DNA from: Hyphomonas sp.
Lineage (GTDB): Bacteria; Pseudomonadota; Alphaproteobacteria; Caulobacterales; Hyphomonadaceae
DNA length: 64,000 bases
Direction: 5' to 3'
NCBI RefSeq assembly: GCF_022844445.1
Contig: NZ_JALHLS010000002.1
Span: 186,001 to 250,000 of the forward strand
The notes below the pieces were generated by a model. It ran no database searches, had not been told where the DNA came from, and saw nothing but the letters and a program-made list of their open reading frames with translations. Positions 1-64,000 of this stretch are shown piece after piece. Made by a program: the position numbers and the translations under genes. Every line of letters starts with the position of its first letter. Within the stretch, counting starts at the first letter, position 1.

Positions 1-374
1 CCGCGGAAAAAGCGCCCGGCGCTCCGCTGGTCATCTTCGAGAATACCGGAGCGCCCGGCATGCTGGGACGGCTTGTGCTCGAAGCCCCGCAGAATGCGAG
101 GATCGTGGTGACCGGCATTGCGTCCGGCAATGAGAGTTTCCTGCCGATGGTGGCCATCGCCAAGGAGCTCTCCATGGTGTTTGTCATCTACTACTCGCCG
201 GAAGAATTTGCCGATGCGCTTCGCCTGATCGAGCAGGGGTTGTTTGACTGGCAGGCGCTTCACACCGGCACCGTCGGCCTTGACGGGATTGCCGGCGCCT
301 TCTCTGAGCTCGCAGATCCGGAGAAGCATGCCAAGATCCTGATCGATCCGTGGTCGGACGGGAGCCTGAATTGA
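1..374 (+). CDS. Zinc-type alcohol dehydrogenase / quinone reductase family protein, C-terminal part (5' cut by window edge)
   Basis: The reading frame is open from base 3 and ends at 374, so only the last 123 or so residues are present. The visible segment is the end of the nucleotide-binding fold and the C-terminal tail of a medium-chain dehydrogenase: a strand VIFENTGAPG, a second strand ARIVVTGIASG, then a FADALRLIEQGLFDW helix and a short tail, the usual order in zinc-binding alcohol dehydrogenases and NADPH:quinone reductases. The zinc ligands and the glycine-rich dinucleotide motif lie outside the window, so substrate and metal dependence cannot be judged. The stop overlaps the GTG start proposed for the next gene by 25 bases, which suggests co-transcription with the hydrolase. 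Confidence 0.75.
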   Translation, partial: AEKAPGAPLVIFENTGAPGMLGRLVLEAPQNARIVVTGIASGNESFLPMVAIAKELSMVFVIYYSPEEFADALRLIEQGLFDWQALHTGTVGLDGIAGAFSELADPEKHAKILIDPWSDGSLN

Positions 375-1267
375 CCCTGCCGACGATCGACGGCGCGGCC
401 GTCCGGACCCTCACAGCCAATGGGCTGTCCTTTACGGCGCATGAGATGGGGGAAGGCCCGCTCGTTCTCTGCCTGCATGGCTTCCCGGATACGCCGCAGA
501 CTTTCCGGCTGATGTTGCCGGCGCTCGCCAAGGCTGGCTTCCGGGCTGTCGCGGTCACGCTGCGCGGTTATGAGCCCTCCTCGCAGCCGGCAGACAATGA
601 TTACAGCGTCGCGAGCCTCGCAGAGGATGTACGCGGATGGATGGACGCGCTTGGCGCCGACCAGGCCCACCTCGTCGGCCATGACTGGGGCGTCAACCTC
701 GTCTACGGCGCCGCCGCGCTTTGCCCCGAGCGAATCGGCCGGGTCGTCATGCTGTCGGTCCCGCAACCCGCCGCCTTCGCCGGGGTCATGGCCGCAGACT
801 ATGAGCAGACGCGCAGGTCCTGGTATGTCTACTGGTTCCAGGTCCGCGGCGCAGCCGAACTCCTGCTGCCAGCCAATGCGTATGCATTCCTCAAGCGCCT
901 CTGGCGCGACTGGTCTCCGAACTGGAACGATACAGAGTCCCTCACCAACGCAGAGGCGGCGCTCGCCGGTCCCGGCGTGCTGGCCGCCGCGCTCGAATAC
1001 TACCGAACGGCCTTTGACTTCGCGCATCCGCGTGCTGCCGAAAGCCAGCGCCTCCTCTCGTCGCCGATCGCGGCGCCGACGCTCGGGCTCTGCGGCGCCG
1101 ACGATGGCTGTATCAGCGCGGCGATCTTCGAGGCCGCCATGCCGCCCGCTTTCTTTGCCGGCGGCGTGCGCACCCAGACGGTTTCCAGCGCAGGTCACTT
1201 CGTTCATCTCGAACAGCCAGGCTCCGTGCACGAAGCGATTCTGGCGCATCTGCGGCAAGGTGGATAA
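350..1267 (+). CDS. Alpha/beta hydrolase, epoxide hydrolase or haloacid dehalogenase type
   Basis: This 305-residue protein has the alpha/beta hydrolase layout. An oxyanion motif HGFPDTP lies at 43-49, the nucleophile elbow VGHDWG places Asp112 rather than Ser at the active site, an acid is likely at Asp251 or Asp252, and the catalytic His is His283 in AGHFVHLE. An aspartate nucleophile is typical of epoxide hydrolases and dehalogenases. Tyrosines in the cap (SWYVYWFQ near 157-164 and EYYRTAF near 216-222) sit where epoxide hydrolases place their ring-opening tyrosines, so an epoxide substrate is favoured by inference. The start is GTG at 350, overlapping the previous gene; TTG at 371 is an alternative that removes the overlap. 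No signal peptide is seen, so it should be cytoplasmic. Confidence 0.85.
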   Translation: MVGREPELTLPTIDGAAVRTLTANGLSFTAHEMGEGPLVLCLHGFPDTPQTFRLMLPALAKAGFRAVAVTLRGYEPSSQPADNDYSVASLAEDVRGWMDALGADQAHLVGHDWGVNLVYGAAALCPERIGRVVMLSVPQPAAFAGVMAADYEQTRRSWYVYWFQVRGAAELLLPANAYAFLKRLWRDWSPNWNDTESLTNAEAALAGPGVLAAALEYYRTAFDFAHPRAAESQRLLSSPIAAPTLGLCGADDGCISAAIFEAAMPPAFFAGGVRTQTVSSAGHFVHLEQPGSVHEAILAHLRQGG

Positions 1268-1432
1268 GACTTTAGATGGCGGGTGGCTTCCTGCGGCTGA
1301 GGCTCATCACCTGGTCCAGTTTAGCCGGCTCGAGAGCTATTCTAGACTCTGAGGCAAAGTTGAATGCTGACGGAAGCAGGGCTCAGGTGGGCCTGTAGCT
1401 TGCCCGTCAGAACGTTCGGAGGGAGGTTTCCG

Positions 1433-2110
1433 ATGCCGTTGAAGATTGCAGTTCTTCTCTATGACAACTTCACTATGCTGGATGCAGTCGGTCCGCTCGA
1501 AGTCTTGTCCCTGCTACCGGACGCGGACGTCTTCGTTGTCGCAGAAACGGCTGGTGTTGTTTATCCTGACAATCAGGTTCTGCCTTTCATAGCCAGCTAC
1601 AGCTACCAGGACGTCACTGAAGCAGATCTGGTCATTGTTCCCGGCGGTCCGGGGTCGATTGCAATGGAAAGCCATCAGCCTACGCTCGATTGGCTGCGCA
1701 ACGTCCACGCAAGATCGAAGTGGACCTGTTCGGTCTGCACCGGCTCTCTCATTCTGGGGGCAGCAGGATTGTTGAAAGGCCTTCGCGCAACAAGCCATTG
1801 GGCCGTTCGTGAGCGGCTCACGGAATTCGGCGCAACGCCTGAGGCTTCCCGCTGGATCGAGCAAGATCGTGTCGTTACAGCCGCGGGCGTTTCAGCAGGC
1901 ATCGACATGGCGCTCCACCTGGTCAGCCTCATCGCAGATGCGTCAGTCGCCAAAGCGATACAGCTCGGGATTGAATATGACCCCCAGCCACCGTTTGATT
2001 CGGGCGCAATCGAAAAGGCCACGCCGGATGTTGTCGCCGCCGTCGCCAACGGGTCCATTGCCATGAACCGCGAGGGGCGGGCGCGCCCCAGGCTTCCGCG
2101 GCTTGGATGA
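1433..2110 (+). CDS. DJ-1/PfpI (ThiJ) family protein, isocyanide hydratase-like
   Basis: The protein is 225 residues from the ATG at 1433, preceded by a GGAGGG ribosome site; an upstream in-frame ATG at 1364 would add 23 residues with no family resemblance, so I chose 1433. The DJ-1/PfpI fold is shown by LLYDNFTMLDAVGPLEVL near the N-terminus, the glycine turn VPGGPGS at 70-75 and the nucleophile-elbow cysteine Cys102 in SVCTGSLILGAAGLL. An Asp in MLDAVGP (Asp17) together with the elbow Cys resembles bacterial isocyanide hydratases of this superfamily. The real substrate is not visible; glyoxalase-like or regulatory roles without an HTH domain also occur in the family. There is no AraC DNA-binding tail. 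Confidence 0.85.
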   Translation: MPLKIAVLLYDNFTMLDAVGPLEVLSLLPDADVFVVAETAGVVYPDNQVLPFIASYSYQDVTEADLVIVPGGPGSIAMESHQPTLDWLRNVHARSKWTCSVCTGSLILGAAGLLKGLRATSHWAVRERLTEFGATPEASRWIEQDRVVTAAGVSAGIDMALHLVSLIADASVAKAIQLGIEYDPQPPFDSGAIEKATPDVVAAVANGSIAMNREGRARPRLPRLG

Positions 2111-2111
2111 T

Positions 2112-2351
2112 TCAGTCGATTTCCAGCGCCGTCGCCTGACAGAACATTTCGGCCACCGCGTTGGCTGTGCGTGGGTCGAGGCTTGCCGGCACTCCGCCCC
2201 GCGTTTCGAGCGCCTTGACGCCGAGAACTGTTGAAGCGCGAAGACCAGCGCCAGATGTTTTAAATCTATCAGGCTCTGGTCCGGTAAATGCGTTCAGGTC
2301 CAAACCTGCTCGCGTTTTTTGCTTGTTCCGAGAATTGATCAGCGCAAGCAT
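2112..2351 (-). pseudogene. Possible gene remnant, minus strand, between the DJ-1 and M28-like genes
   Basis: A 79-codon frame ends one base beyond the DJ-1 gene on the opposite strand. Its last 40 or so residues (from ASTVLGVKALETRGG to the stop) read like the C-terminus of a folded protein, while the first half looks random. I do not recognise the family. It could be the decayed 3' end of a gene displaced by the neighbouring M28-like gene, or a chance frame. Nothing else is seen in this 288-base gap apart from the ribosome site of the following gene. Confidence 0.25.
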
Positions 2352-2398
2352 AATCGCCGCTCAGTCGAGGCCCTGCGACGCTGAACCTGACAGGAGAG

Positions 2399-3655
2399 GT
2401 GAGCTTGAAAATTCCCGGACCCAGCAGGCGTCAGGCCCTGTCACTTCTGTTAGCGTCAGGTTTGTCAGCCTGTATGAGCCGCGGCGCACAGCCGACTGAA
2501 GTCCCGATGTCCGAAAAGCTTCTCCAACTCGCATCGTTTGGCATCCGGCGAACCGGCTCTCCAGGTGAAGAGCGCACCCGCGACTGGATTGCCACGGCCC
2601 TCGAGTCTGCCGGCTACAGGCTCGGCTTGACAGCATTTTCGGCAGACACACTCGTAGATCCGGCGGTGGCAATCGAACTGAGCAGCAAAACGTACGAGGG
2701 GTTCCTGCAATGGATGCCGCCGATCTCCCTGCCGGCACCTTTAGAAGGGAGTGTGCGTTTGTCCCTGCCGGACAACGCCCGTCCTGGGGACTGCGTTGTA
2801 CGTGCCATGCAAGGCCCGTTTTCTGCCTATTGGACAGATGCGCTAGAAGCTGAAGTTGTGGCAGCGGCACGGCAAGGCGCAGCCGCTTACCTCATGTGCA
2901 CCGAGACACCGTCCGGTTCGATCTTTGCCTATAACCGGTCCGTCACGTCTTCTGACCTTGCGATCCCCGTGATCTTGTATGCGCGGCGCGATCACGACCT
3001 GATCCTGGCAGCAGCTCATCAGAAGCATGAGGCTCGGCTGTCGCTTTCAGCGACACGTACCTCCGTGTCCGGAGTAAGTCTGATCGGGGCGAGACTTGGA
3101 AAGGGGGCGGGACTCGTCATCTCGACGCCGATGACGGGATGGTTCGGATCGGTGGCCGAGCGCGCGCCCGGGATCCTCCTCGCGAGGCAACTCGCCGAAG
3201 CCTATGCGAAGGCCTCGTTCCCGGTCTGGATTGTCGCCAGCAGCGGTCACGAGATCGGCCACCTCGGCATGCAGCAGGTGCTCGGGGCGCTCGCACCCTC
3301 GCCTGAAGAGGTCCGTCTCTGGATTCATCTGGGCGCGAGCCTCGGCGCAACCGCGCAGGATGAAGACTATCCACTGAAATCGGTGCATTTCCGCATGGCA
3401 ACGCCGGGCATTGAGGACCTTGTCGACGAGGCGTTTGGTCCGATGGCGCTCTCGCCACTAGATCCGGCACAGATGCGTAACGGCGAGACAGGAGACGTCC
3501 TGTCCGCGGGCTACAAGGACGTCCTCGGGTTAACCGGCGTTGCGGCGACATTTCACACGCCTGTCGATGACGGAGCCGCAGTCAACACGGGCCGTCTGGA
3601 ACAGTATGAAAGAGCCCTGCGCGGCGTGATCGATCGCAGGTTCGCACAAACCTGA
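2399..3655 (+). CDS. M28-like peptidase-fold lipoprotein
   Basis: The protein is 418 residues and starts at GTG 2399 after a GACAGGAGAG ribosome site. The N-terminus has SRRQAL followed by a hydrophobic stretch and the lipobox LSAC (Cys25), so it is probably a lipoprotein, perhaps Tat-exported. The body follows the M28 aminopeptidase plan: an N-terminal helix with GSPGEERTRDWIATALESAG, an inserted PA-like region (about 95-210), and SSGHEIGHLGMQQ, which matches the GHEIG metal motif, with FHTPVDDG near the C-terminus supplying the last His. The usual first metal pair (His-x-Asp) is replaced by TPMTGWFG, so the zinc site looks incomplete and activity is uncertain. It converges on the acyl-CoA synthetase gene 12 bases away. 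Confidence 0.75.
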   Translation: MSLKIPGPSRRQALSLLLASGLSACMSRGAQPTEVPMSEKLLQLASFGIRRTGSPGEERTRDWIATALESAGYRLGLTAFSADTLVDPAVAIELSSKTYEGFLQWMPPISLPAPLEGSVRLSLPDNARPGDCVVRAMQGPFSAYWTDALEAEVVAAARQGAAAYLMCTETPSGSIFAYNRSVTSSDLAIPVILYARRDHDLILAAAHQKHEARLSLSATRTSVSGVSLIGARLGKGAGLVISTPMTGWFGSVAERAPGILLARQLAEAYAKASFPVWIVASSGHEIGHLGMQQVLGALAPSPEEVRLWIHLGASLGATAQDEDYPLKSVHFRMATPGIEDLVDEAFGPMALSPLDPAQMRNGETGDVLSAGYKDVLGLTGVAATFHTPVDDGAAVNTGRLEQYERALRGVIDRRFAQT

Positions 3656-3667
3656 TTTTTGACGGCA

Positions 3668-5257
3668 TCAATCCGCGGGTTGGAAGGCAGCCCTGAGGCT
3701 GCGCTTGTCCGTCTTGCCGTTCGGCAGGCGCGGGAAGGCCGCAAGGATCTGCCAGGATTTTGGGATCTTGTAGCCGGCAATGCGGTCGTTGAGAAACGCC
3801 TTTAGGTCGTCTCCGGTCAGGCTTGAGCCCGGACGCAGGACGAGAAAGGCATGACCGACTTCCTGGAATTTGTCGTGCGGGACTTCTATTACGGAAGCTT
3901 CCATCACGTCGGGATGCTCGCAGATCGCAAGCTCGACTTCGACCGGATAGACGTTGTAGCCGCCCGACTTGAACATCTCCTTCAGGCGTCCGGCAAAGAC
4001 GATGTTGCCATCCGGGCGCTGAATACCCAGGTCCCCGGTCTTCAACCAGCCGTCTGCCGTTAAGGCCTCCCGGCTGGAGTCCGGCTTGTTCCAGTATCCC
4101 GACATGACCGAGATCCCGCGAACCTGGATCTCGCCTGTCTCGCCCGGCTGGAGAGCTGCCCCGTCCGGAGCCGCAATGCGGATCTCGTTTCCGCGGATGG
4201 GCTTGCCGATGGTCTCCGACATGATGTCGAGACCGGCGTCTTCCTCCGTATACGTCATCATGCCCGTTGTCTCGGTCTGTCCGTAGACGCTCGACAGGCG
4301 CGCGCCGGTCCTGCGAACGTGTTCCAGCTGCGCAACGGTCGAAGCCGCGCCTCCGAATACGATCAGCTTGTAGAAAGATGCGGCTGCAAAGTCCGCCCCG
4401 GCGGCAATCATCATCGCCCAGGCAGTCGGACCACCAACAAGGTAGGTCGGGCGCTCTGAAAAGTTGACCTGTCCGAGCTTGGTGAGGTCGACGCGCGGGA
4501 AAAAGATGATCCGGCCGCCCGCGGCGAACACGGTAAAGCAGACATTGTTCAGGCCGCCGACATGATTGATCGGGGCGGCGCAGACAGTTGCTTTCAGGCC
4601 TTCCGCCGGCATCCAGGCGAGGTTCGACAGCGCGGTCTGTACGACGGCGCGGTGCGAGAGCATGGCGCCTTTCGGCTGGCCGGTTGTCCCTGACGTATAG
4701 ACGATAACGGCAATATCTTCAGGCTCGACCGATGCGCGCGCTGCCTGAAGGTCGGCGGCAGAAACCGTACGGCCGGGATAGAGCCTCGGATCGACGGCAG
4801 ATAGCGGTTCTTTCGTGAGCGGCACAAAAACAATATCCGGCTTTGCGAGGGCCTGAAGCTCTTCAAAGTAGTTGCGGGTGTCAAAATCTGTTTGCGCAAA
4901 GATCAGGGCAGGGGCCGCGTCCTCGAGAAGATAAGCATACTCGTTGCGCTTATAGGCCGGGTTCAGGCCCTGCCAGATCGCCCCGATCGACGTAGCGGCC
5001 AGGAACGTGATCCAGAAGTCGAGGCTTGGCGGGGCGAGTGTGGCCACCCGGTCGCCTTTCTTCACACCGGACGCGAGCAGAAAGGACGCTGCGGCGTCTA
5101 CCCGGGCCAGCAGCTCCGCATTCGTCAGGCGAAGATCGCCCTGCATGGCCGCCTGATCCGTGGGGGCGGCTGCCGAGCGGCCCGCCAGCACCTGATGAAT
5201 TACGCTTGGGCCCGTCACAGGTTCGCCCTCCCTCAATGTGTGACCGAAAGGCCTCAT
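3668..5257 (-). CDS. AMP-forming acyl-CoA synthetase / ligase
   Basis: This 529-residue ANL-family enzyme would activate a carboxylic acid as its CoA thioester by way of an acyl-adenylate. The P-loop-like A3 motif YTSGTTGQPKG lies at 187-197, followed by YGQTETTG (A5), GWLKTGDLG (A7), the hinge GRLKEMFKSGGYNVYP (A8) and PNGKTDKR with the C-terminal catalytic lysine (A10). The length is normal. It is divergent to the TonB-dependent receptor, and a 7-4-7 inverted repeat lies 35 bases before its ATG, so it probably belongs to the regulon of the TetR protein at 7591. By context it supplies the CoA ester consumed by the thiolase/hydratase/dehydrogenase operon. The acid is not identifiable from sequence; a fatty, terpenoid or side-chain acid would fit. 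Confidence 0.92.
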   Translation of the reverse strand: MRPFGHTLREGEPVTGPSVIHQVLAGRSAAAPTDQAAMQGDLRLTNAELLARVDAAASFLLASGVKKGDRVATLAPPSLDFWITFLAATSIGAIWQGLNPAYKRNEYAYLLEDAAPALIFAQTDFDTRNYFEELQALAKPDIVFVPLTKEPLSAVDPRLYPGRTVSAADLQAARASVEPEDIAVIVYTSGTTGQPKGAMLSHRAVVQTALSNLAWMPAEGLKATVCAAPINHVGGLNNVCFTVFAAGGRIIFFPRVDLTKLGQVNFSERPTYLVGGPTAWAMMIAAGADFAAASFYKLIVFGGAASTVAQLEHVRRTGARLSSVYGQTETTGMMTYTEEDAGLDIMSETIGKPIRGNEIRIAAPDGAALQPGETGEIQVRGISVMSGYWNKPDSSREALTADGWLKTGDLGIQRPDGNIVFAGRLKEMFKSGGYNVYPVEVELAICEHPDVMEASVIEVPHDKFQEVGHAFLVLRPGSSLTGDDLKAFLNDRIAGYKIPKSWQILAAFPRLPNGKTDKRSLRAAFQPAD

Positions 5258-5291
5258 GCCTTCCCGAAAGTAAACTCAGCCCTTGTCGAAG

Positions 5292-5309
5292 ACTGAACAT
5301 TTGTATAGT
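5292..5309. promoter_or_regulatory. Probable TetR operator (ACTGAAC-ATTT-GTATAGT)
   Basis: This 18-base element has a left arm ACTGAAC identical to that of the perfect repeat at 8335-8352 and a right arm matching it at 5 of 7 positions, with the same 4-base spacer. It lies between the divergent acyl-CoA synthetase and TonB receptor genes, where a repressor could control both. The assignment to the TetR protein at 7591-8229 is inferred from the shared motif and gene context. Confidence 0.55.
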
Positions 5310-5364
5310 TCTTGGCTCAAAGCGGTCTGCCCGGCAAGTGGCAGCGCGAAACTGGGAGGATTTA

Positions 5365-7533
5365 ATGAACAATCGTACACTGCTTCTCTGTAGCGCTGGT
5401 ATGTTCGGCGCGCTGTCTTTCCTGCCGGCGCAGGCACAAACGACCCAAGACGAAACCGATGCCAAGCGCCTCGGCACCGTCACGGTGACCGCGCAGAAGC
5501 GGGAAGAGACCATTCTGGACGTGCCGCTGTCGGTTCAGGCGATCGGAGCGGACACGCTCGAAAACTCCGGCATCAAGGATGTCGGCGGCCTGGTCAAACT
5601 CATCCCTGGCGCCTCTGTCGTCTCCTCGTCCTCGCGCGGGTTCGAGACCATCCAGATCCGCGGCATCGCCGCCGGCACCACCGGCGACGGCCTCACCGGC
5701 TATTATGTCGACGACTTTGCGTTCGGCGTTCCGAACCTGCAGCTGTCCCCGCCCGCCCGGCTTCTCGATCTGAAGCAGGTCGAAGTCATCCGCGGACCTT
5801 CCGGCACGATCTGGGGCCAGGGCTCCATGGGCGGCAATATCCGCCTCATCACGGAAGATCCGACGACGGACGCGTTCAGCGGCAAGCTGCTCGGCGAATA
5901 CTCCACCACGGAAGGCGGCGCCGACAATTATGCCGTGGACGGCGTGGTCAACATTCCGGTCGTTGCGGACAAGTTCGCGATCCGGATTTCTGGTGGCTAT
6001 GACGAACTCGGCGGCTTCGCCGATGTCCTTCAGTCCGGCCAAGAGAATGCCAACGATTCCCAGGGAACCAACCTGCGGATCAAGGCCCTGTTCACCCCGT
6101 CCGATCGCCTGACGCTGCGCGCGACCTACTGGACCATCGAGAACGAGCAGGGCTTCAACAACGCGGTCATCACGACAAATCCGGCGACCGGCTTGCCGCT
6201 CCTTGAGCCTGCAATCAACGGTGCCGGCAGTGTCACGAACGGCCCGGTTGACGGCTTCACCAACACGGCGATGGACATTGGTTCGCTGGCGGTGAACTAC
6301 GAGTTTGATGCGGTCACCCTGATAAGCTCAACGTCCTACACCACCCATGAGCTTGACTTTGAAGCCCCCCTTACACTGGGATTTTTCAACTACAACAACG
6401 ACTCGACCTTCGAGACCGACTCCTTCACCCAGGAACTGCGGCTCACGAACAATGATGACGGCGCCTTCAAATGGATTGCCGGCGTCTATTACCGCGACGC
6501 CACCATCGACAGCGATATCGACTTCTACCTCGATGGAACCGATTTCCTGCTGGGTGAGATCCCGCTGATCAGCATCGTCGGGCCTTTGCAGACCAAGTCC
6601 TGGTCGATCTTCGGTGAAGCCTCGTGGGAGCTCTTCGACGGCAAGCTCGTGCCGCTGATCGGCGTGCGCTACTTCGAAGATGAACGGTCCTCCGGTCCCG
6701 GCCTGGACCGGGTGACCAGCCTGGTGCGCCCGAAGCAGTCGGTAACCTTCGACAAGGTCAGCCCGCGCTTCAGCCTGAAATACCTGCCAAGCGATAACAC
6801 CACAGTCTATGCCAATATCGCGCACGGGTTCCGGAGCGGGACGATCCAGACACCGTCGCAAGTGGCTGCAGCATCGGCTCTCGGCGTGCCCGCGCAGGAA
6901 GGGGTCGAGCCGGACGAGCTCTGGACGTATGAGCTGGGCGCTAAGTTTGTGTCCGCAGACGGCGCCTTCCTCTTTGATGGCGCGCTCTACCAGACGACCT
7001 GGTCGGACGTTCAACAGCCCTTCGGAGCCTTGTCGTCCGTTGCAAACGTCGGTGATGCAACGATCCAGGGGATCGATCTTGGCGCTGCATGGAATACGCC
7101 TTTAGACGGCCTTTCGCTTCAGGCCAACGCCAACATCCAGAGCACCGAATGGGATGAAGTGCGCCCCAATATCACGGCGTCACTTCCTTTCGTGACGGCA
7201 GGCGGCGAGCTTCTCGCGGTGCCGGAACAGACCTTCTCGGTCGCGGCGACTTACGAGCGTCCTGTCGATGTACTGGGTGGCTCGACCCTGTCTCTCAGCT
7301 CGGCCTATGCTTACCGGTCGGATACGCTGCAGCAGACGGGCGGGCGCACCGATGACATCAAGGACGTCTCGCTCACGGCCAACCTGAAGACCGGCCAGGG
7401 CTGGACGCTCGGCGTGTTCGGCTACAACCTCACCGACGAAGACGGCGCAACCCAACTGTCGACTTTTGCCGGCAATCCGATCGTCCGTCCGTACCCGCGC
7501 CGCATCGGCGTGAAACTCGGCGTGGATTTCTAA
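5365..7533 (+). CDS. TonB-dependent outer-membrane receptor
   Basis: The protein is 722 residues from the ATG at 5365, which has a GGGAGGA ribosome site; the frame is open upstream but that part overlaps the divergent acyl-CoA synthetase and lacks a signal. A signal peptide ends in FLPAQAQ. It is followed by the plug domain: VTVTAQKREETILDVPLSVQAI, LVKLIPG and IQIRGIA, then VEVIRGPSGTIWGQGSMGG. The rest is a 22-strand-type barrel ending in IGVKLGVDF with a terminal Phe, as usual for outer-membrane proteins. The KREETILDVP signature is common in sphingomonad and caulobacterial receptors used for complex carbon sources. Its position beside the CoA ligase and TetR suggests import of the substrate degraded by this cluster. 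A strong hairpin terminator follows. Confidence 0.93.
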   Translation: MNNRTLLLCSAGMFGALSFLPAQAQTTQDETDAKRLGTVTVTAQKREETILDVPLSVQAIGADTLENSGIKDVGGLVKLIPGASVVSSSSRGFETIQIRGIAAGTTGDGLTGYYVDDFAFGVPNLQLSPPARLLDLKQVEVIRGPSGTIWGQGSMGGNIRLITEDPTTDAFSGKLLGEYSTTEGGADNYAVDGVVNIPVVADKFAIRISGGYDELGGFADVLQSGQENANDSQGTNLRIKALFTPSDRLTLRATYWTIENEQGFNNAVITTNPATGLPLLEPAINGAGSVTNGPVDGFTNTAMDIGSLAVNYEFDAVTLISSTSYTTHELDFEAPLTLGFFNYNNDSTFETDSFTQELRLTNNDDGAFKWIAGVYYRDATIDSDIDFYLDGTDFLLGEIPLISIVGPLQTKSWSIFGEASWELFDGKLVPLIGVRYFEDERSSGPGLDRVTSLVRPKQSVTFDKVSPRFSLKYLPSDNTTVYANIAHGFRSGTIQTPSQVAAASALGVPAQEGVEPDELWTYELGAKFVSADGAFLFDGALYQTTWSDVQQPFGALSSVANVGDATIQGIDLGAAWNTPLDGLSLQANANIQSTEWDEVRPNITASLPFVTAGGELLAVPEQTFSVAATYERPVDVLGGSTLSLSSAYAYRSDTLQQTGGRTDDIKDVSLTANLKTGQGWTLGVFGYNLTDEDGATQLSTFAGNPIVRPYPRRIGVKLGVDF

Positions 7534-7563
7534 GCGCTCGTTTCCTCCCACGCGCTCTTCCTG

Positions 7564-7592
7564 AGGCCGCCTCTCTGAGGCGGCCTTTTTTT
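7564..7592. terminator. Rho-independent terminator after the TonB receptor gene
   Basis: A nine-base-pair stem (AGGCCGCCT / AGGCGGCCT) with a five-base loop CTCTG is followed by seven T residues on the plus strand. It lies between two convergent genes, and the TAA stop of the TetR gene on the minus strand falls at the end of the T-run, so the element ends transcription of the receptor gene and overlaps the end of the TetR gene. Confidence 0.85.
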
Positions 7593-8229
7593 ACCTGGGA
7601 GAAGCGCCGTTCCAGAAGAGGTGCTTCATCGCTTTCTGGAACCGGCCCCACATCTCGGGGTCATAGGTTGATTTGCCCATCATCGCCTTGACATAAGGGT
7701 CCAGCATGAGCGGCCCGATGAGCATGAACATGTAGAGCAGGGGCAGCCACAGGCGGTCGGCATCATCTGAGACGCGTCCCTCAGCGTCAAACCGCATGAT
7801 CATCTTGGAAATCGAGTCGTAGTACTCCCGGAAGAGATGCTCGCCCCATTCGCTGTTCTCGGTGATGGCCCGGCGTAGGTAGGCGGCAAAGCTTGGCCAT
7901 TCGTCGGCATACTGGCGGATCCAGTTGCGCTGGTACTCGGCCATTTTCTCCAGATCGGTGCTGGCCATCTCGCGGGCACCACGTGCGATTGCCTTTGAAG
8001 TGCGTTCAAGAAAGTGCGCATCGACAGCGGCGCGCAAGCCTTCCTTCGAATCAAAATGATGGTTGATCAAGCCGATTGAGACGCCGGCTTCCTTTGCGAT
8101 GTCGCGGACTGTCACCCCGTCAAACCCGCGTTCCGCGAACAGCTGCATGGCGACCATGATCAGCCGGTCGCGGCCCTTCAAGGCAGGACGTTCGGGTTCC
8201 AGGGCGGGCGGCGGAATGTTGTCAGGCAT
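7591..8229 (-). CDS. TetR family transcriptional regulator (proposed repressor of the acyl-CoA catabolic cluster)
   Basis: The protein is 212 residues. The N-terminal DNA-binding domain is plain: DRLIMVAMQLFAERGFDGVTVRDIA followed by the recognition helix VSIGLINHHFDSKEGL. The C-terminal ligand domain is variable, as is normal for the family, so the ligand is unknown; a CoA thioester of the pathway substrate is a reasonable guess by analogy with other catabolic TetR proteins. The gene is divergent from the thiolase operon. The 209-base gap holds a perfect inverted repeat, and a matching site lies in the acyl-CoA synthetase/receptor promoter, so it probably represses all three transcription units and perhaps itself. 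Confidence 0.9.
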   Translation of the reverse strand: MPDNIPPPALEPERPALKGRDRLIMVAMQLFAERGFDGVTVRDIAKEAGVSIGLINHHFDSKEGLRAAVDAHFLERTSKAIARGAREMASTDLEKMAEYQRNWIRQYADEWPSFAAYLRRAITENSEWGEHLFREYYDSISKMIMRFDAEGRVSDDADRLWLPLLYMFMLIGPLMLDPYVKAMMGKSTYDPEMWGRFQKAMKHLFWNGASPR

Positions 8230-8260
8230 GACTTGGACCCTAACGGACTGACGATCGAAC

Positions 8261-8278
8261 GCGAAGCTTTTGTTCAGT
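8261..8278. promoter_or_regulatory. Weak second TetR half-site near the tetR start
   Basis: GTTCAGT at 8272-8278 is the exact right arm of the operator at 8335, and the preceding T4 spacer fits, but the left arm (GCGAAGC) matches the consensus at only 3 of 7 positions. It is 43 bases before the TetR start codon and could allow autoregulation. Confidence 0.3.
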
Positions 8279-8334
8279 CCTACGCGCCAAAAATTACGAA
8301 AATGGTCAATTTCGAGCCGGGACTTGATCTAAAT

Positions 8335-8352
8335 ACTGAACTATTGTTCAGT
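8335..8352. promoter_or_regulatory. Probable TetR operator, perfect inverted repeat
   Basis: ACTGAAC-TATT-GTTCAGT is a perfect 7-4-7 inverted repeat about 85 bases before the thiolase start and 105 bases before the divergent TetR start. It shares its left arm and spacing with the element at 5292-5309. The size and symmetry fit a TetR dimer site. Confidence 0.65.
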
Positions 8353-8438
8353 CTTCAGATCAAGGAAAGCGGCGCTTCGCTGATCGGGACTGTTCAGCCG
8401 CCGGGGCCGCAAAACAAAGCAAAATCAGGGAGCACCCT

Positions 8439-9644
8439 ATGCGCGAAGCCGTCATTGTCTCTACAGCCCGGACGGGCATGCCGAAGGCTGTCAAAGGCAG
8501 CTTCAACAACACCCATCCTATCGCCTTTACCGGCCACGCGCTGAAGGCAGCGATCGAACGCGCGGGGATTGACCCTGGCGAAGTCGAAGACGTGGTGCTC
8601 GGCTCCGGCATGCCGGAAGGTGCAACCGGCTTCAACATCGCGCGCAATGCCGCAATCAAGGCGGGCTGCCCGGTGACGACCTCCGGCGTGACCGTCAACC
8701 GCTATTGTTCTTCTGGTCTCCAGGCGATTGCGATGGCCGCAGGACGCATCACCAACGAGGGCGACACGGTCGTTGCCGGTGGCGGGGTCGAGTCGATTTC
8801 GATGGTGCAGCTCTCCGGCAAAATGAACATGACGGGCGCCGTCGAAGAGACCCTCTTCGCCGCCAAGCCCTCGCTCTGGATGCCAATGATTGAGACCGCC
8901 GAAATTGTTGCGGAACGCTATGGCATCTCGCGGGAAGCCCAGGACGAATATGCGTTTCAGTCCCAGCAGCGCACAGCGGCCGGCCAGCGTAACGGGAAGT
9001 TTGCGGACGAGATTGTTCCGATGGATGTTGTCTGGAAACGTCCGAACAAGGAAACAGGCGAGCCCGAACTCATCAATGTCCGGGTTGACCGGGACGAGTG
9101 CAACCGGCCCGAGACGACCCTGGAGTCGCTTGCGGCACTGAAGCCGGTCTATCGCAGCGGTATGGTCGTAAAGGAAGGCAAGTATGTCACGGCGGGCAAC
9201 GCCTCCCAGCAGTCCGACGGCGCCAGCGTCTGTATTCTCGTGGAAGGCAAGGAAGCCGAACGCCGCGGACTGAAACCGCTTGGCATCTTCCGCGGCTTTG
9301 CCGTCGCCGGCTGCGAACCCGACGAAATGGGAATCGGTCCCGTTTATGCGGTTCCGAAACTCCTGAAACGCGCAGGCCTTAAGGTTTCCGATATCGGTGT
9401 TTGGGAACTCAACGAGGCCTTTGCCAGCCAATGCCTCTACTGCCGCGACGAACTCGGAATTGATCCGGCCAAATACAACATCAATGGCGGCGCGATTTCG
9501 ATCGGCCATCCCTATGGTATGACGGGCTCGCGCTCGACCGGGCATGCGCTCATCGAGGCCAAACGCCGGGGAGAAAAATATGCTGTTGTTACCATGTGCG
9601 TCGGCGCCGGGATGGGCGCGGCAGGTCTGTTCGAGGTAGCCTGA
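8439..9644 (+). CDS. Thiolase (acetyl-CoA C-acyltransferase type)
   Basis: The 401-residue protein carries all three thiolase catalytic elements: the acyl-accepting Cys90 in VNRYCSSGLQA, His357 in GGAISIGHPYGMTGS and the acid/base Cys387 in CVGAGMGAAGLFE. Length and motif order match degradative or biosynthetic thiolases. As the first gene of a run that also encodes a hydratase-like protein, a MaoC dehydratase and an SDR, it most likely performs the final thiolytic cleavage of a 3-ketoacyl-CoA. Its stop overlaps the next start by one base (TGATG), which points to translational coupling. A TetR-type operator lies upstream. Confidence 0.94.
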   Translation: MREAVIVSTARTGMPKAVKGSFNNTHPIAFTGHALKAAIERAGIDPGEVEDVVLGSGMPEGATGFNIARNAAIKAGCPVTTSGVTVNRYCSSGLQAIAMAAGRITNEGDTVVAGGGVESISMVQLSGKMNMTGAVEETLFAAKPSLWMPMIETAEIVAERYGISREAQDEYAFQSQQRTAAGQRNGKFADEIVPMDVVWKRPNKETGEPELINVRVDRDECNRPETTLESLAALKPVYRSGMVVKEGKYVTAGNASQQSDGASVCILVEGKEAERRGLKPLGIFRGFAVAGCEPDEMGIGPVYAVPKLLKRAGLKVSDIGVWELNEAFASQCLYCRDELGIDPAKYNINGGAISIGHPYGMTGSRSTGHALIEAKRRGEKYAVVTMCVGAGMGAAGLFEVA

Positions 9645-10459
9645 TGTCCGACTATGAACATCTGATCGTCGAGGAGGCAGACGGCATTGTAACCGTCCGT
9701 CTTAATCGCGAACCTTTTCGCAATACGCTCAACCGGAAGCTTATGAAGGAACTGACGGAGTTTGCGCGCGATTTCCGAACCGCGCCGCATGTCCGGGCGA
9801 TTATCCTCCGGGGCGCCGACACTTTCTTCTCGGCGGGCGCCGATCTTGGCAGTTTCGGCGAGGACCGGGGCGTGCCCTCTGAGCCTGCGGAAAAGCCGGG
9901 CCTCCTGGCCCTGCGAGAAGCGGTCCTGTCAGGCCCCGACATGTGCAAAGCCTGGGAAGAGATCGAGCCCGTCACGATCGCGGCCATAGAAGGCTACTGC
10001 GTTGGCGGCGCCGCCGCGCTCGTCCTCTGCTGCGATTTCAGGATCGCCGGTGAAGGGGCCATGATGCGGCTTCCGGAAGTGCCGCTGGGCATCAACATGA
10101 GCTGGCGCACCCTGCCGCGACTTGCAACGATCGCCGGGCCGTCGCGCGCCAAGCGGTTCACGATGTTTGGCGAGCCCACAAAGGCGGCCACGCTGCACGC
10201 GTGGGGCATGGTCGATGAGGTAGCCCCCTCAGGCGGCGCCTATGCCGAAGCCTTCGCCTGGGCGCAGAAGCTCGCCGCGCTGCCGCCGATCCCGGTACGG
10301 ATGACGAAAGAGGCGATCAACGCAGCAGCCAACGCCCTGCATCATGCCTCAACTTTCATGGACCGCGATCAGTACCTGCTGACCTTCCTCTCAGAGGACT
10401 TCCAGGAAGGGGTCAAAGCCTTCTTCGAAAAACGCAAACCAGACTTCAAGGGGAAGTAA
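9644..10459 (+). CDS. Enoyl-CoA hydratase/isomerase family protein, first catalytic Glu replaced
   Basis: The protein is 271 residues from the ATG at 9644, which overlaps the thiolase stop. Crotonase-fold markers are clear: the oxyanion loop FFSAGADLGSF at 61-71 and GYCVGGAAALVLCCDFRIAG at 118-136. In classical hydratases the second motif contains a glutamate (GGGCEL); here the matching residue is Ala125. The other catalytic glutamate is kept as Glu145 in RLPEVPLG. So the protein is a crotonase superfamily member, but ordinary hydration of an enoyl-CoA cannot be assumed; isomerase, hydrolase or ring-cleavage activity is possible. It sits between the thiolase and MaoC genes, and the MaoC protein may be the true hydratase of the pathway. 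Confidence 0.88.
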   Translation: MSDYEHLIVEEADGIVTVRLNREPFRNTLNRKLMKELTEFARDFRTAPHVRAIILRGADTFFSAGADLGSFGEDRGVPSEPAEKPGLLALREAVLSGPDMCKAWEEIEPVTIAAIEGYCVGGAAALVLCCDFRIAGEGAMMRLPEVPLGINMSWRTLPRLATIAGPSRAKRFTMFGEPTKAATLHAWGMVDEVAPSGGAYAEAFAWAQKLAALPPIPVRMTKEAINAAANALHHASTFMDRDQYLLTFLSEDFQEGVKAFFEKRKPDFKGK

Positions 10460-10463
10460 TCCC

Positions 10464-10928
10464 ATGACCATCAAGCTTCATACAGCGGACGAAATCCGCG
10501 CGAAGATCGGGACCGAAATCGGCCTCTCCGACTGGATGATGATCGATCAGGACATGATCAACCGCTTCGCCGACCTCACCGATGATCATCAGTTCATCCA
10601 CATCGATCCGGAGGCTGCCGCCAAAACGCCCTTTGGCGGGACGATTGCCCACGGATTCCTCGTCCTCTCGATGATCGCCAGTATGGGCAAGGCGGCAAGC
10701 TTTGCGATGCAGGGCATCTACATGGGGGTCAATTACGGGTTCGACAAAGTGCGCATCATGGCACCCGTTCGGTCCGGCAAGCGCATCCGCGGACGCTTCG
10801 CGCTGAAGGACATGATTGAGCGTTCGCCCGGCCAGTGGATGGCAACACTCGACTGTACCATTGAAATCGAAGGCGAGGACAAGCCGGCCGTCAAGGCCGG
10901 GTGGCTGTCCCTTCAGTTTGTAAAATAA
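10464..10928 (+). CDS. MaoC-like (R)-specific enoyl-CoA hydratase / dehydratase
   Basis: The 154-residue single hot-dog domain has the MaoC hydratase motif: FADLTDDHQFIHID with the dyad Asp41 and His46, then FGGTIAHGFLVLS with the glycine-rich turn. Such proteins reversibly hydrate 2-enoyl-CoA esters to (R)-3-hydroxyacyl-CoA. The next gene is an SDR resembling the dehydrogenase part of peroxisomal multifunctional enzyme type 2, which uses the (R)-isomer, so the two probably act in sequence. The start ATG follows the previous stop by four bases. Confidence 0.92.
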   Translation: MTIKLHTADEIRAKIGTEIGLSDWMMIDQDMINRFADLTDDHQFIHIDPEAAAKTPFGGTIAHGFLVLSMIASMGKAASFAMQGIYMGVNYGFDKVRIMAPVRSGKRIRGRFALKDMIERSPGQWMATLDCTIEIEGEDKPAVKAGWLSLQFVK

Positions 10929-10946
10929 TCAGGAGACGGAAGTATC

Positions 10947-11882
10947 ATGTCGATTCGATTTGACGGGCGTGTCGCCATCGTCACAGGCGCAGGCGCCGGG
11001 CTCGGCCGTGCGCACGCTCTGGAACTTGGCCGCCGCGGCGCAAAGGTCGTCGTCAACGACTTTGGCGGCGGCGTCGACGGAACCGGCGGCTCCTCTGGTC
11101 CTGCTGATAAAGTCGCCGGTGAAATCCGCGCGGCGGGCGGGCAGGCCATCTCGAACGGCGCGGATATCACGAACCGCGAGCAGGTCGAGAACATGGTTGC
11201 CAGCGCCATGGAAGAATGGGGCAGGGTCGATATCCTCATCAACAATGCCGGCATCCTGCGTGATGCCAGCTTCGCCAAGATGACAATCGCGGATTTCCAG
11301 AAGGTGATGGACGTCCACCTGATGGGCTCGGTCATCTGCACGAAGGCGGTCTGGGGGCATATGCGCGACGCAGGTTATGGCCGCATCCTGATGACGACGT
11401 CCTCGTCCGGGCTTTATGGCAACTTCGGGCAATCGAACTACGGCGCCGCCAAGATGGCACTGATCGGGCTGATGAACACGCTGCAGATTGAAGGCGAAAA
11501 GAACAACATTCGCATCAACGCTCTCGGGCCAGGTGCGGCAACCCGCATGACGGAAAGTCTGCTGCCTGCGCCCATCGTCGCTCTGATGACCCCGGAATCG
11601 GTCACGCCCGCCGCCATCTACCTCGTCAGTGAAGATGCGCCGCGCCGCACGATCCTGAATGCGACCGCCGGCGGTTATTCGCGCACCATCATCCACGAAA
11701 CCGATGGCATCTATCTCGGCCCGGCAGACCAGTCCGCCGAAAACATCGTCGCGCGCTTCGGTGAAATCTCGGATGAGGCAGGCCAGTCAGCCTATACCAA
11801 TGGCGGGCAGCAGGTAACGAAGTTCATCACCAAGGCCGCACAAGCTGCAGGGGTTTCGCTCGCGCCAAAAGCAACCGGATAG
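10947..11882 (+). CDS. Short-chain dehydrogenase, HSD17B4 / (3R)-hydroxyacyl-CoA dehydrogenase-like
   Basis: The protein is 311 residues. The cofactor motif TGAGAGLG lies at 13-20, NNAG at 99-102, and the catalytic Ser, Tyr165 and Lys169 in SSSGLYGNFGQSNYGAAK. The VVVNDFGG stretch and the longer C-terminal tail (about 60 residues beyond a standard SDR) are typical of the dehydrogenase domain of the D-bifunctional protein, which oxidises (3R)-hydroxyacyl-CoA with NAD. That fits the neighbouring MaoC hydratase and thiolase, completing a beta-oxidation-like sequence. A ribosome site AGGAGA precedes the ATG. The MFS gene starts one base after its stop. Confidence 0.92.
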   Translation: MSIRFDGRVAIVTGAGAGLGRAHALELGRRGAKVVVNDFGGGVDGTGGSSGPADKVAGEIRAAGGQAISNGADITNREQVENMVASAMEEWGRVDILINNAGILRDASFAKMTIADFQKVMDVHLMGSVICTKAVWGHMRDAGYGRILMTTSSSGLYGNFGQSNYGAAKMALIGLMNTLQIEGEKNNIRINALGPGAATRMTESLLPAPIVALMTPESVTPAAIYLVSEDAPRRTILNATAGGYSRTIIHETDGIYLGPADQSAENIVARFGEISDEAGQSAYTNGGQQVTKFITKAAQAAGVSLAPKATG

Positions 11883-11883
11883 G

Positions 11884-13185
11884 ATGTCGGAGGGCGTCAC
11901 GACCGCTTCCGTCCCGCTGGCAAGCCTGCCGGTCACCGGGTGGGCCCGCCGCTGGGCAATGGTCCTCATTTTCCTGATTGCCGTCGTCAATTATGCGGAC
12001 CGCTGGATCTTTTCGGTCCTGATCGAACCCATCAAGGCTGAGTTCGGCCTGTCCGACACGATGGTCGGCCTGCTGACCGGGCCCGCCTTCGCGATATTCT
12101 ATGCACTTGTCGGAATCCCGCTGGCCCGGATCGCCGACAGCTGGAACCGGCGCGTGTTGATCTCTGCCTGCGTCTCCTTATGGAGCCTCATGACCGTGCT
12201 GTGCGGGATGGCGGGCAACGTGGTCCAGCTCTTCCTCTTCAGGGTGGGCGTCGGTGTGGGCGAAGCTGGCGCAACGCCGCCGTCGCATTCTTTGATCGCG
12301 GATTACTATCCGCCGGCGGATCGAACCGGCGCGCTTTCGGTGTTCAACCTGGGCCCCGTGATCGGCTCGCTGGTTGCGGGTATCGGCGGAAGTGTTCTCG
12401 TTGCCGTGATTGGCTGGCGGGAGACCCTGATCTGGATGGGGCTGCCCGGCATTGTGATTGGTCTGCTCGCATACCTCTTCCTCAAGGAACCACGCCGCGC
12501 GCCGGTGATGCCGGATCTTTCGAAGCTCTGGCCCGACATGATGTCGGCGCTCAGGCCAGCCATGCGCAAGCCAGCCTTTGTGCACCTCCTGATCGGGTTC
12601 ACGCTGAACGGGTTCCTGCTCTATGGCGCGTTCATCTGGACGCTGCCCTTTGCGATGCGCCACTACGACATTTCTGTTGAAGAGCTCCCCTCGATTGCGG
12701 TTCCAATGTCGCTGATCCAGGCCGCGATGGGACTGATCGCAATTCCCCTCAGCGGCTGGCTCGGGAATCGCCTGATGCGCCGGGACATCAGGTGGCTCTG
12801 CTGGATCTGTGTGGCGGCGCTTCTGGCCAGTTTTCCGTTCTACCTCGCGAAATTCTCGACCGATAACTTCCAGCACTTCCTGATACTCGCAGGCATCGCA
12901 CACTTGGTGCTTCTGCTTCTTGCCTCGCCGGCCTATGCGGCGATCCACCTTGTCATCGACGCCGGGCACCGGGCGATGGTCATGGCGTTCATCCTGCTCG
13001 TGTCGAACCTTGTGGGTATGGGGGCAGGGCCTGTGTTGACAGGCATTCTGTCCGATATGCTCCAGCCTGTCTTTGGCGAAGCTTCGTTACAGGCCGCGAT
13101 CATCGCGCTTCTGTTCCTTATGCCATGGGCCGCGTTTCATTTTTTTTGCGCCGCGCGTTTCATACGCGCCGATATGGTGACTTGA
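11884..13185 (+). CDS. MFS transporter, spinster-like
   Basis: This 433-residue protein has about 12 hydrophobic segments. The NYADRWIFSVLIEPIKAEF segment after TM1 and the loop-2 signature (GIPLARIADSWNRR) followed by RVGVGVGEAGATPPSHSLIADYYP are typical of the major facilitator group annotated as spinster-like in alphaproteobacteria, often found beside terpenoid, steroid or aromatic acid catabolic genes. It follows the SDR gene by one base, so it is co-translated with the pathway. It likely moves the substrate or a product across the inner membrane after passage through the TonB receptor; direction is not visible from sequence. Confidence 0.9.
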   Translation: MSEGVTTASVPLASLPVTGWARRWAMVLIFLIAVVNYADRWIFSVLIEPIKAEFGLSDTMVGLLTGPAFAIFYALVGIPLARIADSWNRRVLISACVSLWSLMTVLCGMAGNVVQLFLFRVGVGVGEAGATPPSHSLIADYYPPADRTGALSVFNLGPVIGSLVAGIGGSVLVAVIGWRETLIWMGLPGIVIGLLAYLFLKEPRRAPVMPDLSKLWPDMMSALRPAMRKPAFVHLLIGFTLNGFLLYGAFIWTLPFAMRHYDISVEELPSIAVPMSLIQAAMGLIAIPLSGWLGNRLMRRDIRWLCWICVAALLASFPFYLAKFSTDNFQHFLILAGIAHLVLLLLASPAYAAIHLVIDAGHRAMVMAFILLVSNLVGMGAGPVLTGILSDMLQPVFGEASLQAAIIALLFLMPWAAFHFFCAARFIRADMVT

Positions 13186-13269
13186 AGTGTCGACCTCGAA
13201 CCGTTGTCGAAAGCAGGCCAAATTTAGCGGACGCCTGCACCGTGAAGAACAGAGCAGCCGAAGGAGATC

Positions 13270-15135
13270 ATGCGGATGTCGCTAACATCAGAAGAGGACA
13301 AGCAGCCCGACGGAATCCTCATCGAGGCTGAAGACTTCGCGTCTTATGGCGGCTGGGTTCTGGACTCGCAGTTCGAGGTACAGATGGGCTCGCCTTACCT
13401 CATGGCGCATGGGCTCGGCCGGCCCGTTGAGGATGCGACGACAACGGTCGTCGTCGACGAAGCCGGTGACTACGAAGTCTGGGTCCGCGCCAAGGATTGG
13501 GTACCAGGCTACCATCCAGGCCAGTTTGCGCTTTCGATCAATGGGACGAGGCTCGAGACCATCTTCGGTGCAAACGATCAGGACTGGTCCTGGCAATCGG
13601 CCGGAAAGGTAGCGCTGCCGGCCGGCGAGGTCTCGCTGGCGCTCCATGACCTGACCGGCTTTAACGGTCGGTGCGATGCTGTGTTCATTGGAAGGCTTGG
13701 CGGCGAGCCGCCGAATGATGTGGGTGAGCAGAGCCGCGCCTGGCGCCGTCGTTTGAGGAGGCTGCCAGCTGAACCGGTGGACGCGGGCCAGTACGATGTT
13801 GTGGTTGTGGGGGGAGGGATCTCAGGCTGCGCTGCAGCGCTCGCGGCCGCGCGCCTCGGTCAGAAGGTTGCGCTCATCCACGACCGTCCTGTCCTCGGAG
13901 GAAACGCCAGCACAGAGATCGGACTCATGCCGCGTGGCACGCAGGGCGCGCTTTTAAAAGAACTCTCCGAGCGCAATGCGGCAGGAGAGCTCAGGGCTCA
14001 GTCCCTGCTTGAGGCAGAGCCGACCGCAACGCTATTTCTTGAGCACCGGGTAGTCTCTGCGGTTCGGCACGGCGACCGGATCGACAGTATCGATGCCGTG
14101 GAAGCGAGGACCGGCATGGAGCGCCGAATCCGCGGCGCAATCTGGATCGATGCAAGCGGCGTTGCGATCCTGGGAGTTCTTGCAGGGGCCGAGACCCTGT
14201 TCGGGCGGGAGGCGCGCTCAGAGTTCAATGAGCCCTACGCGCCGGAGACCGCAGACGATATGCATCATGGCAATACGCTGTTCTTCCGCACGCGCATGGC
14301 GGACGCGCCCGTTGATTTCCCGGATGTGCCCTGGGCGACCGAAGTTTCAAAGGATTATGCCAACCTCAGCGGTCAGCTGGTTGTGCCCGGCCTCGAAAAC
14401 GGCCCGGGCCCGAAAGCCGGCAACAACCCCAATACGCCTGAGTTCCAGTACAGCCAGGCACTTACGGACTTTCCGGCCACGCATTTCTGGGAATATGGCC
14501 AGTGGCTTGATCCGTACACGAATGGAGAGCGGATCAGGGACTATCTCATGCGTGCCCTTTTCGGGACCTTTTCGAACGTCAAGAGGCTTGAGCCGACCGA
14601 CTACGCCAATCTGGAGTTCGAGTGGATGGCCTATGTCGCAGCGCAAGGCGAGTTCAGGCGATACAAGGGTGACCATATCCTGACCGAAAATGATATCCGA
14701 AACCACGCATACTTTGAGGATGCGCTGATCGCAAATGATGGCTCGTTCTGTATCCATTGTGCCTGGGAGCCAGGAGAAGGAAAGTACGACTTCCGGCTCA
14801 AGGACTGGATATTCGACGGCCGGGACAAGCAGGCCTATGCGATCCCGTTCCGCTGCCTCTATTCCCGGAACATCAGCAACCTCCTGGCCGCGGGTAAGCA
14901 TATCAGCGTCACGCACGTTGCAGGTTCATCAACCAAGTTGATGGGGAATGGAGCGCAGCATGGTGTCGCTGCAGCCGCCGCGGCCGTACTCTGCAACCGG
15001 CATGGTGTGACGCCAAGGGAGCTCGGTCAGATCCGACTGGTGGAACTGAAAGCACTGGTCGACCAACTGACCGGCAACGATCACGATATGCAACAACATC
15101 CGCCAACTCGGAAATACGACCCCGTGCCCGGCTAG
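13270..15135 (+). CDS. FAD-dependent oxidoreductase with N-terminal carbohydrate-binding-like domain
   Basis: The protein is 621 residues, starting at the ATG at 13270 with an AAGGAG ribosome site. Residues 15-145 look like a beta-sandwich of the CBM6/35 type (ILIEAEDFASYGGW, GDYEVWVRAKDW, GRCDAVFIGRLGG). Residues 175-600 are a FAD_oxidored-type flavoprotein with YDVVVVGGGISGCAAALAA (G181-G186) and GNASTEIGLMPRG. The C-terminal FAD contact is probably RNISNLLAAGKHISVTHVAGSST. Proteins of this build are known from planctomycetes and Bacteroidetes; the substrate is generally unknown. No signal peptide is apparent, which is odd for a carbohydrate-binding-like module. It follows the MFS gene by 84 bases and probably belongs to the same regulon. 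Confidence 0.85.
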   Translation: MRMSLTSEEDKQPDGILIEAEDFASYGGWVLDSQFEVQMGSPYLMAHGLGRPVEDATTTVVVDEAGDYEVWVRAKDWVPGYHPGQFALSINGTRLETIFGANDQDWSWQSAGKVALPAGEVSLALHDLTGFNGRCDAVFIGRLGGEPPNDVGEQSRAWRRRLRRLPAEPVDAGQYDVVVVGGGISGCAAALAAARLGQKVALIHDRPVLGGNASTEIGLMPRGTQGALLKELSERNAAGELRAQSLLEAEPTATLFLEHRVVSAVRHGDRIDSIDAVEARTGMERRIRGAIWIDASGVAILGVLAGAETLFGREARSEFNEPYAPETADDMHHGNTLFFRTRMADAPVDFPDVPWATEVSKDYANLSGQLVVPGLENGPGPKAGNNPNTPEFQYSQALTDFPATHFWEYGQWLDPYTNGERIRDYLMRALFGTFSNVKRLEPTDYANLEFEWMAYVAAQGEFRRYKGDHILTENDIRNHAYFEDALIANDGSFCIHCAWEPGEGKYDFRLKDWIFDGRDKQAYAIPFRCLYSRNISNLLAAGKHISVTHVAGSSTKLMGNGAQHGVAAAAAAVLCNRHGVTPRELGQIRLVELKALVDQLTGNDHDMQQHPPTRKYDPVPG

Positions 15136-15163
15136 CCCAGATGTTTTTGCCAATTGGCACTTG

Positions 15164-15265
15164 GGTGATGTCAGCGGAACCGGGTCTTGAGGCGGCCGAG
15201 CAGGGCGGTTAGCACCTGTTGACCCGCGACTAGCGGAGATGGGTTCGCATCCGACTGACAGCACC
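15164..15265 (+). mobile_element. 102-bp internally deleted IS6-family relic (both ends, no transposase)
   Basis: The first 48 or so bases match the left end of the intact IS at 21150 (GGTGATGTCAG, then the GGAACCGGGTCTTGAG block), and the remaining bases match its right end (CTGACCCGCG-like, AGCGGAGA, GGGTTCGCAT, CTGACAGCACC), with the transposase gene missing. Terminal repeats GGTGATGTCAG and GGTGCTGTCAG are kept. No 8-base target duplication is seen (GGCACTTG versus GCCAGATA). It marks the left edge of the accessory island. Confidence 0.8.
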
Positions 15266-15371
15266 GCCAGATAACTTCAATAAGTATATGAATACAAAGG
15301 GAATTTGACAATGTGTCGAGTTCTCGTCCCCACATTCGTCCACACACTTCGGTGCGGCTTGAAGCGAATGG

Positions 15372-15393
15372 CGACGTCCCCTTGCGGACGTCG
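15372..15393. repeat. Inverted repeat upstream of the TIR-FGE gene
   Basis: CGACGTCC and GGACGTCG form a perfect 8-bp stem around a CCTTGC loop, about 75 bases before the TIR-FGE start codon. There is no T-run, so it is not a simple terminator; an operator or a leader hairpin is possible. Confidence 0.4.
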
Positions 15394-15464
15394 GCGAACA
15401 AGTCTGTCCCGTTGAACTGCCCAGTCGGTCGCGCTAGGGTCTCTGCGTCGAGGGGACGTTGCGC

Positions 15465-17456
15465 ATGGCGAAGATCTTCATCTCTTACCGGCGGGAGGAT
15501 GCGCAATATCAGGCCGACCACTTGCATAGGCTGATGCAGCCTTGGGTCGCCAATCCGAGGGAAGACATCTTCATCGACGTGGACAACATACCGCTCGGCG
15601 TGGACTTCGAGCAGCATCTCAAAGGAAAGGTTGCTCAATGCGACATCCTGCTGGCCGTAATCGGGGGGAATTGGCTGAATTGCCAGGACGCCAAAACAGG
15701 CCAGCGTCGGCTAGATGATCCGGCGGACTTTGTCCGCATCGAAATCTCAACCGCGCTTGAAAGGGGCATCCCCGTAGTTCCGGTCTTGCTTGATGGCGCG
15801 CCAGTTCCAAGCGCCGATCACTTACCGGAGAACCTGAAACTGCTGTCAAAGCGCAACGGCACGCCGGTGAACCGGCTCTCGTTTGAAGCTGATGTCGAAC
15901 GGCTTATGGAAGGCCTCGGCATCGAGCGGCCGACAAAGGGCATTTTCGTTACGCAGAAACCGAAGCCCAAAGTGGAATCAAGGTCGGCGGCCCCGATCGT
16001 GAATCCCTACCGACGCGAAAGACCACCGGCAGCGGTATCAGGACGGATGGCGGTGCTGATAGCGCTCGGCGTCGTGATTGTCAGTGCAGCCGGGGCAGGG
16101 GTCTATTTCATTGATCCCGTCGGCATGTTTGGAAACGCTCCGGCACGTACCGATCAACAGGTCGAGGAGCAGTCTGACATCCCGGCGGCACCCTCCCTGC
16201 TTGAAGTGGTTTCGGAACAGGACGCGCCTGGCGCAGCGGGGTTCGCCCAAACCGTCGCCGACCCAGGTACCGCCGTACCTCCGCCAGGCAACTCAGAAGT
16301 TCCTGCCACGCGAGTTACCCAGATCAAGGAAATACAGGCCGGTCTCAAGGTGCTCGGCTATTACGCCTCGTCCGTTGACGGAACAGCGGGCGCCGCCACA
16401 CAATCGGCGGCCGATGCCTTTGCGCGTGTTGCCGGCCGAGAGGAGCTGGTGTTGGCGAGCGTCGCCATCGACAATCTGGCAGTCTTTCGAGCTGAAGTGA
16501 CATCGGCAGCCAAGGAATACTCTCAGCGTGACGCCGCAGCCTGGAAGATTACGCAACGCACCGACACATCCGCCGCCTATCAGGCCTACCTTGAGGACTT
16601 TCCGAAGGGGACGAACGCATCTGCAGCGAGAACCCGAATTTCGACCCTGAGTACTCCGCCAAAAACTGCGGGCCCTATCGCTGTTCCCCGTGTCGGAGAA
16701 GAGTTCAGCGATAGCTTCAAGTCTGGCTCCGGCCGGGGGCCCCAGATGGTGGTTCTGCCTTCGGGAAGATTCACGATGGGTTCGCCAGCTGGCGAAGAGG
16801 GGCGAAAGGACAACGAAGGCCCTCAGCGCACGGTTCGAATCAATTATCACTTCGCAGTCGGCAAGCATGAAGTAACGTGGACGGAGTATTCGGCGTGCGT
16901 GTCGGATGGGGGCTGTGCGGCGGCAAGGGACGATGGGTTCGGCAAGGGCAGCCGGCCTGTGACGAATGTGAGCTGGGAAGACTCGAAGAAGTATGCATCG
17001 TGGCTGAGCGGCAAAACGGGACAGGGCTACCGCCTTCTGACAGAGGCCGAATGGGAATATGCGGCGAGGGCAGGGACGGCGAAGCCGTTCAGTTTCGGTG
17101 CGACGATTTCGACAGACCAGGCGAACTATTTCGGCCCTTATACTTACGGGTCTGGCGTCGAGGGCGAATACCGGGAGAAAACGACACCGGCGGGTTCCTT
17201 CCCCGCGAACGCGTTCGGCCTATTTGACATGCATGGGAATGTCTCGGAGTGGACGGAAGACTGCTATGAGGCAGGGTATTCGGCGCAACCGGATGATGGT
17301 TCGGCATATACAGTCCAAGGTTGCTCTGAACGTGTGGTTCGCGGCGGCTCGTGGGGCGACGATCCGCTAAACCTGCGTTTGGCCGAACGCGGCAGGAGCA
17401 CGCCCGGCATCCGGAACTACTATCTGGGGTTTCGTCTTGCGAAGACGCTTCGCTAG
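15465..17456 (+). CDS. TIR domain - transmembrane - peptidoglycan-binding-like - FGE/SUMF1-fold protein
   Basis: The protein is 663 residues from the ATG at 15465; TTG at 15459 is an alternative. Residues 1-150 form a TIR domain (KIFISYRREDAQYQADHL, IFIDVDNIPLGVDF, CDILLAVIG) with Glu93 in DFVRIEIS at the position of the NADase glutamate. A hydrophobic segment at 195-215 would span the inner membrane. Residues 284-323 resemble a PG_binding_1 unit (KEIQAGLKVLGYYASSVDG). Residues 425-660 are a formylglycine-generating-enzyme fold (FTMGSP, TEAEWEYAARAG, FGLFDMHGNVSEW, VVRGGSW). The catalytic cysteines of true FGE are absent from the final segment (LRLAERGRSTPG), so this domain probably binds rather than oxidises. 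By inference it is a membrane sensor with a cytoplasmic TIR effector or signalling part. An 8-bp hairpin lies about 75 bases upstream. Confidence 0.85.
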   Translation: MAKIFISYRREDAQYQADHLHRLMQPWVANPREDIFIDVDNIPLGVDFEQHLKGKVAQCDILLAVIGGNWLNCQDAKTGQRRLDDPADFVRIEISTALERGIPVVPVLLDGAPVPSADHLPENLKLLSKRNGTPVNRLSFEADVERLMEGLGIERPTKGIFVTQKPKPKVESRSAAPIVNPYRRERPPAAVSGRMAVLIALGVVIVSAAGAGVYFIDPVGMFGNAPARTDQQVEEQSDIPAAPSLLEVVSEQDAPGAAGFAQTVADPGTAVPPPGNSEVPATRVTQIKEIQAGLKVLGYYASSVDGTAGAATQSAADAFARVAGREELVLASVAIDNLAVFRAEVTSAAKEYSQRDAAAWKITQRTDTSAAYQAYLEDFPKGTNASAARTRISTLSTPPKTAGPIAVPRVGEEFSDSFKSGSGRGPQMVVLPSGRFTMGSPAGEEGRKDNEGPQRTVRINYHFAVGKHEVTWTEYSACVSDGGCAAARDDGFGKGSRPVTNVSWEDSKKYASWLSGKTGQGYRLLTEAEWEYAARAGTAKPFSFGATISTDQANYFGPYTYGSGVEGEYREKTTPAGSFPANAFGLFDMHGNVSEWTEDCYEAGYSAQPDDGSAYTVQGCSERVVRGGSWGDDPLNLRLAERGRSTPGIRNYYLGFRLAKTLR

Positions 17457-17562
17457 TAAGCGTCAAATGTTGTCACTTTTGCATGTTTAGGTTTAGCCTC
17501 TTGCAGAGGTTTAGTTGCTCTGTGAGCGGAACATAAACATGAATCACTTTTGACATAGAGAA

Positions 17563-18312
17563 TCACACTTGCGCCGGGCCGCTGCGCCGCGCCCGCTCCA
17601 GCATCCCCAATAGCTTCTCATACTGCCGCGTCAGGCGTTCATCGAGCTGCATCAGCCGGTCCATCCGGTGCGGGTCGAGACTTTCGCCCCAGGCCTGGAG
17701 GCGCACAGTGGGGCCAGCTTGGGAGCCCGCGAGGTGCTTGCGGAAGAAGGGCAACACCTCGCCACTCAAAAACCGTAGCAAGCTCTCGCGGTCCTCGTTG
17801 TACTTCTCTTCGGTCTCGCAGGTTTCAAGGAACCATTCAGCGGTCTCTTCCGGCAGGCATGCCAGCGCCTGCGCATAGCAATCCTTGGCGTTCGCTTCGA
17901 GGAGTTGTTCGGACGTCTCCGCTTGCTCAACCATGCCGGCCCACATCTGTTCGGTCTCGGCGTCCTCGTCGTCGTCATTCTTTATGGCGCCGGCTGACGA
18001 GATCTCCGGCCGCGTGCCGCCCGATACCGCCAGCGCGCGGCGCGACAGGGCATCCCGTTTTTCGCCGCTCGTCCGGCTGTCGAGGCTCGCCATGTGCAAC
18101 GCTCGTTCTCCAAGCACGAGCCTGCGCCGCCGCCAGTCACACCAGACGATCTGTTCTGGGATGTGCCGTTCGGCCGGGCCGCCGGGCGGATATGCTGAGA
18201 AGTACTCTTCGCGAAGACAGACAAAGGCCTCCGCATCTTCCCAGGGCAGGAGTGCGACTTCATACGGCGATGGCGGCAGGACATTCGGTATCAGCACAGC
18301 CTGTTCGCTCAT
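17563..18312 (-). CDS. Hypothetical protein (249 aa), second gene of an island pair
   Basis: I do not recognise a named family. The N-terminal third has CLREEYFSAYPPGGPAERH followed by a basic strand WCDWRRRRLVLGERALH. The middle is very acidic (NDDDEDAETEQMW) and the C-terminal half is helical and charged, ending in a likely coiled coil (DRLMQLDERLTRQYEKLLGMLERARR). No signal peptide or membrane segment is present. It starts seven bases after the stop of the upstream zinc-ribbon-like gene, so the two are an operon and may act together. The pattern suits an accessory element gene rather than core metabolism. Confidence 0.65.
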   Translation of the reverse strand: MSEQAVLIPNVLPPSPYEVALLPWEDAEAFVCLREEYFSAYPPGGPAERHIPEQIVWCDWRRRRLVLGERALHMASLDSRTSGEKRDALSRRALAVSGGTRPEISSAGAIKNDDDEDAETEQMWAGMVEQAETSEQLLEANAKDCYAQALACLPEETAEWFLETCETEEKYNEDRESLLRFLSGEVLPFFRKHLAGSQAGPTVRLQAWGESLDPHRMDRLMQLDERLTRQYEKLLGMLERARRSGPAQV

Positions 18313-18318
18313 GTCCGC

Positions 18319-19020
18319 CTACCTCCAGAAATCCTTCGGACGCTCTCGCACGCCAATCCGGGCTGAACGCCGCTCGGTCGTCCGCTGCATCCGGTTCAGC
18401 AGCACGAGCATGTCGTCGTAGACTTCGGATTCCGCGGCATGAATCCGTGCGCTGATCTCCTCGAACGTCTTCCGGTGCATCCCCTTCGGCTTCGGCCCGA
18501 TCCAGTCGCCGAGGCCGATCTCCACGCCAAGCCGGCGACGCAGCTTCTGGTTCTTGCGTGTCGCGCGGCTGCCCGGCCGTTCCTGCGTAGAGGCATGCAC
18601 GAGGCCGTGACAGGTTCGGCAAAGGTACCGCACTCCGCCGCCGTACAGCCGTTTCACAGTTCGCGCGCACTTCGGGCATAGGAAGTAGGTCTCGCATCCA
18701 CCGAACTGGCGCGCATGATGATGCAGCCCGACTCGCTCCTCATGCTTCTGCCACAGATCGTCGCCTCGTCGCCAGGCATAGGAAAGAGTGATCGCGTTCT
18801 CGCCGCCAACCACCTTCAGCGAAGGGCCGGGCGCTGTGTCGCTGCCCTTCCAGTAAAGGTGCGAGACAGAGCCGTTGCGCGTCAATCCGCGCCGCTTCAG
18901 GTCCGAGGCATCAAGCCGGTACTGGCCTTCGACCGTTCGACGTCCCTTGCTGTTGTGACCGCCCGATCCCATGCCGCCCATACCGTCCGCCTTCGGAGAT
19001 TCGCCCAGATCGGTTAGCAA
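18319..19020 (-). CDS. Hypothetical zinc-ribbon-like protein (233 aa), first gene of an island pair
   Basis: The N-terminus is glycine-rich (GMGGMGSGGHNSKGRR). The centre carries a C-x2-C ... C-x2-C arrangement, FLCPKCARTVKRLYGGG then YLCRTCHGLVHAS, a treble-clef or zinc-ribbon pattern often used for nucleic-acid binding. The basic segment RPGSRATRKNQKLRRRLG follows, and the C-terminal 70 residues are helical and charged. No known enzyme motif is visible. The ATG at 19020 lies just after a stretch of decayed minus-strand coding sequence. By its zinc ribbon and basic region I infer DNA or RNA binding, with low certainty. Confidence 0.6.
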   Translation of the reverse strand: MLTDLGESPKADGMGGMGSGGHNSKGRRTVEGQYRLDASDLKRRGLTRNGSVSHLYWKGSDTAPGPSLKVVGGENAITLSYAWRRGDDLWQKHEERVGLHHHARQFGGCETYFLCPKCARTVKRLYGGGVRYLCRTCHGLVHASTQERPGSRATRKNQKLRRRLGVEIGLGDWIGPKPKGMHRKTFEEISARIHAAESEVYDDMLVLLNRMQRTTERRSARIGVRERPKDFWR

Positions 19021-19628
19021 GTTGCAGCGAATGTCAAAGGCTGTTCCGGGGACGTTCGCGGGTGTCCAGAATTATGCTTCCGAAGGCCCTAAGCCAGCCG
19101 CGGAACGATTTGTTGCCGCTTGCTAACCTTGCTTTGTTTCAATCGCCTGACTTCGAGCCAATGACTTTAGCCATCATCTCCAGCGCGAGCTGCGAACCCG
19201 ACGACTACGGCGCCACCGTCCCGGCGCTCTTCGGCGGCTGGTGTGTTCGCTGCCGGCCGGCCCCGCACTCTTCCGTCGTGGCGGGCCGTCATTCATTCGC
19301 CCGACATCCTCTGGACACGGACGGCCTCGGCGAGCAGCAGGCCCCGGTAGTACGTGAACCGATCGCCGTAGGTCCGGCCCAGCTCCTCGAGGTGCGCCGG
19401 GTCCACGCCCGGCATCGGCCGCGTCGGCAGTGGGTCGGTGAGGTAGGCATCCGCGAAGGCGACCGGCGCTACGATTTCTCGCTCGCCCTCAATGCCAGCA
19501 TGGCGTTCGATGACTTCGAACGTCTTGCATAGTGGTACTCACCTGACAGCTTCGCACTTTTAGATTGATTTTCCGAAGAATACGTGGGATTGAAATCTTA
19601 CATTGTCTGGTGATCGGGGAGACTTTGG
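19021..19628. other. 608-base stretch without an intact gene
   Basis: This interval holds the 78-codon minus-strand fragment described at 19293-19530. Downstream of it on the same strand is a further short run that looks coding-like only after frame changes: one frame begins MNDGPP after an ATG that overlaps the fragment's stop, and another ends in QLALEMMAKVIGSKSGD near 19140. These suggest two small genes decayed by frameshifts. The last 60 bases, more A/T-rich, lead to the protease gene and contain its GGGGAG ribosome site. Confidence 0.5.
19293..19530 (-). pseudogene. Frameshifted small gene fragment (about 79 codons)
   Basis: A minus-strand frame runs from 19529 to a TGA at 19293-19295 and reads convincingly as protein (KTFEVIERHAGIEGEREI, then AYLTDPLPTRPMPGVDP, then GLLLAEAVRVQRMSGE), but it has no start codon in frame. 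An ATG at 19528-19530 with an AGGTGAG ribosome site just before it is one frame off; removing a single G after its second codon would join it to the coding frame. I infer a recent one-base insertion. The family is not recognised. Confidence 0.5.
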
Positions 19629-20597
19629 ATGGCCACTCAAGGCGAAGCAGATCGTACGCTTGCAGCATTCGGCGACATTTTGGTAAGCCATCCAAATGTG
19701 GGCTATGCCTCGGTCGAATTGCGAAACGGAAATTGGGTTCTTGTTCTCGGGGTCTTTGACTTGAACCTTGCTGAGATGGCGAGTGCGCTTGCTGTTGATG
19801 AAATGCCGGGCGGACCAGAGCCTTTGCCCAGATCATTGCCGATTCCGAGCGATGATGGCCCGATGATATTCTCATCTGCTTCTCCTCAGATAGAGGTTTT
19901 GTGGGAACCAACCGATTCTATTGTTGCGCAGTGGACTGATTTTCACAGACCCGCTGAAGGAGGAGATAGCATCGGCAACGCCCGCGTTGGCGGAGCCGGT
20001 ACTCTGGGCGCAACAGTAACTATCAGCACTAGACCCAATAAACTTTTCCTTATCACGAACTGGCATGTTTTGGTTGGAGGCGGAGGTTCGAATGGCGATG
20101 CCATTCTCCAGCAGTCCGCATACGATGGAGGCTTGGCTCCTGCCGCCTGGATTGCAGATTTGAGTTGGTCAGCGCTTACCGCACGAGTTGACTTGGCAAT
20201 CGCTGAGGTCCGAAACTCTTCTTTGGTCTCGGTTGGAACTGTTCGCACAATAGGCCGTGTGGCAGGGATCAGAAGTCCCTCAGCAGGAGCCAGTGTAAAG
20301 AAGGGAGGTCGTACCACGAACGTCACTACCGGTTCAATACAGTCAACAAATGCCACCGTAAGCGTCAGTGGGTATCCGGGCGGGGCTCGCACATTTACTA
20401 ATCAAATTATGACAACAGATATGAGTAGGCCGGGAGATTCCGGGTCGTTATTGCTCGACAGCCAAAATTACATGGTCGGATTGGTGTTTGCGGGAAATAG
20501 CTCGACTAGAAGCTTTGCAAACCGCGCCGATGACGTACAAAATGCATTGGGATCCTCTTTGAATTCCAACGGTTCATTTTCGCTAAGCTTCGCTTAG
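19629..20597 (+). CDS. Trypsin-like serine protease domain protein
   Basis: The protein is 322 residues from an ATG preceded by GGGGAG. A full chymotrypsin-fold triad can be assigned: His146 in FLITNWHVL, Asp188 in ARVDLAIAEV and Ser271 in SRPGDSGSLLLD, followed by YMVGLVFAG, where the substrate-pocket strand belongs. The first 115 residues are a separate N-terminal region with a strand-rich start (VGYASVELRNGNWVLVLGV) that I cannot name. No signal peptide is present, so the protease appears cytoplasmic, unlike most bacterial trypsins; cytoplasmic trypsin-like proteases are known parts of bacterial conflict systems. The gene is more A/T-rich than the chromosome around it. It stands alone, with fragments and an AlpA-like gene downstream. 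Confidence 0.85.
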   Translation: MATQGEADRTLAAFGDILVSHPNVGYASVELRNGNWVLVLGVFDLNLAEMASALAVDEMPGGPEPLPRSLPIPSDDGPMIFSSASPQIEVLWEPTDSIVAQWTDFHRPAEGGDSIGNARVGGAGTLGATVTISTRPNKLFLITNWHVLVGGGGSNGDAILQQSAYDGGLAPAAWIADLSWSALTARVDLAIAEVRNSSLVSVGTVRTIGRVAGIRSPSAGASVKKGGRTTNVTTGSIQSTNATVSVSGYPGGARTFTNQIMTTDMSRPGDSGSLLLDSQNYMVGLVFAGNSSTRSFANRADDVQNALGSSLNSNGSFSLSFA

Positions 20598-20635
20598 GGG
20601 CCGATTTCAATCTACCACTGGTGTGAGTTAAACGC

Positions 20636-20857
20636 TCAGCCAACAAAAGATTGACAATCGGTTCCATTCAAGGATCGCAGAATTCGGGCTTCCATGAAGG
20701 CGTCGAGGTCCACGCGCCGGTACTTCACCAGCCGACCGAGCTTCACGTACGGCGGGCCAACGCCCTCTCCACGCCAGCGTTCAAGCGTCACGGTGCTGAT
20801 GTCAGTCAGCTCGGCAGCCTGCTTCGTGTCGAGGTAGGGGGCCTGTGCAGCAGCCAA
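20636..20857 (-). CDS. AlpA/excisionase-type helix-turn-helix protein
   Basis: The 73-residue protein has a MerR-like winged HTH typical of prophage and integrative-element regulators: YLDTKQAAELTDISTVTLERWRGEGVGPPYVKLGRLVKYRRVDLDAFMEAR. The only usable start is TTG at 20857; the frame stays open and coding-like for about 28 codons further upstream (including EKIIERLERAL), without ATG, GTG or TTG, so the N-terminus may be truncated. Proteins like this often control excision or expression of a mobile element, yet no integrase is present in the window, so it is probably a leftover. Confidence 0.75.
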   Translation of the reverse strand: MAAAQAPYLDTKQAAELTDISTVTLERWRGEGVGPPYVKLGRLVKYRRVDLDAFMEARILRSLNGTDCQSFVG

Positions 20858-20938
20858 CGCGCGCTCAAGTCTCTCGATGATCTTTTCTGCAGGGCGGAAT
20901 GTGAGCCCGTCATGGGCTATCGTAACCCATCACTTCGG

Positions 20939-21149
20939 CTATTGGCTTACCCAGCTGTCGAGCATGATGCGCAGGACGACGGGAGCCGCGTCCTTGCTTG
21001 TGACATCGGCCGACAATGCGAACACTCGGTCAGCACCAAGGATGGCACCTCCAAACCTCCCAACACGGACTACGCTCAGGTCCATCTTCGATCCCTTCGG
21101 ATTGGCGGTGACATTCCAATACTCATTGTCTGGTGAGAGCTCGGCCCGG
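20939..21149 (-). pseudogene. 3' fragment of an unknown gene cut off by the IS6 insertion
   Basis: From the left end of the IS a minus-strand frame continues for 68 codons to a TAG at 20939-20941. It reads like a beta-rich protein end (NEYWNVTANPKGSKMDLSV, then FGGAILGADRVFAL, then APVVLRIMLDSWVSQ). It has no proper start and its frame runs into the IS terminus, so the 5' part was lost on insertion or later deletion. The matching 5' part is not found on the other side of the IS. Confidence 0.55.
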
Positions 21150-21965
21150 GGTGATGTCAGAGGAACCGGGTCTTGAGCCGGCCGGGCAGGGCAGATAGCC
21201 TTGGAAAATGAGCCAGAACCCGTTCCGCTACTTCAAAACGTCGCCCGAGATCATTCAGCTTGGCGTACTCATGTACGTGCGATTTCCGCTTTCTTTGCGA
21301 AACGTCGAAGATCTCCTGCACGAGCGCGGCATAGATGTCTGCCACGAAAGCGTCCGCCTCTGGGTCGATCGCTTCGGGACATACTTCGCAGAAAAGATCC
21401 GTAAGCGGAGGTCAGAGGCAATACGCCGGGTCAAGCAGTGGCGCTGGCACCTGGATGAGGTATTCGTGAAGATCCGCGGAGAGACGCACTATCTCTGGCG
21501 CGCGGTTGACCACGAAGGGGAGGTGCTTGAAGCCTACGTCACCAAGAAGCGGGACAAGGCAGCAGCGCTGAAATTCCTCAGAAAAGCCATGAAACGCTAT
21601 GGAAATCCCGAGGTCGTGGTGACTGACAAGTGCCCATCCTATCACGCGGCGATGAAAGTGATTGGAAACGAGGGACGCCAGGAGACGGGCCGGCACTTAA
21701 ACAACCGCGCCGAAAATTCTCACCAGCCATTCCGCCGACGAGAGCGGGCAATGTCGCGCTTCAGGCGAATGCGAAGTCTCCAGAAATTCGCCTCAGTCCA
21801 TTCGTCTGTACACAATCATTTCAATCACCAAAGAAACATCGAGAGGAGGGCCGGCTTCAAATCGCTACGAGACGCCGCCCTTCGCGAATGGCGCGAACTT
21901 CTCGTTGTGTAGCAGCTGCTGACCCGCGAAAAGCGGAGACGGGTTCGCATTAGACTGACAGCACC
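21150..21965 (+). mobile_element. Complete IS6-family insertion sequence (816 bp)
   Basis: The element is bounded by imperfect terminal repeats GGTGATGTCAG (left) and CTGACAGCACC (right, which reads GGTGCTGTCAG on the other strand) and holds one transposase gene. No 8-base target duplication is seen (CGGCCCGG versus GGACCAGG), which fits IS6 elements left behind after replicative fusion and deletion. Both flanks look truncated. Confidence 0.85.
21208..21912 (+). CDS. IS6-family transposase
   Basis: The 234-residue protein has a full DDE core: Asp83 in WHLDEVFVKI, Asp140 in VVTDKCPSYHAA and Glu169 in NNRAENSHQPFRRRERAM. The N-terminal part contains the family HTH region (EIIQLGVLMYVRFPLSLRN and HESVRLWVDRF). 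It lies 58 bases inside the left end of the element and appears intact, so the element may still be active. The family moves by replicative transposition with cointegrate formation. Confidence 0.95.
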   Translation: MSQNPFRYFKTSPEIIQLGVLMYVRFPLSLRNVEDLLHERGIDVCHESVRLWVDRFGTYFAEKIRKRRSEAIRRVKQWRWHLDEVFVKIRGETHYLWRAVDHEGEVLEAYVTKKRDKAAALKFLRKAMKRYGNPEVVVTDKCPSYHAAMKVIGNEGRQETGRHLNNRAENSHQPFRRRERAMSRFRRMRSLQKFASVHSSVHNHFNHQRNIERRAGFKSLRDAALREWRELLVV

Positions 21966-22289
21966 GGACCAGGGACTGTCGGCCGGGATCGGCCTCGGCG
22001 CTACGCGTCAGACAGAGCAATGATCGAAGCGTGCTTTACTCCTTTTGGTGGCGGGGACGCTGGGCAGTATCGGATTGCGCGCTTGGCGCTGCCCTTTGAT
22101 GTTTTGTGCCAGAAGCGTTGTTCAGAACCGGATCGGGGATAATCGTTAAAGGTCGCGCAGCGACTCACTGCGAAGAAGCCCCCTAGCCGGGCGATTCAAC
22201 AGACCGCTCAACCTTGGGTGAATTTCGGTTGCGTGGGTCTGTCGTAACGGTAATGTCATCAAAAGACTGCTCTAAGACGAGAGGCGTGG
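21966..22289. other. 324-base stretch between the IS and the FAD/PIN operon
   Basis: A plus-strand frame runs from the IS edge to a TAA near 22142 and includes RPRRYASDRAMIEA, faintly like the N-terminus of IS5-type transposases, so it may be a relic of another IS (low certainty). Further on, CAGACC at 22200-22205 with CAACC at 22209-22213 pairs with GGTTG at 22227-22231 and GGTCTG at 22236-22241. This forms a two-part stem about 50 bases before the operon start, perhaps a leader hairpin or regulator site. GAGAGG at about 22280 is the ribosome site of the next gene. Confidence 0.45.
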
Positions 22290-23990
22290 ATGGCTGTCGT
22301 GGACGCTAGCAGGCGGGGCTACCTGGAACAGGTTGTTGAAGCCGCATACCTGCATACCCGGCCAAATTGCTATTTTGTGGGTCCATACGCCAGCAGAGTC
22401 AGCTTTAAATCACAGCAGATCCGAGTTTTGGACCTCATAGAGGGATTGATCCAGACGAAAAGGTTGCGCGAAGGGGACCGGGTCGCTGTTGTAGGTGCCG
22501 GATTGGCGGGCATCACCGCCGCTGCCGCTCTGCGCGGTCAAGATTGTATCGTCGATATCTTTGAAGGTGGCGAGGGCATTTTCCACAGGCAAAAGGAAGC
22601 CAGTCATCGGCTTGTGCATCCAACCATCTCTCGTTGGCCCGAGGAGCGGCTCCGGCACACGACGGATTACGGCTTCGCGGATTGGTATGCCGCGCCTGCT
22701 TCCCAGATTTATGCAGAAATCCTATCCGATTGGGAAACCCGGATAGTTCCATCCTCAACCACACCCAAGCGTAAACTCAATTTGGTAAAGAGTGCGGTCA
22801 CTAAGCTGTCGCCACAAAAACCGGATGGGCCTGTCCGTTTGGTTACGGTCCCAAAGAACGACCACGCTTATCGATGCGCGATCATAACGACGGGATTTGC
22901 TGAGGAGAGAGTCGTCGCCGGCCTCGCCTCGCATTCATACTGGCAGCCCAAGGATCAATTCAGTCAGTGGACGGAAGAAGAACTAAAGGAGTTGAGAGCG
23001 AGTGATAAGTGCGTTTTGATAAGCGGTTGCGGGGATGGCGGGCTGATAGACTGCCTGCGCTTCGTTCATGGTGATTTTCGGAACGGTTGGTTGGCCATAG
23101 AAATAGCTGAGATGTGCCAAGACACCGTGGCTGGGATTATCATTAAAGCCGAACGGGACGCTCTGATGGCGATCCGTTCGATCAGGTCTACTATCTCGGA
23201 TGAGCTACCTCGCGATGCCAATTCTGCGACGCGGACACCGGAGCAAAATGATCGGTTCGTAGAGTACTTAAAGGCACATATCGAACACCACGAATACGTT
23301 GGTGCATTGGAGGCGGCGTACTCGGAGGCAGTAAAGCGGATGCCCAAAGCGGCGCGATTGTTGCTCGATAAGTCAATAGCCAAGGCTGGGGTAAATGTTG
23401 GGTCCGTGCTCCTTGTTGCAATGGAAGCCAGACCCTTCATCCCGCTGTCGGCGCCTATTCACAAACTCATGCTCCGCCACGCATTGGGCAAGGGCGTCGT
23501 GGAATTTGAAAGCGGCATGCTTCGCTGCACCGAGATCGGAGTACCCCTGCTGACCCAAGTCTCAAGCAGCAAGCCTTTTCCGAATCATCCATACATCATC
23601 CGTCATGGCGCTTCCGCGAATCTTGGTGGCCTTAAGATTTCGAACGACGAGCAACGCGGGCTCCATATCCGCCAATTGCTGCTCGCGGATTATATCGATA
23701 CGCAGGCGCCTCATACGCTAAAGCCGCCTTCCGGTTACCCCAGACTGGAACCAGAACGCCAAGCTTATGTTTCCATTCGTCATTCGCTTGCGATGAAACT
23801 CATCAAATCAATCATGCCCGGTTACTCAGTTCGCACATCAGCAGACGGCTTAGGTTTCGAGGTCTACCCTTTGTGGGACGCCGAGGTGGCTCGATCAAAA
23901 AAAGAAGGCTATCAGTTAGAAATGCCCGGAGAAATGTTCGGTATCAGGACAGAGCCGAGCACGCAGGCGACGGGGTCTCTGTGGGTATGA
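22290..23990 (+). CDS. FAD/NAD(P)-binding Rossmann protein, first gene of a three-gene island operon
   Basis: The protein is 566 residues. A dinucleotide-binding motif VAVVGAGLAGITAAAAL (G69, G71, G74) ends with an acidic turn (DIFEGGE) as in FAD enzymes. A second glycine motif CVLISGCGDGG occurs near 245-255, and IITTGFAEE before it resembles the ATG strand of flavoproteins. These point to a two-dinucleotide oxidoreductase of the FAD-NAD(P)-binding type. The helical C-terminal half is not recognised. There is no membrane segment or signal peptide. The stop overlaps the next start (GTATGA), and base use is more A/T-rich than in flanking chromosomal genes. In this setting it may act as a redox or nucleotide sensor or as an effector acting on NAD(P); that is inference. 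No standard catabolic partner is nearby. Confidence 0.8.
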   Translation: MAVVDASRRGYLEQVVEAAYLHTRPNCYFVGPYASRVSFKSQQIRVLDLIEGLIQTKRLREGDRVAVVGAGLAGITAAAALRGQDCIVDIFEGGEGIFHRQKEASHRLVHPTISRWPEERLRHTTDYGFADWYAAPASQIYAEILSDWETRIVPSSTTPKRKLNLVKSAVTKLSPQKPDGPVRLVTVPKNDHAYRCAIITTGFAEERVVAGLASHSYWQPKDQFSQWTEEELKELRASDKCVLISGCGDGGLIDCLRFVHGDFRNGWLAIEIAEMCQDTVAGIIIKAERDALMAIRSIRSTISDELPRDANSATRTPEQNDRFVEYLKAHIEHHEYVGALEAAYSEAVKRMPKAARLLLDKSIAKAGVNVGSVLLVAMEARPFIPLSAPIHKLMLRHALGKGVVEFESGMLRCTEIGVPLLTQVSSSKPFPNHPYIIRHGASANLGGLKISNDEQRGLHIRQLLLADYIDTQAPHTLKPPSGYPRLEPERQAYVSIRHSLAMKLIKSIMPGYSVRTSADGLGFEVYPLWDAEVARSKKEGYQLEMPGEMFGIRTEPSTQATGSLWV

Positions 23991-24688
23991 GTGCGCCGAA
24001 ATCCAATACGATCGGTCCCGGAGTATCACTTTCTGATATCGGCATCGTCGCTTCAGGAAACGTGAGTTGTTTCGTATCGATCAACGAAAGATTGCACGTG
24101 CTCGCCCTCGGCGCCAAAGCTGCTGAAGCTCTCGATCCAGATGGAAGCATCGAATCAAGCAACTTGGTGATGCACTGGCCGGTGCCTGAGCGATTCGATA
24201 AGCCGATCGAGCAGGCTTTTTCAGGCATATACTTGCGGCGACAAACACCTGTGCTCGAAGAGCCGATCTCGGTTGCCGGAAACAATGGAATGTCTTTAAA
24301 GGGAAGTGTTTTTCGCTTACTCGGCGCAGCCGAGCTAAAGTCGGGGGTTAAGCGCGTCGTCGTCCGAGATCTCATCGCAGTGCGATTTGCAAAATCCGAC
24401 GGACTTAAAGCGTTTTCGGGACGTGCGGTCACTGACTGGAATGACAATATCGTTGGATTTCTGATTGGCGAATTGGAAGGATTAGGTCTTGTTGCACCTG
24501 CAGACGCCATTTTCACCGATCAATCAAAGATCAGTATCGATCTGACAAAAGCCCAAAATGCGAACTTGTTAAAGCTGCCAGCGCGCTCAGACTCTGATCG
24601 ATTGAAACGCGGCGCTTCTCGTCAGTTGGATATCGCCGAATTCGAAGGTGTGCCGAATTTCGGTCCGATTCCGGAGGATGTCGCGTGA
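23987..24688 (+). CDS. Putative degenerate trypsin-like fold protein, second gene of the island operon
   Basis: The protein is 233 residues from the ATG at 23987 that overlaps the upstream stop by three bases. The family is not certain. The order of strands suggests a chymotrypsin fold: an N-terminal GIVASGNVSCFVSINERLHVLAL; VVVRDLIAVRFA, which resembles the strand carrying the catalytic Asp; and AFSGRAVTDWNDNIVGFLIG, which resembles the GxSGxPV...GxVVG region with Ser144. The residue expected to be the catalytic His is not found after the first strands, so proteolysis is doubtful. The C-terminal 50 residues are charged and likely flexible. It sits between the flavoprotein and the PIN nuclease genes and could be an adaptor or sensor linking them. 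Confidence 0.6.
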   Translation: MSAPKSNTIGPGVSLSDIGIVASGNVSCFVSINERLHVLALGAKAAEALDPDGSIESSNLVMHWPVPERFDKPIEQAFSGIYLRRQTPVLEEPISVAGNNGMSLKGSVFRLLGAAELKSGVKRVVVRDLIAVRFAKSDGLKAFSGRAVTDWNDNIVGFLIGELEGLGLVAPADAIFTDQSKISIDLTKAQNANLLKLPARSDSDRLKRGASRQLDIAEFEGVPNFGPIPEDVA

Positions 24689-27369
24689 CGAGCCCGTCTG
24701 CCGATCCCGAGAAACTGGTCCGACTTGCGCTTCGATTTTTGGACCTCAGTCTCGACCTAAAGCGCATGCGCGATGATGTTCTTTATCAAAAAGAAGGACA
24801 TACAATTCATTACACTGTCGACGCGAACATCTTCGAACTTTTTGTTCGACCCTGGGATTTTCGCGGGCGCTCAGCGAGCTTTCATTCCGAAGATTGGGAT
24901 ATACTCGCCAATCCTTCCACGCGCTTGGTCAAGGAAAGCTATCAGAAACAGGCTGCGATGCTTGCTGCTGAGTACATCGTCTCGGACGTGTTGCCGGGGC
25001 AACCGCATCCTCAGCTGTTGATCAGTCCTTGGCACAGGGTCGAGCTGGCTCTGCGCATCGACAAGATGAGTAAGGAATTTCAGGAACAGGCTCTGAACGC
25101 TTCCCCTAAGAAACTGGAAGCTCAAGGCAGGATGATCATCGAAGGCACGAAGGCCGTTGAAGATGCGCTGGCAGGCAAATCTGATCGCGCCAAACTTACG
25201 AAATTGCGAGCAGCGATGCTTGCCGATTTCCAGGATTATCTAGAGGATTTTTCTGAATCGGATTTGCCGCCAGCGATGGTAGAGACGCGAGTCGGTATGG
25301 AAATCCTCGCAGAAGACAACCAGATAACTCCGATCGAACAGTTGCGGCACATTGTTGAGAGCAAGACCGTTCACAAAATGAGAGGCTTGCACAGGAAATT
25401 TCCTGACTATGATGAAACGGTCGCGGCCTCACGCTCCAAGCACTGGTTCGGATTGCTACAACTCGAATGCCGCAGACGGAATATTGGCATCGTTAACGAC
25501 GATCAAGACGATGAGCGGTCGGGGCGTAGCCGTGCTGCACTATGGAGTGATGCACAAACCATCGCACTTGTCGAAGCGGTGTCTGAAAAAAGTGGGGAAG
25601 ACAGGGTCGTATTTGTTACCGCAGACGAAATCGTTTTCGACACGTATAGGCGAGAGTTTTCGCAGAGAGCTCAGGACGACAGCAGATACTCCAATCCATT
25701 TCTGCTGCGCCGATTCCGGCAATATGCTCCGATCTTCAATCTGCAGGGCACCAACGTCCGGTTCGGTTCGACGTTGCGAAACAGTTTCGACAAACTTAAT
25801 CAGATTCTAGAGGTTACGCTGCTGACCTTGAATCTGTCGGAGCTCAACAAGGCTTCTGGAGAATCGCAACTACGTCAACGCGAGCGTACCGCGCTTCGTC
25901 TAACTGATGGCGAACAGATTTTGAGTAGTGCAGCGCACGACGAGCTCATTCAAATGCTGAACCTAAGTGGTGCGCTGAACGACCTCAAGCTGCTCCAGTC
26001 GACAATCGAAAAATGGAGGCGGCTTGAGCGATGCGCAATCAGTATGTCCGGTCGCACGATACTTCCGCGACTCCAGGATCGGAACGTTCGAATGCAAACC
26101 GCTCTCACTGACGCTGGAAGCGCCACTTCCGAAGATACGTTCGCAGACTACGTTAACTTAATCATCAGCGAAATTCGCAATGACAGCGCTCGGTTTTGGC
26201 TCCCGATTGCGCGCGAATTCGTTCAAGTCTGGCATGAGAATGGAATGCGAACCTCCCCGCGGGTTCCAATTTCGCTGAGGCTTAACCTCAATGAAGACGG
26301 CGCGAAACTCCAGCTCACGAACACTTTCGCAGTCCGAAAAGACGACGAGCTAAAGACTATTCTGGCAAATGCTTGGGACAAAGTGTTGGGCCAGCCGGCG
26401 CTCGCTCTTGCACTTGGGGCTTGGTCGGCGCTAGCTGTTGAGGACTGGTCTAACGCAGATCAATTTGCTGATGCGGCGCTCGAGCTTAGAACCATAGATG
26501 GCCATTCGCACCCTCCAACTGCCGATGAAGAAGAGGACTGGGCAGAGTACAGATTCCTCGCGGCGCTGACCAATCGTTTCCGCATTGGTGCGATGTCGCC
26601 ACCGCTGAGCTTTGACGGAGGCGCGCGAGTATTCCGTGAGTTTGAAATAGCAAATGAACACCTCACGAATTGCATCGATTATCACGCAAAAGAACACTCA
26701 GAAGGCCCACAATTTGTCCGCCTTTGCCGGGCCTACTCGGAGCGGGCGGCGCTAAACTTGTTCTTGTGTGCCGCGTTCGCTTCGAAAGTCAGGCGGACAG
26801 CGATAAATGTTCGGTTCAAAGGCGACCAATCGAAAATCAGACAGGCGGATCAAAACTTCGCTTACAGCCTTGGGTATTCGGATCACGTAGAAAATCTGTT
26901 TGCGTCTAAGCTACCTGGACAACATTCCAGAGCGGCCTTGATCCGCGCCGTGAACGATCTGGCAACCTGCCTTCATCTCGAGGCGCACTTCAAATCTAAT
27001 GAAAACGAAATGAGACAGTCCTTCATTGACCAGCTACAAATTCAATACTTAAGCAACGCTGCCTCGGCGGTGGTCATGACCCACATCCTTGGAATGAAGT
27101 TGGCGGATATTGAAGGCGCGGTTCTCTTCGAGAAGTCCGACATAGTCTCCAGGATACAGAGAATGTCCTTTGGGTTTAAGACGACAACGACGAATCCGCT
27201 TCTGAGAGCAGAAGTTTATGCCTATTTGCATCTTATGGGATTCAAGCCTGCGGCAAAACAGTTCAAAATCCTTCGTCGACAAGAGAAGATGCTGAGCAAT
27301 CTCGCGCTCGATAGAGCGTTGTTCCGTGTGCTGATAGATCCGGCCAATGTCTGGGTCGGGCCAGATTGA
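24685..27369 (+). CDS. Large PIN-domain nuclease-like protein (894 aa), third gene of the island operon
   Basis: The protein starts at a GTG (GTGA overlap with the previous stop). Four acidic residues in PIN order can be picked out: Asp46 in TVDANIFELFV, Glu120 in SPWHRVELALR, Asp289 in ALWSDAQTIALVE and Asp314 in VVFVTADEIVFD. This quartet binds metal ions in PIN ribonucleases, so RNA cleavage is the likely activity. A long helical insert (about 125-285) separates the second and third residues. Residues 330-894 have no named domain; several helical pairs with Ala and Leu spacing suggest TPR-like or other helical repeats that may sense a partner. The size is far above toxin-type PIN proteins (about 130 aa). 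By inference this is the effector of the three-gene system. Confidence 0.75.
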   Translation: MTSPSADPEKLVRLALRFLDLSLDLKRMRDDVLYQKEGHTIHYTVDANIFELFVRPWDFRGRSASFHSEDWDILANPSTRLVKESYQKQAAMLAAEYIVSDVLPGQPHPQLLISPWHRVELALRIDKMSKEFQEQALNASPKKLEAQGRMIIEGTKAVEDALAGKSDRAKLTKLRAAMLADFQDYLEDFSESDLPPAMVETRVGMEILAEDNQITPIEQLRHIVESKTVHKMRGLHRKFPDYDETVAASRSKHWFGLLQLECRRRNIGIVNDDQDDERSGRSRAALWSDAQTIALVEAVSEKSGEDRVVFVTADEIVFDTYRREFSQRAQDDSRYSNPFLLRRFRQYAPIFNLQGTNVRFGSTLRNSFDKLNQILEVTLLTLNLSELNKASGESQLRQRERTALRLTDGEQILSSAAHDELIQMLNLSGALNDLKLLQSTIEKWRRLERCAISMSGRTILPRLQDRNVRMQTALTDAGSATSEDTFADYVNLIISEIRNDSARFWLPIAREFVQVWHENGMRTSPRVPISLRLNLNEDGAKLQLTNTFAVRKDDELKTILANAWDKVLGQPALALALGAWSALAVEDWSNADQFADAALELRTIDGHSHPPTADEEEDWAEYRFLAALTNRFRIGAMSPPLSFDGGARVFREFEIANEHLTNCIDYHAKEHSEGPQFVRLCRAYSERAALNLFLCAAFASKVRRTAINVRFKGDQSKIRQADQNFAYSLGYSDHVENLFASKLPGQHSRAALIRAVNDLATCLHLEAHFKSNENEMRQSFIDQLQIQYLSNAASAVVMTHILGMKLADIEGAVLFEKSDIVSRIQRMSFGFKTTTTNPLLRAEVYAYLHLMGFKPAAKQFKILRRQEKMLSNLALDRALFRVLIDPANVWVGPD

Positions 27370-27563
27370 GTTTTGCCACTGCAGATCGGAAAACGTCGCA
27401 ATGGCTGACCATTTGCCTCGTCCTTCATGATTGTTCCTCGTCAGCCATTGTGAGGTACGCATCCGGCTGACTGGTCTGCCTCCCGGAAAGTGGCCCTCTA
27501 TTTGAGTTAGTCCCGGCTCCGATTGACGCGGCTATGTGTGGACGTGGAAAGCGAACATCAGAC

Positions 27564-27812
27564 TCATTTTACTTTTTTTAGCCGCACACCGCTTCCACCG
27601 TCAGGCCTGTCGCCGTCTGCCAAAAAAACAATCCCCGCTTCTTCTAATATTCTGCGAACTGTTTCCACATTCGCCGGGGTACTTCCTTCAGGTCCGCGGA
27701 CACCTTCCATGCGCTTTATGGTCTGAACGGACAGCTTTGATTCATGCGCCAGCTTGCTTTGGCTCCAGTCCAAAAGACCTCGCGCAGCGCGGACTTGTCC
27801 AGAAGTTAGCAA
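27564..27812 (-). CDS. XRE-family helix-turn-helix regulator
   Basis: The 82-residue protein has a compact HTH_3 domain: GQVRAARGLLDWSQSKLAHESKLSVQTIKRMEG, followed by a short helical tail with AEGVxF-like NVETVRRILEEAGIVFLADG, the form seen in many small alphaproteobacterial XRE repressors. It is divergent from the 27904 gene, and the 91-base gap must contain promoters for both, so autoregulation and control of its neighbour are likely. It ends about 195 bases beyond the PIN gene on the opposite strand; whether it also regulates that operon cannot be told. Confidence 0.85.
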   Translation of the reverse strand: MLTSGQVRAARGLLDWSQSKLAHESKLSVQTIKRMEGVRGPEGSTPANVETVRRILEEAGIVFLADGDRPDGGSGVRLKKVK

Positions 27813-27903
27813 ATGTCACCTTTAGTATAATAAGTCACTTTTGGATTGACTTTCGAAATCCGATGATTTAAGAAGTAATTTGTCTAACCAAGGTTCGCCT
27901 AAA

Positions 27904-28410
27904 ATGTCACGACTTCCGAAAAAATCGGAGGCTGCAGGCATGCGTCCGGTGGGCGCTGCGAAGGGGCCTTCCGCGATGCTGTCAGAGCGCATTTTTCCTG
28001 TTCCGGAGATGGATCCGGCTGCCACAGTGTCTCAAGATTGGCTTGCTCGATTTGCAGAAGCAAAGGCCCTCGCTAGCGAGTGGCAAAAACTCGAGTCCTA
28101 TCTCATAAGCGAACGCAACTGGTTTAAGCTCACGCTCCGGCAACGCAAAGCAGTTCCCGAAGCAGCTGAACTCGAGGCAATCGACAGCCGGATTAAAGAG
28201 TTAGCCGAAGTTCAGCGCGAGCTACTTTTGGTCCTTCCTTCACTGGCTGCCCAAACGCCGCTTGGTCTTGCGTCGAAGCTTGCAGTCGCTGCGGCTTCCG
28301 TTCCGCGAGATGAAAACGAGGCGGCTCACAGGCTTATTGAAAGTATTCTGCAGGACCTGCTTTGGTTGACGGGAAACGGCCCGGAACAGCCCTGCGAGAT
28401 GCCTACGTAA
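27904..28410 (+). CDS. Hypothetical protein, helical (168 aa)
   Basis: From the ATG at 27904 the protein is 168 residues; a TTG at 27880 would add eight. The first 40 residues are basic and low in complexity, and the rest is helical with a probable coiled coil (EAAELEAIDSRIKELAEVQRELLLVLP). No motif for catalysis, DNA binding or membrane insertion is seen. Short proteins of this kind are frequent in alphaproteobacterial accessory regions with no known role. It is divergent from the XRE regulator and may be its target. Confidence 0.55.
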   Translation: MSRLPKKSEAAGMRPVGAAKGPSAMLSERIFPVPEMDPAATVSQDWLARFAEAKALASEWQKLESYLISERNWFKLTLRQRKAVPEAAELEAIDSRIKELAEVQRELLLVLPSLAAQTPLGLASKLAVAAASVPRDENEAAHRLIESILQDLLWLTGNGPEQPCEMPT

Positions 28411-28973
28411 AAGCTTGCGCACTGCGGATGGGTGCTGCTGTAGCATGTTGCGTGTCCCTCACAGTCACAACATTCTAAAGTCATTTTTCTTTGTCGCGGT
28501 TCTCTTGCCGCGCATCCTCGGGGGGGCGTGACATTGAGGCAAATCGATTTGCCACGTGTTTCCCCAATGTGGCAGCTTTGTATCAAGTCGCGCCGAGCTT
28601 GCCGGAGGTCATTTTTCCGAAAGGGCGAACCAAAAAACTGGAACAGCGGAGGAATGATAGGGTCAGATCGTTGCGGGATGTCACCTTTCGCGAATGGCGC
28701 AAACTTCTTTTTGCTTGGCACCTGTTCGAACGCGAAAAGCGGAGGCGGGATTACAACAGACTGATGGCACCGCCTGCCAGATATTACGGCGCGACAGTTA
28801 TCGCTCTGAACGTATTGAATCAATTGCGCAGCTTTGCGCCGGCTTGCACGTGCTCGAACTTGAACCGCTGCACTTTGCGCTACAGATTTCGCTGCACAAA
28901 GCCCTCTACGTTTAGCCCACCGCACCATGCTTGAGGCGTACGATTGAGCCTGCAGCGCTGAAGGTTTTCTGTA
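28411..28973. other. 563-base stretch with an IS relic and no intact gene
   Basis: The stretch contains the decayed IS6-type 3' end at 28663-28771. A plus-strand frame continues through the relic and beyond it, but only the relic part resembles protein. A G-run sits near 28522. Nothing else is recognised between the relic and the end of dnaE2. Confidence 0.5.
28663..28771 (+). mobile_element. Decayed 3' end of an IS6-family element
   Basis: The translated stretch RSLRDVTFREWRKLLF followed by a region reading EREKRRR parallels the transposase end (KSLRDAALREWRELLVV) plus the right-end DNA of the intact IS, and the relic stops at CTGATGGCACC, close to the terminal CTGACAGCACC. The divergence is too large for a recent copy, so it is an older relative in the same orientation. 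Confidence 0.7.
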
Positions 28974-31900
28974 TCAGTGGAAGTCCCGGCTGGGCGGGAT
29001 GATGCGTACACTTCGGGGGTGACTTTCGCCTGCTGACCAGACGGTAGGGGCCTGGCGCTCGGCGACGGGCCGGGCCACTTCATCGGACCGGGAGATAACG
29101 CCTTTCAATGGGTCGCGCAGCGCATCTTCCGAAAGAAGGTTGAGTTCTGCCGTACAGTCGATCAATTGCTCGGCGACAATATGTGTCACGCCGTCCGCAG
29201 TTTGCACCCGGCCTTTTACATGAACGATCCGAGACCGCATGACGACGGCCCTGAAGCGTTCCATGACCCGCGGCCAGACGACGAGGTTGGCAATTCCGGT
29301 TTCGTCTTCCAGCGTGATGAAGACGACGCCGCTTGCGGTGCCCGGGCGTTGGCGAACGAGGATGACGCCGGATGTCTGGACACGCCGGCCGTCCGGCTGA
29401 CTGGCGGCGTCTTTTGTGGACAGGATACCGCGCTTCTCATGCAGGCTCCGCAGGAAATGCATAGGATGGTTCTTCAGGGAAAGGCGGGTCGTCTGATAAT
29501 CCTGGAGAACATGTTCCGAGGGCGGAATTTGCGGCAAGGCAACGGCAGCCTCGTCGCCCTGTTCGGCAAGGCCTGTCGCTGAAAACAGCGGCAGGGCGTA
29601 GCTTGGCGCTTCGCCCCGCACTTTCCAGAGGGCGTTGCGGCGTGAGAGGCCCATGGAGCAGAAGGCGTCTGCGGCGGCGAGACGCTCCAGCACGCTCCTG
29701 GACAAGCCGCTGCGGCGCATAAGCTCATCCGGTGTGGCGTATCCGCCGCCGCGCCGTTCCATCAGGTGTTCCATGTGGGCTTGCGACAATCCATCGACCT
29801 GCCGGAAACCGAGGCGCACCGCGAATTTGCCTTCGCGGTCTTCCATGGGCTCAAGAGTATGGTCCCAGTCGGAATAGTTCACATCCACGGGACGTACTTC
29901 GACGCCATGCTCCTGCGCGTCGCGGACGATCTGCGCCGGCGCATAGAATCCCATGGGCTGGCTGTTCAGAAGCGCGGCGCAGAAAATCTCCGGGTGATGA
30001 CATTTGATCCATGAGGAAACGTAGACGAGCAAGGCAAAGGAGGCCGCGTGGCTTTCCGGGAAGCCGTATTCGCCGAAGCCCTTGATCTGATCGAAGCAGG
30101 ACTTTGCAAAGATGGGATCATACCCGCGTGCGATCATCCGGCCCACCAGCATGTCCTCATAATTGCGGATCGTGCCAACATTACGGAACGTGGCCATGGC
30201 GCGGCGCAGGCCGTTGACTTCTTCTGAAGTGAAGCGGGCAGCGTCTATTGCAATCTGCATGGCCTGTTCCTGGAACAGGGGGACACCCAGCGTTCTTTCC
30301 AGGATCTGCTGGAGTTCATCCGCCGGGCCGTACTCTGGCGCGGGGCTGGGATAATTCACCTGCTCCAGCTTTTTCCGCCGCCGGAGGTAGGGGTGTACCA
30401 TGTTGCCCTGAATGGGGCCGGGGCGAACGATTGCGACCTCGATCACCAGATCGTAGAAAAGGCGCGGCCGGAGGCGCGGAAGCATTGCCATCTGCGCGCG
30501 GCTTTCGACCTGAAAGACGCCGATGCTGTCACCCTTGCAGAGCATGTCATAAGTAGCGGTGTCGTCTGGTGGAATGCTGGCGAGAGTATGCCGGATCCCT
30601 TTGTGACTTTCGAGCATAGCAAATGCTTTGCGTATGCAAGTCAGCATGCCGAGGGCCAGCACATCCACTTTCATGATGCCCAGCGCGTCGATGTCATCCT
30701 TGTCCCATTCGATGAAGGTGCGTTGCTCCATCGCCGCATTGCCGATGGGCACGGTTTCGATCAACGGCCCGCGTGTCAGCACGAATCCGCCGACATGTTG
30801 GGAAAGATGACGCGGGAAGCCCAGAAGTTGCCGTGCCAACTGGACGGCCCGGCGGATGAGCGGATTGGCAGGGTCAAGACCTGCCTCGGTAATCCGCTTA
30901 TCGGGCAGATGGTCGCTCCAGCTGCCCCAAACGCCTTTTGCCAGCGCAGATGCAGTATCTTCGCTCAGGCCGAGCGCCTTGCAGACATCGCGGATGGCGG
31001 AGCGGGCGCGATAGCAGATGACTGTCGCCGCAAGAGCGGCGCGATGGCGACCATATCGGTCGTATACATGCTGGATCACTTCTTCGCGTCGTTCGTGCTC
31101 AAAATCGACGTCGATATCCGGAGGCTCTTTCCTGTCCGGTGAAAGGAAACGGGCAAACAGGAGTTTCGTGAGGGTCGGATCAACACTTGTGACGCCGAGG
31201 CAGTAACACACGGCAGAGTTCGCTGCCGATCCGCGCCCCTGGCAGAGGATGTTTTGCGCACGAGCCCAGTGGACGATGTCATGTACAGTGAGGAAGTAGG
31301 GTGCATAGGAGAGGTCCGCGATGGTTTTAAGTTCCGTACGGATCTGCGCCGAAACCTTCTCCGGTATGCCGCCGGGATAGCGCCAGTCTGCGCCCGCCCA
31401 CGCCAGTTTTTCGAGATGGGCCTGCGGGGTGGAACCCGGCGGCACGGGTTCATCCGGATACTCGTAGGACAGGGCGTCGAGGCTGAACTGGCAGCGCTCC
31501 ATGACTTCAAGCGTGCGGGCAATAGCTGGCTCAAAACCATTGAACAGGCGGGCCATTTCTGCAGGGCTCTTCAGGTGGCGTTCTGCATTTGCTTCCAAGC
31601 GGAAACCGGCGGTGTCCAGCGTACAGTGCTCGCGGATACAGGTCAGCACATCCTGTAGGGGCCGGCGCTCGGGTGCGTGATAGAGTATATCATTCACGGC
31701 GATTATCGGCGCGCTCGCCAGAGCGCCAGTCTGCGCCAACCGCGCGAGGCGTTCGCGGTTACGGCCAGAATAGGCGGCCCGCGCAGCGAGAAATGTGCGG
31801 CCCGGCGCCGCTGAAGCGATCATGCTGAGGGTGTCCGCAAAACAAGAGGATGGCTGTTCCGGAGGGATGACGATCAGGACTTGTCCTTCGCTGGCACCCA

Positions 31901-32243
31901 GGATGTCCGAAAGCGTGATGAGGCATTCCCCCTTGGCGGCGTCTTCCTTCATCTTGCCTTCGGAAAGAAGGCGGGATAGCCGACCATAAGCGGCGCGGTC
32001 TGTCGGGTAGGCGATGATCTCCGGTCCTTCAATCGGCACAAGCCGGGCGCCGACCAGAAGCCGAAGACCAGCGTCCTTTGCCGCGACATGCGCCCGGACG
32101 ACCCCGGCGAGCGTGTTCCTGTCGGCGATCCCGATCGCCGCGATTCCAAGCTCAGCTGCGCGTTTGACAAGTTCTGCGGCATGACTCGCTCCGCGCAGGA
32201 ATGAGAAGTTCGTCATCACGGCAAGTTCGGCATAGGCGGTCAC
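28974..32243 (-). CDS. dnaE2: Error-prone DNA polymerase DnaE2
   Basis: The protein is 1089 residues from a GTG at 32243 that overlaps the imuB stop (GTGA). It shows the N-terminal PHP domain ([35 protein letters not shown]), the C-family polymerase core with the metal-binding aspartates in [17 protein letters not shown], and a C-terminal OB-fold ([26 protein letters not shown]). Length and order match DnaE2 rather than the replicative DnaE1 (about 1150-1200 aa). In alphaproteobacteria it forms the SOS mutasome with ImuA and ImuB and carries out lesion bypass. The upstream start at 32267 would lengthen the overlap with imuB. Expression likely depends on the LexA box before imuA. Confidence 0.96.
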   Translation of the reverse strand: [1089 protein letters not shown]

Positions 32244-33841
32244 GCGAACAATCCCTGTACGAACCAATCGGGAGCTGTGCCGCGTCTGTCACCATAAATC
32301 CCCTCGCGGAACACCCAGTAACGCCGCCCATCCGCATCTTCGACCCGGTAATAGTCCCGCGCGCGCGGCAGGGACTTCGCTTCGCCTGCTCGCGGCGGAA
32401 AGTAGGTCCACCATTCCGGGGCGATGCGCTCCGGTCCATCCGCCCGAACGACGCGGCGTACAACCCGCCGCCAAACGAAACTCAGGGGCGGTCCGTCGGG
32501 CACCTGTGCCATCACCTCGACCCGCTCAGCGCGGTCGAACACGCGGATAGGGCGCAAGCCCTTCATGCCGGCGGCCGGAAGCACGCCGTCCATGATTTTC
32601 CCCGCATACGGCCAGGTCTCTTCGGCCAGGTCCACCGGATGGCGCGCCACCGGCACGGTGACCGTGACACTCCCTTCGCCAAGGCGGGCATTGATCCTGT
32701 CTGCCAGGGCAGCAAGCGCGGTTTCATCGATGTCGTTTTGCGCCAGCTCGCCTGAAAGAGGCCGGCTGCCGGCCGTCATGGCGGCGGTCCGGAAGGCTTC
32801 GATCTGCAACAGATCTATCCCGAAGCCTGGATCTATGCTCTCCGCTTTATCACCGAACAGGCGCAAGACATGATCGGGGGTGCGAACAGGCAACGCCGCA
32901 TTGACGCGAAGGGTCAGGACTTCACCATCCGAACGAAAGGCACGCAAAACAAAGCTTTGTGCGCCCAATCCTGCTGCATCAAGCGCTCTGCAGAGCTTGC
33001 CTGTAAGCAGGGTGAGGCCGGCATGGATCCCCGCGCTGTCCGCCAGGGGCTCCGGGCAGGGCAGGGATTCGATATAATCCGATGGCGGACGGAAGGGTTC
33101 GAAAGGTTCATTACGGTAACCAAGGGCCTGATCCAGTCGCATGCAGACAGCGTCTGCTGCTTCGCGCGAATGAAACCGCCGTGCGAGCGCCTTGCGGTCG
33201 ATCTCGTAGAGCTGCCCAATCCGGGTCAGGCCGAAGCGCCGCAGCAGGGTAAACGCCGCATCGGACAGGCGCAGCTGGCTGACCGGGAGGTTCTCAAGGC
33301 CTTCCTGTTCGCTTCCGGACTGCAGGATGGCGGGTGTGTCCTCCAGGGCTTCTCCGCGAGCAAGGGCGTAGGCGGCGCCCCGCGTGCCCGCAAAGGCCAG
33401 GCGATGACCGTATCCCGCCGCCTTCAGACGCAGAGAAAGTTCTGCCGCCATGCAAGCCTCGCCGCCGAAGAGGTGGGAACAGCCGGTTACTTCGAGGATA
33501 AGCCCATCGTTCCCATCCAGCGCGACAAGCGGAGAGAAACGCACAAGCCAGCTCGCCAGCGCCTTCAGGCTCTCTTCATCACTTTCGCGATCCACTTCCT
33601 CGGCAGTCAGGTCTGGCAATGTGGCGCGCGCATCGGCAAGACGCAGGCCTGGCTGCAGACTGGAAGTGCGTGCGGCCTCATTTGTCGCGGCGACAATCAG
33701 TCCGTGAGCAGATTTTTCATAGAGGACGAAAGGGCGAGCCTTAGCCGGCCTTTCGGCCAGGGAGTCCGTAGGATGGCGCCGCACGCGTCGCAGCCGATCC
33801 AGCGACCATTCCGGAAACCACACTGAGAGATAGCGTCTCAT
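32240..33841 (-). CDS. imuB: ImuB, Y-family polymerase-like mutasome protein
   Basis: I set the start at the ATG at 33841 (533 residues) because MRRYLSVWFPEWSLDRLRR is the typical ImuB N-terminus; the frame is open upstream but lies in imuA. The palm and finger regions of a DinB-like fold are present (GLRLADARATLPDL, VALDGNDGLILEVTGCSHLFGGE), but the N-terminal catalytic Asp of active Y-family enzymes is replaced in SVWFPEW. This is known for ImuB, which acts as a non-catalytic hub binding the beta clamp and DnaE2. It overlaps imuA by 101 bases and dnaE2 by four. Confidence 0.93.
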   Translation of the reverse strand: MRRYLSVWFPEWSLDRLRRVRRHPTDSLAERPAKARPFVLYEKSAHGLIVAATNEAARTSSLQPGLRLADARATLPDLTAEEVDRESDEESLKALASWLVRFSPLVALDGNDGLILEVTGCSHLFGGEACMAAELSLRLKAAGYGHRLAFAGTRGAAYALARGEALEDTPAILQSGSEQEGLENLPVSQLRLSDAAFTLLRRFGLTRIGQLYEIDRKALARRFHSREAADAVCMRLDQALGYRNEPFEPFRPPSDYIESLPCPEPLADSAGIHAGLTLLTGKLCRALDAAGLGAQSFVLRAFRSDGEVLTLRVNAALPVRTPDHVLRLFGDKAESIDPGFGIDLLQIEAFRTAAMTAGSRPLSGELAQNDIDETALAALADRINARLGEGSVTVTVPVARHPVDLAEETWPYAGKIMDGVLPAAGMKGLRPIRVFDRAERVEVMAQVPDGPPLSFVWRRVVRRVVRADGPERIAPEWWTYFPPRAGEAKSLPRARDYYRVEDADGRRYWVFREGIYGDRRGTAPDWFVQGLFA

Positions 33842-34472
33842 CGTTCCACTCAAGATCAAAAGTCCTGCCGACAGCAGAAGGGTTGAGGCGGCAACGTTCG
33901 AGGTTGGCGCGCCAGCGAGCCCGGCCCGGAGCTCTTGGATCATAAGGATTAGGGGCGGAGGGGCGTGCGGTGATCCGCCAGCGTGTAGCGGCTGCCGTCG
34001 CGCCCTCACGGCCGTACGGAAGCATTAAAGTGACGGGCACGCCATGACGTCCCGATGCCAGTGCCAATCGCCTTGTGGCTGTAAAATCGGCGGCGTCCAC
34101 CTCGGCAATGACATGACTGACCGCGCCCGAAACGACGGCTTCTTCTGTGGCCCACAACACGTCACTGGCATGTTTGGCCACAAGGCTGAGACGCCGGGCA
34201 TTTCTGCTGGCCATCTCTCGCAGGGCTGTCTCGGCAAGGCTTCCCGCGTCTCGCCGCGTGGTGGCTTGAGAAATCCATAACAAGGCCCCGAAGCCCGAAG
34301 GCCAGGCCGCACTCAGCGCAAAGCCTGTCGCGGCGGCTATATCGCCATAAGCCCCTTCCACCACTTCATGCAGGCCCCGTGCACCCAGTTCATATGGGAA
34401 AGCGGCAGTGCGTGTCCTTGAAGTGTTCACCGGGCCGATCAGGCCTTTGGATATAAGTGTGCTAAGGTCCAT
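33741..34472 (-). CDS. imuA: ImuA, SOS mutagenesis RecA/SulA-like protein
   Basis: The 243-residue protein resembles the ImuA branch of the RecA-like fold: ELGARGLHEVVEGAYGDIAAATGFAL, then LLWISQATTRRDAGSL and LWATEEAVVSG, with a final part (RARWRANLERCRLNPSA, FDLEWNDETLSLS) seen in ImuA proteins. It is the first gene of the LexA-controlled imuA-imuB-dnaE2 operon. A LexA box lies 76 bases before the ATG. The last 30 or so residues run into the imuB coding region in another frame and look poorly conserved, so the functional end may be earlier. Confidence 0.9.
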   Translation of the reverse strand: MDLSTLISKGLIGPVNTSRTRTAAFPYELGARGLHEVVEGAYGDIAAATGFALSAAWPSGFGALLWISQATTRRDAGSLAETALREMASRNARRLSLVAKHASDVLWATEEAVVSGAVSHVIAEVDAADFTATRRLALASGRHGVPVTLMLPYGREGATAAATRWRITARPSAPNPYDPRAPGRARWRANLERCRLNPSAVGRTFDLEWNDETLSLSVVSGMVAGSAATRAAPSYGLPGRKAG

Positions 34473-34547
34473 GGGCGCAGTTTTGTTCTTCCGCTGATGT
34501 AAGGGGCGGATCTCAAAAAGTGATCAGGTACCCAAACACGATGCATA

Positions 34548-34562
34548 GAACAAATCAAGAAC
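34548..34562. promoter_or_regulatory. LexA (SOS) box, GTTC-N7-GTTC
   Basis: On the minus strand the sequence reads GTTC-TTGATTT-GTTC, the alphaproteobacterial LexA consensus as a direct repeat. It lies 76 bases before the imuA start, as expected for DNA-damage induction of the mutasome operon. Confidence 0.85.
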
Positions 34563-35149
34563 ATGCTTTGTGATTTTAACGGGATGCGATCTCCCGTGCG
34601 TGCGTCAGGCTGTGGAAAGCCTCGCCGCCTTGTGGCCGGCCATGTTTCCCGCGTTACGGCCGCATGGCCCGCCGTGATGGCAGGCGGCGGCCCGAATCTG
34701 AGCAGTCGCGCACGAACGGCCCGTTTGCCGTATTGAAGGTGCGCGCCAGAACTTCTGGCATGCACCTCAGTCCGCTCGTCTGTGCACTACCCTTTCTTTG
34801 CGGGGGACTACCGGGAAGAGGGGCATCCCGATCCTCTCTGATCACGTTTTCGCCAATGTGGCGCCGATCCGGTAGCTTGCAGCCAGACCGCCAGCGACCG
34901 GAGCGGTCGCTAATTTGGATCCGCCGTGCCGGGCTGGCTGCACGTCAAACAGCAATGGCCGGGACCGGGCGACGACAAAGCCTTCTAGGTCCATGAGTTC
35001 GCCGCAGATCGCCTCACTGTCCGGAAGGTGAGCGTGCCGGCGCCAATGTGTTCGTTAACTTAAAACTTTGGCATGCCGTTCGCTTTCGGGTATGCGAAAC
35101 GCGCCAATCAGATGACGGCTGGCACGATAGGGCTGGGGGGGGTAGTCGC
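34563..35149. other. 587-base stretch without a supported gene
   Basis: Several overlapping frames exist on both strands but none has protein-like composition or a ribosome site. An 8-bp perfect hairpin, AGCGACCG-GAG-CGGTCGCT, lies at 34893-34911 without a T-run. A run of eight G (35136-35143) just before the membrane-protein start may act as its ribosome site. Confidence 0.5.
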
Positions 35150-36880
35150 ATGATCGATCAACTGTTCCAGAATGGCTACAAGCGGGAACATGCTGACACG
35201 CGGGCCAGAACACCCTCGGTGCTTTGGGCTGCCGGCACCTCGCTGATCCTGTTTCCGGTGCTCGTCTTCGCCCTGACCACACTCTGGTTCGTGGTGGGCG
35301 GTGCCATCACACCGGACTTTGGCCGGATCGTCCTCGTTGTCTGCGCGGCTATAGCGCTCTACGTGCCGGGTAGGCTGTTTCCCGAAACGTCGCGGGTTGC
35401 GCCATTCCTCGCCCTTGGACTGGGCGTGCTCGCGGCGCTCGTCGCCTCCCTGCTTCACGACACATCGATCGATGGCCAGCACTACCACTTTCAGGCCATC
35501 TATGCCCTGGCAGAGGGATGGAACCCGGTTCACAAGCCGGCGCCGCCGCCCATTGTCGGCGATGCCATAACGCCGTGGGCGGTGCATTATCCGAGGGCTG
35601 TCTGGCTTCTCTCGGCGAACGTCCTTGCCGCGGGCCTTCCGCTGGCAATGGTCAAACTGTCACTCCTGCTTGTCCTGTTTGCAGCCGCTGCGCTTGTGGG
35701 CGGCGCCTTGTTCCGCGCCGGCTATTCCTGGCTGTTCACTCTGGCCCTGACCTGTGCGGCCGTCCTGAACCCGATCGTCCTGGCGCAGATCTGGACGAGC
35801 ATGAACGACGGCATCCTGGCGCTCTGCATACTGATCTTTGTCGTCTCGATGGTTACATGGATCGAGCAGGAGAACAGGAGTTTTCTGGTTTCTGGTGTGG
35901 CCGCCATGATGCTCGCCCTCAACCTGAAATTTTCAGCCATCCCGACATTCGTGATCCTGTGCGCCTTCGCGTGCGCTGGCGCCTATCTGATGCGCGGCCG
36001 CCCCAAGGCGTATACCGCTGCGGCCATTCTTTTCGTTCCCGCCTTCGCAGCGATCTTCCTTCTGGGGTGGTCGCCCTACATGCAGAATTTCCTCGAGCAT
36101 GGTCACATTTTCCATCCGCTTATGGGAAAGGATGCGATCGACATCATGATCGGTGACGGGACTGCCTACGACAATACGCCGAATGTCCTGAAGGAAATGT
36201 CTGCGGCCGAGCGATTCTTCTTTTCGCTCTTTTCAGAAACGCATGCGGGTTATGGCACGCTGCCGCATTTGAAAATTCCCTTTACTGTGTCGCCTGAAGA
36301 GCTGCGTGCTGCGGGCGGCGTGGATGTCCGGCTCGCTGGATTCGGCCCGTTCTTCTCAGGCAGCATCTTGCTCACCCTGGGTACAGCGATCCTTCTGTTT
36401 GTCCGGCGGGCGGAATGTGGCCCGGCGGCGCGGGTCCTTTTGTTCGTTGCCGCGGGGCTTCTCGTCTCGGTAATCCTGATGCCGCAGAACTGGTGGGCGA
36501 GGTATGTTCCGCAGTTCTGGTTTGTGCCGGTCTGTGTGGCGGCCGCCGCGCTGACTGACAGCAGTCGGCTCGCCCGGTCTTTGGGCGCGGCCATCGTTGC
36601 GGTCAGTCTGGCAGGCTCACTGGCAGTAGGCGGCGCCTCAAGCTGGCTTTCGGCAAATCGCAGCCTGGAAGCGGCAGCGCAAATCGAGCGCCTTGCAGAA
36701 ACGGGCACGCGCTACTGCGTCAATCCCGATATGGCCGAGTCCCGCATCTTCATCATGCAGAACGCCGGGATCGAGGCGGTGTATACACCTGTCGAAGCGA
36801 TTGCGTGCGATGCGCCAGAAGGTTTTGACGGGTACGGTCCCGACCGTACCGGCGGCTTGATCTGCGCTTGCCCGGCCTGA
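35150..36880 (+). CDS. Multi-span membrane protein, GT-C glycosyltransferase-like
   Basis: The protein is 576 residues from the ATG at 35150; the frame is open further upstream but has no membrane or start features. About ten hydrophobic segments are visible between residues 20 and 510. The early loop after the third segment contains DTSIDGQHYHFQAIYALAEGWNP, the place where GT-C enzymes carry their acidic active-site residues, and SMNDGILALCILIF resembles another conserved loop. The C-terminal 65 residues (RYCVNPDMAESRIFIMQNAG) are soluble, probably periplasmic. I infer a polyprenyl-phosphate-sugar-dependent glycosyltransferase or a related membrane protein, but no specific family is certain. 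The surrounding genes support a glycan role. Confidence 0.7.
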   Translation: MIDQLFQNGYKREHADTRARTPSVLWAAGTSLILFPVLVFALTTLWFVVGGAITPDFGRIVLVVCAAIALYVPGRLFPETSRVAPFLALGLGVLAALVASLLHDTSIDGQHYHFQAIYALAEGWNPVHKPAPPPIVGDAITPWAVHYPRAVWLLSANVLAAGLPLAMVKLSLLLVLFAAAALVGGALFRAGYSWLFTLALTCAAVLNPIVLAQIWTSMNDGILALCILIFVVSMVTWIEQENRSFLVSGVAAMMLALNLKFSAIPTFVILCAFACAGAYLMRGRPKAYTAAAILFVPAFAAIFLLGWSPYMQNFLEHGHIFHPLMGKDAIDIMIGDGTAYDNTPNVLKEMSAAERFFFSLFSETHAGYGTLPHLKIPFTVSPEELRAAGGVDVRLAGFGPFFSGSILLTLGTAILLFVRRAECGPAARVLLFVAAGLLVSVILMPQNWWARYVPQFWFVPVCVAAAALTDSSRLARSLGAAIVAVSLAGSLAVGGASSWLSANRSLEAAAQIERLAETGTRYCVNPDMAESRIFIMQNAGIEAVYTPVEAIACDAPEGFDGYGPDRTGGLICACPA

Positions 36881-36955
36881 CGCGGCGCGCAGACCAGAAG
36901 TCAACGTCTGCGGACCAAATGTTTGGCCGAGGAAGTCTCTCCGTGTCAGCGACGC

Positions 36956-38497
36956 CTATCGGCTGAGCGCCGCCTGGCATGCACGCGCTGTCAATGCCAT
37001 GATGGTGAGCGTCGGGTTCTGCGTGCCTTGTGAGGGCAGGGCGGCACCATCGGTAACGTACAGGCCGGGCATTGCCCAGCATTCATTGTGGGGCGTCAGC
37101 ACGGAAGTTGCGGGATCCTTGCCGATGCGGGCGCCGCCGCATTCGTGTACGGACGTTCCCGGGTTTGCAGGCCCTGCCGGCCGAACCAGGACCTTCGCGC
37201 CGATACCCTCGAACAATTCGTCGAGTGCTCCGGAGATCGAGTCTGCCAGCGCCCGCTCGGGCTCACCCCACTGGGTGTCGATCGACAGAACGGGCTGCCC
37301 CCAGCGGTCCTTGCGCTGTTTTGACAGGGAGACGCGTCCCTGCAGGGTCTGAGAGGTTTCACCAAAGCCCACGGCTGTCGTCCATGCACCGGCAGGATTG
37401 GCGGTCGCATAGAGTTGAACGCCGAATCCGCGCCGGGTGGCATCGCCGCCCTTGCGAAGGTCAAACCGGGGGAGATAGAGGCAGCGCCCTGGCTCCGCCG
37501 GAGGCGTGATGGGCAGGGGCGGGCTCAGACCTTCGGCCTTCAGCATGACGTGATCACTGAGATGAAGACCCAGCGCCGGCAACTGATCTGTCAACGGGCC
37601 GGACGCATTGGACGAGTTCAGGAGTATGCGTGTCGATTCCAGGGATGAGGCGCACAGGAAAACCAGCGGCGCATTGGCCGAATGGGTTTGACCGTCTGCG
37701 GGGTCGAGCCATTCGACACCGGCCGCGCGGCCATCTGCGGCGTGCAGGATGCGCTGCGCAAGGGCGCTGGGGCGCAGGGTCAGCCGGCCGGTGGCAGCTG
37801 CAATCCCGGCGAAATCGACCGGTGGCGCGTACCGGCTGAGCATGACCCGCGCCTCGGGCCAGCGCTGTGCAAATGTCTCCAATAGCTGCCGTTCCGAGAT
37901 GTTCGGGCTGATCGGATGGGTGACCAGGCTGTCGGGGATGAAGGGGATGCCCTCTCGCCCGCCGAACAGGCCAATCCGGCTTTCAACCTTCTCGTACCAG
38001 GGCGCGAGCTCTTCGATCCCGAACGGCCAGGGACTGGGGCCGTCATTCTTCGGTCCGACATCATATTCGCTGAGCCGGTAGTACTGCCGCCCGTGGCCCG
38101 GCACGACCATCCGCCCGCCGACACCGTGGGACCGGATCCAGGTGAAGGGCTTGCCTTGCGGGGTCTCGTAGGGGTGGTCCCGGTCATCGACAAAGCTGCC
38201 GGGCTTTTGCACCCAAGCAAAGCACTCTGTCTGCACAGGTTGGCGAAGGCGTCCTGCAGCGCGCAGCAATCGTGTCCCCGCATTTATTAGCCTGGGGTGC
38301 AGGATGCCTGCAAGCCGCGGGTCGGATATCGCGCCGATGGAAGTCGACAGGGCCTTGCTGAACGGCTTTTTCCAGAATGACTGCTCGCGGCCTGCATCGA
38401 GCAGAAGCACCGAGAGCCCGGATTCGCAAAGCAGGGCGGCTGCGAGCCCTCCTGAAGCGCCGGCACCAACAACGATGGCGTCATGGTTTTTGCTCAT
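36956..38497 (-). CDS. GMC-family FAD-dependent oxidoreductase
   Basis: The protein is 513 residues with the N-terminal FAD motif AIVVGAGASGGLAAALLCESG (G11, G13, G16), GGRMVVPGHGRQYYRLSEYD in the flavin-contact region and the typical GMC C-terminus: SVHECGGARIGKDP, VTDGAALPSQGTQNPTLTIMALTAR. The His in VHECGG and the Asn in GTQNPT fill the catalytic pair positions. Enzymes of this group oxidise alcohols or sugars. It is divergent from the aldo/keto reductase gene, and both are beside glycan-type genes, suggesting that they modify a sugar or polyol precursor; that link is inferred. No signal peptide is seen. Confidence 0.9.
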   Translation of the reverse strand: MSKNHDAIVVGAGASGGLAAALLCESGLSVLLLDAGREQSFWKKPFSKALSTSIGAISDPRLAGILHPRLINAGTRLLRAAGRLRQPVQTECFAWVQKPGSFVDDRDHPYETPQGKPFTWIRSHGVGGRMVVPGHGRQYYRLSEYDVGPKNDGPSPWPFGIEELAPWYEKVESRIGLFGGREGIPFIPDSLVTHPISPNISERQLLETFAQRWPEARVMLSRYAPPVDFAGIAAATGRLTLRPSALAQRILHAADGRAAGVEWLDPADGQTHSANAPLVFLCASSLESTRILLNSSNASGPLTDQLPALGLHLSDHVMLKAEGLSPPLPITPPAEPGRCLYLPRFDLRKGGDATRRGFGVQLYATANPAGAWTTAVGFGETSQTLQGRVSLSKQRKDRWGQPVLSIDTQWGEPERALADSISGALDELFEGIGAKVLVRPAGPANPGTSVHECGGARIGKDPATSVLTPHNECWAMPGLYVTDGAALPSQGTQNPTLTIMALTARACQAALSR

Positions 38498-38632
38498 CTG
38501 GGATAGTCACTTTCGCGTTTTACCTTCAGCGGAAGGTCTGCAAGCAAGCGGGCAGGGTCGATCGGCTTCTGTAAGACTTTGACTATACGATCTTGATTGA
38601 CATGAGATTTATCTCCTCGTCTTTGCTCGAGG

Positions 38633-39628
38633 ATGCAGGATCAAGACGCCCAGACTATCAGCGCCCGCCTTTTTGCTAAACGGTCCGGCCCCCTCGGCTT
38701 CGGAACTGGGTTGTTGCACCATGCCGGCAGCCCGTCCAACGCAGTTCGCCTGCTCCGGGACGCGCACGATCAGGGAATCTCCTATTTCGATACAGCCCGG
38801 CTCTATGCGGACGGAGAGGCGGAGAAGCTCCTCGGCGCGGCTTTTTCACATATGCGCAACGACATCATAATCACGACGAAGGTGGGCATCCTGCCGGTCC
38901 GCCGGGGTCTGGCTACGCGCGCGTCTGGAAAGGCTGCGGCGGTTCTCCGGCGCATTCCGCCTCTGAAGGCAGTGGTTCCGGAGCCCGTGGTGCAACATCC
39001 GGAGTTCGGCGTTTTCGACCCCAGGCGCATGCAACAAAGCCTTGAGACCAGTCTGAAATTTCTGCGGACGGATCATGTAGATGCGCTGTTGCTGCATGAA
39101 TGTACGCTTGCAGACGTGCGCAAGGATGAGGTTCGGGCGTTCCTGGAGCAGGCTGTCAAATCGGGCAAAGCCCGCATGTACGGTGTTGCGCCCTCGGCGC
39201 ACGAAATGCTTGCCATTGCTAAGAGCGGCGAGCCTTTTGGAGCCGTTGCGCAGTTCGACACGGCCATCCGCGAACACTTTCCGCTCAGCGGCGAAGGAAA
39301 GCCGCCGCTTATCGTCACCCACTCCTGTCTCGGGCAGGACTTCAGAGCCATAGTTAACCGGCTGGGGTCAGATGCCGGCTTGCGGCAGCGTTGGCTCCAG
39401 GCTGTTGGCGTCGATGCAGACGACACAGCCCAAGTTGCGCAGGCCTTCCTGGCACACGCGCTGGCCCAGAACCCGGAAGGGCTTGTGCTGTTTTCGACCA
39501 CGCGGCCTGAACGGCTAAAGGCCAATCTGGCGGCAGAGAGTTGGCTGGAGTCGCCGGACCGGTGCGCGGAGGCGGGCAAGCTCATTGCAGAGTTTCGCGC
39601 GAACGAGGGAGCCTCCCGGCAAAGCTAG
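38633..39628 (+). CDS. Aldo/keto reductase
   Basis: The 331-residue TIM-barrel protein has the AKR tetrad: Asp53 and Tyr58 in YFDTARLYADG, Lys83 in IITTKVGIL and His155 in ALLLHECTL. It would reduce a carbonyl with NADPH. It is divergent from the GMC oxidoreductase with a 135-base gap, so the two may share regulation and act on the same metabolite in opposite redox directions. The C-terminal region is shorter than in some AKRs but complete. Substrate cannot be deduced. Confidence 0.88.
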   Translation: MQDQDAQTISARLFAKRSGPLGFGTGLLHHAGSPSNAVRLLRDAHDQGISYFDTARLYADGEAEKLLGAAFSHMRNDIIITTKVGILPVRRGLATRASGKAAAVLRRIPPLKAVVPEPVVQHPEFGVFDPRRMQQSLETSLKFLRTDHVDALLLHECTLADVRKDEVRAFLEQAVKSGKARMYGVAPSAHEMLAIAKSGEPFGAVAQFDTAIREHFPLSGEGKPPLIVTHSCLGQDFRAIVNRLGSDAGLRQRWLQAVGVDADDTAQVAQAFLAHALAQNPEGLVLFSTTRPERLKANLAAESWLESPDRCAEAGKLIAEFRANEGASRQS

Positions 39629-40059
39629 GTTTTCGGCATCGGCCGGTCCGGCGTGCTTAATCCAGCCTATCCGGGCGCGAAATTGCACGCGCTGGCGCGC
39701 CCGCCGTTTACCCTTTCGTGCCAGAATTTAACCGGTGTGTCGCAATCCTGAGGCATATCTGCGCCAGTCGGCCACTGCTCAGGCTTCCGGTTTGACCGCC
39801 GCGCACTCAGCGGGCTTAACGATAAACGTCCGGCGCCCGCTGGCACATGAATTGCTGGTTAGCCGTTGAACGCTAGTGCACCCGCGGCATGTCAGCTCGG
39901 GGGGGCGGCTGGTTGGGGGAGGGGATCTTGGTGCCAAACAGAAGTCTGAGCCGCATTTCGCAGGATGAATCCCCGTTTGGTTTCACAGCCTGCACGACCC
40001 TTGTTTCTGATCCGGCGGCCAGTGTGGCAAGCGCCGCTTTCAAAAGATGAAGCCGAACC
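39629..40059. other. 431-base intergenic stretch
   Basis: No gene or RNA is supported here. The first 60 bases after the AKR stop are GC-rich. A run of seven G lies near 39900, and the last 30 bases lead to the HAD-UbiA start without a clear ribosome site. Confidence 0.4.
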
Positions 40060-41529
40060 ATGCTTAACACGCCGATCGCCAACGAAGCCGCCGGAGAGGC
40101 AGACGCTGTTCCGCTCGTGCTGGACCTTGATGGCACGCTAATTCGGACGGATTCGCTGATCGAGCAGGGCTTCGCACTGCTTCGCCGCAATCCCTTTGCA
40201 GTTTTTAAGCTGATTGGCTGGCTGCTGGCCGGCCGGGTGATGCTCAAGCAACATCTGGCGAATGCCGTTTCGCTCGATCCAGAATTCATCCCGGTCAACG
40301 AAGACCTCGTGGCTTTCGCCGAAGAGCAAGCGGCCAAGGGCCGCACGATCGTGTTGGCAACGGCCGCGCACAAGAACACTGCTCAGGTTTTCAAGCAGCG
40401 GTTTTCCTTTATCTCGGACGTGATTGCGACGGAAGGTCAGGTGAACCTGAAGGGCAAGGTGAAAGCCGACGCGCTGGCGGCACGTTTTCCGCAGGGCTTC
40501 GACTATGCAGGCGACAGCCGCCCTGACCTCGAGGTCTGGAAGCGCGCGCGCAATGCGATCGTCGTTGGGGCGTCCGGATCGACCCTTCGCCGCGCCCGCA
40601 AGAGTGCAAACGTCACCGAGGTGTTCAAGCGCCCGGGCAGTTTCAAAGCCCTGATCAAATGCCTGCGCCCGCACCAGTGGGCCAAGAACGTTCTCGTCGT
40701 GGTGCCTGCAATTCTGTCCGGCCGAATTATAGATCCCGACGCGATCCTCCCGCTTGTACTCGCGTTCTTTGCCTTGTCGCTGACAGCGTCGGCGACCTAT
40801 GTGTTCAACGACATCTGGGATCTGCAGGACGACCGGGCGCACTGGTCGAAGCGCCGGCGCCCGTTGGCGAGCGGGACACTGTCTCTGCCGGCAGGCATCA
40901 TCGGCGCCCTGATCTGCCTCGCTGCCGGTTTGGCACTGGCACTGTTGGCTGGGCTGGCCGTGCTGCAATGGGTGCTCGTCTACGTGGTTGTGACGATGAG
41001 CTATTCGCTCTTCCTGAAGCGCAAGGTGATCCACGATGCCGTGACGCTGGCCGGGCTTTTCACGCTTCGTCTGGTCGTCGGCATGGTGGCGGTGGCAGCT
41101 GTGCCGTCTCCATGGCTGTTTGTCTTCGCCATGTTCTTTTTCACCTCCCTGGCGTTTGCGAAACGCCACACCGAGATCGCACGCGTGATCGAGCGCGGCG
41201 GCTTCTGGGTCAATGGCCGCGGTTACCGGGCGTCAGACCTGCCGCTGGTCCTTGCCGCCGGAATTTCGAGTTCGGTCGCCGCCGTTGTCATCATGGTGCT
41301 CTACATCATCGAGGATGCGCACCAGCAGAGCTTTATCAAGAATGGTGATTGGCTATGGGCGCTGCCGCCGATGATCTTCATGATCTCGAGCCGGATCTGG
41401 ATCACCTGCCAGCGCGGTGAACTGGATGATGATCCGGTTGTGTTCGTGGTAAAGGACAGGGTGTGTCTCGCTTATGCCGCCCTGGCTGGGATATGCTTCT
41501 TCTTCGCCTGGTTCGGCGTTCCGCTCTGA
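40060..41529 (+). CDS. HAD phosphatase - UbiA prenyltransferase fusion (decaprenyl-phosphate phosphoribosyltransferase-like)
   Basis: The protein is 489 residues. Residues 15-195 are a HAD phosphatase with the nucleophile motif VLDLDGTLIRTD (Asp22, Asp24), TIVLATAAHK and a DYAGDSRPDLEVW acidic loop. Residues 205-489 are a UbiA-type membrane prenyltransferase with the polyprenyl-binding motif VFNDIWDLQDD (Asn250-Asp258) and LRPHQWAKN, the start shared with decaprenyl-phosphate 5-phosphoribosyltransferases such as the mycobacterial DPPR synthase. That enzyme makes DPPR from phosphoribosyl pyrophosphate and decaprenyl phosphate; its product needs a phosphatase to continue, so the fused HAD domain may dephosphorylate it to decaprenyl-phosphoribose. 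About eight membrane segments are visible. The following GtrA and GT genes fit a glycan lipid-carrier pathway. Confidence 0.85.
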   Translation: MLNTPIANEAAGEADAVPLVLDLDGTLIRTDSLIEQGFALLRRNPFAVFKLIGWLLAGRVMLKQHLANAVSLDPEFIPVNEDLVAFAEEQAAKGRTIVLATAAHKNTAQVFKQRFSFISDVIATEGQVNLKGKVKADALAARFPQGFDYAGDSRPDLEVWKRARNAIVVGASGSTLRRARKSANVTEVFKRPGSFKALIKCLRPHQWAKNVLVVVPAILSGRIIDPDAILPLVLAFFALSLTASATYVFNDIWDLQDDRAHWSKRRRPLASGTLSLPAGIIGALICLAAGLALALLAGLAVLQWVLVYVVVTMSYSLFLKRKVIHDAVTLAGLFTLRLVVGMVAVAAVPSPWLFVFAMFFFTSLAFAKRHTEIARVIERGGFWVNGRGYRASDLPLVLAAGISSSVAAVVIMVLYIIEDAHQQSFIKNGDWLWALPPMIFMISSRIWITCQRGELDDDPVVFVVKDRVCLAYAALAGICFFFAWFGVPL

Positions 41530-41548
41530 CCGCGCAGATGAGGCCCAG

Positions 41549-41959
41549 ATGACCCTGCCTTTCAAACTCTCGAAAGCGACGGTCCAGTTCGCTGTACGGT
41601 ATACAATTACCGGCCTGGCTGTAACGGCGGTATATGTCGGGCTCTATTTCCTTTTGAGGAATTTGCTCACGCTGTCTCCCGCTTTCGCATCAGGCATCTC
41701 GATGACGAGCGCCGTGGTGTTCCAGTATGTCATGCACAGTGTGTTCACGTTCCAGCGCAAGTGGGCTGACGGCGGCCAGCTCGTGAAGTTCGTTGTGAGC
41801 ATTTTCATAAGCGTCATTGTTGCGGACATCTTCGTTGCGCGCCTCGGCGTGGCACTGAACGTTCCCGAGCCGCTGCGTCTGCTTGCGGTGGTCGTGACCC
41901 TTCCGATCGTGAATTTCCTGTTCTTCACCTTCTGGGTCTACGCAGCAAAGCGCGACTAG
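41549..41959 (+). CDS. GtrA-like membrane protein
   Basis: The protein is 136 residues from the ATG at 41549, 17 bases after the previous stop. It has four hydrophobic segments, QFAVRYTITGLAVTAVYVGLYFLL being the first, the conserved Asn-free variant of the second, and VNFLFFTFWVYAAKRD at the end, which is the typical GtrA terminus with the aromatic pair before a basic tail. GtrA proteins are thought to flip or assist transfer of polyprenyl-linked sugars. It is part of the run with the HAD-UbiA fusion, which supports translocation of a decaprenyl-linked sugar. Confidence 0.88.
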   Translation: MTLPFKLSKATVQFAVRYTITGLAVTAVYVGLYFLLRNLLTLSPAFASGISMTSAVVFQYVMHSVFTFQRKWADGGQLVKFVVSIFISVIVADIFVARLGVALNVPEPLRLLAVVVTLPIVNFLFFTFWVYAAKRD

Positions 41960-42242
41960 AAGGTCAGACAGGACATCTCCTCAAACAGGTTTTCGGCATT
42001 GGCCGTGGATTGGTCGGCACGACTGCTTCGTCAACGAACTCTGGCTTGCGGCTTGCGCTTTTGGAGTTGCTGCGCTGTGGTTCGCGATCGAGCGCTGGTC
42101 TTGGCGTGAACCTTGCTGAGGAGTGCGAGGCCTGAAGCTGACGGGCTGCGGAGTATTGGGCGCGCGTTGACTTTGCGCCGCCAAGACAATACCGGGACAG
42201 GCCGGGGCTTCTCACAGAGACAGCGAGAGCAGGGAGGTGCTG

Positions 42243-43541
42243 GTGCATTCGCTTACGGTAAACGGCGTTCATGCCGTGTTCGCGATCGTTGGTTTTCTGC
42301 TCATCCATCGTCTCGCTGGATCGCCGCGGTATGCCGCACTTCTATGGCCCTTCACCGTTTTGTGGGGCGCAGCGACTGCTGGTCTCATCTTCATAAACAC
42401 ACAGCCCTCAATGGAGTTTGTCTTCTGGGACTTCAAGGAATGCTATTGGCTGGCCGGGAAACTCGTCCTTGAGGGGCCTCAGTCCCTGGCCGGCGCGTAT
42501 AGCAGTGAAGACCTTGTGTTCGTCAATCTGCCCATCGTGGCTTATCTGTTCGCGCCTTTTGCCCTGCTGCCCGACATGCCGGCGGCAATCGTCATTACGC
42601 TGATCGGTGTCGGCATTGTTGGTCTGATCTGGCGCCTGCTGGTGGATATGTTCAGTCTCGATACGCGGGAAAGCGCATTGCTGTTTCTCGCGATATGCGC
42701 ATTCGGGCCTTTGCTGTACTCATTCAAGGTCGGCAATACATCGCATTTTGTCCTTGCGCTGATCCTTGGCGGCCTGGCAATGGTCCGTTCCGGCAAGGGC
42801 TTTGTAGCGGGCGCGCTGTTTGGCGTTGCTGCTGTCATCAAGCCGGCTCTTGTGCTTGTCGGTATCCTTTACTTCCTGCGGGGTCGCTGGAGCGTGGTAG
42901 CAGGCGGCGCCGCCGTCCTGGCAGGATCGGCTGCGCTCTCCTTGCTGATCTTTGGATGGGACATGCATGTGCTTTGGTACGAAACGTCGATCGCGCCTTA
43001 TGCCGGCAACCCTGTTCCTGCTTATGTAAATCAGACGCTGGCAGGAATGGTGGCTCGCTACGAACTGGGCGGCCCGTTCGGTCACGACTACTCGGCCCAT
43101 ACGCTTTCCCCCGTTGGCCGCGCCGCCGCAATCGGCATGTCGCTGGCGCTGCTTGCGGGCGTGGTATTTGCTGCATATCAGTCGCGTCGGTTGTTGCGGG
43201 CAGACGCAAGCGACATTGAAGTCGAAGTATTGATCGCGGTATCATTTACCATGACGGTCTCGTCCCTGTCCTGGGCGCACTATCATGTCTGGCTGCTGCC
43301 CGCGCTGGTTCTGCTATGGGTGAAGTCGCGGCCGGGCCAGGCGCTTTCCGGGCTTCGCTGGCCGCTGATCGGCACCTATTCGCTGCTGGCAGGCACCGCT
43401 TTTGTCAGTCACTCCATGACACTTGGTCGTTTCGGGGCGCTCTCCAACTTGATTGTGTCCCACTGGCTGATCGGCACGATAGCCCTGATCGTACTTCTGG
43501 CGATCGTGCGGGCGAGGAGAGATTATCCAACTCAAACATGA
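42243..43541 (+). CDS. GT87-like (DUF2029) polyprenol-dependent glycosyltransferase
   Basis: The protein is 432 residues from GTG 42243, six bases after AGGGAGG; the GTG at 42237 overlaps that ribosome site and is less likely. About ten hydrophobic segments are present. The loop FWDFKECYWLAGKLVLEG after the second segment holds the acidic residues (Asp and Glu) where GT87 mannosyltransferases carry their active site, and NLPIVAYLFAPFALLP and VIKPALVLVGILYFL are typical blocks of the family. It would use a polyprenyl-phosphate sugar on the periplasmic face. It follows GtrA by 283 bases with no other gene. Confidence 0.85.
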   Translation: MHSLTVNGVHAVFAIVGFLLIHRLAGSPRYAALLWPFTVLWGAATAGLIFINTQPSMEFVFWDFKECYWLAGKLVLEGPQSLAGAYSSEDLVFVNLPIVAYLFAPFALLPDMPAAIVITLIGVGIVGLIWRLLVDMFSLDTRESALLFLAICAFGPLLYSFKVGNTSHFVLALILGGLAMVRSGKGFVAGALFGVAAVIKPALVLVGILYFLRGRWSVVAGGAAVLAGSAALSLLIFGWDMHVLWYETSIAPYAGNPVPAYVNQTLAGMVARYELGGPFGHDYSAHTLSPVGRAAAIGMSLALLAGVVFAAYQSRRLLRADASDIEVEVLIAVSFTMTVSSLSWAHYHVWLLPALVLLWVKSRPGQALSGLRWPLIGTYSLLAGTAFVSHSMTLGRFGALSNLIVSHWLIGTIALIVLLAIVRARRDYPTQT

Positions 43542-43730
43542 AGTGAGCAGGAAATAGGCTATGGCATTGAAAGCCTGCTGTTTTCTGGTCTGCTTCTTGC
43601 TTGTATGTCGCTGGACCGGTCACCTGAAGGGCGTCTGGTAGGCGGATGTCGAGGCCGGAATGTTTGACCCCGGCGGCCTCGAAAAGGCTGCCGGGAAAAT
43701 GAAATCGCCGAAGTACTGGATAACTGCGGG

Positions 43731-45272
43731 ATGGCACATACCGATCAAAGCAGATCGCCAACTTCAGTGACGGCAGGCGCCAAGGCGCTCCTGGCGTGGG
43801 GGATTCTGCGCGCGCCACTCATCCTCGTCATTCTGTTCCTTTCCCGGGAAACAATCTCGACGCTGCAGGTTTTTGACGGTGAAGCCCTCACTGTACGGAT
43901 CATTGACCTGATGAGCCTGCCAGCTTCCCGCGGCATGCTGTTTCTGCTGCTTGCCGCTATGTTCGGCGGTCTGGTGATCATCTTGCGTCGTTGGTTTCCG
44001 GCGCGGGAATACTTGATTCTGCTTGGTGCGGTCGCTCTGACGACGGTGATCTTGTTCGAGATCACACAGACGCCGCTCCGGCATGCCGCAATCCCCGTCA
44101 TCCTTGCCGCGACAAATTTCCTGCCTGCAGCATTCCTTCAGCGCCATCTTAATGGACGAATTCTGGCTGTCGGCGTGGGCTTTACAGAGGCGCTGGCTAT
44201 CCGGCGACACATCTCCTGGCTAGCAGGCTTGGCGAACTGGAGTGCGGCGGCTCAGCGAGTCTGCGGCATCCTGGGTTGGGGGCTGGCCGTGTCCCTCGTC
44301 AGCGCCAGTATGGTGGCGCTGATCAAAGGTGAGCGGCTTGTCCCCGTTGAGCAGGCGTTGCGCACGCCGAACACAGTCGGGATCATCATGAAGGGCAGCA
44401 TCAACGGTCTTTCGCTGGAGCCCGTTTCGCGTCGGCTTTACGTTACAGGACATGGCCTTGAGAACATTGTCGAGGTTGACATAGACACCCCGGGCAAGGC
44501 CTCTCGCACGTCTGAAGTTGTGAGTGGCGGCGCCCAGGGAATTTTTCTCGATGCTCAAGCCGGAGAGCTGAGTGTCTTTAACGGTGACACAAAACAGCTT
44601 CTTTTCATTGATGCGGAAACCCTTTCGCTGAATCGGTCCATTGACGTCAAGCTACTCGCTTCCGGCGACCCCTGGATATCCTTCGATCCGATCTCGGATA
44701 CGATCGCACTCGTTTCCGAGGCTGATCTCGACGACGGCGTTGCGTTTGTGTTGCTGGATCATGCGACCGGTGATGTGCTCGACACGCGGGAACTTGATGC
44801 CGGAAACATCCTGAAGCATCCGGAGAAGCCGCTGCTCTATCTAAGTTTCTTCAGGCGAAATCCGGAAGTCCTCATCTATGACATGACGAAGCGCGACATA
44901 ATTGCGAGGTCGCCTGCTCCGGCGCGGCTGGATCGCATGATCCTGATGCCCGCAGCCAATGAACTGCTGGTGACATCGCCGGTGAAATCCGAAATCCTAC
45001 GGCTGGACGCTGACACATTGGCAACCAAAGGGGCGATCAAGGGGCCGTTCGGGGTGCGGACGCTAGCCGTCGACAATGAACGCCAACTTTTGTTCGCGGG
45101 CAGTTTTGTCACGGGCCAGGTTCGCGTGATCGACACCAACACCTGGCGCAATGTGGAGACCGTATATCTCGGGCCTTGGCTGCGCTCGATCGAACTCGAT
45201 GTGGCTACTGGCACGGCCTATGTTTCATCGAATGGTGCTCTTTATAGTTGGGCCTATGACCAGGATCGATGA
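43731..45272 (+). CDS. Membrane protein with C-terminal beta-propeller (YncE/NHL-like)
   Basis: The protein is 513 residues. The N-terminal 210 residues have about five hydrophobic segments (ILRAPLILVILFLS, GMLFLLLAAMFGGLVIIL, YLILLGAVALTTVILFEI and others). From 220 to 513 the sequence repeats blades of 35 to 45 residues (LSLEPVSRRLYVTGHGLENIVEVDI, ELSVFNGDTKQLLFIDAETL, LYLSFFRRNPEVLIYDM, LLFAGSFVTGQVRVIDTNTW), the look of a YncE-like seven-bladed propeller, likely periplasmic. I do not know a described family joining these. It lies between the GT87-like and acyltransferase genes and overlaps the latter by 17 bases, so it belongs to the glycan locus. Confidence 0.75.
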   Translation: MAHTDQSRSPTSVTAGAKALLAWGILRAPLILVILFLSRETISTLQVFDGEALTVRIIDLMSLPASRGMLFLLLAAMFGGLVIILRRWFPAREYLILLGAVALTTVILFEITQTPLRHAAIPVILAATNFLPAAFLQRHLNGRILAVGVGFTEALAIRRHISWLAGLANWSAAAQRVCGILGWGLAVSLVSASMVALIKGERLVPVEQALRTPNTVGIIMKGSINGLSLEPVSRRLYVTGHGLENIVEVDIDTPGKASRTSEVVSGGAQGIFLDAQAGELSVFNGDTKQLLFIDAETLSLNRSIDVKLLASGDPWISFDPISDTIALVSEADLDDGVAFVLLDHATGDVLDTRELDAGNILKHPEKPLLYLSFFRRNPEVLIYDMTKRDIIARSPAPARLDRMILMPAANELLVTSPVKSEILRLDADTLATKGAIKGPFGVRTLAVDNERQLLFAGSFVTGQVRVIDTNTWRNVETVYLGPWLRSIELDVATGTAYVSSNGALYSWAYDQDR

Positions 45273-46407
45273 TACTTTGACTGACGAAACGCGGTCTGCG
45301 AACAGCGCCCCATCGATGACCGCAGCGTCAGTCTGGTCGGGGCACATCCTTGCGCTGGATGGCATACGCGGGCTCGGCGTTATCCTCGTCCTGTTCTACC
45401 ACTACGGCTCAAGCGCCATGGCGCTGGGCCTCGGCAGTTCGTTGCTCAAGGTGACCGGCATCGGCTGGTCGGGCGTGGACCTTTTCTTTGTGCTGTCCGG
45501 TTTCCTGATCACCGGACTGCTTTATGACGCCAAGGGAAAGCAGAACTACTTCAAGAACTTCTATGCCCGCCGTACACTGAGGATCTTTCCCCTCTACTAC
45601 TTTGCGGCCGTAGTCGTGATTGTTCTGGCGGTGATAACGGGGTTTGGAATTCTCGGCGGTTCGAATCCGATCTGGATCTTGCTGTATGTTGGAAACTTCC
45701 AGATGGCGATCGAGGGCGGGGGGAGCATTCTCGACCACTTCTGGTCCCTTGCTATCGAAGAGCAGTTCTATCTCGTCTGGCCACTGATCGTTCTTAGCTT
45801 GTCACGGCGCAAACTGATGATTGTGGCGGCTGCGATGATCGTGATCTCGCCTTTGGTCCGCACGCTTCTGGTGCTGAATGATGCGCCCGATCTTGCAGTT
45901 TATGTGCTGACGCCGGCGCGGATGGACGGGCTGGCGATGGGCGCGCTTATTGCTCTAGCCGTGCGAGGCCCGAGTGGCATTGCGCCGCTTGTCCCGTGGG
46001 CATGGCGTTTTGGCGCCATGGCGGCGGCTGCCTTCCTGACCATTGTCATCTTGCGGCGAGACTTTTCGACAGAAGATGCCGTGATCCTGACGGCCGGGAT
46101 CTCGTGCCTGACCATCATGTATGCGAGCCTCCTTGTCCTTTCCCTGACCTTCCGGCCGCTGACCTCCGTGATGGAGTTGCCCGTGATGCGCTGGTTCGGA
46201 AAATACAGTTATGGCCTCTACGTGTGGCATCCGATCGTCAACATGCTCCTTTTGCACTCCCCGCTGACCGCGCAGTTTGGCGCAGACACCAAGTTGGAGG
46301 TGGTTCTGCTTTTGGCGCTCGCCTTCACGATCAGCGTCCTGGTAACCCTCGCGAGCTACAGGTTCCTGGAGGCACCGTTGCTGCGCCTGAAAAGCCGGTT
46401 CCAGTAG
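45256..46407 (+). CDS. Acyltransferase 3 family (OafA/NodX-like O-acyltransferase)
   Basis: The protein is 383 residues from the ATG at 45256, inside the end of the previous gene. Typical AT3 features are ILALDGIRGLGVILVLFYHYG (the catalytic His in the first membrane segment), GWSGVDLFFVLSGFLITGLL, YARRTLRIFPLYYF and the EEQFYLVWPL block, followed by about seven further membrane segments and FGKYSYGLYVWHPI near the end. Such enzymes move acyl groups, often acetyl, to sugars of the envelope. In this locus it would decorate the glycan made by the preceding genes. Confidence 0.92.
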   Translation: MTRIDDTLTDETRSANSAPSMTAASVWSGHILALDGIRGLGVILVLFYHYGSSAMALGLGSSLLKVTGIGWSGVDLFFVLSGFLITGLLYDAKGKQNYFKNFYARRTLRIFPLYYFAAVVVIVLAVITGFGILGGSNPIWILLYVGNFQMAIEGGGSILDHFWSLAIEEQFYLVWPLIVLSLSRRKLMIVAAAMIVISPLVRTLLVLNDAPDLAVYVLTPARMDGLAMGALIALAVRGPSGIAPLVPWAWRFGAMAAAAFLTIVILRRDFSTEDAVILTAGISCLTIMYASLLVLSLTFRPLTSVMELPVMRWFGKYSYGLYVWHPIVNMLLLHSPLTAQFGADTKLEVVLLLALAFTISVLVTLASYRFLEAPLLRLKSRFQ

Positions 46408-46572
46408 CCGCGCTGCTCGAAAAGAGACGGGCTCCGGATTGGCTGGCATTGACGCCAGATTATTCAATCGCGGCGTAAAACAACTTCTTTGATGATGGCT
46501 GGACATCGCGTCTGAACAGTTTATCATTCATTTAGCGTTTTTAAAATCTGTCATAGAGACAAGCGGTAAGCC

Positions 46573-47667
46573 ATGCCAGCAGGTAAGTTGACTGATCGCA
46601 CGATCGCAGCCTCATTGGCGGCAAGTATCGCCTTGCTGCTGACAGGTTGCAGCGCCGGGGCGCCCGAAACGGCTCACGCCGTCACCGCGCCGCAAGTCGC
46701 CCAACCCGTGGTTGTGGGCGCCGAGGTGATGCCGGCCGAGCCTGATGCGCTGGTCGCTGCCACCGGGACGATTGTCTACACGCAGGAGACCACGCTGTCC
46801 TTCAAGACCGGTGGCATCCTGACGGAGCTCACAGCGGACGAAGGCGACCTCGTGAAGGCGAAGCAACGCCTCGCCCGGCTTGATCTTACCGAGCTGGCCT
46901 CAAGTGTTGCCCAGGCCGAAGCGGCGGTGGTCAATGCGGACCTTCAATATGAGCGTACTCGCGACCTCGTGGAAAAAGGGCATCTCGCGCAGGCCCGTCT
47001 TGATGACGCGGCGCTCGCGCGCGATCAGGCCCGAGCCGGGCTGACCGCAGTCGCTTTCAATCGCAATCTCGGCGTCATGGCATCGCCGGTCGATGGTGTC
47101 GTGCTCCGCCGGTTCGCCGAACCGGGGCAGACCTTGGCGCCCGGCGCTCCTGTCCTCCAGATTGGCGATACGACCTCCGGACTTGTTCTGCGTGTGCCGG
47201 TGACGGCTGCCGATGCGGCGCGCCTGAAAGTTGGCGACACGGCTGAATTCTCGATTGCCGGGCTTGCGGGCCCTCCGCGCACGGGCGCTATTGTTCGGAT
47301 CGGCGCCAAGAGCAATGACGCCACCGGCAATTTCGATGTCGACATCAGTGCGGGTGATCCGGCGCTCCTGCGCAGCGGCTTGATCGGCAATGCGCGCATC
47401 ACGTCGTCCGAAGCAACCAAGTCCAAAGGCGATGGCGGCGCCGTGCGCATTCCGACACTGGCCCTGATCGATGCCCGGGCGGATCAGGGGTACGTCTATG
47501 TCATCGATGACCAGAATATCGCACACCGGCGCGCTGTTTCCACATCCGGCATCTTCCGCGGCGAAGTTCTGATCCTGTCCGGGCTTGCTGCGGGCGAACG
47601 GGTCATCGCGGAGGGCGCGGCCTACGTCCGAGATGGTGAAGCCGTGATTGTCTCGGACCGCCCCTGA
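46573..47667 (+). CDS. RND efflux periplasmic adaptor lipoprotein
   Basis: The 364-residue protein has a lipoprotein signal with lipobox LTGC (Cys26). The adaptor domains follow in order: the biotinyl-lipoyl half (GGILTELTADEGDLVKAKQRLARLD), a helical hairpin (SSVAQAEAAVVNADLQYERTRDLVEKGHL), the second lipoyl half (LGVMASPVDGVVLRRFAEPGQTLAPG) and a beta-barrel and membrane-proximal part. It would link the pump encoded six bases downstream to an outer-membrane channel, which is not in the window. The short upstream region is A/T-rich and probably holds the promoter. Confidence 0.93.
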   Translation: MPAGKLTDRTIAASLAASIALLLTGCSAGAPETAHAVTAPQVAQPVVVGAEVMPAEPDALVAATGTIVYTQETTLSFKTGGILTELTADEGDLVKAKQRLARLDLTELASSVAQAEAAVVNADLQYERTRDLVEKGHLAQARLDDAALARDQARAGLTAVAFNRNLGVMASPVDGVVLRRFAEPGQTLAPGAPVLQIGDTTSGLVLRVPVTAADAARLKVGDTAEFSIAGLAGPPRTGAIVRIGAKSNDATGNFDVDISAGDPALLRSGLIGNARITSSEATKSKGDGGAVRIPTLALIDARADQGYVYVIDDQNIAHRRAVSTSGIFRGEVLILSGLAAGERVIAEGAAYVRDGEAVIVSDRP

Positions 47668-47672
47668 GCCAT

Positions 47673-50600
47673 ATGCAGCACATCGTCCGCTTCTTTGTCG
47701 ACCGCTGGCAATTCTCGCTGGTGCTGTTCGCGATGCTCGTTGCCCTCGGCGCGAGTGCGATGATTTCCATTCCGAAGTCCGAAGACCCGACCGTGCGGTT
47801 TCCGCTCGCGGGTGTGACAGTCGTATTGCCAGGCGCCGATGCTGAGCAGATCGAGAAGCTGATTGTCATACCGCTGGAGCAGGCCTTCAACCGGATTGAA
47901 GACGTGAAGGAAGTACGCTCGAGCGCGACATCCGGCGTCGGAAGCGTAACGGTCGAGTTCACCTATGGCTCAGATCCGGAACGCAAGTACGATGAACTGG
48001 TCCGTGAGCTGAATGTCGCGCGGCCGGATTTCCCAACAGGCGTCGTGGATGTGCGCACGTTCAAGGCCAACACCGCGAACGCTAACGTCGTTGTTCTCGC
48101 ACTCGTCAGCGAAACAGCGCCGGCCAGGCAGCTTGAAGCCGCCGCGCGCGACCTGCGCGATATGCTGGAGCGGGCTGGCGGTGTGCAGCAGTCACAGATC
48201 TGGGGCGCGCCGGAATCGGAAGTGCGCATCTCACTCGATCTCGACCGGCTCTCAAACTTCCAGTTGTCGCCGCTCGTGGTGGCCGACGCGCTCCAGCGCG
48301 AAGGGGCCGACGTTCCGATCGGGGCGGTCGAGTCCGGCGGCCGACGGTTCAACGTGACGGCCACAGGCCCGTTCGACAGCCTCGACGAAATCAGGAACAC
48401 GGTACTGCGGTCAGCAGGGGGAAGTACTCTCACCGTCGGGGATGTCGCCAAGGTCGAATGGGACAATGACGAGCCCCGCCATTTTACCCGGTATAACGGC
48501 GAGCGTGCCGTGCTCGTCAGCGCCAAGGGCAAACTTGGCGTCGATGTGTTCGTCGTGCGCAATAATCTCTACAAGCAGATCGAAGCCTATCGCAGCAGCC
48601 TGCCGGAAGGCATCCGGCTGGAGACGGGATTCGACCAGTCGAAGACCGTCGCCTACCGTCTGACCAGCCTCGGCCGGGATTTCTTGATCGCCGTATTCCT
48701 GGTGCTGCTGACGCTCCTGCCGCTCGGGTTTCGCGCAGCCCTTGTGGTAATGATGGCAATCCCGCTTTCGCTCGCTATTGGCGTGTTCTGGATCGGCCAA
48801 CTGGGCTTTACGATGAACCAGTTGTCGATCTCTGGCTTCGTCATCGCGCTTGGACTTCTGGTCGACGATTCGATTGTGGTGACTGAGAACATTGCGCGAC
48901 ACCTGCGAGATGGCTTGCCGAGACGGGAAGCGGCGATCGCCGGCGTATCGGAGATCAACGTTGCGGTAATCGGTTGTACGGCGACGCTGATCTTCGCCTT
49001 CCTGCCGCTGATTGCCTTGCCGGAAGGCGCTGGCGATTTCACGCGCTCACTGCCGGTCGCCGTGCTGACGACCATTATCGCGTCACTGATCGTATCTTTG
49101 ACGATCATTCCGTTTCTGGCCAGTCGCCTGTTGCCGCGCGAAGGGCATGGAAAATCCAACGTCTTCCTGGACACCGTCATGGGCGGGATTCACGGGGTCT
49201 ATCGCCCCATCCTGCGCGTGGCGCTCCGCTTCCCGGTTTCAACGGTCGTTGTTTCGCTGGCGATTGCGCTGTCGTCTTTTGCGCTTGTGCCGCGCCTTGG
49301 CTTCTCGCTGTTTCCGGAGAACGACAGCCCATACTTCATGATCGATGTGGAGCTGCCGCAAGGCGTTTCCATCGAAGAGACGGACAAGGCCGTGCGATTT
49401 GTCGAGAGCGTGCTGGAGAAGCGCGAAGACATAGCCTTCCGGTTCGCCAACAGCGGGTCGAGCAATCCGCAGGTGTACTACAACGTATTCGAGACAATTG
49501 GAGTTGCAGACTACGGTCAGGTCTATGGCGCCTTCAAACATTGGCATCCGGAGGAAAGCCCGGCAGTCGTCACGGCAATCCGCGCCGAACTCTCCAAATA
49601 TCCGGCCGCCAAGCTGACCTTCCGCCGGTTCGAGAATGGGCCGCCCGTCGAAGCGCCGATTGCCGTTCGCATCTGGGGCAAGGACAACGAAACGCTGAGC
49701 CAGATTGCCCGGGATGTCGAACTCATCCTGCGCAACACGGCGGGGACGCGCGATGTGTCAAACCCGTCCTCGGCACGCCAGATAGATCTTGAACTCGACG
49801 TCGACACGGCAAAGGCCGCGCTACTCGGAATTGCGCCCGGCTCGATCGACCAGACGCTGCGCATAGCCGTTGGCGGCGCCACCGTTGCCCAGGTTCGTGA
49901 TCCGACCGGCGAAGCCTATCCCATCCGCCTGCGGATGGATGCCGGCTCACCGCCGGACGCCGATGCCCTGAAGCGAATGTACCTGTGGACGGCGCAAGGC
50001 GGCGGCGTGCCGTTGTCGGAGGTCGCGACGGTCTCATTTGCATCCGGCCCAACAGTGGTCAACCGCGTGCAACAGGAGCGGGTGGTCACCGTACTTTCCT
50101 ATGTGCTGCCGGACTATCTTGCGGCGGATGTCACCGCCGATGTCGCGTCCAAGATCAAAGCCATCAACCTGCCGCCCGGCTACCGCATTACCTTCGGCGG
50201 ACAGGCTGAAGCGGCGAGCGAAAGCTTCTCGGGCCTTGGCGCGGCGGTGCTGATCGCGCTGTTCGGTGTGCTTGCCGTGCTGCTCCTCGAGTTTGGGAGC
50301 TTCGCCCAGATGGCTGTGGTCGCCTTCGTGATCCCGTTCGGTGTAATGGGGGGCTTTGTGGCGCTCTATATCGCGCAATATCCACTCTCGTTCATCGCGA
50401 TGATCGGCTTCATTGCGCTCATAGGAATCGAGATCAAGAACTCGATTCTGCTTGTTGATTTTGCCAACCGGCTAAGGCGCGAAGGCGTGCCGTTGCGCGA
50501 GGCTGTCGTTCAGGCGGGCGAAATCCGCTTCCTGCCGGTGCTTCTGACAAGCGCCACCGCCATTGGCGGCATGATCCCGCTGGTGTGGGAGCAATCTCCG

Positions 50601-50750
50601 CTCTATTCGCCGCTTGCTGTTGTGATCATCGGCGGCCTGGTCAGCTCGACCATCCTTGCCCGGATTGTTACACCGGCAATGTACATGCTCCTGACCCCAA
50701 AAGAATTTGCTGAGCCGGAAGCTGAAAACGAAGCCGCCGAGGCCTACTGA
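47673..50750 (+). CDS. RND efflux pump permease (AcrB/MexB superfamily, HAE1-like)
   Basis: The protein is 1025 residues with twelve membrane segments in two repeats separated by large periplasmic loops. The proton-relay pair Asp398-Asp399 is in LGLLVDDSIVVTENIARH, and FNRIEDVKEVRSSATSG lies early in the first porter domain. It forms a two-gene operon with the adaptor. The group to which it belongs is exporter-like, with a role in removing hydrophobic compounds; the particular substrate is unknown. No outer-membrane factor or local regulator is adjacent. It converges on the flavoprotein gene 13 bases away. Confidence 0.95.
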   Translation: MQHIVRFFVDRWQFSLVLFAMLVALGASAMISIPKSEDPTVRFPLAGVTVVLPGADAEQIEKLIVIPLEQAFNRIEDVKEVRSSATSGVGSVTVEFTYGSDPERKYDELVRELNVARPDFPTGVVDVRTFKANTANANVVVLALVSETAPARQLEAAARDLRDMLERAGGVQQSQIWGAPESEVRISLDLDRLSNFQLSPLVVADALQREGADVPIGAVESGGRRFNVTATGPFDSLDEIRNTVLRSAGGSTLTVGDVAKVEWDNDEPRHFTRYNGERAVLVSAKGKLGVDVFVVRNNLYKQIEAYRSSLPEGIRLETGFDQSKTVAYRLTSLGRDFLIAVFLVLLTLLPLGFRAALVVMMAIPLSLAIGVFWIGQLGFTMNQLSISGFVIALGLLVDDSIVVTENIARHLRDGLPRREAAIAGVSEINVAVIGCTATLIFAFLPLIALPEGAGDFTRSLPVAVLTTIIASLIVSLTIIPFLASRLLPREGHGKSNVFLDTVMGGIHGVYRPILRVALRFPVSTVVVSLAIALSSFALVPRLGFSLFPENDSPYFMIDVELPQGVSIEETDKAVRFVESVLEKREDIAFRFANSGSSNPQVYYNVFETIGVADYGQVYGAFKHWHPEESPAVVTAIRAELSKYPAAKLTFRRFENGPPVEAPIAVRIWGKDNETLSQIARDVELILRNTAGTRDVSNPSSARQIDLELDVDTAKAALLGIAPGSIDQTLRIAVGGATVAQVRDPTGEAYPIRLRMDAGSPPDADALKRMYLWTAQGGGVPLSEVATVSFASGPTVVNRVQQERVVTVLSYVLPDYLAADVTADVASKIKAINLPPGYRITFGGQAEAASESFSGLGAAVLIALFGVLAVLLLEFGSFAQMAVVAFVIPFGVMGGFVALYIAQYPLSFIAMIGFIALIGIEIKNSILLVDFANRLRREGVPLREAVVQAGEIRFLPVLLTSATAIGGMIPLVWEQSPLYSPLAVVIIGGLVSSTILARIVTPAMYMLLTPKEFAEPEAENEAAEAY

Positions 50751-50762
50751 CCTATCGCAGCA

Positions 50763-52397
50763 TCAGGATTGATGGACGGGTTCGTTCGCCATTGCACGGG
50801 CGACCGCTTCGGCGACCTTGATACCGTCGACCGCTGCAGAGAGAATGCCCCCGGCGTAACCGGCGCCTTCACCGGCTGGGTAGAGCCCGCGCACGTTCAC
50901 GCTCTGGAAATTTGCGCCCCGTCTAATCCGGATGGGCGCGGAGGTGCGGGTCTCGACGCCTGTCAGCAGGGCGTCCGGATCGTCATAGCGGGGGATCTTG
51001 CGTCCGAACACGGGCAGGGCCTCGCGCATGGCCTCAATCACATAATCCGGCATAAGCGGCGCGAGATCAGTCGCGCGAACCCCGGGCCGATAGCTGGGTA
51101 TGACCGGGCCGAGCGACGCAGAGGGGCTGCCCGCCAGAAAGTCACCCACGCGCTGACCCGGCGCAAAGTAGTCGCGGCCACCCGCATTGAATGCGCGGCT
51201 CTCGAGGTCTCGCTGCAGCTCGATTCCGGCGAGAGGGTGGTCGCTGGGGTAGTCGGCGGGCGAAATGCCGACCACAAAGCCTGCATTGGCGTTGCGCTCG
51301 TTGCGTGAGTACTGGCTCATGCCGTTGGTCACGAGGCGGCCCGGTTCCGACGCGGCCGCGACGACCGTGCCGCCCGGACACATGCAGAAGCTGTAGACGG
51401 TCCGCCCATTGGAGCAGTGATGCGACAAGGAATAGGCCGCTGCGCCGAGATCAGGATGGCCGGCGCAGGCGCCGAACATGGCCATATCTATCCATGACTG
51501 GGGATGCTCGATCCTGAAGCCGATCGAGAAAGGCTTGGCTTCGATATGGACGCCCCGGTCGAACAAGGCGTGGAACGTGTCGCGTGAAGAGTGCCCGACC
51601 GCCAACACGACGTGATCGGCTTCCAGGAAATCCCCGGTATGAAGGTGCACGCCCCGGATGCGCTGGCCGCCCTCGGCCGAGCGGTCCAGTTCAACATCTG
51701 TAACGCGCTGCCGGAACCGGTACTCGCCGCCCAGGCCCTCGATCTTCGCACGCAGGCTTTCGACCATCGTGACCAGCCGGAACGTGCCGATATGCGGGTG
51801 CGCCTCGGTCAGGATTTCCGCCGGCGCGCCGGCGGCAACGAACTCGTTCAGCACCTTGCGGCTGAGGAAGCGCGGATCCTTGATCTGGCTGTAAAGCTTG
51901 CCGTCTGAAAAGGTTCCGGCGCCGCCTTCACCGAACTGGACGTTCGACTCCGGGTTCAGCTCGCTTCGCCGCCACAGGCCCCAGGTGTCTTTCGTCCTTT
52001 CGCGCACGACCTTGCCGCGGTCCAGGATGATGGGGCGCAGGCCCATTTCGGCGAGGATCAAGCCGGCGAAAAGGCCGCAGGGCCCTGCGCCAATGATCAC
52101 AGGGCGCAGGCGGCGCGGCGCCTCCGGTCCGGATGGTGGGTGATAGGCCGTATCGGGGGTAGGGATGACGTGCGGATCACCCGCCAGGCGCTGCCGGACC
52201 GCCGCTTCGCCGCGCACCGCAACATCAACGATGTAGACTTTCAGGATCGCCGATTTTCGCCGCGCGTCGTGCGCCCGCTTCCAAACTGACCATTGAATGA
52301 GGTCATCCAGGTCGACGCCGAGACGCTTCGCTATCGCTGCAGGAAGGTCCGCAGGCGCGTGATCCAAAAGCAGTTTAAGTTCGGATATCCGTAGCAT
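50763..52397 (-). CDS. COG2509-type FAD-dependent dehydrogenase, uncharacterised
   Basis: The 544-residue protein starts with a small N-terminal domain (LRISELKLLLDHA, LIQWSVWKRAHDARRKSAILKVYIVDV), followed by RPVIIGAGPCGLFAGLILAEMG, the FAD-binding motif, and FGEGGAGTFSDGKLYSQIKD, the hallmark of the COG2509 group. The C-terminus has YPAGEGAGYAGGILSAAVDGIKVAEA, typical of the flavin contact near the end. These proteins occur widely in bacteria and have no firm function. It is monocistronic here. Confidence 0.9.
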   Translation of the reverse strand: MLRISELKLLLDHAPADLPAAIAKRLGVDLDDLIQWSVWKRAHDARRKSAILKVYIVDVAVRGEAAVRQRLAGDPHVIPTPDTAYHPPSGPEAPRRLRPVIIGAGPCGLFAGLILAEMGLRPIILDRGKVVRERTKDTWGLWRRSELNPESNVQFGEGGAGTFSDGKLYSQIKDPRFLSRKVLNEFVAAGAPAEILTEAHPHIGTFRLVTMVESLRAKIEGLGGEYRFRQRVTDVELDRSAEGGQRIRGVHLHTGDFLEADHVVLAVGHSSRDTFHALFDRGVHIEAKPFSIGFRIEHPQSWIDMAMFGACAGHPDLGAAAYSLSHHCSNGRTVYSFCMCPGGTVVAAASEPGRLVTNGMSQYSRNERNANAGFVVGISPADYPSDHPLAGIELQRDLESRAFNAGGRDYFAPGQRVGDFLAGSPSASLGPVIPSYRPGVRATDLAPLMPDYVIEAMREALPVFGRKIPRYDDPDALLTGVETRTSAPIRIRRGANFQSVNVRGLYPAGEGAGYAGGILSAAVDGIKVAEAVARAMANEPVHQS

Positions 52398-53007
52398 CGG
52401 CGCCCCTTTAGCACCTCAGACGGCGTCTTGCACCCGTCCCGCGCCGCGCCAGATGCGATCAGACGTTTGCGCCCGCGTCGATCATTTTGCGCAATGTGGC
52501 AAGGTGATCAGCTTCGACGGCGGGCTTGTCCCGGCGTATCCGGCTGATGCGGGGGAACCGCATGGCCAGTCCGGACCGGCGCCGCCGCCTGGGGGTGTGC
52601 CATACCGCAGCGCGACAATCTCCCGTGTTACGGCCGTTGCCCATACTTCGCTGCGCCCCCCGCGCGCATGAACGGCCTGCCCGTGTGTGACCCGCGCCCT
52701 TGAGACGGCGATCGACAGATCGATCCAACAGTCTGCCGTCGGCAGATGGATGCCCTGAGCTTCTGCCTTGATCCGGCCAGCATGTCTGACTTTCCTCTGC
52801 CGCCGGAGTCTGATCCTGCCCGGCAGTCGACCTGAACCCCGCTTGCGGGCGGTTCGGCTCCTGACTTTGAAGCTAGGGGGAATTGATGCGGAGAGCAGAC
52901 ATCTGCGGGATTTCAATGCAATTGCGGCCAGCGAATGCCATTTTCAGGCAATACTGGCCGCAAGCTCTGAACGGGCACCCTACCGGCCGGTGCCGGCAGA
53001 TGATCGG
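52398..53007. other. 610-base stretch containing a DNA ligase relic
   Basis: The only recognised content is the fragment at 52459-52605. A further minus-strand frame next to it (WIDLSIAVSRARVTHGQA near 52690-52740) may be more of the same gene after a frameshift, but that is not certain. The part from 52800 to 53007 holds no gene. Confidence 0.5.
52459..52605 (-). pseudogene. C-terminal relic of an ATP-dependent DNA ligase
   Basis: About 48 codons end in the stop at 52459 and include SGLAMRFPRISRIRRDKPA followed by VEADHLATLR. The pattern SGxAxRFPRIxxxRxDKPxxEADxLxTLR is the C-terminal signature of bacterial ATP-dependent DNA ligases. Nothing upstream in this frame continues the ligase, so the catalytic part is gone or frameshifted. 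Confidence 0.7.
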
Positions 53008-53895
53008 TTAGTCGAGGATGGTCACTTCAACACGGCGATTGATGGCGCGGCCGGCCGCCGTCGCATTTGAGGATACCGGCACGCTTTCGCCCAGACCGAT
53101 GCTGACAATGCGGTCAGCGTCAACGCCGGTCGACGTCAGGTAGGATCCGACCGACTGTGCACGCCGGGCGGACAGGTCCTGATTGTAGGCGTCTGCGCCC
53201 TGGGAGTCGGTGTGCCCTGCAATCTGGATGCGGGCCTCGGGCTGTTTCGCCAGGAACGAAGCGAGCGGGGCGAGGCGGCCCTGCGCGCCCGATGTTAGGA
53301 CGGCGGACCCCGAAGCGAACTGCAGGTCTCGCATGATCAGTGTGACACCAAGGTCCGTTTTTGTCTGCTCGTATCCCGCGAGTTCTGCGGCGAGGGCTGC
53401 GGCTCGCGCTTCGGCGGCAAGGCGCGCGGCCTCGGACACGGCGGTGTCGGCAACCGCCCCTGCGGCGACTGCCTCGGAGCGGTCTGCTCGGTTCTCTGCA
53501 ACCGCAGTCGCCGCTTCGGCGGCGGCCACTTCACGCATCCGGGCCTGCGAGACGACTTCTGCACGTTCCGTATCCAGCGCTTCGATCCGGGCATTGGCAC
53601 TGCGTTGGAGCCCGCGTGTTTCAGCGAGTTCGACATAGCCTTCGCCCATGCGGATATTGTGCGTGTACGCATCTTCCTTGCCGCGCATGTAGTAGTCGCG
53701 GGCGGCGGCAAGGGATGTATCCGCCTTCTCGATGGCCGAGCGGCCCGATTCCATCATTGCCGGGTTGGATTTGGCTTGCTGAAGCGAAGCTTCGGCGGCC
53801 AAAAGCCTTGGGCTGGCGTCCGGCGTAGAGGCGCAAGCGCCAAGGGCGGCTACGAGAGCGACAAGGCCCGCGGTCTTTCTGAGTGCATGTTTCAT
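53008..53895 (-). CDS. OmpA-family lipoprotein with DUF4398-like N-terminal region
   Basis: The 295-residue protein has a lipoprotein signal with LGAC (Cys21). Residues 25-90 form a DUF4398-like helical region (ASPRLLAAEASLQQAKSNPA). A long alanine- and glutamate-rich helix (about 95-175), probably a coiled coil, follows. The C-terminal 115 residues are an OmpA domain that binds peptidoglycan, with LQFASGSAVLTSGAQGRL and GHTDSQGADAYNQDLSARRA, where the Asp and Arg contact meso-diaminopimelate. It is probably a tether between outer membrane and wall. The upstream gene, 12 bases away, is a second DUF4398-like protein, so they are an operon. Confidence 0.9.
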   Translation of the reverse strand: MKHALRKTAGLVALVAALGACASTPDASPRLLAAEASLQQAKSNPAMMESGRSAIEKADTSLAAARDYYMRGKEDAYTHNIRMGEGYVELAETRGLQRSANARIEALDTERAEVVSQARMREVAAAEAATAVAENRADRSEAVAAGAVADTAVSEAARLAAEARAAALAAELAGYEQTKTDLGVTLIMRDLQFASGSAVLTSGAQGRLAPLASFLAKQPEARIQIAGHTDSQGADAYNQDLSARRAQSVGSYLTSTGVDADRIVSIGLGESVPVSSNATAAGRAINRRVEVTILD

Positions 53896-53907
53896 CTTGA
53901 TGGCTTC

Positions 53908-54261
53908 CTATGAGTTCAGTTCGCGGCGCAGTGTGGCGATCCCGGTCTCGATTTCCGAGACGGTACGCTCAAGAGCCTGCAGTTTGATTTTTTCCTGGAC
54001 GATATCGGCCTGGAGTGAGGCTTCTGCCGATCGCCAGAGCGATGTTTGGTCCTTGTTCTTGTCTTCGGCGGTGCGCGCTTCGCTGAGGCGGAGTTGTGCC
54101 TCCTGGAAGTTAATCGGCGCCGCAGAAGAGGCATCCGCAGTGTTCAGGGCGCCCACTTGGGCTTCGGTGCGGATCAGTTCATCCCGCGCTGGTTCAGCAA
54201 ATGCTGCCGGCGCAGCAACCAGTAGCGCGCCCCAAAGGGCGGCTGCGACAATCGTTTTCAT
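53908..54261 (-). CDS. DUF4398-like secreted helical protein
   Basis: The protein is 117 residues from the ATG at 54261; an upstream start would remove the signal peptide from the N-terminus. The signal peptide is MKTIVAAALWGALLVAAPAA followed by FAEP. The mature part is helical with AQLRLSEARTAEDKN in the DUF4398 style and ends in a coiled coil (EKIKLQALERTVSEIETGIATLRRELNS). It is 12 bases upstream of the OmpA lipoprotein gene and probably interacts with it in the periplasm. Confidence 0.75.
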   Translation of the reverse strand: MKTIVAAALWGALLVAAPAAFAEPARDELIRTEAQVGALNTADASSAAPINFQEAQLRLSEARTAEDKNKDQTSLWRSAEASLQADIVQEKIKLQALERTVSEIETGIATLRRELNS

Positions 54262-54443
54262 GGGGATCTCCTTGGCCGCTCCGGGAAGGAGCCTGGCCCA
54301 TATCACCCTAACGGGGCCGGCCACTGAAAGTTCCGTCGTCGCAAAAATACAAGTCCAGGCAGGCGCTATCGTCAGGCAGTTCGGTATCTTCTCCTGCCTT
54401 TGAAGACGGGGTATGGTACTCGCTCGATCAGGGGAGCACGATT

Positions 54444-55259
54444 GTGCGGTATCTGCGGTGGTTGGTCAGTGCGGCGTTCTTTTCCGCCATGGTTTCTGCG
54501 CCGGTTCAGGCGCAGGGACAGGATGCTGAGACAGAAGCTTTTGTTCGCGGATTTGTGCGCTTCCTTGCCTATCATGAGGCGGGCCACATGCTTATGGGTC
54601 AGATCGCTGACCTGAATAGCCGTCCGGACTGGACGGCGACTGACAGGGAGGATTATGCAGACCGGTTTGCGATGATCCTGCTTGCTCCCGATGCGGATGA
54701 TCCGGACGGTGTGGACGAGATCATCAGTGCGGCGGGAGGCTGGCTGCAGGTTGATAGCTCGATTGTCCGCAACGAGCCGCATGCGCCCGCCGAAGTGCGT
54801 GCCCTCGAAATCATCTGCCTGCTCTACGGCAGCAATCCTTCTGCCTTCAGTGGCTTTGCCGAATATGTTCCGGAGGGACGAGATTGCCCTGCAGACTACA
54901 AGCTTATCGAGACGGATATCGAAGAAGTCTTCCGCGACTATAGTGGTGAAACGGGACGCGAGATCGACATTGTGTATGCCGCGCCGACTGGCGGCATGGA
55001 GGCCGCCCAGCGGTTCCTTCAGGACAGCGGTATCGTCGAGGATCTAAAGTCTGATATCGAGTTCGACTTCTATCTGACGCATCGTACGACCATCCAGGCG
55101 ATGAGCTGTACTGGCAGAGCAAAGCCGGACACTTTCTATTCGGACCGCGTCCGGGGGGCCACGCCGGAGCAGGATCACTTCGTGATCACGCTCTGCTACG
55201 AGATGATTGATGCCCGGCTCAAGTACGGCTTGCGGGGATTAGAAGACGACGCGCAGTAG
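54444..55259 (+). CDS. DUF4344-like putative metallopeptidase, exported
   Basis: The protein is 271 residues from GTG 54444 with a signal peptide ending in SAPVQAQ. A zinc motif HEAGH (His44, Glu45, His48) lies in FVRFLAYHEAGHMLMGQ, and EDYADRFAMILL follows, which has the acidic pair expected to give the third ligand in gluzincin-like folds. Four conserved cysteines (Cys in LEIICLLYG, GRDCPADY, AMSCTG and TLCYEM) could form two disulfides in the periplasm. These points match the DUF4344 family of putative metallopeptidases. The partner and substrate are unknown. Confidence 0.82.
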   Translation: MRYLRWLVSAAFFSAMVSAPVQAQGQDAETEAFVRGFVRFLAYHEAGHMLMGQIADLNSRPDWTATDREDYADRFAMILLAPDADDPDGVDEIISAAGGWLQVDSSIVRNEPHAPAEVRALEIICLLYGSNPSAFSGFAEYVPEGRDCPADYKLIETDIEEVFRDYSGETGREIDIVYAAPTGGMEAAQRFLQDSGIVEDLKSDIEFDFYLTHRTTIQAMSCTGRAKPDTFYSDRVRGATPEQDHFVITLCYEMIDARLKYGLRGLEDDAQ

Positions 55260-55353
55260 CTCGGGCGCTGATCTGGCGCCGTCTGCAAAATTGAATGTTC
55301 TTGTTCCCGGGTCAGGAGTAAGAATCTCGGCAATAGTGGGAGGAAATGCACCA

Positions 55354-55773
55354 ATGCGACTGAAAAATAGATCACTTATTTCGGCATCGATGATTCTGGG
55401 TGCGGCGATGACGTCGGCGGTTTTCCCTGCAGCGTTTGCGCAGGGAACGGACATTGTCGAAGCTGAAGAGGCGGCCGAAATCGTTGAAGAAGCAGAAGCT
55501 TGCGCTGAAGGCGAAGACTGCGCGGACGCTCCCGCTGAGGCGGATGAAGTCGTTGTTGACGAAGACGTCGCGGCAGCGCCGGAGGCCGAAGCCGTTGTTG
55601 ATGCGGCGCCGGTAGCAGCTGCGCCTGAAGCCGAAGCCGTTGCTGAGGCAGCGCCGGCGGCAGCTGCGCCCGAAGCCGACGCGCAGAGCGGCGTGGTCCT
55701 GGCAGCTCCCGGTTCGACAGATGAAAGCGACCCGGGCGGTTCGACCCGTCCCGGTACACGGCCCGACGACTAG
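55354..55773 (+). CDS. Small acidic, Ala/Glu-rich repeat protein, exported
   Basis: The protein is 139 residues from the ATG at 55354, about ten bases after GGGAGG. A signal peptide ends near FPAAFAQG. The mature part is strongly acidic with degenerate repeats of APEAEAVVDAAPVAA type (about 95-125) and two cysteines (EACAEGEDCAD). The tail is DESDPGGSTRPGTRPDD. No fold is recognised; low-complexity secreted proteins of this sort may be wall-associated or calcium-binding. The repeats in DNA form diverged copies of about 50 bases. Confidence 0.7.
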   Translation: MRLKNRSLISASMILGAAMTSAVFPAAFAQGTDIVEAEEAAEIVEEAEACAEGEDCADAPAEADEVVVDEDVAAAPEAEAVVDAAPVAAAPEAEAVAEAAPAAAAPEADAQSGVVLAAPGSTDESDPGGSTRPGTRPDD

Positions 55774-55784
55774 TCGGCGGGGTT

Positions 55785-55812
55785 CCCGCGACCACTACTG
55801 CGGGGTCGCGGG
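55785..55812. terminator. Hairpin at the convergent gene ends
   Basis: CCCGCGACC and GGTCGCGGG form a 9-bp perfect stem around a 10-base loop between the acidic protein gene and the TIR-WD40 gene (whose stop lies in the loop). No T-run follows on either strand, so termination would have to be factor-aided. Confidence 0.4.
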
Positions 55813-58719
55813 CGCGATCCCTGCAGCTTGATTGAGTTGCGAGACGGATGGGGCACGGTCAACACGGCGGCAGACATCGCGCGTAGGATCCGGCCATTCG
55901 GCCTGGAGCAGCGGATCTGTTCCGATCTCAAGGTCTGAAAAGCGACGGCTACCGGCCGACAATAACCGTGTGCAGGCATCTGCGGCGAGGTCGCCCCAGC
56001 CTTGTGTCTGGCGGGCGATGTCCCACAAACGGATTTGCCCGTCGCTGCTGGCGAGTACGATCCGGCGGCCATCCGCGGAGAACGTCGCGCTGCGCACATC
56101 GCTGCCAAAGGCAGGTAGGGTGGACAGGAGGCGGCCCGATACCGTGTCCCAGATGTTGGCTGTCTGATCGAGGTGGGCTGTCGCGATGCGGGTCCCGTCC
56201 GGAGAGAACTGGACGCCGAACACGCGCCCCCGCGAGGCACTCAGTGTCGTGATGACCCGTTGCTCGTTCAGGTCCCAGATGCGCGCGGTTCCATCATCAC
56301 TTCCCGTCAGGATTCGGTTTCCGTCTGGCGAGAACACGGCAGAGCTGACACTTCCGGTATGGCCTTGCAACTGGCTGACGGGTGATCCGTCGGCGGATGT
56401 CCAGATCCGTGCGGTTCGGTCATGACCCGCCGTCACGATCCGTTTGCCGTCGGCCGAGAACTCAGCGCCCCGAACGGCGTCCTCATGGCCGGTAAGTGTC
56501 GTCAGGAGCGCGCCGCCGGATGCATTCCAGACTTTAGCCGTCCCGTCAGAGCTTGCGGTGACGATCCGGTCTCCCTGCCTGGAATAGGACGCACTGTTTA
56601 CGGCCCCCTCATGGCCTGTAAGCCGCGCCAGGATAGCTCCGGTGCGCCAGTCCCAGATCAGACTTGTCGCATCTTCGCCTGCCGTCACCACATGCATGCC
56701 ATCGGGTGAGAAGGCTACGCCTGACACGCTCCCGGCATGCTCTGACAACACGGCCACCCGCTCGCCGCGCGCGGTATCCCAGACCTGCACCTGGCCATCC
56801 TGTGTCGCCGAGACAAGGTGCGTGCCGTCTCGCGAAAGTTCGGCAAAGGAGACATCATCGCCACCTGCCACGATCGTTGCCAGCAAACGTCCCTTGGTCT
56901 CCCATATCTTGGCGGTATCATCATCACTGGCGGTGACGATCTGCGTGCCGTCCGGGGAGAAGCTGGCCATCCTGATGCGGTCACCGTGACCAAGAAGCGT
57001 GCGTACCAGTTCACCGCTTTCAGCGTTCCAGAGCTTGGCCGTGGAATCGTTGCTGATCGTAACCAGCATTTCACCGTCATCTGAAAAGCGAATGCTCCGC
57101 ACAGTCCCGGCATGCCCGCGCAGGTAATGCTTCAGCCGGCCAGTGCGGGCGTCCCAGAGGCTTGCCGAAGAATCGCCGCTGGCCGCCGCTACGGATCGTC
57201 CATCCGGAGAAAAGACAGCATTGAGGATTGTATCGGAATGCCCCTCAAGCGTTGACTGGAGGCGTCCGCTTTCAGCTGTCCAGATGCGTGCGGTCTGGTC
57301 GAAACTCGCCGTGACAATCCGGGCGCCATCCGCGGAATAGGAGGCGCTGAAGACAGGTCCTGTGTGCCCCGATAGCTTGCGGAGCAACCGGCCACCCTCC
57401 GCGCTCCAGATACGGGCGATTCCGTCTTCATGCGCTGTCAGGATACGGGTCTCGTCAGGAGAAAACTCGGCCGTCCAGACCGGTTCACCGGGTTCGCCAA
57501 ACTGCTGAAGCTGTTCGCCCGACCCGGCGTCCCAAAGCCGGGCTGTACCATCGCGGCTGCTGGTCAGGAGCCGATTGCCGTCATCCGAGAAGCGGATCGT
57601 CTGGAGCGGATCTTGATGGCCTTCCAGCCGGACGCGTTCAGAAAGTGTGGACATGTCCCAGATGATCGCGGTGGCGTCATGGCTCGCTGTGGCAAGCCAG
57701 GCGCCGTCGCGGGAAAACGTTGCCGCGCTGACCCGGCCATCATGGCCATTCAATACGCCGATCAACGCGCCCGTACCCGCGTCCCATACTTTCGCGGTCC
57801 CGTCATCACTCGTGGTCACCACACGTTTGCCGTTCGGAGAAAAACCGGCGCTGAACACGTCGCCTGCGTGCAGAAGCGGCGGCAGGGTTTCGCCCGCTTC
57901 GAACATCACGGCGCTGAGCACGGCATGGTAGCTGTTCGCATTTTTCTCGGAGAGCTCTCTGCCCGACAGCGCGTAGCGCGCGGCTGCCTGGACGTTCCGG
58001 CTTTCGAGGCTCTGCCAGGCGCGCTCGGCAAAGAAGGCCGCAAGGTTGTCATGAGCGTCCCGTGCATTTTGCCGGGCTTGCAGGCCCAGAATAATGGCGG
58101 CTGTGGCCAGCAGGCCGAAAACCGAGCTGAGCGCAGCCAAGCCGAAAAGCCATGTGCGTTGGCGTAGTTCCTGCCGGCGGCGGTCACGCTGCCAAAGGTC
58201 ATCAAAGTCGACACCGAGCAGTCCAGCTGCAAGCCGCGCCACCGCGCGATCGCGCCCGTCCTTCCTGACATCAAGGCCGAGCGGTTCGATGGGTAGCGCC
58301 AAAGGATCTGCGGGGTGGTGAGACCTTCGGAAGGCAGCAGGAAAGCACTCCGTATCCGGATCGCCGGAGTTCGGGACACCGTCGATGATGAAGGCAAATA
58401 CGCGGCGCGGTTCGCCGCCGCGCCGGAACCGTTCAATCTCCGCCGCCACCCATTCGGACTTTGCCGAACGCGGCGAACAGATAACGATCATGCTTTCGGA
58501 ATCGTCGATGGACCTTTCCACGATCTGCGCAATATCCGAGGCAGCGGCCATCTCCTCGTCATCGCGGAAAAAGCGCCCGAGGCGTTCGCCTGCCGACAGT
58601 CCGCTCGTCCCCGGTGGAATGCGGTAGTTTTCCAACCAGCCGTGCAGGCGCTTTCCCCAGACCTGGTCCTGCTGGGAATAGCTGATGAAGGCGCGATAGG
58701 TCTTCGCCTGGCCTGTCAT
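55795..58719 (-). CDS. TIR domain - transmembrane - 15 x WD40 repeat protein
   Basis: The protein is 974 residues. Residues 6-150 are a TIR domain (YRAFISYSQQDQVWGKRL, SESMIVICSPRSAKSEW) with Glu94 in EWVAAEIERF at the NADase glutamate position. A membrane segment is at 190-213. From about 280 to 925 there are 15 WD40 repeats of 42 residues, each with a GH, a SPDG-like turn and a final WD/WN/WS, enough for two propellers. By architecture the propellers would lie across the membrane from the TIR domain or fold back, and sense a ligand or a partner; activation of TIR could lead to NAD consumption or cyclic-nucleotide signalling. It is monocistronic, with no clear partner gene, and could equally be a developmental signalling protein. 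Confidence 0.88.
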   Translation of the reverse strand: MTGQAKTYRAFISYSQQDQVWGKRLHGWLENYRIPPGTSGLSAGERLGRFFRDDEEMAAASDIAQIVERSIDDSESMIVICSPRSAKSEWVAAEIERFRRGGEPRRVFAFIIDGVPNSGDPDTECFPAAFRRSHHPADPLALPIEPLGLDVRKDGRDRAVARLAAGLLGVDFDDLWQRDRRRQELRQRTWLFGLAALSSVFGLLATAAIILGLQARQNARDAHDNLAAFFAERAWQSLESRNVQAAARYALSGRELSEKNANSYHAVLSAVMFEAGETLPPLLHAGDVFSAGFSPNGKRVVTTSDDGTAKVWDAGTGALIGVLNGHDGRVSAATFSRDGAWLATASHDATAIIWDMSTLSERVRLEGHQDPLQTIRFSDDGNRLLTSSRDGTARLWDAGSGEQLQQFGEPGEPVWTAEFSPDETRILTAHEDGIARIWSAEGGRLLRKLSGHTGPVFSASYSADGARIVTASFDQTARIWTAESGRLQSTLEGHSDTILNAVFSPDGRSVAAASGDSSASLWDARTGRLKHYLRGHAGTVRSIRFSDDGEMLVTISNDSTAKLWNAESGELVRTLLGHGDRIRMASFSPDGTQIVTASDDDTAKIWETKGRLLATIVAGGDDVSFAELSRDGTHLVSATQDGQVQVWDTARGERVAVLSEHAGSVSGVAFSPDGMHVVTAGEDATSLIWDWRTGAILARLTGHEGAVNSASYSRQGDRIVTASSDGTAKVWNASGGALLTTLTGHEDAVRGAEFSADGKRIVTAGHDRTARIWTSADGSPVSQLQGHTGSVSSAVFSPDGNRILTGSDDGTARIWDLNEQRVITTLSASRGRVFGVQFSPDGTRIATAHLDQTANIWDTVSGRLLSTLPAFGSDVRSATFSADGRRIVLASSDGQIRLWDIARQTQGWGDLAADACTRLLSAGSRRFSDLEIGTDPLLQAEWPDPTRDVCRRVDRAPSVSQLNQAAGIAPATPQ

Positions 58720-58846
58720 GTGGTCTGCAAATCTTGTCCCGTCCCGCCCCGGAGAACCCTAGTCGGACCGGCGGGGTTAGTCGAGGCATTGCAGGGGCAA
58801 GGTCTGCGTCAGTTTCGCGCCGGGCTACCGAGCAGTCATTTCCAGT

Positions 58847-60235
58847 TTAGCTTCCGGCGCCGATCTGCGCCGCCTTGCGATCGTTGATCCGGTCAACCAT
58901 CGTCGCATGCATCGACCTGTCCAGCTTGTAGCCGCGCAGGATCACGAGGATCGCAACGCACCCAGCCCCGGGCACAAGCGCCATGATGGCCTTCATCCCC
59001 AGCAGGGTGCCTTCACTCTGCACTGCGTTCGCTTCAAAGCCGGATACCTGCAGCAAGAGGCCGAGCAGGGCCGCGTTGATGCCGACCGCAGCCTTCTGCG
59101 CAAACGTGGCAAAGCCGAATGTCTTCGCTTCGGCGCGTATGCCGGTGACCGCTTCGCCGTACTCCACTGTGTCCGGCAGCATCGCCCAGAACATGACCGC
59201 CAGTGCCGATCCGCCGATCCCGGTTGCGAGAATGGCTGCCATTGCGACCGGCACATTCTGCGAAGGATTGAGAAAGAATACGAGGTAGCCGACAAGCGCG
59301 ATGGCCGAGCCGAGGCCCAATGCGTCGCGTTTTGAGCGAACTTTCGAGACCCAGACCCAGAATGGCGTCGTCAGGATCAGCAGGATCGCCGGCAAAACAA
59401 GCGCCGGAGTAACAAGATCCGGCCGCTGCATGTCATACTTGAAGTGATACAGCACATTCTTGCCAAACATGCCGAGACAGATCGATCCGATGACAATGAT
59501 CGCAAACACGCGGATCAGCGGGGGATTCTTCAGGAACATCGGCAGGACGCTGCCGAGGTCAGACAGAAAGGGTACTTTCCCCGGCCCGGCGTCTGTCTCC
59601 TCCGGCTCGCGCATCGAGAAGAAGCAGAACAGAAGGCCAGCCAGCGTCAGGACGCCGGCGATGCAAGCCACGGTGAAGTAAGCTTCCAGTTCGCGGTTCG
59701 GACCGAAAGCGCCGACGATGACCGGGGTTAGGAACACGATGGCAAGCCCGCCGGAGGCTGCGCCGACCATGCGAAAGCCTGCCAGCACGCTGCGCTCGTC
59801 CGCATCCTGCGTCAGGCGCGCCTGCAGCGAGTTGAAGGGCATCGACACGATTGTGTATGTTGTCCGTAGCAGGACATGCGTGCCGAGTGCCCAGACCCAT
59901 GGCTCGATCGGCAGGTTTCCGGGAGACGAGAACGCGAGCGGATAGGACAAGGCGAAGGGCAGGGCGCCGTAGAGGATCCACGGCCTGTAACGCCCCATGC
60001 GTGTACGCGTCCTATCTGCCAGCGTGGCCATGATCGGATCTGTTATCGCATCCCATACCATGGCGGTCAGGTAGATTGCGCCGGCAATCAAAGGCCCGAT
60101 GCCCAGTACGTCCGTATAGAAGTACATCAGGAACATCGCCGTGCCTTGCCAGATAAGGACAAAGCCGAAGTCTCCGAGGCCGAAGCCTACCTTGCTCCGA
60201 AGTGGAACCTTCGTGGATGCCGTATTGCCGCTCAT
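58847..60235 (-). CDS. GPH-family sugar:cation symporter (MFS)
   Basis: The protein is 462 residues from the ATG at 60235, which overlaps the stop of the upstream beta-glycosidase gene (ATGA). The twelve membrane segments and the N-terminal KVGFGLGDFGFVLIWQGTAMFLMYFYTDVLG followed by WDAITDPIMATLADRTRTRMGRYRPWILYG are the classic signature of the glycoside-pentoside-hexuronide symporters. It should import an oligosaccharide or glycoside into the cytoplasm for the coupled GH3 enzyme. Regulation is likely by the TetR protein at 62862. Confidence 0.93.
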   Translation of the reverse strand: MSGNTASTKVPLRSKVGFGLGDFGFVLIWQGTAMFLMYFYTDVLGIGPLIAGAIYLTAMVWDAITDPIMATLADRTRTRMGRYRPWILYGALPFALSYPLAFSSPGNLPIEPWVWALGTHVLLRTTYTIVSMPFNSLQARLTQDADERSVLAGFRMVGAASGGLAIVFLTPVIVGAFGPNRELEAYFTVACIAGVLTLAGLLFCFFSMREPEETDAGPGKVPFLSDLGSVLPMFLKNPPLIRVFAIIVIGSICLGMFGKNVLYHFKYDMQRPDLVTPALVLPAILLILTTPFWVWVSKVRSKRDALGLGSAIALVGYLVFFLNPSQNVPVAMAAILATGIGGSALAVMFWAMLPDTVEYGEAVTGIRAEAKTFGFATFAQKAAVGINAALLGLLLQVSGFEANAVQSEGTLLGMKAIMALVPGAGCVAILVILRGYKLDRSMHATMVDRINDRKAAQIGAGS

Positions 60236-62730
60236 GCGCCGAGAACCAGTTCTGCCGAGAGGGGCAGGCTTCGCGACGAGGTGCCGGCATGGATCCTGTA
60301 GCGGCCGGGGATGATGGCCCACTCGTCTGCATCCGGATCGAACCAGGAGAATGCCCGGGCCGGCAGTTCAACGAAGATGGTGCATGAAGAACCGGGCGGC
60401 AGATTGACTTTTTCGAAACCGCGCAGCTGGCGAAGCGGCATCGCTTCTCTGGTGGCAAGGTCTTCGACATAGATCTGGACGGTCTCCGCCCCTTCAACAT
60501 CGCTTTCGTTCTTGAGGTCAATCGACAGCTTTACGGTTTCGCCAACTTTGGCCGTTTCCGGAACATGGAGGTTGGACAGGGCGAACCGCGAATAGGAGAG
60601 CCCGTGGCCGAAGGCGAACAGGGGATCTATACCCATCTTGTCGTAGTACCGGTAACCGACGAACTGGCCTTCGCCATAGTCGGCCTGCATGTTGCCGGGA
60701 TAGTGCAGGAAGGTCGGGTTGTCTTCGTATCGCTTCGGGAAGGAGACGGGTAGTTTGCCCGAAGGGTTCACCTTGCCGGACAGCACGTCCGCCAGCGCAT
60801 GTCCGCCTTCCTGTCCCGGCATCCACATCTGGAGAATGGCGGGCACATCATCCGCCCACGGCATTTCAATCGGCGCGCCCGAGTTGATGACGACCACCGT
60901 GTTCGGATTGGCGGCAAGCACATCCCGCACGAGATTGTCCTGTCCCCGGCCGAGTTTCATGCTGGCGCGGTCAAGTCCCTCGGTTTCCGAGGTCGTGCCA
61001 GAACCCACGAAGACGATGGCCACGTCCGATGTCGCGGCGCTTTCGATGGCGGCATCGAGCGCTGGGGCAGGCTCCCGCATCGAAACGGAAAAGATGTTGA
61101 ATGCCCGGATCGCGTGCTCGGTCGGCTGGCTGTAGCGGATGGAGATCGGGTAAGATCGCCCTGCTTCCAGTTCCATCCGCGCCCTGCGCAAATTCAGCGG
61201 CAGGATCATGAACAGCAGTTCGGACTTGCGGGGCGTCCCGTTGCCGACCAGCGTTTCGTTGCCGATGATGAGTTCGACATCCGGGTTGGAGTGCGACATG
61301 GCAAAGTCATGCACGCCGGAATGACGCGGCGTGATGAATCCGGTCCACTCCACACTAAACGAAAGGTCTTCGCTGGATTGCGCAACCGCGCCGAAGCCAA
61401 GCTTGTTGAACCGCCAGTCGGTCTCCTCGTGGACGGGCTTTCCGGCAAGGTTCGGCTTGTTGAAGTAGCGCGCTTTCAGGCCTTGTTCGCGGCTGCCGAT
61501 CTCGGGCGACAACAGGCGGCCATCAATGACCGGCGGACGAGGCTCATGGTCGATGCCGCGCTCGAACACGAGTTCGACGCTGTCGCCGAGTGCCGCGCGC
61601 AGGCCTTCCAGCGGCGTGACGATCCGGTCCGGCGACACCTGGGAGCTGCCGCCTCCCTGTATCGCCGGACCATCCGCGATGGCACCGATGACGGCCACCC
61701 GTTTGACGCCGCGCAGGGGGAGGAGGCTGCGCTCGTTCTTTAAGAGGACTATGCTGTCTGCGGCGGCCTTGCGGGCAAGTTGCCTGTGTTCAGGCGTGGC
61801 GCGCGCGCCGCGCGATGATTTTGGATTGCCGTCGAGCAGGCCGCACCGGTCGAACAATCGCAGGAGACGGCGCACGTGTTCGTCGATGGTGGCCTGCGAA
61901 ACGTCGCCGGCCTCCACGGCGGCGATCAGCGCCTGACCGAACTGGCGCGGCGGGCCTGGCATTTCGAGATCCAGGCCATTGTTGCATGCATCTGCGGTGG
62001 ATTTCGTGCCGCCCCAGTCCGAGACGACCACGCCGTCATAGCCCCACTCGTCACGCAGCACGCGGTTCAGCAGGAAATCATTCTCGCAGGCGAACACGCC
62101 GTTCACACGGTTGTACGCGCCCATTACCGTCCAGGGCTTAGCGCGCCGGATGACGGGCTCGAAAGAGGAAAGGTAGATTTCTCTCAGTGCACGGATGGGC
62201 ACGTTGGACGAACCGCGCATCCGCTCGTGTTCCTGATTGTTGGCGGCGTAGTGTTTCAGCGAAGTACCCACGCCTTGCGACTGGACGCCCTCCACGTACG
62301 CAATCCCGATTTCAGAGGAGAGCAGCGGGTCTTCCGAATAGCATTCGAAGTTGCGCCCGCCGAGCGGCGTGCGCTGGATGTTGACGGTCGGTGCGAGCAG
62401 CACATCAACGCCGTAAGCAATTGCTTCGCGCCCGATGGCGGAGCTCATGGACTGAACGAGTTGCCGGTCCCAGGTCGCCGCAAGCGCCACGCCGACCGGG
62501 AACACTGTGGCCGGATCGGAGTTGACAGAGCGCAGGCCCGTCGGGCCGTCAGAGACGGAAAGGTCCGGGATGCCCAGTCGCGGAATGCCGCCCACGTTCC
62601 AGAAATCCTTGCCAGACATCATCGAGACTTTTTCGGCCAGCGTCATCTGCGCCAGCAGCGACTCGATGCGATCGGATGCGGCCGTGGCCCCGCGGTTTCC
62701 GGCTGTGTGCTTGTCCTTGTCCTGACTCAT
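60232..62730 (-). CDS. GH3 beta-glycosidase with PA14 insert
   Basis: The protein is 832 residues from the ATG at 62730, which has a GGGGAG ribosome site. An in-frame GTG at 62769 lies within the operator palindrome, so I rejected it. The GH3 catalytic domain shows GIPDLSVSDGPTGLRS, the KHYAANNQEHER block and the nucleophile Asp238 in VVVSDWGG. The C-terminal alpha/beta sandwich carries GTTSETEGLDR with the likely acid/base Glu. A PA14 domain is inserted (GLKARYFNKPNLAGKP ... WTGFITPRHSGVHDFA), as in many beta-glucosidases, and a fibronectin-like domain ends the chain. No signal peptide is seen, so it would act in the cytoplasm on sugars brought in by the coupled symporter. Confidence 0.94.
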   Translation of the reverse strand: MSQDKDKHTAGNRGATAASDRIESLLAQMTLAEKVSMMSGKDFWNVGGIPRLGIPDLSVSDGPTGLRSVNSDPATVFPVGVALAATWDRQLVQSMSSAIGREAIAYGVDVLLAPTVNIQRTPLGGRNFECYSEDPLLSSEIGIAYVEGVQSQGVGTSLKHYAANNQEHERMRGSSNVPIRALREIYLSSFEPVIRRAKPWTVMGAYNRVNGVFACENDFLLNRVLRDEWGYDGVVVSDWGGTKSTADACNNGLDLEMPGPPRQFGQALIAAVEAGDVSQATIDEHVRRLLRLFDRCGLLDGNPKSSRGARATPEHRQLARKAAADSIVLLKNERSLLPLRGVKRVAVIGAIADGPAIQGGGSSQVSPDRIVTPLEGLRAALGDSVELVFERGIDHEPRPPVIDGRLLSPEIGSREQGLKARYFNKPNLAGKPVHEETDWRFNKLGFGAVAQSSEDLSFSVEWTGFITPRHSGVHDFAMSHSNPDVELIIGNETLVGNGTPRKSELLFMILPLNLRRARMELEAGRSYPISIRYSQPTEHAIRAFNIFSVSMREPAPALDAAIESAATSDVAIVFVGSGTTSETEGLDRASMKLGRGQDNLVRDVLAANPNTVVVINSGAPIEMPWADDVPAILQMWMPGQEGGHALADVLSGKVNPSGKLPVSFPKRYEDNPTFLHYPGNMQADYGEGQFVGYRYYDKMGIDPLFAFGHGLSYSRFALSNLHVPETAKVGETVKLSIDLKNESDVEGAETVQIYVEDLATREAMPLRQLRGFEKVNLPPGSSCTIFVELPARAFSWFDPDADEWAIIPGRYRIHAGTSSRSLPLSAELVLGA

Positions 62731-62760
62731 CTGGCTCCCCGCTTCTCTGGTTTTGTCGAT

Positions 62761-62778
62761 ACTTTCCACATGGAAAGT
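62761..62778. promoter_or_regulatory. Probable TetR operator, perfect palindrome
   Basis: ACTTTCC-ACAT-GGAAAGT is a perfect 7-4-7 inverted repeat 31 bases before the GH3 start and 84 bases before the divergent TetR start. Two related sites lie at 63611-63644 before the TonB receptor gene. Confidence 0.7.
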
Positions 62779-62861
62779 TTTAATGCAATATGCCGAAAGC
62801 CTTGAAGACTTGAAGTTTTGAGGGTCTCTGGCGGCGACTGCTGGTTAAAGAGAAGGTCAGG

Positions 62862-63572
62862 ATGTCCGATCCCCCCGCTTACAAGCAACCCGTTCGCCGT
62901 GCGCCGACCCAGGCGAGAGCGGAGGAGAGCCGCGCGCGCATTCTCGTTGCCGCCCGCAAGGCATTTGCCGAACGGGGATTCGAAGGCGCCAACATCCGCG
63001 ACATCGCGGCCGAAGTCGGCATCACGCATACGCTCATCCGCTACCATTTCGGCAGCAAGGAGCAGCTCTGGAAAGATGTGGTGACCCACATGTACCAGGA
63101 GCTCGACAGGGCGATGAGCCGCGAAGTGATCGGCGAGCTCGACATGCAGACCAAGGACGGCATGCGCGACTACCTTAAGCATTACGTCCGCCATTGCGCC
63201 GCGCATCCCGAGCAGGCGCGCATCATGATTGCCGAGACCTTCAATGGCGGCGAGCGGCTGCAATGGATGATCTCCTACATCCGCAAGAGTCATCAGGCGC
63301 TCGCCCCGGTCGTGCAGAACCTGATGAAGATCGGCATCCTGCCTGAAGTTTGGCTGGTCTCGATGTTCTACGTGATCTCGACCGTTAGCCAGATGCCGTT
63401 CGTCCTCGCGAACACGATCAAGGGCCTCTACGGCGTGGACATGCGCTCCCAGGAGGCGATCGACGCCCATACGGACGCGGTAATTTCAATTCTGCTGCGC
63501 GAGCCATCGACCCACAAGGGCACGTGGCCAGAGCTGCCAGCTTGGACCCGGAAGCAGGAAAGCCAGAACTGA
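62862..63572 (+). CDS. TetR family regulator of the sugar locus
   Basis: The protein is 236 residues with a standard N-terminal HTH: RILVAARKAFAERGFEGANIRDIAAEVGITHTLIRYHFGSKEQLWKDV. The C-terminal ligand-binding domain is longer than average and does not reveal a ligand. It lies between the GH3-symporter operon (divergent) and the TonB receptor gene (same strand). Matching inverted repeats in both promoter regions make it the probable repressor of both, released by a sugar or an aglycone. Confidence 0.92.
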   Translation: MSDPPAYKQPVRRAPTQARAEESRARILVAARKAFAERGFEGANIRDIAAEVGITHTLIRYHFGSKEQLWKDVVTHMYQELDRAMSREVIGELDMQTKDGMRDYLKHYVRHCAAHPEQARIMIAETFNGGERLQWMISYIRKSHQALAPVVQNLMKIGILPEVWLVSMFYVISTVSQMPFVLANTIKGLYGVDMRSQEAIDAHTDAVISILLREPSTHKGTWPELPAWTRKQESQN

Positions 63573-63610
63573 TGTCTTTGCGCAACGGAAACTCATCGCG
63601 CCCTTGACAA

Positions 63611-63644
63611 ACTTTCCATTTGGGTAATTTTCCGACCGGAAAGG
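63611..63644. promoter_or_regulatory. Two overlapping TetR operator matches before the TonB receptor gene
   Basis: Site one (63611-63628) is ACTTTCC-ATTT-GGGTAAT, with an exact left arm. Site two (63627-63644) is ATTTTCC-GACC-GGAAAGG, matching the palindrome at 62761 in 12 of 14 arm bases. The two are 16 bases apart. TTGAC at 63604-63608 may be the -35 element, so binding would block transcription. Confidence 0.6.
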
Positions 63645-63676
63645 CATGGGATGCCTTGCTCTGGGAGGATAAAAAC

Positions 63677-64000
63677 ATGCGGACAACGCAAACACTCGTA
63701 CTCACCGTATCGGCATTGGCACTTGGCTGGAGTGGCTGCGCGGTCGCCCAGGAGGCTGATGCAGAGGCTGATGACCGCCGTCTCGGCACCGTCACCATCA
63801 CCGCCCAGCGTGTCGAACAGAACTTGCAGGACGTGCCGATCTCGGTGACCGCCATCGGAGGCGCCGACCTCGAAGCGCGTCAGATCGACGGCTTCGACCA
63901 GCTGCAATACGTGGCACCCGGCATCTCGTTCAATGCCGGCGTTAACGCCCGCCAGTCCGCTACCACGATCCGCGGAATCGGCACCAGCCTCTTCAATATC
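63677..64000 (+). CDS. TonB-dependent receptor, N-terminal part (cut by window end)
   Basis: Only the first 108 residues are in the window. The ATG at 63677 has a GGGAGGA ribosome site. A signal peptide ends in CAVAQEA, followed by the plug-domain start: LGTVTITAQRVEQNLQDVPISVTAI, LEARQIDGFDQLQYVAPGISF and TTIRGIGTS. It belongs to the same receptor group as the protein at 5365. By context it imports the glycoside used by the GH3/symporter operon, and the paired operator sites upstream suggest control by the adjacent TetR protein. Confidence 0.92.
   Translation, partial: MRTTQTLVLTVSALALGWSGCAVAQEADAEADDRRLGTVTITAQRVEQNLQDVPISVTAIGGADLEARQIDGFDQLQYVAPGISFNAGVNARQSATTIRGIGTSLFNI

Follow-up and report, generated by a model that had tools for sequence, protein, structure and literature searches.

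A probable ribose-type polyprenyl-phosphate-pentofuranose locus with a HAD-UbiA fusion in Hyphomonas

Gene content of the locus

We analysed a 64,000-nucleotide stretch of contig NZ_JALHLS010000002.1 from the marine bacterium Hyphomonas sp. (positions 186,001 to 250,000), here called the window, and searched 42 Hyphomonas genomes, its own among them, for relatives of its genes. The locus contains a gene for a HAD-UbiA fusion, followed 3' on the same strand by genes for a GtrA-family protein, a GT87 glycosyltransferase, a membrane/propeller protein and an acyltransferase (Table 1). All genes named in a sequence-only reading of this DNA were open frames where that reading had placed them, and Pfam matched their families. 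The 513-aa propeller protein and the polytopic membrane protein had been absent from it. From the sequence itself, the start of the GtrA gene is better placed at 41549, only 19 bases past the stop codon of the fusion, and that of the acyltransferase gene at about 45256. The 41-47 kb part of the window has a G+C content of 57.5-59.4%, and its flanks are mostly at 60-65%. Promoter predictions were near the level of shuffled sequence (3 vs 2.2), as were terminators (13 vs 9.6). The phage records yielded one partial UbiA match.

Table 1. Features of the locus, with positions in the window
Feature	Position	Strand	Family or structure match	Remark
Polytopic membrane protein, 576-610 aa (start-dependent)	35048..36880	+		second candidate for the transfer step
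GMC and AKR oxidoreductases, divergent	36956-39628		PF05199 (70.2 bits), PF00248 (89.7 bits)	upstream of the fusion
HAD-UbiA fusion, 489 aa	40060..41529	+	PF12710, PF01040; NF006088; PDB 8j8j	
GtrA-family membrane protein, 136 aa	41549..41959	+	PF04138 (53.6 bits)	candidate flippase of a charged lipid
GT87 (GT-C type) glycosyltransferase, 434 aa	42237..43541	+	PF09594 (91.8 bits)	first candidate for the transfer step
513-aa protein	43731..45272	+		N-terminal membrane segments, C-terminal propeller-like part
Acyltransferase-3 family protein	45256..46407	+	PF01757 (Acyl_transf_3, 97.9 bits)	candidate for glycan O-acylation

The N-terminal HAD domain of the fusion lies barely above its Pfam cut-off (27.4 bits against 27), and the C-terminal UbiA domain, in the same 489-aa frame, scores 76 bits. 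The NCBIfam family NF006088, which is the named HAD-UbiA family, spans residues 10-485 as a single model with 609.9 bits (cut-off 351). Relatives at E 1e-25 or better were found in 18 of the 42 Hyphomonas genomes, counting its own. Given this whole-length coverage and the number of genomes with relatives, the fusion is no frame artefact, and the fused HAD and UbiA of the sequence-only reading are confirmed as one protein. The closest named relatives are those of H. polymorpha (79%) and Hyphomonas sp. CY54-11-8 (72%). The protein is predicted to be a polyprenyl-phosphate 5-phosphoribosyltransferase joined to a phosphoribose phosphatase. One of the 18 genomes, G027 (locus L093, G027:C8), carries HAD and UbiA in separate frames with DprE1 alongside.

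Predicted activity of the HAD-UbiA fusion

The UbiA half was compared with models of several UbiA classes. It scored 137 bits with the decaprenyl-phosphate phosphoribosyltransferase model, short of that model's cut-off of 234, as against 38 bits with haem o synthase and 26 bits with 4-hydroxybenzoate octaprenyltransferase, and its top match among solved structures was 8j8j (E 1.7e-19). These scores and the structural match do not point to a quinone- or haem-like active site, which had been named beforehand as the observation that would speak against a phosphoribosyltransferase. Nine residues (D22, K135, D156, N250, D251, D254, D258, R369 and E372) were identical in all 68 rows of an alignment of fusions, the window counted. 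Of 82 loci, 68 were kept as rows: a locus that gave no match, a pair of duplicates (L006 and L007) and 11 loci with matches over fewer than 430 residues were dropped, and surplus N-terminal residues were trimmed.

Membranes with ORF15 of Citrobacter youngae convert farnesyl phosphate and PRPP to farnesyl-phosphate-ribose (PMC11127046). The residues mutated were the HAD nucleophile D18 together with N247, D248, D251, D255, R366 and E369; the four loop-II residues mattered, and R366A and E369A stayed active in vivo (PMC11127046). The D18A variant gave mainly the 5-phosphate product and some activity was left (PMC11127046), which leaves room for another phosphatase besides the HAD domain. Residues D22, N250, D251, D254, D258, R369 and E372 of the window protein are the counterparts of this set, with identical spacing in the UbiA part when judged by residue numbers rather than by alignment. 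Family, residues and the analogy with ORF15 all support the earlier proposal that one HAD-UbiA protein carries out two successive steps. We consider it very likely that the fusion transfers phosphoribose to polyprenyl phosphate and then removes the 5'-phosphate. This two-step activity is not new, having been published for ORF15 in 2024 (PMC11127046).

Distribution of DprE1 and probable identity of the sugar

The DprE1 of another Hyphomonas species was used as a query, and no orthologue was found in the window's own genome (assembly rated 99.98% complete). The sole match there, at 26%, covered the FAD-binding part of a different protein some 35 kb away; this protein is also the genome's single match to the ALO family. 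In a tree of 68 fusions, in which long branches meet, the Hyphomonas proteins are spread over several separate lineages, and the clade of the window comprises seven Hyphomonas rows. None of the seven has DprE1 in its locus, and the six other clade genomes had no DprE1 at E 1e-25. Across the whole tree DprE1 was present in the fetched locus in 25 rows and absent in 43, a number that may include misses where loci end at contig ends. At E 1e-25 or better, DprE1 was detected in seven of the 42 Hyphomonas genomes. Six of them have it at a distance of about 3 kb or less from a fusion, and the seventh, G027, has it beside the separate-frame HAD and UbiA.

Arabinose requires DprE1/DprE2 or a substitute. 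Since no DprE1 was found in the genome, the clade genomes or the clade loci, ribose is the simplest reading, and we regard it as the likely sugar in preference to another pentose. The sequence-only reading had left the choice between an arabinose- and a ribose-type lipid-carrier pathway; the epimerase search that it recommended found no orthologue as far as DprE1 is concerned, which favours its ribose branch and counts against arabinose made by the known route.

GtrA and the candidate transferases

The GtrA gene lies directly 3' of the fusion in all seven clade members, the window's own genome included, although clade genomes are closely related and such 7/7 counts amount to few independent events. 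The same order was also found in Devosia and Leisingera plasmids. GtrA is near the fusion in at least 11 of the 68 rows, four more GtrA genes having been found in a later search. In some of the loci, the automatic choice of genes had settled on incorrect overlapping frames.

A Pfam search placed GT87 proteins in nine of the 42 Hyphomonas genomes, namely all seven clade genomes and two of the 35 others, both without the fusion. Within the clade, GT87 is 0.8-7.1 kb from the fusion in every genome (7/7), and the closest copy is on the opposite strand in five of the seven. Among the tree rows GT87 occurred in 7/68, all from the window clade, using a model that was derived from Hyphomonas sequences and favours them, so that the genus-wide Pfam search is the fairer count. 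A second GT87 is encoded on a different contig of the window's own genome. The window GT87 is 67, 61 and 40% identical to the three clade GT87s compared and 24% to that of G004, and 76% identical to the GT87 of G021, where there is no fusion. Because this nearest relative sits beside a GtrB-type gene, the window GT87 may use a hexose donor. Its match to the solved mannosyltransferase 9dm5 was weak (E 0.035). AftC is a member of GT87. On this evidence we put the assignment of GT87 as the transferase somewhat short of an even chance.

The polytopic membrane protein matched neither a Pfam nor an NCBIfam family at E 0.1. G008, G022 and G034 each have a relative of 55-58% identity at a distance of about 8.6 kb from the fusion; a 35% relative in G015 is far from the fusion, and G030 has a short 39% piece. 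An AlphaFold model of the 576-aa form was unusable (mean pLDDT 41.5, two-row alignment), and a sequence search of solved structures with this form returned nothing useful.

The propeller protein and the acyltransferase

The 513-aa protein belongs to no Pfam family. Its hydropathy segments fall inside residues 16-199. It scored 37 bits with a YncE-type propeller model, far below the cut-off of 400, and its matches to solved structures were weak propeller matches (best 1l0q, E 0.0037). The AlphaFold model of this protein was likewise unusable (mean pLDDT 45.5, two-row alignment). Relatives were found in three of the 42 Hyphomonas genomes, its own counted, and the acyltransferase gene adjoins in all three. 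The corresponding acyltransferases of G021 and G006 are 81% and 60% identical to that of the window, each beside a gene for the 513-aa protein.

Of the six other clade loci, five contain a group of acylation genes (MBOAT, AMP ligase, reductase and others); G006 has the propeller/acyltransferase pair instead. In L006 and L079-L083, genes for an MBOAT protein, a 388-aa protein without a Pfam family, a carrier protein, an AMP ligase, a FabG-like reductase and GT87 were observed beside the fusion. These neighbours would form a dedicated acyl-decoration set, judging by families that were identified in L006 and, for some of the genes, in L079.

Proposed pathway and alternative readings

We propose that the locus encodes the known three-component pentofuranosylation pathway in a ribose-type form without an epimerase, and on the gene content described above we think this probable. 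The fusion would transfer a phosphoribosyl group to polyprenyl phosphate, and its HAD domain would strip the 5'-phosphate to leave polyprenyl-phosphate-ribofuranose, most likely the product that serves periplasmic ribosylation of a glycan. The adjacent GtrA may then help the lipid to flip. In the last and weakest step, a GT-C enzyme would move the ribofuranose onto a surface glycan in the periplasm, with GT87 the most likely enzyme or else the polytopic membrane protein, and the acyltransferase may then acylate the ribosylated glycan.

The ribofuranose could instead be epimerised to arabinofuranose or xylofuranose by an enzyme encoded elsewhere, such as an unrelated C2 or C3 epimerase. The precedents are that the 25 DprE1-bearing tree rows include Hyphomonas loci of other lineages, and that xylofuranose in C. 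youngae O2 depends on one SDR epimerase (PMC11127046). No DprE1 orthologue was found in the window's own genome or its clade, however, and all seven Hyphomonas genomes that do have DprE1 keep it no more than about 3 kb from the HAD-UbiA genes; we consider an epimerase at a distance improbable. A stand-in for DprE1/DprE2 much closer by would be the GMC/AKR pair, a flavoenzyme and a reductase encoded divergently just upstream of the fusion, which the sequence-only reading had counted among the pathway genes. The pair is present in seven of the 42 genomes, five of the seven in the clade as against two of the 35 others (Fisher p 0.0005, a value uncorrected for kinship and, with the 35 genomes interrelated, not readable as a probability). 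Distant GMC relatives also occur near other-lineage fusions in four further rows of the 68 (L038, L085, L086 and L088), and Devosia has an AKR 2.1 kb past its fusion, although this AKR is of another subtype and the model of the window's AKR does not match it. Against such a role, the pair adjoins the fusion in the window's own genome only and in none of the other Hyphomonas genomes among the 42 searched. No GMC match lay within the 10 kb surrounding the fusion in G008, G015, G022 and G034; the pair is 0.9 Mb from the fusion in G015 and on separate contigs in G008, G022 and G034. G026 and G030 have the pair with no fusion seen, while in G004 and G006 the fusion is present and the pair absent. 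The five genomes that carry fusion and pair together stand next to one another in the tree. The neighbours of the pair in G008, G015, G022 and G030 match by size and order, and those in G022 are GAF, carboxylesterase, DUF4129, MoxR-type AAA, DUF58, SpoIIM and RDD genes (the surroundings are cut by a contig end in G034, and the neighbours differ in G026). The two genes look like bystanders, and an unrelated replacement for DprE1/DprE2 is very improbable. The full scheme, in which GMC would oxidise a ring hydroxyl of polyprenyl-phosphate-ribofuranose, AKR would restore it in the other configuration and the GT87 cassette would transfer a different pentofuranose, is more improbable still.

A further alternative leaves the sugar aside and divides the locus: GT87, the propeller protein, the acyltransferase and perhaps GtrA would make up a Gtr-type system that transfers a hexose, and the fusion would feed something else. 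In G021 the GT87-propeller-acyltransferase cassette (76, 65 and 81%) adjoins a GtrB-type GT2 gene and there is no fusion; in G006 GtrA and a GtrB-type gene sit between the fusion and the cassette, and the window's own genome encodes a GtrB relative (54%) on a different contig. The cassette may thus have come from a hexose system or still be one. Two GtrB-type query proteins, on the other hand, found no match in the window, where GtrA is spaced so closely behind the fusion, and the fusion-GtrA order recurs in the clade and in the Devosia and Leisingera plasmids. We regard the divided locus as unlikely but as deserving real weight beside the ribose pathway.

The GMC proteins of L085, L086 and L088, which lie near an other-lineage fusion in G014 and G031, are larger than that of the window and 25-26% identical to it.

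Relation to known systems

The locus appears to be a good representative of a known kind, in that it probably serves to make a polyprenyl-phosphate-pentofuranose of the ribose type. Its closest parallel is the C. youngae O1 system (Kelly et al. 2024), in which ORF15 likewise has an N-terminal HAD domain, a C-terminal UbiA domain and the same UbiA residues at the same spacing, and in which ribose is made without an epimerase gene (PMC11127046). The two differ in the later components: the C. youngae flippase, its function predicted there, is a MATE-family, EmrE-like protein and the transferase is GT136 (PMC11127046), whereas the Hyphomonas locus has GtrA and, as candidates for transfer, GT87 or the polytopic membrane protein.

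The mycobacterial decaprenyl-phosphate-arabinose pathway (Rv3806c, Rv3807c, DprE1 and DprE2) shares a UbiA-type phosphoribosyltransferase, solved as 8j8j. Its phosphatase, however, is the separate and unrelated Rv3807c in place of a fused HAD domain (PMC11127046), and it includes DprE1, of which no orthologue was found in the Hyphomonas genome. The noeCHOP genes of Azorhizobium caulinodans, for D-arabinosylation of Nod factor, represent another alphaproteobacterial polyprenyl-phosphate-pentose pathway (PMC5080398). By its published description, noeCHOP makes arabinose (PMC5080398); in the Hyphomonas genome no DprE1 orthologue was found. The GtrA/GtrB/Gtr systems of O-antigen glucosylation also combine a small GtrA-type membrane protein with a GT-C transferase, but their donor is made by GtrB (PMC11127046), whereas that of Hyphomonas would be made from PRPP, by homology, by a UbiA-type enzyme.

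Proof of the HAD-UbiA enzyme in this type of pathway dates only from 2024, and the locus contributes a HAD-UbiA/GtrA/GT87 arrangement that apparently does without an epimerase. Hyphomonas offers a natural comparison between ribose-type loci and the DprE1/DprE2 arabinose version in other species. The GT87 encoded near the fusion can be tested as a candidate pentofuranosyltransferase that does not belong to GT136.

A plasmid of Devosia neptuniae (L116:8953-12135) carries three genes in a row, for the fusion, for GtrA and for a hydrophobic-looking protein of 408 aa. The last has no Pfam family above cut-off, and the fetched stretch contained no DprE1 match; the trio is possibly a minimal three-gene system. 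Elsewhere in the window, at 28974-34472, the frames read, from their translations and sizes, like an imuA/imuB/dnaE2 mutagenesis set.
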